A stretch of 22,750 nucleotides of DNA from Candidatus Mcinerneyibacteriota bacterium (lineage in GTDB: Bacteria; AUK180; JAQVHJ01): positions 1-22,750 of the forward strand of contig DAOVMD010000004.1 of the NCBI GenBank assembly GCA_030630935.1, given 5' to 3'. The notes beneath the pieces were generated by a model that did no database searches, was not told the DNA's origin, and saw nothing but the letters and a program-made list of their open reading frames with translations. Below are positions 1-22,750 of this stretch, one piece after another (position 1 is the stretch's first letter; every line of letters starts with the position of its first letter). Position numbers and translations under genes: made by a program.

Positions 1-2
1 AA

Positions 3-17
3 CATCGTTTTACTCCC
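3..17 (-). promoter_or_regulatory. Ribosome binding site and start codon of a gene running off the left edge
   Basis: On the - strand a GGGAG Shine-Dalgarno (complement of 13-17) lies 7 nt before an ATG (complement of 3-5). Only the first codon and part of the second are inside the window, so the product cannot be named. The strong promoter at 44-72 fires towards it and would give a 5' UTR of roughly 30 nt. The pairing of a good promoter, a good SD and a start codon is what supports a real gene. Confidence 0.55.
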
Positions 18-43
18 ATAGTTTCAACGTTTAGGACACTTAT

Positions 44-72
44 ATTATACCATATTTGTCGATTTATTTCAA
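44..72 (-). promoter_or_regulatory. Leftward sigma-70 type promoter
   Basis: Reading the - strand, TTGAAA (complement of 67-72) is followed by exactly 17 nt and then TATAAT (complement of 44-49). The -10 is preceded by TGG, giving an extended -10 (TGn). Transcription should start near position 37, about 30 nt before the ATG at 5. It would drive the gene leaving the window on the left. Confidence 0.65.
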
Positions 73-190
73 GTGATTTGTAATCAAAAATTAAATATTT
101 TACAAAATTTGACTTTTTGCAGGAAGGTCAATAATGAATAAGTAAAAATGTTTTTGCTTTATATATTCTATTGCTTTTGTAATGAGTGCT

Positions 191-276
191 TAATGGGACA
201 CCCTTGATAAATTTGGGAAACTCATTTCTTGGAAGACATAAAAATGTTTTATCAATAGTTTTACTTGTCTCCATTA
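191..276. repeat. Long imperfect inverted repeat in intergenic DNA
   Basis: TAATGGGACA at 191-200 pairs with 266-276 (10 bp with one bulged base at 270). TTGATAAA at 204-211 pairs perfectly with TTTATCAA at 248-255, leaving a loop of 36 nt. A second copy of the GGGACA-like arm occurs as TGTCCC at 283-288. It could be a hairpin RNA, a relic of a small mobile element, or chance in AT-rich DNA. No U-tract makes it look like a terminator. Confidence 0.3.
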
Positions 277-321
277 ACAGGATGTCCCAAGTCTTTTTTG
301 TCTTTGTTTTTTTTCTTCATG

Positions 322-431
322 GCCTTCACGGTTAAAAAAGTATTCTTTAGTTCCTTTAAGCAACAGTCGCTCTAAATAAATAAAAACTATATAGGTAAGT
401 CAATTACAAGTCTTTTTATAGTCCCTGTCAT
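322..431 (-). pseudogene. Possible decayed cold-shock (CSD) gene
   Basis: Reading the - strand from ATG at 431, the peptide MTGTIKRLVID looks like the N-terminus of cold-shock domain proteins. It is followed by an in-frame TAG, then FLFI (compare GFGFI), another TAG, and, after a frame change, GTKEYFFNREG at 354-322 (compare GKEYFFHR). The order and spacing match a CSD protein apart from a 17-nt excess and the stops. There is no Shine-Dalgarno before the ATG, and the rest of the domain is not recognisable. I infer a relic; chance similarity of short peptides remains possible. Confidence 0.35.
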
Positions 432-451
432 TTTTTTTATTTGTTTTTTCT

Positions 452-805
452 TTATCGGGGTTGGATTTCTCCGCGGGAGATTTTCTTAATGTCTATGTTC
501 TCAGGTTCAAAATAATTTTTCAGGATCTCGATAGTTTTGCTAAGATCTAATTTTTCATTGCAGGTGAAATAATCAATTGCAATATATCCATGCTCCGGCC
601 AGGTATGAATAGAGAAATGGGATTCTGTTATAATAATTAGACCCGTCAAGCCATAGGGAGAAAAAAGGAATAGTTTTGTCTCGATAATCGTTGCTCCGCT
701 TTCTTCGACAGCTTTTATAATGATCTTTTCAATTTCATTTTTATCGGACATCTTTTCTTTATTGCAATTATAAAAATCACATAGTATCTCAATTCCTAAA
801 GCCAC
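452..805 (-). CDS. speD: S-adenosylmethionine decarboxylase proenzyme (SpeH/SpeD, class 1B type)
   Basis: Makes decarboxylated S-adenosylmethionine, the aminopropyl donor for spermidine synthesis. Family enzymes cleave themselves at a Glu-Ser bond to create a pyruvoyl cofactor. The conserved segment TESHFSIHTWPE carries the cleavage pair and the processing His, and FTCN carries the catalytic Cys (Ser62, His67 and Cys82 counted from the GTG start). I chose GTG at 805 because AGGAG (complement of 813-817) lies 7 nt upstream and the promoter at 832-860 would begin transcription near 825. An ATG at 841 would therefore lie upstream of the transcript start. The resulting 117 aa covers the whole small bacterial/archaeal-type domain, including the C-terminal RGEI motif. 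It stands alone with no spermidine synthase gene beside it, and is divergent from the ribosomal operon. Confidence 0.93.
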   Translation of the reverse strand: MALGIEILCDFYNCNKEKMSDKNEIEKIIIKAVEESGATIIETKLFLFSPYGLTGLIIITESHFSIHTWPEHGYIAIDYFTCNEKLDLSKTIEILKNYFEPENIDIKKISRGEIQPR

Positions 806-831
806 ATCAGTGCTCCTGAATAATTTTTCTA

Positions 832-860
832 ATGATATCATATTCAGGGAAATTAGTCAA
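832..860 (-). promoter_or_regulatory. Promoter of speD
   Basis: On the - strand, TTGACT (complement of 855-860) is followed by 17 nt and TATCAT (complement of 832-837). TGA immediately before the -10 gives an extended -10. Transcription is predicted near 825, leaving about 20 nt of leader that contains the AGGAG site. This placement decides the speD start in favour of GTG at 805. Confidence 0.6.
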
Positions 861-875
861 GAAAAAAAGCGAGAA

Positions 876-1180
876 CGTTTAAGTGTTCAAATGTTCAAAT
901 GTTCAATGCATACTTCGCATGCGTTCAAGAGTTATTGTAGAAACGTGCCATGGCACGTTTATGGTTCAATAGTTCAAGGGTTAATAAAATGTTTAAATGT
1001 TCGTGAGTTGAGATAGTTCAATAGTTCAAGAGTTGAAAAACGTTTAAGTGTGCGGAAGTGTAGATAGTTCAATAGTTCAAGTGTTGAAAAAGTGTTTAAA
1101 TGTGCGGGAGTATAGATGGTTCAATAGTTCAAGTGTTAAAAATGTTCAAGAGTGCGAGAGTTTCGATAGTTCAATTAATT
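876..1180. repeat. GTTCAA-rich degenerate repeat cluster with 51-52 bp tandem units
   Basis: Four tandem copies begin with the identical 15-mer GTTCAATAGTTCAAG at 964, 1016, 1067 and 1119, so the period is 52, 51 and 52 bp. A fifth, broken copy starts at 1169. The remainder of each unit is similar but degenerate (GTTTAAATGTGCGGGAG-like, then TAGATA/G). Upstream, 885-930 carries shorter GTTCAA units with 8-nt spacing. Together they fill most of the speD-rplM gap and stop just before the rplM promoter. No convincing coding potential is visible: one open frame through it is only the repeat translated. Confidence 0.8.
941..960. repeat. 20-bp perfect palindrome
   Basis: AAACGTGCCATGGCACGTTT reads the same on both strands over all 20 bases; symmetry breaks immediately outside (G940, A961). 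It sits inside the GTTCAA repeat cluster between two divergently transcribed units. It could be an operator for a dimeric regulator, a cruciform, or part of the repeat family. No T-run follows, so it is not a typical intrinsic terminator. Confidence 0.6.
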
Positions 1181-1200
1181 AAAAAAAACAAGATTTTTCC

Positions 1201-1229
1201 TTGACAAATTGATTTTTATTTGTTATAAT
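1201..1229 (+). promoter_or_regulatory. Consensus promoter of the rplM operon
   Basis: TTGACA at 1201-1206, a 17-nt spacer, and TATAAT at 1224-1229 match the sigma-70 consensus at all twelve core bases. Transcription should start near 1236, giving a leader of about 30 nt before the TTG start of rplM, with GGAGG at 1253-1257. It probably drives rplM through frr. Confidence 0.85.
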
Positions 1230-1264
1230 ACATGTTTTAATATGTAAATTTTGGAGGTAATATT

Positions 1265-1696
1265 TTGAAGACTTATTCAGCGAAACCAGGAGATATCGTA
1301 AGTAAGTGGTTTATTACAGATGCAGACGGAGTAATCTTAGGCCGTTTAGCTTCGAAGATAGCCATGATTCTGATGGGTAAAAATAAGCCTATCTACTCAA
1401 CACACTTAGATACCGGCGATAACGTAATTGTAATAAATGCAAAGAAGATTAAAGTAACGGGCAAGAAATTAGAGAAGAAGATTTATTACAGGCATACGGG
1501 TTATATTGGCGGGTTAAAGGAAAAGACATTAGCTGAACTTTTAGAGCAGAAGCCTACCGAGGTTATTTATCATGCAGTTCGTTTAATGCTTCCCAAGACC
1601 CGGATGGGTCGACAGATGTTGAAGAAGCTTCATGTTTATGCGGAATCTTCACATCCACATAAGGCTCAACAGCCTGAAAACTTAGATTTAAAATAA
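1265..1696 (+). CDS. rplM: Large ribosomal subunit protein L13 (uL13)
   Basis: A 50S assembly protein that binds 23S rRNA early. The 143-aa protein has the usual L13 length and the family signatures, including the WFITDADGVILGRLAS N-terminus, the YYRHTGYIGGLK loop and the VRLMLPKTRMGRQMLKKLHVY segment. Translation starts at TTG, 7 nt after the GGAGG at 1253-1257, and no competing ATG with a ribosome site exists. It is the first gene after the consensus promoter and lies 14 nt before rpsI, the classical L13-S9 pair. In many bacteria L13 represses its own operon, but no leader structure is evident here because the 5' UTR is only about 30 nt. Confidence 0.98.
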   Translation: MKTYSAKPGDIVSKWFITDADGVILGRLASKIAMILMGKNKPIYSTHLDTGDNVIVINAKKIKVTGKKLEKKIYYRHTGYIGGLKEKTLAELLEQKPTEVIYHAVRLMLPKTRMGRQMLKKLHVYAESSHPHKAQQPENLDLK

Positions 1697-1710
1697 AGAG
1701 GTATTAAGAA

Positions 1711-2103
1711 ATGGCAGAGACACAATATTATTCAACAGGTCGTCGTAAGACCTCGACCGCCAGGGTCTTTTTAAGACCTGGTAACGGTAAAATTTTGATT
1801 AACAAGAAAGAGCTTACGGATTATTTCAACACTTTAGCAACTCTGAACACCGTTAGGGAACCGTTATTGGTAACTAAGACGAATAAGAAGTTCAATTTAT
1901 TTGTAACAGTTAAAGGCGGAGGAATATCCGGTCAAGCCGGTGCAGTTGCTCATGGTATTTCCAGGGCATTGACCAAAGTAAATGAAGAGTATAGGAACGT
2001 CCTTAAGAAAAAAGGTTTCTTAAAACGTGATCCAAGAATGAAAGAAAGAAAGAAATACGGTCAGCGCGGCGCACGAGCAAGATTTCAGTTTTCAAAGAGA
2101 TAG
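1711..2103 (+). CDS. rpsI: Small ribosomal subunit protein S9 (uS9)
   Basis: A 30S head protein whose C-terminal tail reaches the P-site tRNA. The 130-aa sequence begins with the typical YYSTGRRKTSTARV segment, has the GGGISGQAGAVAHGISRAL central motif, and ends in the basic tail that finishes in FSKR; the terminal Lys-Arg is the part that contacts tRNA. GAGG precedes the ATG by a normal distance. It follows rplM at 14 nt and stops with TAG. The 71-nt gap to rpsB holds a structured leader. Confidence 0.98.
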   Translation: MAETQYYSTGRRKTSTARVFLRPGNGKILINKKELTDYFNTLATLNTVREPLLVTKTNKKFNLFVTVKGGGISGQAGAVAHGISRALTKVNEEYRNVLKKKGFLKRDPRMKERKKYGQRGARARFQFSKR

Positions 2104-2119
2104 AATTAACAATCTAGCA

Positions 2120-2166
2120 CGCTTTCGTATTTGGGTCCTTTATTTATAAAGGTTAGAAAGCGGAGG
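2120..2166 (+). promoter_or_regulatory. Structured leader upstream of rpsB, possible S2 autoregulatory element
   Basis: CGCTTTC at 2120-2126 pairs perfectly with GAAAGCG at 2156-2162. Inside it CCTTTA at 2137-2142 pairs with TAAAGG at 2147-2152. The closing stem overlaps the first G of the GGAGG ribosome site (2162-2166), so folding could control access to it. S2 is known to regulate rpsB-tsf through leaders in some bacteria; that this one does so is inference. No promoter is obvious in the gap. Confidence 0.45.
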
Positions 2167-2174
2167 ATTAACCC

Positions 2175-2951
2175 ATGGAGGAGAAAATGGAAAAAATCAA
2201 CATGAAAGAGATGTTGGAGTCCGGTGTACATTTTGGTCATCAGACCAGGCGTTGGAACCCGAAAATGAAAAGGTATATTTTTGGGGAACGAAATGGAATT
2301 TATATAATTGATCTTCAGAAGAGCTTGAAATTGTTCAATGAAGCATATCGATTTTTAAGAGATTCTATTCGTGACGGTAAGCAGATAGTTTTTGTCGGAA
2401 CCAAACGTCAGGCACAAGATACTATTGAGACTGTTGCAGGCCAGCTTGGGATTCCATATGTTTCCCAGAGATGGTTAGGTGGAACCTTAACCAATTTTGA
2501 AACAATTAAGAAGAGTATAGAAACGCTGAAGCATTTGGAAGGAGTTTTATCTGACGAAGAAAGTCTTTATACTAAAAAGGAAAAAATTGTACTTCAAAGA
2601 AAATATGAGAAATTAAAAAGAAATCTATCCGGGTTAAAGGATATGCGTAAAATTCCCCAGATAATATATATAGTAGATATAAGGAAGGAACGTAATGCAG
2701 TCGCGGAAGCAAAGAAACTTGGGATGAAGATAATCGCGATTTGTGATACAAACACCAATCCTGACTTAATTGACTTTCCAATTCCGGGAAATGATGATGC
2801 AATCAGGTCAATTCGCTTAATTACTACTAAGCTCGCGAATGCAATTATTGAAGGTCATGCAATGCATTCAAAAGATATTGAAGATAAGAAAGCCCCTTCT
2901 ATTCCTGAATCCCAGGATCAGGATGAGCCTGATTTCAAGCCAGAAAAGTAA
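2175..2951 (+). CDS. rpsB: Small ribosomal subunit protein S2 (uS2)
   Basis: A 30S protein located between head and body, incorporated late and needed for S1 binding. The 258-aa protein has the S2 hallmarks: [19 protein letters not shown] near the N-terminus, FVGTKRQAQ, the [17 protein letters not shown] segment, and the [20 protein letters not shown] and [10 protein letters not shown] motifs. The C-terminal tail is acidic and charged. GGAGG at 2162-2166 suits the ATG at 2175; an in-frame ATG at 2187 also has a GGAGG-like site and is an alternative that would shorten it by four residues. It is followed at 32 nt by tsf, the usual partner. Confidence 0.98.
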
Positions 2952-2983
2952 TTTTTGAAAATTAAGTAGTTCCAGGAGGAAAA

Positions 2984-3580
2984 ATGAAAGTTGATGTTAA
3001 ATTAGTAAAAGAATTAAGAAAACAAACAAGTGCAGGAGTTATGGATTGCAAGAAAGCTATTGAAGAAGCTGAAGGCGATATCCAAAAAGCAGTTATTATA
3101 TTAAGGAAGAAAGGCATTTCAAAGGCGGAGAAGAAGTCAGATAGAGAAACCGGTCAGGGTCTTGTTGCGAGTTATATTCATTTTAATGGGCAATTAGGTG
3201 CGCTTTTAGAGATTTTATGCGAGACGGATTTTGTGTCGGGGAATGGAGACTTCAAAAAGTTTGCCGAGACCTTAGCGATGCAAGTTGCAGCTGCACAACC
3301 TATTTACCTTTCAAAAGAAGAAGTTACAGATGAGATTTTAGAAAGGGAGCGGGAGATTTATAAAGATCAATTTAAAGATTCCAATAAACCCGCAGATATT
3401 ATAGAGAAGATAGTAGAGAATAAGCTCTCAAAATATTATGAAGAGAATTGTTTATTACAGCAGGAATTCTTAAATGAAGATTTATTTAAGGGTTCGGTTG
3501 AAGAGTATTTAAAAGAAAATATTGCAAAGTTTGGTGAGAACATTAAAGTTGCAAAGTTTTCAGTTTTCAAAATAGGATAA
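2984..3580 (+). CDS. tsf: Elongation factor Ts (short form)
   Basis: The guanine nucleotide exchange factor that recycles EF-Tu. The N-terminal UBA-like module (residues 4-45, LVKELRKQTSAGVMDCKKAI) and the TDFV motif at residues 81-84, which inserts into EF-Tu, are both present. At 198 aa it is the short type seen in Thermus, with one core domain, rather than the 280-aa type of E. coli; the end is marked by GENIKVAKFSVF. AGGAGG lies 5 nt before the ATG. pyrH follows after 3 nt. Confidence 0.97.
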   Translation: MKVDVKLVKELRKQTSAGVMDCKKAIEEAEGDIQKAVIILRKKGISKAEKKSDRETGQGLVASYIHFNGQLGALLEILCETDFVSGNGDFKKFAETLAMQVAAAQPIYLSKEEVTDEILEREREIYKDQFKDSNKPADIIEKIVENKLSKYYEENCLLQQEFLNEDLFKGSVEEYLKENIAKFGENIKVAKFSVFKIG

Positions 3581-3583
3581 TAC

Positions 3584-4291
3584 GTGAAAGAACTATCAAG
3601 TGTAATTCTCAAGCTTAGCGGTGAGATTTTATCCGGTGAGGATGAGGTCTTTACAGAATCCGGATTTGAATTAATCTATAATGAGATTCAGTCAGCACTA
3701 ACAGCCGCTTCAAATTTAAGGATTGGAATTGTAATTGGCGGTGGAAATATTTATCGTGGTCGCCAGAAATTTTTCACAAGAGTTACCGGTGATACAATAG
3801 GTATGCTTGCAACAGTAATTAATTCGATTTCATTAAAGGATTATTTTACGAGGAAAGGTTTAAAGTCCCATCTTTTCACACCTTTTATCATGTCTAAAGT
3901 CGGACCTATCTTCAGTGTTGATGATGCCCTAACTTCTCTTGATGCCGGGTATATTAATATCTATGCCGGCGGTACCGGAAACCCATTCTTCTCCACTGAT
4001 TCCTTAGCAGTTCTCAGAGCTCTTGAGACAGGTTGTGATGTAGTTTTAAAAGCAACTAAAGTCCCAGGAGTTTTTGATTCAGACCCTGTAAAGAATCAAG
4101 ACGCAAAGAAGTTTGATACCATATCACACCTTGAAGTAGTTCAGAAGGAACTTTTAGTAATGGACTTTCCAGCGATCACACTTGCAATGGAGAATAATTT
4201 AGAGGTTTTCGTATTTGATTTTTTTAAAAAAGGCAATCTCAAAGAAGCCATTCAAGGCAACTTGAGTATTGGCACACTTGTCAAATCATAA
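3584..4291 (+). CDS. pyrH: Uridylate kinase (UMP kinase)
   Basis: Phosphorylates UMP to UDP with ATP in the cytoplasm, the first step from UMP to all pyrimidine nucleotides. It belongs to the amino-acid kinase fold: KLSGE at residues 10-14, the VIGGGNIYRG glycine loop, GMLATVINS, and the GGTGNPFFSTDS nucleotide-site motif. The start is GTG at 3584, with AGGA at 3574-3577 inside the end of tsf and 6 nt of spacing. Length (235 aa) is normal. The tsf-pyrH-frr order is widely conserved. Confidence 0.97.
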   Translation: MKELSSVILKLSGEILSGEDEVFTESGFELIYNEIQSALTAASNLRIGIVIGGGNIYRGRQKFFTRVTGDTIGMLATVINSISLKDYFTRKGLKSHLFTPFIMSKVGPIFSVDDALTSLDAGYINIYAGGTGNPFFSTDSLAVLRALETGCDVVLKATKVPGVFDSDPVKNQDAKKFDTISHLEVVQKELLVMDFPAITLAMENNLEVFVFDFFKKGNLKEAIQGNLSIGTLVKS

Positions 4292-4307
4292 CCAGGAGAA
4301 TAGGACT

Positions 4308-4865
4308 ATGTTAAATGAATCATATCAAGATACGAAGAAGAGAATGGCAAAAACCATTGAAGCACTAAAGCGCGATTTTTCTAAGATCCGCACCGGTCGT
4401 GCGAATCCTTCCGTATTAGATGATATTAAGGTAGATTATTATAATACGCTTACACCTTTGAAACAAGTTGCCAGCATTGCAGTTCCTGAACCACGGCTTA
4501 TAGTAATTCAGCCCTGGGATAAGAGTGTAATTAAAGAGATTGAAAAGCAGATTTTAGCAGCTGACCTTGGTTTTAACCCGAATAGTGACGGTAATGTAAT
4601 CAGACTTCCTATTCCTCCACTGACAGAGGAGACAAGGAAAGATATTGTGAAGCAGATAAAAAAGATTTCTGAAGAATCAAAGATTTCAATAAGAAATATT
4701 CGTCAGGACTCAAATGATTTTATTAAAGATCTTGAAAAGAGTAAAGATATCTCTGAAGATGAGAAACATACCGGCTTAGGAAAGATTCAAGAGATTCATG
4801 ATAAATTCATTGAAGAGATTAATGATATTACGCACAAGAAAGAAAAAGAGATAATGGAAATTTAA
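4308..4865 (+). CDS. frr: Ribosome recycling factor
   Basis: With EF-G it splits post-termination ribosomes. The protein is 185 aa, the standard length, and shows the conserved RTGRANPSVLDDIKVDYY segment, VPEPRLIVIQPWD, GNVIRLPIPPLTEETRKD and the long C-terminal helix with IRNIRQDSND. The ATG at 4308 is preceded by AGGAG and AGGA; an upstream in-frame TTG would overlap pyrH and adds residues not found in the family. A strong terminator follows, so this appears to close the first transcription unit. Confidence 0.98.
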   Translation: MLNESYQDTKKRMAKTIEALKRDFSKIRTGRANPSVLDDIKVDYYNTLTPLKQVASIAVPEPRLIVIQPWDKSVIKEIEKQILAADLGFNPNSDGNVIRLPIPPLTEETRKDIVKQIKKISEESKISIRNIRQDSNDFIKDLEKSKDISEDEKHTGLGKIQEIHDKFIEEINDITHKKEKEIMEI

Positions 4866-4866
4866 C

Positions 4867-4888
4867 ACAATCTTTTTAGAAAGGTTGT
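4867..4888 (+). other. Small hairpin just after frr
   Basis: ACAATCTTT at 4867-4875 pairs with AAAGGTTGT at 4880-4888 (nine pairs, one of them G-U) around a TTAG loop. It immediately follows the frr stop and precedes the stronger terminator. There is no T-run right after it, so it is more likely an mRNA end-stabilising stem or a weak companion of that terminator. Confidence 0.4.
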
Positions 4889-4902
4889 CTAAATAAAAAC
4901 CT

Positions 4903-4940
4903 GGGGCTCCCTCTTTATTTTGAAGAGGGAGCCTCTTTTT
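4903..4940 (+). terminator. Intrinsic terminator between frr and uppS
   Basis: GGCTCCCTCTT at 4905-4915 pairs perfectly with AAGAGGGAGCC at 4923-4933 around a 7-nt loop. Two further pairs are possible outside (G4904-T4934 wobble, G4903-C4935). TTTTT follows at 4936-4940. This GC-rich 11-13 bp stem plus U-tract is the clearest rho-independent terminator in the window. No promoter is evident in the 16 nt left before uppS, so it may be partial. Confidence 0.88.
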
Positions 4941-4956
4941 AAATAGGAGACTTTTG

Positions 4957-5694
4957 TTGGATAAAATCTCAAAGAAATTACTGGATAAAATTGATCCGAA
5001 CAAACTACCGCAGCATGTTGCATTTATTATGGACGGGAATGGCCGCTGGGCGAAGAAGCGTGGACTACCTCGTATCTTTGGACATCGGGAAGGAATTAAA
5101 AATGCAATTGGAGTAGTTGAAGGTTTAGGTCAGCTGAATATTAAGAACGGTACACTGTATGCCTTTTCAACTGAAAACTGGACTCGTCCGGAAAAGGAGA
5201 TCAAGGCATTATTAAAGCTCTTCAGAGATAATTTTATTTCAAAGAAAAGCCGATTACTTGAGAATGGTGTTAAGATAAGATTGTTAGGTGATTATCAGAA
5301 ATTTCCACAAGATATGGTTGATGCAATTGACGAACTGATTGAAGATACTAAGGATAATACAAACTTAGAGTTAGCGATTGCATTAAATTACGGTTCACGA
5401 CAGGAGCTGGTGCGGGCAGTTAAAAAAATTACTGAGAAAGGTCTCAAGTCCGACGAGATAACAATAGAAACGATTAGCGAGAATCTTTACACTGCCGGTA
5501 TGCCTGATCCTGATTTATTAATTAGGACAAGCGGTGAGTTCAGGATAAGTAATTTTTTATTATGGCAGATTGCATATACAGAAGTATTTATCTCAGAGAA
5601 GTTCTGGCCCCAATTCACAGCAGATGACCTTGCTAATGCAGTTATTTGGTATCAATCCCGAAATCGGAGGTTTGGCAGCGTTGAAAAAAAGTAA
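4957..5694 (+). CDS. uppS: Isoprenyl transferase (undecaprenyl diphosphate synthase)
   Basis: Condenses isopentenyl diphosphate onto farnesyl diphosphate to build the C55 lipid carrier for cell-wall and O-antigen precursors. The cis-prenyltransferase motifs are present: HVAFIMDGNGRWAKKRG with the catalytic Asp at residue 26, FSTENW, ALNYGSRQEL, and RTSGEFRISNFLLWQ-AYTEV near the C-terminus. TTG at 4957 is placed 7 nt from AGGAG (4945-4949). The TTG just before it at 4954 is also possible and would add one residue. The 245-aa length is typical. The 3' end overlaps cdsA by 14 nt, so the two are translationally linked. Confidence 0.96.
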   Translation: MDKISKKLLDKIDPNKLPQHVAFIMDGNGRWAKKRGLPRIFGHREGIKNAIGVVEGLGQLNIKNGTLYAFSTENWTRPEKEIKALLKLFRDNFISKKSRLLENGVKIRLLGDYQKFPQDMVDAIDELIEDTKDNTNLELAIALNYGSRQELVRAVKKITEKGLKSDEITIETISENLYTAGMPDPDLLIRTSGEFRISNFLLWQIAYTEVFISEKFWPQFTADDLANAVIWYQSRNRRFGSVEKK

Positions 5695-6568
5695 TCTAAT
5701 AAAAAGATTTTTAGTTGCGTTAGTTTTCATCCCCGGATTAATATATTTATTCTATATTGGCGGTATTGCGTTTAGTATTTCGATTGCAATAATCAGTTTG
5801 CTCGCTTATTATGAATTTCTAATGGGATCATTAAAGATTAAATCAAAGAAAGTAGTCAGTGTTATTGTTATTTTAGCCGCATTGCTTTTTCAATATAGGT
5901 TCATTGTTAATATATTTCATTTAACCGATTCCGGGAGTTTAGCATCTTTTCACGGGATTGCTTTGATGGCTTGGCTACTACTTATTTTCATTCTCTTTTT
6001 TCTTTCATTTTTTTACCTGAATAAAAAAAATCTTCCTTCTATGATTAATGATTTTGGAATGATTGTTTCAGGTTTTTTTTATACACAAGTGTTGTTATTT
6101 ACATTACCGTTATTAAGAGAGTTTATCCCAAATAATAATGGGTTTCACGTAATCTTATTTATTTTAATAATGATTTGGATCAATGATTCCCTTGCGTTTT
6201 TTGGCGGGTCTTTATTCGGGAAACATAAGCTTGTTCCCACAATAAGTCCCAACAAAACAGTTGAAGGTTTTCTAACCACATTATTTTTAACCCCGGTATT
6301 TGCAGTGATATTTCATTTAATATTTAAGTACCCCGGGAGTATTTTAAAAGCAGCTTTACTTGGTGCTGTAGTTTCATTCTTTGCAATGTACGGAGACCTA
6401 ATTGAGTCGGCACTTAAGAGGTCTTTAGGCATTAAGGATTTTGGAAACCTTCTTCCGGGACACGGTGGATTTCTTGATAGGATCGATTCAGTTTTAGTTG
6501 TTGCCCCGGTTTTTTTTATTTGGTATTTTTTTGGGGGAATACTTTCAGGAATAAAATGGTTTTTTTAA
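5681..6568 (+). CDS. cdsA: Phosphatidate cytidylyltransferase
   Basis: Integral membrane enzyme that makes CDP-diacylglycerol from phosphatidate and CTP, the branch point of phospholipid synthesis. About eight hydrophobic segments are visible. The family signature lies near the C-terminus: SALKRSLGIKDFGNLLPGHG, followed by GFLDRID. I place the start at TTG 5681 because GGAGG (5666-5670) lies 10 nt upstream and the protein then begins KKSNLIKRFLVALVFIPG, like other CdsA proteins. The frame is open further upstream, but that part overlaps uppS and has no family match. The length is 295 aa. Confidence 0.93.
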   Translation: MKKSNLIKRFLVALVFIPGLIYLFYIGGIAFSISIAIISLLAYYEFLMGSLKIKSKKVVSVIVILAALLFQYRFIVNIFHLTDSGSLASFHGIALMAWLLLIFILFFLSFFYLNKKNLPSMINDFGMIVSGFFYTQVLLFTLPLLREFIPNNNGFHVILFILIMIWINDSLAFFGGSLFGKHKLVPTISPNKTVEGFLTTLFLTPVFAVIFHLIFKYPGSILKAALLGAVVSFFAMYGDLIESALKRSLGIKDFGNLLPGHGGFLDRIDSVLVVAPVFFIWYFFGGILSGIKWFF

Positions 6569-6587
6569 AAAATAGAAATGGTGTAAT

Positions 6588-7730
6588 ATGAAAAAGAGTA
6601 TAGTAATTTTAGGTTCAACAGGTTCAATTGGAGTTAATACTCTCGAGGTGCTTAAGACATATCCTGATCGGTTTGAGATTAAATGTTTGATTGCAAACAC
6701 AAACTGGAAATTATTAAAGGAACAAGCTGATGAGTTTAAAGTAAAAACAGTAGGGATGTTTACTCCGTCATCAGCAGTTGTATTGAAACAAAATATTGGA
6801 GAAGACGTTACAGTACTAAACGGAGAGAGTGAGATCCTTGATTATCTAAATGAACCAGTTGATATAGTTGTTTCTGCATTAGTCGGTTGTGCCGGTTTAA
6901 AGCCGACATACCGCGCAATTGATTCCGGTTCGAACGTCTGTATTGCCAACAAGGAATCCATTGTAGTAGGAGGGGAGTTGATACTTCCGCTGGTAAACAG
7001 GAAAGGGATTAAGTTTGTTCCAATTGATTCCGAGCATTCTGCGATGTTCCAGATTCTGAATAAGTTTGGAAAATTAAATATAAAACGCGCAATTATAACA
7101 GCTTCCGGTGGTCCATTTTTCAGGCGGGAAGACTTATCGGAGATAAAAGTAACCGACGCCCTAAATCATCCTACCTGGGATATGGGTGCGAAGATAACGA
7201 TTGACTCTGCAACTTTAATGAATAAAGGTTTTGAGGTTATTGAAGCGCATTGGCTATTCGGTCTTGATTATGATAAGATTGAAGTTCTTGTTCATCCCCA
7301 GAGTATGGTTCATTCAATGGTAGAATATAAGGATGGCGGAATAGTTGCAATGATCTCCCCAACTGATATGAAGTTCCCAATCACATACAGCCTTTTCTAT
7401 CCTGAAGATATGGAGATACCGTTTCAGACTTTAGATTTCAGTCAGATTGAGACCTTGAATTTTTATCCGCCTGATTTAAAGAAGTTTCCACTATTAAACC
7501 TTGCTTATAAAGCCGGTAAATCCGGGGGGTCATACCCTGCAGTTTTAACAGGCGCTAATGATGTCGCAGTTGAATTATTCCTAAAAGAAAAGATTTCCTT
7601 TATTCAGATTTCGGAAATTATAAAAAAAGTTTTAGACAAACACAAATATGTTTCAAAAATAAATCTTGAGATACTCTTAGAAGAGATTAAGTGGGCTCAG
7701 GATTATGTTCGAGGTAAATATGACAATTGA
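6588..7730 (+). CDS. dxr: 1-deoxy-D-xylulose 5-phosphate reductoisomerase
   Basis: Second enzyme of the MEP isoprenoid pathway; it rearranges and reduces DXP to MEP using NADPH and a divalent metal. The Rossmann loop GSTGSIG is at residues 9-15. The metal and substrate segments NKES, PIDSEHSAMFQ, ASGGPF and HPTWDMGAKITIDSATLMNK are intact, followed by GFEVIEAHWLF. At 380 aa it is full length. The ribosome site before the ATG is weak, with only AAATGG-like sequence. It overlaps rseP by 11 nt. With ispG in the same run, it shows isoprenoids are made by the MEP route. Confidence 0.98.
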   Translation: MKKSIVILGSTGSIGVNTLEVLKTYPDRFEIKCLIANTNWKLLKEQADEFKVKTVGMFTPSSAVVLKQNIGEDVTVLNGESEILDYLNEPVDIVVSALVGCAGLKPTYRAIDSGSNVCIANKESIVVGGELILPLVNRKGIKFVPIDSEHSAMFQILNKFGKLNIKRAIITASGGPFFRREDLSEIKVTDALNHPTWDMGAKITIDSATLMNKGFEVIEAHWLFGLDYDKIEVLVHPQSMVHSMVEYKDGGIVAMISPTDMKFPITYSLFYPEDMEIPFQTLDFSQIETLNFYPPDLKKFPLLNLAYKAGKSGGSYPAVLTGANDVAVELFLKEKISFIQISEIIKKVLDKHKYVSKINLEILLEEIKWAQDYVRGKYDN

Positions 7731-9030
7731 TTTTTGGATTAATGTATTTAAGGCAGCTCTTGCTTTTACTTTATTAGTATGGTTTCATGAGCTGGGACAT
7801 TTTATTGCATGCAAATTGGTTGGGGTTCGAGTTGAAGTATTCTCAATAGGTTTTGTTCCAATCATAAAGAAGAAAATCGGTGAAACGGAATATGCAATTG
7901 GAGCAATTCCACTTGGTGGTTATATAAAGCCTGCAGGTGGTGACTTATCTGCAGATGCTGAATCAACCGGAGCTCCGGATGAGTTTCTTTCAAAAAACTT
8001 CTGGCAGAAGTCTTTTATACTATTAGCAGGGCCTTTAATGAATGTTGTATTGGCAATTTTCGTTTTCTGGGTAGTAGCTTTCTTTATTGGTGTCTCAGAA
8101 TTTCATCCTGATAATCGAATAGGTCAGCTTGAAAAGGATTATCCTGCTCTTGCTGCAGGGCTTGCAGAAGGGGACAGAATTCTGGAGATTAATCAGGTAA
8201 AAACCTCATCATGGGAAGAAGTTACAAAAAACATTAAAAAGAGCAATGGTAAACCTTTAGTCTTTAAAATTCAAAGAGATTCTAAGGAATTTGATTTGAC
8301 AATTACCCCCAAAAAAGATCCGCAATACGGAACTTATAGAATTGGAATAAAGCTATTTTTTGATCCTGTTATAGGAAAATTAGATAAGAACTCTCCTGCA
8401 TATAAAGCAGGTCTTCGTCGTTTTGATAAAATCATTGAAGTTAACGGCAGACCTATAAAGTCATTTCCAATGATTGCACCGTCTGAAAAACCATTAAACC
8501 TGAAAATTCAAAGAGAAAGCAAGGAACTTTCTTTTAAAATTATCCCTGAAAAAGAGGGAGGATTTAATTATTCCGGAGAATATGAAAAGCAGTTATCTTA
8601 CGGTCTAACTATTTATTTCCCAAGGAAGAAATTTACATTTGTTAATTCAATAAAATATAGTTTAAAAATGACGGGAGTCAGCTGTCTATTAATTATTCAG
8701 GCTTTGAAGATGATTGCGCAAAAGATTTCAATGGCAAAGCAGCTTGGTGGTCCCATATTAATTTCATATATTTTATATGAAACTTCAAAGAGTGGTTTAG
8801 CTGACTTATTAAGTATGATTGCATTATTAAGTGTAAACCTTGCTTTTATAAATTTGTTTCCTCTAATTATTATAACAGATGGTGGGCAGATTTCAATCTT
8901 TGCAATTGAAGCGTTGAGGAAGAAACGTTTTTCAGCTAAGAGTCGTGCAATATTAAACACGATAGGTTTCTTTCTTGTAATTTCTCTTGCAGTCTTTATA
9001 ATCGTAAATGATATAATCAGGTTTTTATGA
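7720..9030 (+). CDS. rseP: RIP metalloprotease RseP (site-2 protease)
   Basis: Inner-membrane zinc protease that cuts within transmembrane segments of anti-sigma factors and clears signal peptides. The HExxH zinc motif is at residues 23-27 (HELGH) in the first membrane helix. Two PDZ-like domains follow (about residues 125-205 and 210-285, with SPAYKAGLRRFDKIIEVNG in the second). C-terminal helices contain the third zinc ligand in NLFPLIIITDGGQ. That last motif departs from the usual NLLPIPVLDGGH by one extra residue, loss of a Pro, and Gln for His. ATG 7720 has GAGG at 7711-7714; an ATG at 7705 lacks a good site. The stop overlaps the ispG start (ATGA). Confidence 0.95.
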   Translation: MTIDFWINVFKAALAFTLLVWFHELGHFIACKLVGVRVEVFSIGFVPIIKKKIGETEYAIGAIPLGGYIKPAGGDLSADAESTGAPDEFLSKNFWQKSFILLAGPLMNVVLAIFVFWVVAFFIGVSEFHPDNRIGQLEKDYPALAAGLAEGDRILEINQVKTSSWEEVTKNIKKSNGKPLVFKIQRDSKEFDLTITPKKDPQYGTYRIGIKLFFDPVIGKLDKNSPAYKAGLRRFDKIIEVNGRPIKSFPMIAPSEKPLNLKIQRESKELSFKIIPEKEGGFNYSGEYEKQLSYGLTIYFPRKKFTFVNSIKYSLKMTGVSCLLIIQALKMIAQKISMAKQLGGPILISYILYETSKSGLADLLSMIALLSVNLAFINLFPLIIITDGGQISIFAIEALRKKRFSAKSRAILNTIGFFLVISLAVFIIVNDIIRFL

Positions 9031-10094
9031 TGTCAAGAACTAAGAAAGAAATAAAGATTGGCGGTATTTCCATCGGTGGTAGTGCCCCGATTGCCGTTCA
9101 GTCGATGACCAATACCAAAACTGCAGATATTAAGAAGACCGTCTCTCAGATTAAGCGTTTAGAACGTTTAGGTTGTGAGATTATTCGAGTAGCAGTACCT
9201 GATTTTGCATCTGCCAATGCACTTCCTGAGATTAAAAGGCGAATAAATATTCCATTAATTGCTGACATACATTTTGATTATCGCTTAGCAATTAAAAGTA
9301 TAGAGAATGGTGCAGATAAAATAAGGATCAATCCCGGAAATATTGGTGATAAGAAAAGGTTATTTAAAGTTCTTGATGCAGCGAAGAAATTTAAAGTTCC
9401 CATCAGGCTTGGAGTAAATTCAGGTTCAATTGAAAAGAGTATTTTAAAGAGATATAAACATCCTACTCCTGCAGCATTAGTTGAGAGTGTATTAAAATCC
9501 TTGAAGTTATTTGAGAGCAGGGACTTTACGGATATTGTAATATCGGTAAAATCATCAAATGTTCTTGACACAATTAAAGCATACGAGTTATTGGATAAGA
9601 AAGTCAGATACCCTCTTCATATCGGGATTACCGAAGCCGGAACCCGTTTTACCGGTGCTGTCCGATCTTCAACCGGTTTGGGAATTCTATTATTTAAAGG
9701 TATTGGGGACACTCTTCGTGTCTCATTAGCCGGGAATCCTGAATGGGAGATTATTACCGCATACCAGATATTACGATCTCTGGGTTTACGATCCGGCGGA
9801 GTAAAAATGATTGTCTGTCCAACTTGCGGCAGGACAGATATCCCTGTTGAAAAGATTGCTTCGAAAATTGAAAGATTAACCAGGTATCTAAAGGGCCCAA
9901 TTAAAATTGCCGTTATGGGCTGTGTGGTTAATGGTCCCGGTGAAGCTCGCGATGCAGATATTGGAATTGCCGGAAGTAAAGATCGTGCTGTAATTTTCAA
10001 GAAGGGAAAGATATTTAAAACCATTAAAACAAAAAATATAATTAACTCTTTTGTAAAAGAGATCGAACGTTATATTAGGGAGGAGTCAAAATGA
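9027..10094 (+). CDS. ispG: 4-hydroxy-3-methylbut-2-en-1-yl diphosphate synthase (IspG/GcpE)
   Basis: A [4Fe-4S] enzyme of the MEP pathway that converts MEcPP to HMBPP. It has the N-terminal TIM barrel (VQSMTNTKTADIKKTV, GCEIIRV, PLIADIHFDYRLAI) and the C-terminal iron-sulfur domain. Cluster ligands are Cys264 and Cys267 in CPTCGR and Cys299 in GCVVNGPGEA, with Glu306 as the fourth ligand. The 355-aa length matches the short, two-domain bacterial form. The first ATG overlaps the rseP stop by 4 nt; a second ATG directly follows. proS, often found next, is absent. Confidence 0.97.
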   Translation: MMSRTKKEIKIGGISIGGSAPIAVQSMTNTKTADIKKTVSQIKRLERLGCEIIRVAVPDFASANALPEIKRRINIPLIADIHFDYRLAIKSIENGADKIRINPGNIGDKKRLFKVLDAAKKFKVPIRLGVNSGSIEKSILKRYKHPTPAALVESVLKSLKLFESRDFTDIVISVKSSNVLDTIKAYELLDKKVRYPLHIGITEAGTRFTGAVRSSTGLGILLFKGIGDTLRVSLAGNPEWEIITAYQILRSLGLRSGGVKMIVCPTCGRTDIPVEKIASKIERLTRYLKGPIKIAVMGCVVNGPGEARDADIGIAGSKDRAVIFKKGKIFKTIKTKNIINSFVKEIERYIREESK

Positions 10095-10738
10095 AATTAA
10101 AGATAAGCTGCTTTTTAATTATTTTAGCACTAACAACTTTATTTCAACCAATTAATACTTTTGCAAAAGCAACACTTAATGATGCGATCAGCAAGTATGA
10201 ATCCGGCAAACTAACAGAAGCTTATAAAGCAATTAAGCAGCTCCTGGATTCCGGAGATAAACGGAAAAACGTATTCATTTACGGAGGGATCATTTTTTCG
10301 GATCTGGGCAAACACCAGGAATCAATAGAGATCCTATATAAAGGTCTTGCACTATTTCCGGATGACCATGGAATTCTCAAGATTATAGGACGGAACCTCC
10401 TGAGACAGGGCAGGTACCTTGAATCATTTGAAATATTAAAATCGATTATTTCAAAAGGAAATAAAGATTTTAAAGTAAGAGAATATACCGGTGATGCGGC
10501 AGTTGGGCTTGGCCGATATAAAGATGCAATCCATTATTATAATAGTGCCTTAAAATATAACCCTTCAGAAGCATGGGTATATATTAAGCTCGGTAGAGTT
10601 CAGAAGGCATTAAAGAAAAAGAAAGCGGCTTTTGGAAGTTTTAAACAAGCCTTGAAAATTTCAGAGGAAAAAGGCTTGCGATTAATTAAAACAGTAGCAC
10701 TCTACGAGTTAAAACAATTATCAGATAAAGATAAATAA
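10091..10738 (+). CDS. Exported TPR-repeat protein of unknown function
   Basis: A 215-aa protein with a Sec-type signal peptide (KLK, hydrophobic residues 6-20, cleavage probably after NTFA), so it should be periplasmic or surface-exposed. The mature part is helical, with about four tetratricopeptide repeats from residue 30 on; the clearest is GRYKDAIHYYNSALKYNPSE. TPRs mediate protein-protein contact, but no partner is indicated. A strong GGGAGGAG site (10078-10085) sits inside the end of ispG, and the ATG overlaps the ispG TGA by 4 nt. It occupies the position before nusA where rimP is normally found but shows no RimP similarity. Confidence 0.85.
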   Translation: MKLKISCFLIILALTTLFQPINTFAKATLNDAISKYESGKLTEAYKAIKQLLDSGDKRKNVFIYGGIIFSDLGKHQESIEILYKGLALFPDDHGILKIIGRNLLRQGRYLESFEILKSIISKGNKDFKVREYTGDAAVGLGRYKDAIHYYNSALKYNPSEAWVYIKLGRVQKALKKKKAAFGSFKQALKISEEKGLRLIKTVALYELKQLSDKDK

Positions 10739-10741
10739 TAC

Positions 10742-10770
10742 TTGATTTATCTATTGAAATATGTTAAAAT
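10742..10770 (+). promoter_or_regulatory. Predicted promoter of the nusA operon
   Basis: TTGATT at 10742-10747, a 17-nt spacer and TAAAAT at 10765-10770, with TGT before the -10 (extended -10 TGn). Start of transcription is expected near 10777, about 25 nt before the nusA ATG at 10802, which has GGAGAAAG upstream. The region is very AT-rich, so the -10 is less certain than at rplM. Confidence 0.55.
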
Positions 10771-10801
10771 TTAAAAATTAACTCTATTTAGGAGAAAGTT
10801 A

Positions 10802-12145
10802 ATGAAACAGAATTTAATAAGTGCAATTGAAGCTTTAGCAAGAGAGAAAGAATTTGACAAGGACTTTTTTATTGAAGCGATAAAAGATAGTATAATTGGT
10901 GGGATTGCCCGCACCTATAAAATGAAATACGAAACAGAGGACGAGGTTCCCATTACCGTAGAGGTTAATCTGGATATAGGAAGTATTGAGATTTTTGTAA
11001 CCAAGACAGTTGTAAAAGAAGTTCAAAATCAATTTTTTGAAATTCCAGCTGATGCTGCTGATCAATTCCAGAATACCCAAATCGGAGATGAGATAGTTGT
11101 CCGTTTAGCTATAGAAGACTTATCAAGATCAATAGTTGGGAAGATAAAGCAGATTCTTATAAATAAGATCAGGAAAAAAGAGTTATTAAAGCTTTATAAG
11201 GAATTTCAACAGACGAAATTAAATGCAGTTGTAACCGGGACAATTCAATCAGTAAAAGACGACCATGTAATTATTGATTTAGGAAATGTTATCGGGCATA
11301 TTTATCGCCGCGATCAGATTCCCGGTGAGAAATATCGAATTGGTGATAAGAAAAAAGTTTTTGTATATATGGTAAATTTCACTAAAAGTGATTGTGAGAT
11401 TCGAGTATCGAGAAGTATGCCAGAGCTTGTCAAGGGGCTTTTTGAGATGGAAGTTCCAGAGATTCAGGAGCGGATGGTTGAGATTGTAAAAATTGCCAGG
11501 TATCCCGGTAAGCGCACGAAGCTTGTCGTTTTATCATCTAATAAGAAGATAGACCCAGCCGGGGCATGTATTGGTGTTAAGGGTTCCCGGATAAAATCCA
11601 TAAAAGCTGAACTGGGAGAAGAGAAGATAGACGTATTCAAGTGGACAGAAGATATTGAAATATTTTTAAAAGAAGCATTTAAGCCTGTTGAGGTAATTTC
11701 ATTCCGTTTGTTCCCTGACGAGAAGCGAGTTCGAATTGTAGTATCCGGTGATCAGCTTGGAATGGTTATTGGCTCGGGTGGGAATAATATAAAATTAACT
11801 TCCCGATTACTTGGTTGGCACATTGATGCAATTTCAGAATTAGAATTAGCCAAGAAACTTGAAGAAGAGAATAACGCCAGAACCGACCGCCTTCAATATT
11901 TCATGAGTATTCCGGGTGTTGGAGAGAAGATAGCCTTACAATTAATTGAACTCGGTTATTTCTCAATTGAGAAACTTTCTCAACTAACAGAAGATGAGTT
12001 ATTAAAGATCAAAGGTGTTGGCAAGAAAGCAGCAAAGAATATCTTTTCATTTGTAAAAGAAGAAGTAAAACGGATACAAGCTAAAGAAGCAGAAGAAGCA
12101 AAAGAACCCTTAGAATCAGAAGTTGATAATGAGGCGAGTAAATAA
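10802..12145 (+). CDS. nusA: Transcription termination/antitermination factor NusA
   Basis: Binds RNA polymerase and nascent RNA to control pausing, termination and antitermination. Domains in order: N-terminal RNAP-binding domain (about 1-130), S1 domain (about 138-200), then KH1 with the PGKRTKLVVLSSN and IDPAGACIGVKGSRI motif, and KH2 with IGSGGNNIKLTSRLLGWHID. A helix-hairpin-helix region follows (about 375-430, IPGVGEKIALQLIELGYFSI) instead of the E. coli acidic repeats, with an acidic tail. The 447-aa length suits this type. GGAGAAAG lies just before the ATG. rimP, its usual upstream partner, is missing; infB follows after 24 nt. Confidence 0.97.
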   Translation: MKQNLISAIEALAREKEFDKDFFIEAIKDSIIGGIARTYKMKYETEDEVPITVEVNLDIGSIEIFVTKTVVKEVQNQFFEIPADAADQFQNTQIGDEIVVRLAIEDLSRSIVGKIKQILINKIRKKELLKLYKEFQQTKLNAVVTGTIQSVKDDHVIIDLGNVIGHIYRRDQIPGEKYRIGDKKKVFVYMVNFTKSDCEIRVSRSMPELVKGLFEMEVPEIQERMVEIVKIARYPGKRTKLVVLSSNKKIDPAGACIGVKGSRIKSIKAELGEEKIDVFKWTEDIEIFLKEAFKPVEVISFRLFPDEKRVRIVVSGDQLGMVIGSGGNNIKLTSRLLGWHIDAISELELAKKLEEENNARTDRLQYFMSIPGVGEKIALQLIELGYFSIEKLSQLTEDELLKIKGVGKKAAKNIFSFVKEEVKRIQAKEAEEAKEPLESEVDNEASK

Positions 12146-12169
12146 TTATAAAAAATAATGAGGTGACTC

Positions 12170-14404
12170 GTGGCGAAGAAGACAGCAAGCCATCGAACTA
12201 GAATTTATAAATTAGCGAAAGCGATCGGGATAGATACGAAGGAACTTTTAATCCGAATTAAGCGCGATTTCGGAATTGAGAAAAGTTCATCCTTAGATAC
12301 AATCGAGATAGCTTCAGCTGAGATTATTAAGAGGAAGATTCTAGGCGATCTAAAGCTTGAGAAAGCAAACCAGAAAACCCCGGAACAGAGATTAAGAGAG
12401 GTTAAAAGCACGCGTCGGAAAAAATCGGTTAAATCATCCAAGACCTCAAAATCGGAGAAATCACCTAAGAAATCAGCAAAACCAACTAAAAAAACGGCTA
12501 AACCTTCAAAGCCAACAAGGAAGAGATCCGCTGCATCAAAGGATGAGCAGGTCAAAAAGGTCAAGAAGGTAACTCGAGCGAAAAAAGGAAAACCGTCAGA
12601 AGTTTCAGAGACTGTAAAACCAAAAAGGCGCACTAAAAAAGTTTCGAAGAAGACACCAGCATTCGCAGCCGAGCCGCCGACGAAAAAAGTATTTACTCCA
12701 CCGACAATAAAGATTAAGAAAGAAACCATAATTAAGAAGAAGTATAAGAAAAAGAAAAAAGATTCAGACGATTCTCTAACCGCACCAAGTATTATTAAGA
12801 TTCCCCAAAATATTACGGTAAGTTCATTATCTGAAACGCTTGGGGTTGAGACTTCTGATATGATAGATAAGCTTATGCAGTTAGGGATAACTGCAAATAT
12901 AACCCAGCGTCTTGATGAAGAAGCAATTATTATGGTTTCATCTGAATTCGGTTTTGATATAGAGATCGAAGAAATTTTTAAAGAACCTGTTTTGGAAGTT
13001 GCGGATAAGGAAGTCATAAAGGGTCTTCCCCGTTCTCCGATAGTTACGGTTATGGGTCATGTTGATCACGGTAAAACAACTCTTCTTGATGTTTTAAGAA
13101 ACACATCTGTTGTAGATAAGGAGGTGGGTAAGATTACCCAGAAGATAGGAGCATCTATATTACAGACTCCAAACGGGGAAATTGTTTTCTTAGATACTCC
13201 CGGTCATGAAGCGTTTACAACAATCCGGGCTCGTGGAGCACAGGTTACGGATATTGTAATTCTTGTAGTTGCTGCAGATGACGGAATTATGCCTCAGACA
13301 ATTGAGGCGATCAATCATTCAAAAGCTGCCGGTATCCCGATTATTGTAGCGATTAATAAAATTGATGTTTCCAATGCAAATATTGATAAGGTCAAGACAG
13401 AACTTTCGGAACAAGGCCTTGTTCCGGATTCTTGGGGTGGGAATACAACATGTATCGAAATATCAGCATTAAAGAAGATTAACCTGGAAGATCTTGTCAC
13501 GGCAATTCAATTAGAAGCTGAGCATTTAGATCTCACCGCCCCAATTGATGTTCCGGCTAGCGGGACGATTATAGAAGCAAAAAGAGATAAACGTTTTGGA
13601 AATGTCGGATCTTTAATAGTTCTCAATGGAACATTACAGATTGGTCAGACATTTGTATGCGGATTAACTTATGGTCGAGTTCGAATGATGTTTTCGGATA
13701 AAGGAGAACGCTTAAAATCTGTACTTCCCGCCACACCTATTGAATTAGTAGGGTTCAATGATCTTCCGGAACCAGGTGATATGTTATCAGTAGTTAAAAA
13801 TGAGAAGACCGCAAAGCAGATGATCCAGGAAAGGAAGAACAAACTTAGAACTGTAACCGGTGCGGTTGATTCCGGTCAGGAGATTACACTTGAAGATTTG
13901 TACTCAACTCTTGAGTTTGGTGAAGTTAAGCTTCTTAATTTAATTGTGAAGTGCGATTCTGTCGGGTCACTTGAAGCAGTGATAAGCTCACTCGATAATT
14001 TTCCATCAGATAAAATTAAATTAAATGTTATCCATAAAGGCATTGGCGGAATTACTGATAATGATGTCAAACTCGCTCAAGCATCTTCAGATACAATTAT
14101 TATTGCTTTTGATGTTCCGTTAATGTCCCGAGTTCACGACTTTGCAAAACGAGAAGGGATTCAGATAAAACAGTACAATATCATATATCATTTAATTGAA
14201 GAGATTAAACTTGCAATGGAAGGGTTATTATCTCCAATCGAGAAGGAAGTGGTTCTTGGTCATTCAGAAGTCAGAGATATCTTTAAGATTTCAAGACTCG
14301 GAACAATTGCAGGATGTTTTGTTTTAGACGGGGTGATTAAAAAATCTAATTTTATCCGAGTTCAAAGAAATGAAGAAACCATTTTTTCAGGGACCATCGA
14401 ATAA
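12170..14404 (+). CDS. infB: Translation initiation factor IF-2, cut short by an in-frame TAA
   Basis: GTPase that brings fMet-tRNA to the 30S subunit and promotes subunit joining. Two IF2-N modules (about residues 8-55 and 210-265) flank a Lys/Ser/Thr-rich linker. The G domain has GHVDHGKT (296-303), DTPGH (342-346) and NKID (396-399). The G2 loop reads GKITQKIGA (320-328), where the family normally has GGITQHIGA. Domains II, III and the start of C2 follow. Translation begins at GTG with GAGGTGA upstream. The frame stops at TAA 14402-14404, in place of the conserved Ser of the ES-L motif, but 45 further codons matching the IF-2 C-terminus continue in the same frame to 14542. The rest of the gene looks intact. 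A base error, recent mutation or readthrough are all open. Confidence 0.93.
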   Translation: MAKKTASHRTRIYKLAKAIGIDTKELLIRIKRDFGIEKSSSLDTIEIASAEIIKRKILGDLKLEKANQKTPEQRLREVKSTRRKKSVKSSKTSKSEKSPKKSAKPTKKTAKPSKPTRKRSAASKDEQVKKVKKVTRAKKGKPSEVSETVKPKRRTKKVSKKTPAFAAEPPTKKVFTPPTIKIKKETIIKKKYKKKKKDSDDSLTAPSIIKIPQNITVSSLSETLGVETSDMIDKLMQLGITANITQRLDEEAIIMVSSEFGFDIEIEEIFKEPVLEVADKEVIKGLPRSPIVTVMGHVDHGKTTLLDVLRNTSVVDKEVGKITQKIGASILQTPNGEIVFLDTPGHEAFTTIRARGAQVTDIVILVVAADDGIMPQTIEAINHSKAAGIPIIVAINKIDVSNANIDKVKTELSEQGLVPDSWGGNTTCIEISALKKINLEDLVTAIQLEAEHLDLTAPIDVPASGTIIEAKRDKRFGNVGSLIVLNGTLQIGQTFVCGLTYGRVRMMFSDKGERLKSVLPATPIELVGFNDLPEPGDMLSVVKNEKTAKQMIQERKNKLRTVTGAVDSGQEITLEDLYSTLEFGEVKLLNLIVKCDSVGSLEAVISSLDNFPSDKIKLNVIHKGIGGITDNDVKLAQASSDTIIIAFDVPLMSRVHDFAKREGIQIKQYNIIYHLIEEIKLAMEGLLSPIEKEVVLGHSEVRDIFKISRLGTIAGCFVLDGVIKKSNFIRVQRNEETIFSGTIE

Positions 14405-14542
14405 TTAAAGCATATTAAAGATGATGTTAAAGAAGTTAAGGCAGGTTTTGAATGTGGAATTAAGATTAAGAAATTTGACGCATTAGAACTGGGAGATATA
14501 ATTGAAGCTTATGAAATAGTTAAGGAGAAACAGAATATTTAA
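14402..14542 (+). pseudogene. infB: Detached C-terminal codons of infB after the premature TAA
   Basis: Directly after the TAA, in the same frame, are 45 codons ending at TAA 14540-14542. They encode [15 protein letters not shown] and [15 protein letters not shown], the standard end of the IF-2 C2 domain that binds formyl-methionyl-tRNA. No start codon with a ribosome site lies at the beginning, so this piece would not be translated independently. Full conservation implies it was under selection until very recently, or still is. A single C-to-A change (TCA Ser to TAA) would explain it. Confidence 0.85.
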
Positions 14543-14544
14543 TA

Positions 14545-14829
14545 ATGTTTATTGGCTTGATAAAACTTAATTTAACGATTAATTTACAGATAAGCTCTTT
14601 AAAAGATAAAAGAAGAATTGTAAAAGGAATAAAAGATAAATTAAGGAATTCCTTTAATATCTCTATAAGTGAGATTGACCAGCTCGACAAATATTATCAA
14701 GCAGGTTTAGGTATTTCCTTAGTTTCAAATGATAAGAAGACCATAAACACGGTGATAGGCCGTATTTTAAATACAATGGAGAACATGAGTTCAGTAACAA
14801 TTGAAAATATAGAAACCGAGATTTTATAG
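14545..14829 (+). CDS. ylxP: DUF503 family protein (YlxP-like)
   Basis: A small (94 aa) cytoplasmic protein of the DUF503 family; the family is found beside infB-rbfA in many bacteria and its role is not established, though ribosome-related function has been suggested from context. Family features are visible: GLIKLNLTI, SLKDKRRIVKGIKDKLRN, the EIDQLDKYYQAGLGISLVSND stretch and a C-terminal helix. It starts 2 nt after the end of the infB tail (TAA TA ATG), so normal infB termination at 14542 would feed straight into it. It ends in TAG, whose last G begins the rbfA GTG. Confidence 0.9.
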   Translation: MFIGLIKLNLTINLQISSLKDKRRIVKGIKDKLRNSFNISISEIDQLDKYYQAGLGISLVSNDKKTINTVIGRILNTMENMSSVTIENIETEIL

Positions 14830-15188
14830 TGAATAAAAATCCTCATCGCATTGAGCGCTTACAGCATTTATTTCAAACTGAAATAAGTAGAATAATAGAA
14901 AGGGATTTAAAGGACCCGAGAGTTAAGATGCTTTCGATTACGCGTGTAATAATTTCAAGAGATTTGAGTTTGGCACGTGTTTACTTTAGTACATTTCAAG
15001 AATCTACTGCTGAAAAGTGCCTTGAAGGTTTCAATAGTGGTTCTGGATTTATTCATAGGCTACTATTGAAGAGATTGATTTTGAAACATATTCCCGAACT
15101 TAAATTTTACATTGATACTTCAATTAAGTATGCAAGGTATATGGAAGATAAGTTGAAAAAAATAGTAGAAGGTTCAGAGAATGATTAA
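14829..15188 (+). CDS. rbfA: 30S ribosome-binding factor A
   Basis: A KH-fold assembly factor that matures the 16S rRNA 5' end region of the 30S subunit. The 119-aa protein has the family pattern: RIERLQHLFQTEISRIIERD, DPRVKMLSITRVIISRDLSLARVYFS, and the final FYIDTSIKYARYMEDKLKKI. It starts at GTG sharing one base with the ylxP TAG; no strong ribosome site is seen, suggesting translational coupling. It overlaps nrnA by 8 nt. Confidence 0.96.
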   Translation: MNKNPHRIERLQHLFQTEISRIIERDLKDPRVKMLSITRVIISRDLSLARVYFSTFQESTAEKCLEGFNSGSGFIHRLLLKRLILKHIPELKFYIDTSIKYARYMEDKLKKIVEGSEND

Positions 15189-16155
15189 TAAAATTGAAAA
15201 GTTTTTACAGATTGGAAATGCAATAAGAAATGGTACCGATTTTATTGTTATTGCACATACTAATCCTGATGGTGATGCGATTGCATCCGTTTTAGCTTTT
15301 GGTTTAATGTTGAAGGAACTGAACAAGAAGTTTAAAATGGTGCTGCCTGATGAAATTCCGAAAGAATATAATTTTTTACCCGGTGCAGCAGATATTGAAA
15401 TCACAAGGGAACTTCCCGATGATATTGAAACTCTGATAATTCTTGATTGTGGAGCAATTAAACGGATAAAATTCTTTAAGGAACCCTTGGAACGTGCAAA
15501 AATAGTTGTTAATATCGACCATCATTACAGCAATAGCGGTTATGGTGATTTTTCTTATATAGATGACTTAGCATCTTCAGTTACTGAGATATTATTTGAG
15601 CTATTCGAATATCATAAATATCCAATTACCCGTGAAATTGCAATGTGTTTATATACGGGGATACTTACTGATACTGGGTCATTTAAGCAGGAGAATGCAA
15701 CTGCAAAATGCCATTTTGTAGTATCAAGATTATTGCAGTTTCCGATTAAACCAAATAAGATCTATTCACAAATATATGAACAGTTCTCAATTAATCAATT
15801 TAAGATTCTACAAAAGGGTTTTCAAAATCTGGAACTTTATTTTGATGATTCCTTAGCGATGATGTATTTTGATCTTGATATGTATAAAGAGACTAACACA
15901 AAATATTGTGACTTAGCAGAATTTATTAATTTTATTAGACTTTTAAAGAATATTAAGATTGCCATTATATGCAAGCAATTAAATTCTGGTGAATTTAGAA
16001 TTAGCCTCCGTTCGAAATCAGATATTGACGTTTCACAAATTGCAATACGTTTTGACGGCGGAGGTCACCCTCAAGCCGCTGCCTGTACAATTGGCGGCGA
16101 GATTGAAGAGGTGAAAGCTCTTTTACTTGAGACGATTGGAGAGTTCCTCCCTTGA
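15181..16155 (+). CDS. nrnA: DHH-family bifunctional oligoribonuclease/PAP phosphatase (NrnA-like)
   Basis: Degrades short oligoribonucleotides, and in characterised NrnA members also dephosphorylates pAp. Manganese-binding motifs are present: Asp30 and Asp32 in NPDGDAIAS, an Asp in LILDCG, and DHH at residues 113-115. The C-terminal DHHA1 domain has FDGGGHPQAAACTI. The 324-aa length is usual. ATG 15181 overlaps the end of rbfA, with GAAGG before it. The rbfA-nrnA-truB order is common. The exact substrate range cannot be read from the sequence. Confidence 0.93.
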   Translation: MINKIEKFLQIGNAIRNGTDFIVIAHTNPDGDAIASVLAFGLMLKELNKKFKMVLPDEIPKEYNFLPGAADIEITRELPDDIETLIILDCGAIKRIKFFKEPLERAKIVVNIDHHYSNSGYGDFSYIDDLASSVTEILFELFEYHKYPITREIAMCLYTGILTDTGSFKQENATAKCHFVVSRLLQFPIKPNKIYSQIYEQFSINQFKILQKGFQNLELYFDDSLAMMYFDLDMYKETNTKYCDLAEFINFIRLLKNIKIAIICKQLNSGEFRISLRSKSDIDVSQIAIRFDGGGHPQAAACTIGGEIEEVKALLLETIGEFLP

Positions 16156-17033
16156 AAACCTTAATAGGCTTTCTTGTAGTTGATAAACCAATCGGGTACA
16201 GTTCCTTTGCAGTTGTTAAGGAGCTAAAAAAAAAGTTACATTTAAATAAGGCCGGACATACCGGGACCTTAGACCCGTTTGCATCAGGGGTTCTTGTAGT
16301 TGCGTTAAATAAAGCTACGAAAGTCATTCAATTTCTAGATGAAGGGAAGAAGGAATACCTTGTAACAATGGAACTTGGAATTGAAACAGATACTCTTGAT
16401 CACACAGGGAAAGTCCTGAGCGAGAGAGAAGTTGGAGAGGTATCGCACGAAGATATCAAAGAGATGCTTTCAACGTTTAGCGGTTCAATTGTACAGATTC
16501 CGCCTATCTTCTCAGCCAAGAAAATTAAAGGCCGGACAGCATATAAATATGCCCGGGAAGGTAAAGCGGTTGAACTTTCACCGATTAATGTAGAGATCTT
16601 TGAAATTAAACTTATCGAATATATTAAACCTTATCTTAAGGTTTTTATAAGATGTTCAAAAGGGACTTATATCCGTTCGATTGTTCGCGATCTCGGGAAT
16701 CTTCTGAAGACAGGTGCGACAGCAACTGACCTTCGCAGGTTTTCATCCGGGAGATTTACCCTGGAAGATTCAATCTCTTTGAACGATTTAGAAACCTCTG
16801 ATTGGAATAAAAAAATTATTCCACTCGAAATTGCTCTTTCTGGTTTTAAAAGACTTGACTTGCTTGAGGATTTTAAACTAAAAATAAAAAACGGTATCCC
16901 GCCCCAAGGGGATTGGTTTCTTAATAAACCGAGTGAAGCGGGAAAATATTTTGTCCTCCTGAAAGAGGAGTGCTTTATATTGTTAAATTACAACAAAATA
17001 GATTTTAAAATTCTCCGGGTGGTTGAATTTTAG
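16152..17033 (+). CDS. truB: tRNA pseudouridine(55) synthase
   Basis: Makes pseudouridine 55 in the T-loop of tRNAs. The catalytic Asp is Asp41 in [14 protein letters not shown]. Other family motifs are [40 protein letters not shown] and [15 protein letters not shown]. The start TTG at 16152 overlaps the nrnA TGA (TTGA), with GGAGAG at 16138-16143. The C-terminal region (about residues 230-293) is short and resembles a reduced TruB C-terminal/PUA-like domain. Confidence 0.96.
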
Positions 17034-17048
17034 ATTTATTACCCTCTC

Positions 17049-17106
17049 CTGGAATTGTCGTTCCCCAGCGACATTTTCGGGTCTGGGCGAATTTTTAAAA
17101 AAGGGG
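17049..17106 (+). promoter_or_regulatory. Structured leader before rpsO, possible S15-binding pseudoknot
   Basis: TGTCG at 17056-17060 pairs with CGACA at 17069-17073. The CCCAG inside that loop (17064-17068) can pair with CTGGG at 17083-17087, which would form an H-type pseudoknot. A competing stem GGAA/TTCC (17051-17054 with 17061-17064) is also possible. The ribosome site GGGG lies at 17103-17106, just downstream. S15 represses its own mRNA through a leader in E. coli and other bacteria; extending that to this leader is inference. The GC-richer block could instead be a copy of a dispersed repeat. Confidence 0.45.
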
Positions 17107-17112
17107 AACATT

Positions 17113-17379
17113 ATGTTGGAAAAAGATCAAAAAGAAAAGATTATCAAGAAGTTCCAATTGCACACCAATGACTCCGGTTCACCCGAGGTTCAGATTGCAA
17201 TTCTAACTGAGAGGATAAAATCTTTAACAGAACATCTTAAGATTCATAAGAAAGACCACCATTCACGTGTTGGATTATTGAAGATGATAGGTCTTCGAAG
17301 ACGGCAGTTGAAATATCTAAAGGAAAAAGATTCCAATCGATATAAAAATGTTGTCAGTTCATTAGGTTTAAGAAAATAA
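17113..17379 (+). CDS. rpsO: Small ribosomal subunit protein S15 (uS15)
   Basis: A primary 16S-binding protein that organises the central domain of the 30S subunit. The 88-aa protein is the standard length and shows the family pattern: [54 protein letters not shown]. Translation starts at ATG 17113, 6 nt after GGGG. The frame is open farther upstream through the leader, but nothing there matches S15. rpsO next to pnp is a very conserved pair. Confidence 0.98.
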
Positions 17380-17430
17380 CAATTATTCCACCCGGAGAAA
17401 TTTTAATTTATGAAGAGAAAAGGAGAAAAA

Positions 17431-19602
17431 ATGGAGAAATTTACAACTGAGATCAATGGTCACCCGCTGGAATTTGAAACAGGTTTTTTAGCAAAGCAAG
17501 CGGATGGTTCAATTATAGTAAGGTATCTTGATACAGTAATACTTGTAACTGCAGTAATGGGTAAGACTGAAAGACCGGATATCGATTTTTTCCCGCTGAG
17601 TGTTGAATTCAAGGAAAAAACTTTTGCTGCTGGCAAGATTCCCGGCGGATTTTTTAAACGCGAAGGTCGGCCAAGTGAACTGGAGATTTTATCGTCACGA
17701 CTTGTTGACAGGTCACTACGACCCTTGTTTCCACAGGAATTAAGAAACGAAATTCAGATTATCGTTTCAGTTTTATCATATGATTCAAATGCTTTACCTG
17801 ATGTTCTTGGTTTATCAGGAGCATCTGCAGCATTAATGATATCAGGGATTCCATTTGCAGGTCCGGTTGCTGCGGTTAGAATCGGCTACGATCAGGGTAA
17901 TTATTTTATTAACCCGTCTTGGGAAGAAAAGAATTCTTTTGAATTGGATTTGATTGTTGCAGGTGGACTTAACTCAGTTACAATGATTGAAGGTTCAGGT
18001 GCCGCAGTTTCTGAAGATGTTGTTTTGGAGGCAGTTAATATTGCATCGAAAGAGATTAAGAAAATTTGTGAAACTCAACTTGCTCTAAAAGAAGCTTGTG
18101 CAAAACCACCAATTGAATATACACCTTTTGAAATGGATCCCCAGCTAATAGAAGAGATTAAACAAGCATTGGGAGACCAGCTTAAAGGAGTATTTGAGAT
18201 TGAAGGTAAACTCAATCAGGAACAGAAAGAGAGAGATATATTAAAAACTTTGATTGATAAATTTGTTGATGAAGATGACAAGGAAAAGAAGAAGAAAATA
18301 AATCAAGTAACAAATGTTTTCAATGAAAGATTAAAAGATGAGATGAGACGTAGGATTTTTGATGAACACTTACGTCCGGATAATAGAAAAGCAGATGAGA
18401 TTAGGGAGATTTATTCCGTAGTTGGTTTCTTGCCGCGAACCCATGGTTCCGCAGTTTTCCAGAGAGGCGAAACCCAGGCATTAGCAACCGTAACACTTGG
18501 TTCAGCTTTTGATGAACAGATAATAGATGGCCTTGATGAAGAGAAAAGGAGGAAGTTCCTTCTTCATTATAACTTCCCTCCATTCTCAGTTGGTGAAGCC
18601 CGACCTCTTCGTGGTCCGGGACGTAGAGAGATTGGTCACGGAGTATTAGCTAAGAAATCTCTTTCTTATATCATGCCTGATGAAGAAGAGTTTCCGTATA
18701 CGGTAAGAATTGTTTCTGAAATTTTAGAATCAAATGGTTCTTCTTCAATGGCAACAGTTTGCGGTGGATGCCTTGCATTAATGGATGCAGGTGTTCCGAT
18801 TAAAAAACCAGTTGCGGGTATTGCTCTCGGACTTATATTCTCTGATGACAAGTTTGAGATATTATCTGATATTGCAGGAATGGAAGATCATTTCGGTGAT
18901 ATGGACTTTAAAGTTGCGGGTACAGAAGATGGAATCACTGCTATTCAACTGGATATTAAAATTCAGGGTTTAACAATGGAGATTCTAAGCCGAGGTCTTG
19001 AACAAGCGAAACAAGGCCGGCTGCATATTCTTGGTAAAATGAGTGAAGCTCTTCCTCAAACCAGGGAAGCTCTTTCAGTTTTCGCACCAAAGATTCTTAT
19101 TATGAGTGTTCCTAAGGAAAAGATAGGCGAAGTTATTGGACCAGGCGGCAGAGTAATAAAAGAGATGACAGCCCTGACAGAAGCAAATATAAACATTGAT
19201 GATGATGGCAAGATTAAGATAAGCGGCCTTACTACTGAATCAATAGAGTCTGCTAAAGAAATGATTGAACGAATTGTGAAAGGCGTCAATGTCGGCGAAG
19301 TTTATGAGGGAGTAGTTGACAGAATTGAAGGTTATGGCTGCTTTGTAAGCCTCGCTCCAAATGTTGGTGCTCTTTTACATATCTCAGAACTTGAGCATGG
19401 CAGAACTGGAAATGTCACGGATGTTGTTAAGTTAGGGGAAAAGATACAAGTAAAAGTAATAGACGTTGATTCAGCGGGTAGGATTAAGGTAAGCCGAAAA
19501 GCCTTGATTGACAACCCAAATCCAGAAAAGAAAGACTATAAGAAGAACTATAATTCCTCACACAGGGATAATAAAAAGCATGGAAAAAACTTTAATAAAT
19601 AA
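17431..19602 (+). CDS. pnp: Polyribonucleotide nucleotidyltransferase (PNPase)
   Basis: Phosphorolytic 3'-5' exoribonuclease, also able to add tails, and usually part of the RNA degradosome. Domains in order: first RNase PH core (about 5-215), helical linker (about 240-320), second RNase PH core with the EEEFPYTVRIVSEILESNGS active-site region (about 325-553), KH domain (about 554-615, IGEVIGPGGRVIKEM), and S1 domain (about 622-693). A short basic tail follows. Total length is 723 aa. The start at ATG 17431 has AAGGAG 5 nt upstream; an in-frame ATG at 17410 lacks a good site. The end overlaps dut by 23 nt. Confidence 0.98.
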   Translation: MEKFTTEINGHPLEFETGFLAKQADGSIIVRYLDTVILVTAVMGKTERPDIDFFPLSVEFKEKTFAAGKIPGGFFKREGRPSELEILSSRLVDRSLRPLFPQELRNEIQIIVSVLSYDSNALPDVLGLSGASAALMISGIPFAGPVAAVRIGYDQGNYFINPSWEEKNSFELDLIVAGGLNSVTMIEGSGAAVSEDVVLEAVNIASKEIKKICETQLALKEACAKPPIEYTPFEMDPQLIEEIKQALGDQLKGVFEIEGKLNQEQKERDILKTLIDKFVDEDDKEKKKKINQVTNVFNERLKDEMRRRIFDEHLRPDNRKADEIREIYSVVGFLPRTHGSAVFQRGETQALATVTLGSAFDEQIIDGLDEEKRRKFLLHYNFPPFSVGEARPLRGPGRREIGHGVLAKKSLSYIMPDEEEFPYTVRIVSEILESNGSSSMATVCGGCLALMDAGVPIKKPVAGIALGLIFSDDKFEILSDIAGMEDHFGDMDFKVAGTEDGITAIQLDIKIQGLTMEILSRGLEQAKQGRLHILGKMSEALPQTREALSVFAPKILIMSVPKEKIGEVIGPGGRVIKEMTALTEANINIDDDGKIKISGLTTESIESAKEMIERIVKGVNVGEVYEGVVDRIEGYGCFVSLAPNVGALLHISELEHGRTGNVTDVVKLGEKIQVKVIDVDSAGRIKVSRKALIDNPNPEKKDYKKNYNSSHRDNKKHGKNFNK

Positions 19603-20050
19603 AGATAAAATTTTACTCCAGGTTGAAAAACTGGAGCATGCAAGAAATCTTTCTTTACCCAAATATATGACTGAAGATTCTTCAGGTTTTGATCTTTTAG
19701 CAGGAGTAGCTGATGATATTTTAATTCAACCCGGTGAACGCGCATTGGTTCCAACCGGGTTGAAGTTTATGATACCACACGGATTTGAAGGTCAGGTTCG
19801 ACCTCGAAGCGGTCTTGCAGTTAAATTTGGTGTCACTGTTCTCAATACACCGGGGACGATTGATGCTGATTATAGGGGAGAAGTAAAGGTGATCCTTTAT
19901 AATGCCGGTAAGGAAGAATTTACAGTTCATCGTGGAGATAGAATTGCTCAACTGGTAATTTCTCCTGTGCAGCAAGTTATTTTAAAAGAAGTGAAATCCG
20001 TATCTAAAACCTTGAGGAATGAAAATGGGTTTGGAAGTACAGGCAAGTAA
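19580..20050 (+). CDS. dut: Deoxyuridine 5'-triphosphate nucleotidohydrolase (dUTPase)
   Basis: Hydrolyses dUTP to dUMP, keeping uracil out of DNA and supplying dTMP synthesis; works as a trimer. All five motifs are recognisable: SSGFDLLA, PRSGLA, GTIDADYRGEV, RGDRIAQLVI, and GFGSTG at the C-terminus. The start chosen at ATG 19580 gives 156 aa, the usual size, and removes an upstream extension that lies inside pnp. No good ribosome site precedes it, so translation is probably coupled to pnp. Confidence 0.95.
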   Translation: MEKTLINKDKILLQVEKLEHARNLSLPKYMTEDSSGFDLLAGVADDILIQPGERALVPTGLKFMIPHGFEGQVRPRSGLAVKFGVTVLNTPGTIDADYRGEVKVILYNAGKEEFTVHRGDRIAQLVISPVQQVILKEVKSVSKTLRNENGFGSTGK

Positions 20051-20726
20051 TAAGGTAATAATTGGAATTGATACTTCGACAGAATTTTTAAAACTTGGAA
20101 TTGCAAAAGAGAATTTGATTATTTCCGAGTTACTTTTAAAAGTTAAAGATAGTCACACTCGCTACCTTCTTTCAGGCTTAAACTTCTTGTTAGTAAATAA
20201 TAACTTAGTTAGAGAAGATGTGGATGGTTTTGGAATCGTTATTGGCCCAGGAAGTTTTACTGGATTAAGAATTGGCCTCGCGACTATAATGGGAATTATC
20301 TCTGCATGGAAAGTTCCGGCATATCCTGTTATGTCCGGAGATATCGCATGGCGGGCAAATTTGGGATTAATTGAAACTAAACACTTTTTTTATATTTTAG
20401 ACGGCAAGAGAAAAGAATTATTTGTAATGCATTATGTGAAAGAGAAAAATAGTTTTAAACTTAAAGAAGATATTGTGGCATTAAACTATCAGGCAACCAT
20501 TGATATAATTAAAAGTTACTATAAAGAAGGAGTTACTCTAATTGGAAATGGCATTAATATCTTACGTGAGTCAAAAATTAAATTACCTAAAAAAATAAAA
20601 ATTATCGAAGGAAATGTAAATGGTTTCACTGGCGGGGATATTGCAAAGTTTACATTTGATGCCTCTGCTGGTCAAGCAGGGAAGATCGAACCACTCTATG
20701 TAAGAGACGCTGATATAAGAACTTAA
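20025..20726 (+). CDS. tsaB: tRNA threonylcarbamoyladenosine biosynthesis protein TsaB
   Basis: Non-catalytic partner that with TsaD and TsaE transfers threonylcarbamoyl to A37 of ANN-decoding tRNAs. It is an ASKHA-fold protein: GIDTSTEFLKLGI at the N-terminus, then the VIGPGSFTGLRIGLATIMGI signature. The usual PVSSL motif is altered to PVMSGD. ATG 20025 lies 6 nt after GAGGA; an ATG at 20019 is closer to that site and less likely. The start overlaps the last 26 nt of dut. The length is about 233 aa. Confidence 0.92.
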   Translation: MGLEVQASNKVIIGIDTSTEFLKLGIAKENLIISELLLKVKDSHTRYLLSGLNFLLVNNNLVREDVDGFGIVIGPGSFTGLRIGLATIMGIISAWKVPAYPVMSGDIAWRANLGLIETKHFFYILDGKRKELFVMHYVKEKNSFKLKEDIVALNYQATIDIIKSYYKEGVTLIGNGINILRESKIKLPKKIKIIEGNVNGFTGGDIAKFTFDASAGQAGKIEPLYVRDADIRT

Positions 20727-20746
20727 AATCCTTCGAGGAGAGTTTA

Positions 20747-21619
20747 ATGAAACAAAATAAAAAACCAATAACTCTATTCTTCCTGTTAATTTTTTTAATT
20801 TCAATCAGTCTCTCAGTTGCTGCAGATAATAATCTGGATTTATCAAAAGAGAAATTATATTCTGGTTCCCCGAAAAAAGACCCTATCCTTGCGTCATCTA
20901 TATCATGGTACATCCCCGGCGGAGGTCAGTTTTATTCAGGTAATTTCAAGAAAGGAATGTTTTTCCTGACTACTGAAGCAGCATTGTTTATTACAACCTT
21001 AGGGCTTGTAACAAATTATTCCTATGATATTGGGAATGGTTTTTTAGTCGATGCAAAGGATGATGTTACTTTGAAGGATAAACAACTTGCCTGGGGGTTA
21101 GGAGGATTATTGTTAGGGTTACATATTTATAATATTGTCGATGCATATAAGACAGCAAAAAACTTTAATGATAAAATTGACAAAGAGATTATGGATCAGA
21201 ATCTAAGGTATGTTTATCAAGACAGGAAAGACCCGTTTATTGCGGGGATACTATCCTGGAAAATGCCCGGACTGGGTCAGATATATACCAGGAAGTATTA
21301 TCAGGGTTCTAAATTTATGCTTGGTTCAATTGTTTTAAAAATTTGGGGATTCTATATATATCAGGACCTCGAAGAGAAATATGGTGAGAAAAGCTTTGGT
21401 ATTACCTGGAAAGAACTTTCAAACAATGACAAGAACCTTGTTTTAACCTATGGCATTTTTTATGTAACATTTGAAATAATAAATATCTTTGATGCGATTA
21501 ATGCTTCAAAGGAATATAACGATAAACAAAAAAGATTATTGTCAAACAGGATAGAAAAAAACATTGTCATTGATGAGAAATCAAAGCAATTAAAATTAGT
21601 TTACACTTGGAAATTTTAA
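20747..21619 (+). CDS. Membrane protein with two copies of a PG-GQ-Y (DUF5683-like) repeat
   Basis: Unknown function. A 290-aa protein with a signal peptide (hydrophobic residues 9-22, cleavage probably after SVAA), then two related halves. The first (about 44-142) runs from KKDPILASSISWYIPGGGQF to HIYNIVDAYKTAKNFND; the second (about 161-262) runs from RKDPFIAGILSWKMPGLGQI to EIINIFDAINASKEYND. Each has a P-G-x-G-Q-x-Y core, hydrophobic segments, and a D-A-x-x-A-x-x-x-N-D end. This duplication points to a paired membrane module; PG-GQ-Y motifs occur in DUF5683/TM2-like proteins. GAGGAG (20735-20740) precedes the ATG. The DUF4390 gene follows after 1 nt. Confidence 0.75.
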   Translation: MKQNKKPITLFFLLIFLISISLSVAADNNLDLSKEKLYSGSPKKDPILASSISWYIPGGGQFYSGNFKKGMFFLTTEAALFITTLGLVTNYSYDIGNGFLVDAKDDVTLKDKQLAWGLGGLLLGLHIYNIVDAYKTAKNFNDKIDKEIMDQNLRYVYQDRKDPFIAGILSWKMPGLGQIYTRKYYQGSKFMLGSIVLKIWGFYIYQDLEEKYGEKSFGITWKELSNNDKNLVLTYGIFYVTFEIINIFDAINASKEYNDKQKRLLSNRIEKNIVIDEKSKQLKLVYTWKF

Positions 21620-21620
21620 T

Positions 21621-22199
21621 ATGAAAATGAAATCAATAATAACATTCATCCTAGTTTTAGTTATTACTTTTCCTGCTTTGGCTTTAGATTTTAGTTATAT
21701 TAGTTTTTCTTCAAATGATGATCGTCTCACAGTTGAGGTAGGTATAAAAAATGTATTTACAAAGGATGCTTTTGATTCACTTTTAAACGGTCAAGAGATT
21801 AAAATTTATCTTGATGTCACGATTTTTGAAAAAAGACCTATTATTGTTAATAAAAAGGTACAGAGTTCAAAAGAGAAAAATATAATTCAATATAATGTAA
21901 TTATTCAGAAATACCATATTGTTGTAGGGAAGAAACCTTCAAACAGAGATGAATCATTTGAATCTGACCAGAAAAAATCAATTGAAAGTATCAGTAATTT
22001 TAAGAAGTTAGTAATCCTTAGTAAGGATGTAATCAATCCGAAAAAAGATTATATTATACATGTTAATGTTAAGGTTGTATCATTAAAAATGTCTCCTCCT
22101 TTAAGTTTTATTTTTGATCTCTTTTTTGATTTGAATTACTCTATCTCGAAGTCTTTCAACTACACAGGTTCGGAGTTACTTAAAAAGTATTTTAACTAA
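21621..22199 (+). CDS. DUF4390 family exported protein
   Basis: A 192-aa protein with a signal peptide ending around PALA (residue 22). The mature part is beta-rich, in the pattern of DUF4390: an early DRLTVEVGIKNVFTKDAFDSLLNG segment, a central YNVIIQKYHIVVG and a late YIIHVNVKVVSLKMSPPLSF. Its function is unknown. DUF4390 genes are typically found directly upstream of NtrY-type kinases, as here with an 11-nt gap, so it may help that sensor act at the inner membrane; that is inference from gene order. It has no SD of note and likely relies on the preceding gene. Confidence 0.72.
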   Translation: MKMKSIITFILVLVITFPALALDFSYISFSSNDDRLTVEVGIKNVFTKDAFDSLLNGQEIKIYLDVTIFEKRPIIVNKKVQSSKEKNIIQYNVIIQKYHIVVGKKPSNRDESFESDQKKSIESISNFKKLVILSKDVINPKKDYIIHVNVKVVSLKMSPPLSFIFDLFFDLNYSISKSFNYTGSELLKKYFN

Positions 22200-22210
22200 A
22201 TAGGTATTCG

Positions 22211-22750
22211 ATGCTTAAAACAAAAACCAGAACGATATTGTTAACAATTTTAACCATAATCATTCTGTCCATTTTTATTTTTTTCTTCATATTCATCCTT
22301 AAGAATCCCGGACTTTCAGAAGGGAACATCTCATTTATTTTTGTAATCAATGTTATAACAATTATTTTAATATTACTTTTATTATTGATTTTAGTTATCA
22401 AGAGTGTGATTCGATTAATTTATCAACGCCGTCAAAAGATTTTGGGTTCAAAGTTGAAGTTAAAGCTTGTTGCAGTTATGTTGATATTAGTAATTATCCC
22501 CACCCTGCCGACTTATTTTGTTGTAATCCCATTGATTAATAATGTTTTCGATGTTTGGAAACAGAAAAGAATTCAAGATACATTAAATAGTTCAATTGGT
22601 ATAAGCAGGTCTTATTTACAGACGAGAGAGTCCTATCTAAAATTCCGGATTGAAACTTTTATTAGAGAGAAGAGATTGAATAGGAAGGTACGGGAGCTAA
22701 AAAATTCAGAGAAGACAGATTTAGTAAGGTCCTTAAATAGCATCAACATT
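22211..22750 (+). CDS. NtrY-like sensor histidine kinase, N-terminal part only (runs off the window)
   Basis: An uninterrupted frame of 180 codons from ATG 22211 to the window end. It has membrane segments at about residues 8-30, 43-64 and 85-107. After the second comes a basic stretch ending RRQKILGSKLKLKLVAVML, typical of the NtrY N-terminus, followed by a sensor region. HAMP, PAS, histidine-kinase and ATPase domains would lie past the edge, so kinase activity is inferred from the N-terminus and from the DUF4390 neighbour. AGG at 22202-22204 lies 6 nt before the start. Confidence 0.72.
   Translation, partial: MLKTKTRTILLTILTIIILSIFIFFFIFILKNPGLSEGNISFIFVINVITIILILLLLLILVIKSVIRLIYQRRQKILGSKLKLKLVAVMLILVIIPTLPTYFVVIPLINNVFDVWKQKRIQDTLNSSIGISRSYLQTRESYLKFRIETFIREKRLNRKVRELKNSEKTDLVRSLNSINI

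Follow-up and report, generated by a model that had tools for sequence, protein, structure and literature searches.

An in-frame TAA within infB of a Candidatus Mcinerneyibacteriota draft genome, probably a single-base sequence error

The infB gene encodes translation initiation factor IF-2, and in the window, that is, the whole stretch of 22,750 bases analysed here (contig C7 of its source draft), this gene is interrupted by a TAA behind which the same frame continues to code. Is this stop a genuine codon that the organism decodes, a genuine codon that truncates the protein, or a wrong base in the assembly? Were it real and decoded, a bacterium would here translate UAA within an essential gene of protein synthesis, which would be a rarity, and an initiation factor that the cell needs would be controlled at an unusual point. 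When a single in-frame stop interrupts a core gene in a draft genome, error or private mutation is far likelier than recoding. The source draft has a size of 3.16 Mb in 471 contigs.

The interrupted infB and its neighbourhood

The infB ORF at 12170–14404 starts with GTG and is closed by TAA after 744 codons; the interruption pointed out in the initial annotation is thus exact in position and in frame. The locus is composed of the following parts.

12170–14401, plus strand: upstream part of infB, 744 codons, covering IF2_N, the GTPase, domain II, the IF-2 domain and the first half of C2
14402–14404, plus strand: in-frame TAA where a conserved Ser codon (TCA in the closest relative) is expected
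14405–14539, plus strand: 45 codons for the conserved end of IF-2 C2, with no ATG, GTG or TTG inside
14540–14545, plus strand: normal end of infB, a tandem in-frame TAA TAA with which the ATG of the next gene overlaps

The next gene, a DUF503/YlxP-like gene, has its ATG at 14545. Named from sequence and synteny, the genes tpr-nusA-infB-DUF503-rbfA-nrnA-truB-rpsO-pnp are collinear with those of the sister genus, the neighbours of infB being uninterrupted, and the order from nusA to pnp is that of the relatives. No clear sequence errors that would mark the contig as error-prone were found elsewhere in the window genes, a point that speaks against an error in infB. The draft genome, 80.3% complete, was also searched for a second infB, as had been proposed at the outset, and none was found. 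As a single copy in a conserved operon, the interrupted infB is the functional locus.

The 45 codons behind the TAA had been taken for the end of IF-2, and the profile of bacterial IF-2 (TIGR00487) agrees with this. Cut at the TAA, the product scores 633.7 bits and ends at position 540 of the 587 of the profile (matched from 3), and a complete C2 is accordingly absent from it, the rest being encoded behind the stop. Read through, the score rises by 64 bits to 698 bits and the match extends over positions 3–585; both scores exceed the curated cut-off of 424.4 bits. Since reading through lifts both the score and the coverage of the profile, the tail is the true C-terminus of IF-2, not a chance extension. 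Indeed, its alignment with solved IF-2 structures runs through to their C-terminus. The window gene therefore shares all domains and the C-terminal tail with bacterial IF-2, and its assembly differs by one codon, TAA in place of the relatives' Ser.

Furthermore, the tail shows no decay. It is identical to that of the sister genus at 30 of 45 residues, and the stretch just before the stop at 39 of 55, while the nucleotide differences in the tail fall at codon positions 1, 2 and 3 in the numbers 8, 7 and 20. Because the differences are mostly at third positions and identity is kept, the tail has been under protein-level selection; a long-standing undecoded stop would have let it drift. As these 45 codons contain no ATG, GTG or TTG, translation cannot restart at any of the common start codons there.

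All determinants by which IF-2 recognises fMet-tRNA reportedly reside in C2, whose fMet pocket includes E713 (PMC4611024). With C2 carrying these determinants and infB in single copy, a real truncation should be damaging, in line with the expectation of the initial annotation. The equivalent of E713 presumably lies in the tail, where the conserved ECG motif would place it.

The site in relatives and the origin of the stop

A total of 47 related sequences, including those from six other genomes of the phylum, were aligned across the site. The residue is Ser in 43 of them, Glu in two and Asn in two, and a stop is found in none; Ser is present in all six of the other phylum genomes. The closest relative belongs to the same family and to another genus, the sister genus above (contig JAQVHJ010000050.1; L007 and L010 are this one locus), and its Ser codon is TCA, one base from TAA. 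The conserved Ser and the single base change, both named in the initial annotation, are thus borne out, whereas recoding does not hold up: relatives with Ser at the site and a single intact infB, as found here, had been named at the outset as what would refute it.

Probably, the TAA is a technical single-base error at position 14403 of the draft assembly. An error in base calling, damage to the library or an error in assembly would have changed the codon of the conserved Ser, in the simplest case TCA, to TAA; in the organism itself infB would then be intact and IF-2 would be made normally. This reading is favoured because the draft is fragmented and only about 80% complete, the relatives in the phylum have Ser and the tail is undecayed, because infB is a single-copy gene in an otherwise intact operon and no other core gene in 452 kb is interrupted in a comparable way, and because a real truncation should harm. 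C-to-A and G-to-T substitutions are typical of oxidative damage to libraries, and the C-to-A class of the change seen here is compatible with such damage, although it proves nothing.

Internal stops caused by assembly error are also documented, which adds to the case for an error: in a study of 126,564 genomes, many of them were put down to faulty assembly and low coverage (Cooley and Wright, 2024; PMC11017572). Like the spurious pseudogenes that arise in this way, infB in the window is a core gene of a draft genome and is intact apart from one internal stop; here the error is inferred from comparison of sequences rather than from proof in the reads. A similar case, likewise counted in favour of an error, is found in an unrelated MAG, Candidatus Equibacterium intestinale (L038): the C2 region of its infB is interrupted by a single in-frame TAA at 4672–4674, six codons downstream of the Ser site, and the tail behind it is intact.

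A very recent genuine nonsense mutation, restricted to the sampled strain or carried by a minority of its cells, would look alike, since identity to the nearest relative over IF-2 is only about 60% and none of the genomes compared is closer than genus level. One C-to-A change from TCA would be enough for it, and an undecayed tail is what would be expected of a recent event. The cells would then make an IF-2 without the last half of C2 and would be either poorly viable or tolerant of the loss. However, IF-2 is encoded by a single copy and its C2 holds the fMet-tRNA determinants (PMC4611024), so that a mutation of this kind would not be expected to reach the consensus, and it is seen in no relative; this origin ranks second after an error and is considered unlikely. 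Error and recent mutation are nevertheless the two options of the initial annotation that the data favour, while the suppressor tRNA and programmed readthrough that it had listed beside them find no support.

Decoding of the stop, stop usage and tRNAs

That the UAA is real and is decoded often enough to give full-length IF-2, through an unseen ochre suppressor or a lineage-specific readthrough, appears very improbable, and the evidence on this point comes largely from the use of stop codons in the draft. The sample consisted of the window and 60 further contigs (452 kb, 116,270 codons, about 14% of the genome), in which stops were counted for non-overlapping ORFs of at least 100 codons (n = 343) and a dicodon scan was made for frames that are still coding past a stop without a start nearby, a scan whose sensitivity is incomplete. 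TAA is the main terminator, closing 214 of these ORFs against 66 for TGA and 63 for TAG. In the window itself, the 24 tabulated genes end with TAA in 17 cases (the infB stop at issue included), with TGA in four and with TAG in three, in agreement with the earlier remark that no change of code is visible.

The clear top hit of the scan for a coding frame across a stop is infB. The second credible hit, which is also the sole further interrupted gene in which a domain is recognised, is a single-copy fragment of a DDE_3 (IS630-type) transposase at 5312–6091 on the minus strand of another contig (L131, G000:C22). It has an in-frame TAA at 5735–5737, on the minus strand, and its front part is apparently frameshifted; this fragment is a decayed insertion element. 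No wider signal of in-frame TAA is present in the 116,270 codons, with infB as the one core gene interrupted, and a TAA code change is rejected on stop usage and the coding-potential scan over the window and the 60 contigs. For bacteria, the stop reassignments discussed in a screen of over 250,000 genomes concern UGA, and those of UAA that it names are in eukaryotes (PMC8629427).

Reassignment of TAA in the draft genome, or a split of infB into two proteins, is thus an extremely improbable account. Apart from the TAA in the decayed transposase, nothing beyond the single site speaks for it; the other window genes end normally, mostly with TAA, and the tail has neither a start codon of its own nor, by the search made, its own Pfam domain. 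An ochre-suppressor tRNA that inserts an amino acid at UAA, giving full-length IF-2, is scarcely more credible. The search for a UUA-anticodon tRNA that had been suggested covered the 30 tRNA genes found in the draft: a TTA anticodon is absent from all of them, and the anticodons of the four that carry Ser (tga, gga, cga and gct) are normal. Six isotypes (Phe, Tyr, Cys, Asn, Ile and Thr) are missing from those found, so the set is incomplete, and a suppressor could sit in the missing part. However, with so many genes closed by TAA, a strong suppressor would lengthen the majority of the proteins, and genes ending with TAA are no better backed by a second in-frame stop within 10 codons (111/214) than those ending with TGA (43/66) or TAG (35/63), so that the tandem-stop enrichment expected of readthrough is absent. 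Programmed readthrough of this single UAA, setting the amount of full-length IF-2, is given equally little credence. As in known cases of readthrough and reassignment, infB codes on in frame past the stop, with a conserved coding tail immediately 3′ of it. The locus differs from them in that the stop is conserved in none of the related sequences (the closest compared being at genus level) and is a sense codon even in the sister genus, no suppressor tRNA was found and no genome-wide signal is present. The base after the stop is U, which gives UAAU, reportedly the signal at which bacterial translation terminates most efficiently (PMC5289835). No stimulatory RNA fold was found 3′ of the stop, the predicted structure being no better than that of shuffled sequences (z −0.16).

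With regard to release factors, the draft has one RF-family gene (L191, at C92), which scores like the second, RF2-like gene of the relatives. No prfA (RF1) gene was found above the cut-off in the draft; since all six relatives have RF1 and an RF2-like gene is present at C92, this absence is read as incompleteness. RF2 terminates at UAA, so termination at this codon would persist without RF1. TAG ends 63 of the 343 ORFs although no RF1 gene is above the cut-off. Among the tRNA genes, a tRNA-Asp-like gene at 6091–6165 of a further contig (L142, G000:C33) has an 8-base anticodon loop and the anticodon gtct (ARAGORN). It directly precedes an intact tRNA-Asp gene (6191–6267) with the same leader repeat and is probably a degenerating duplicate of it, or else a sequence error.
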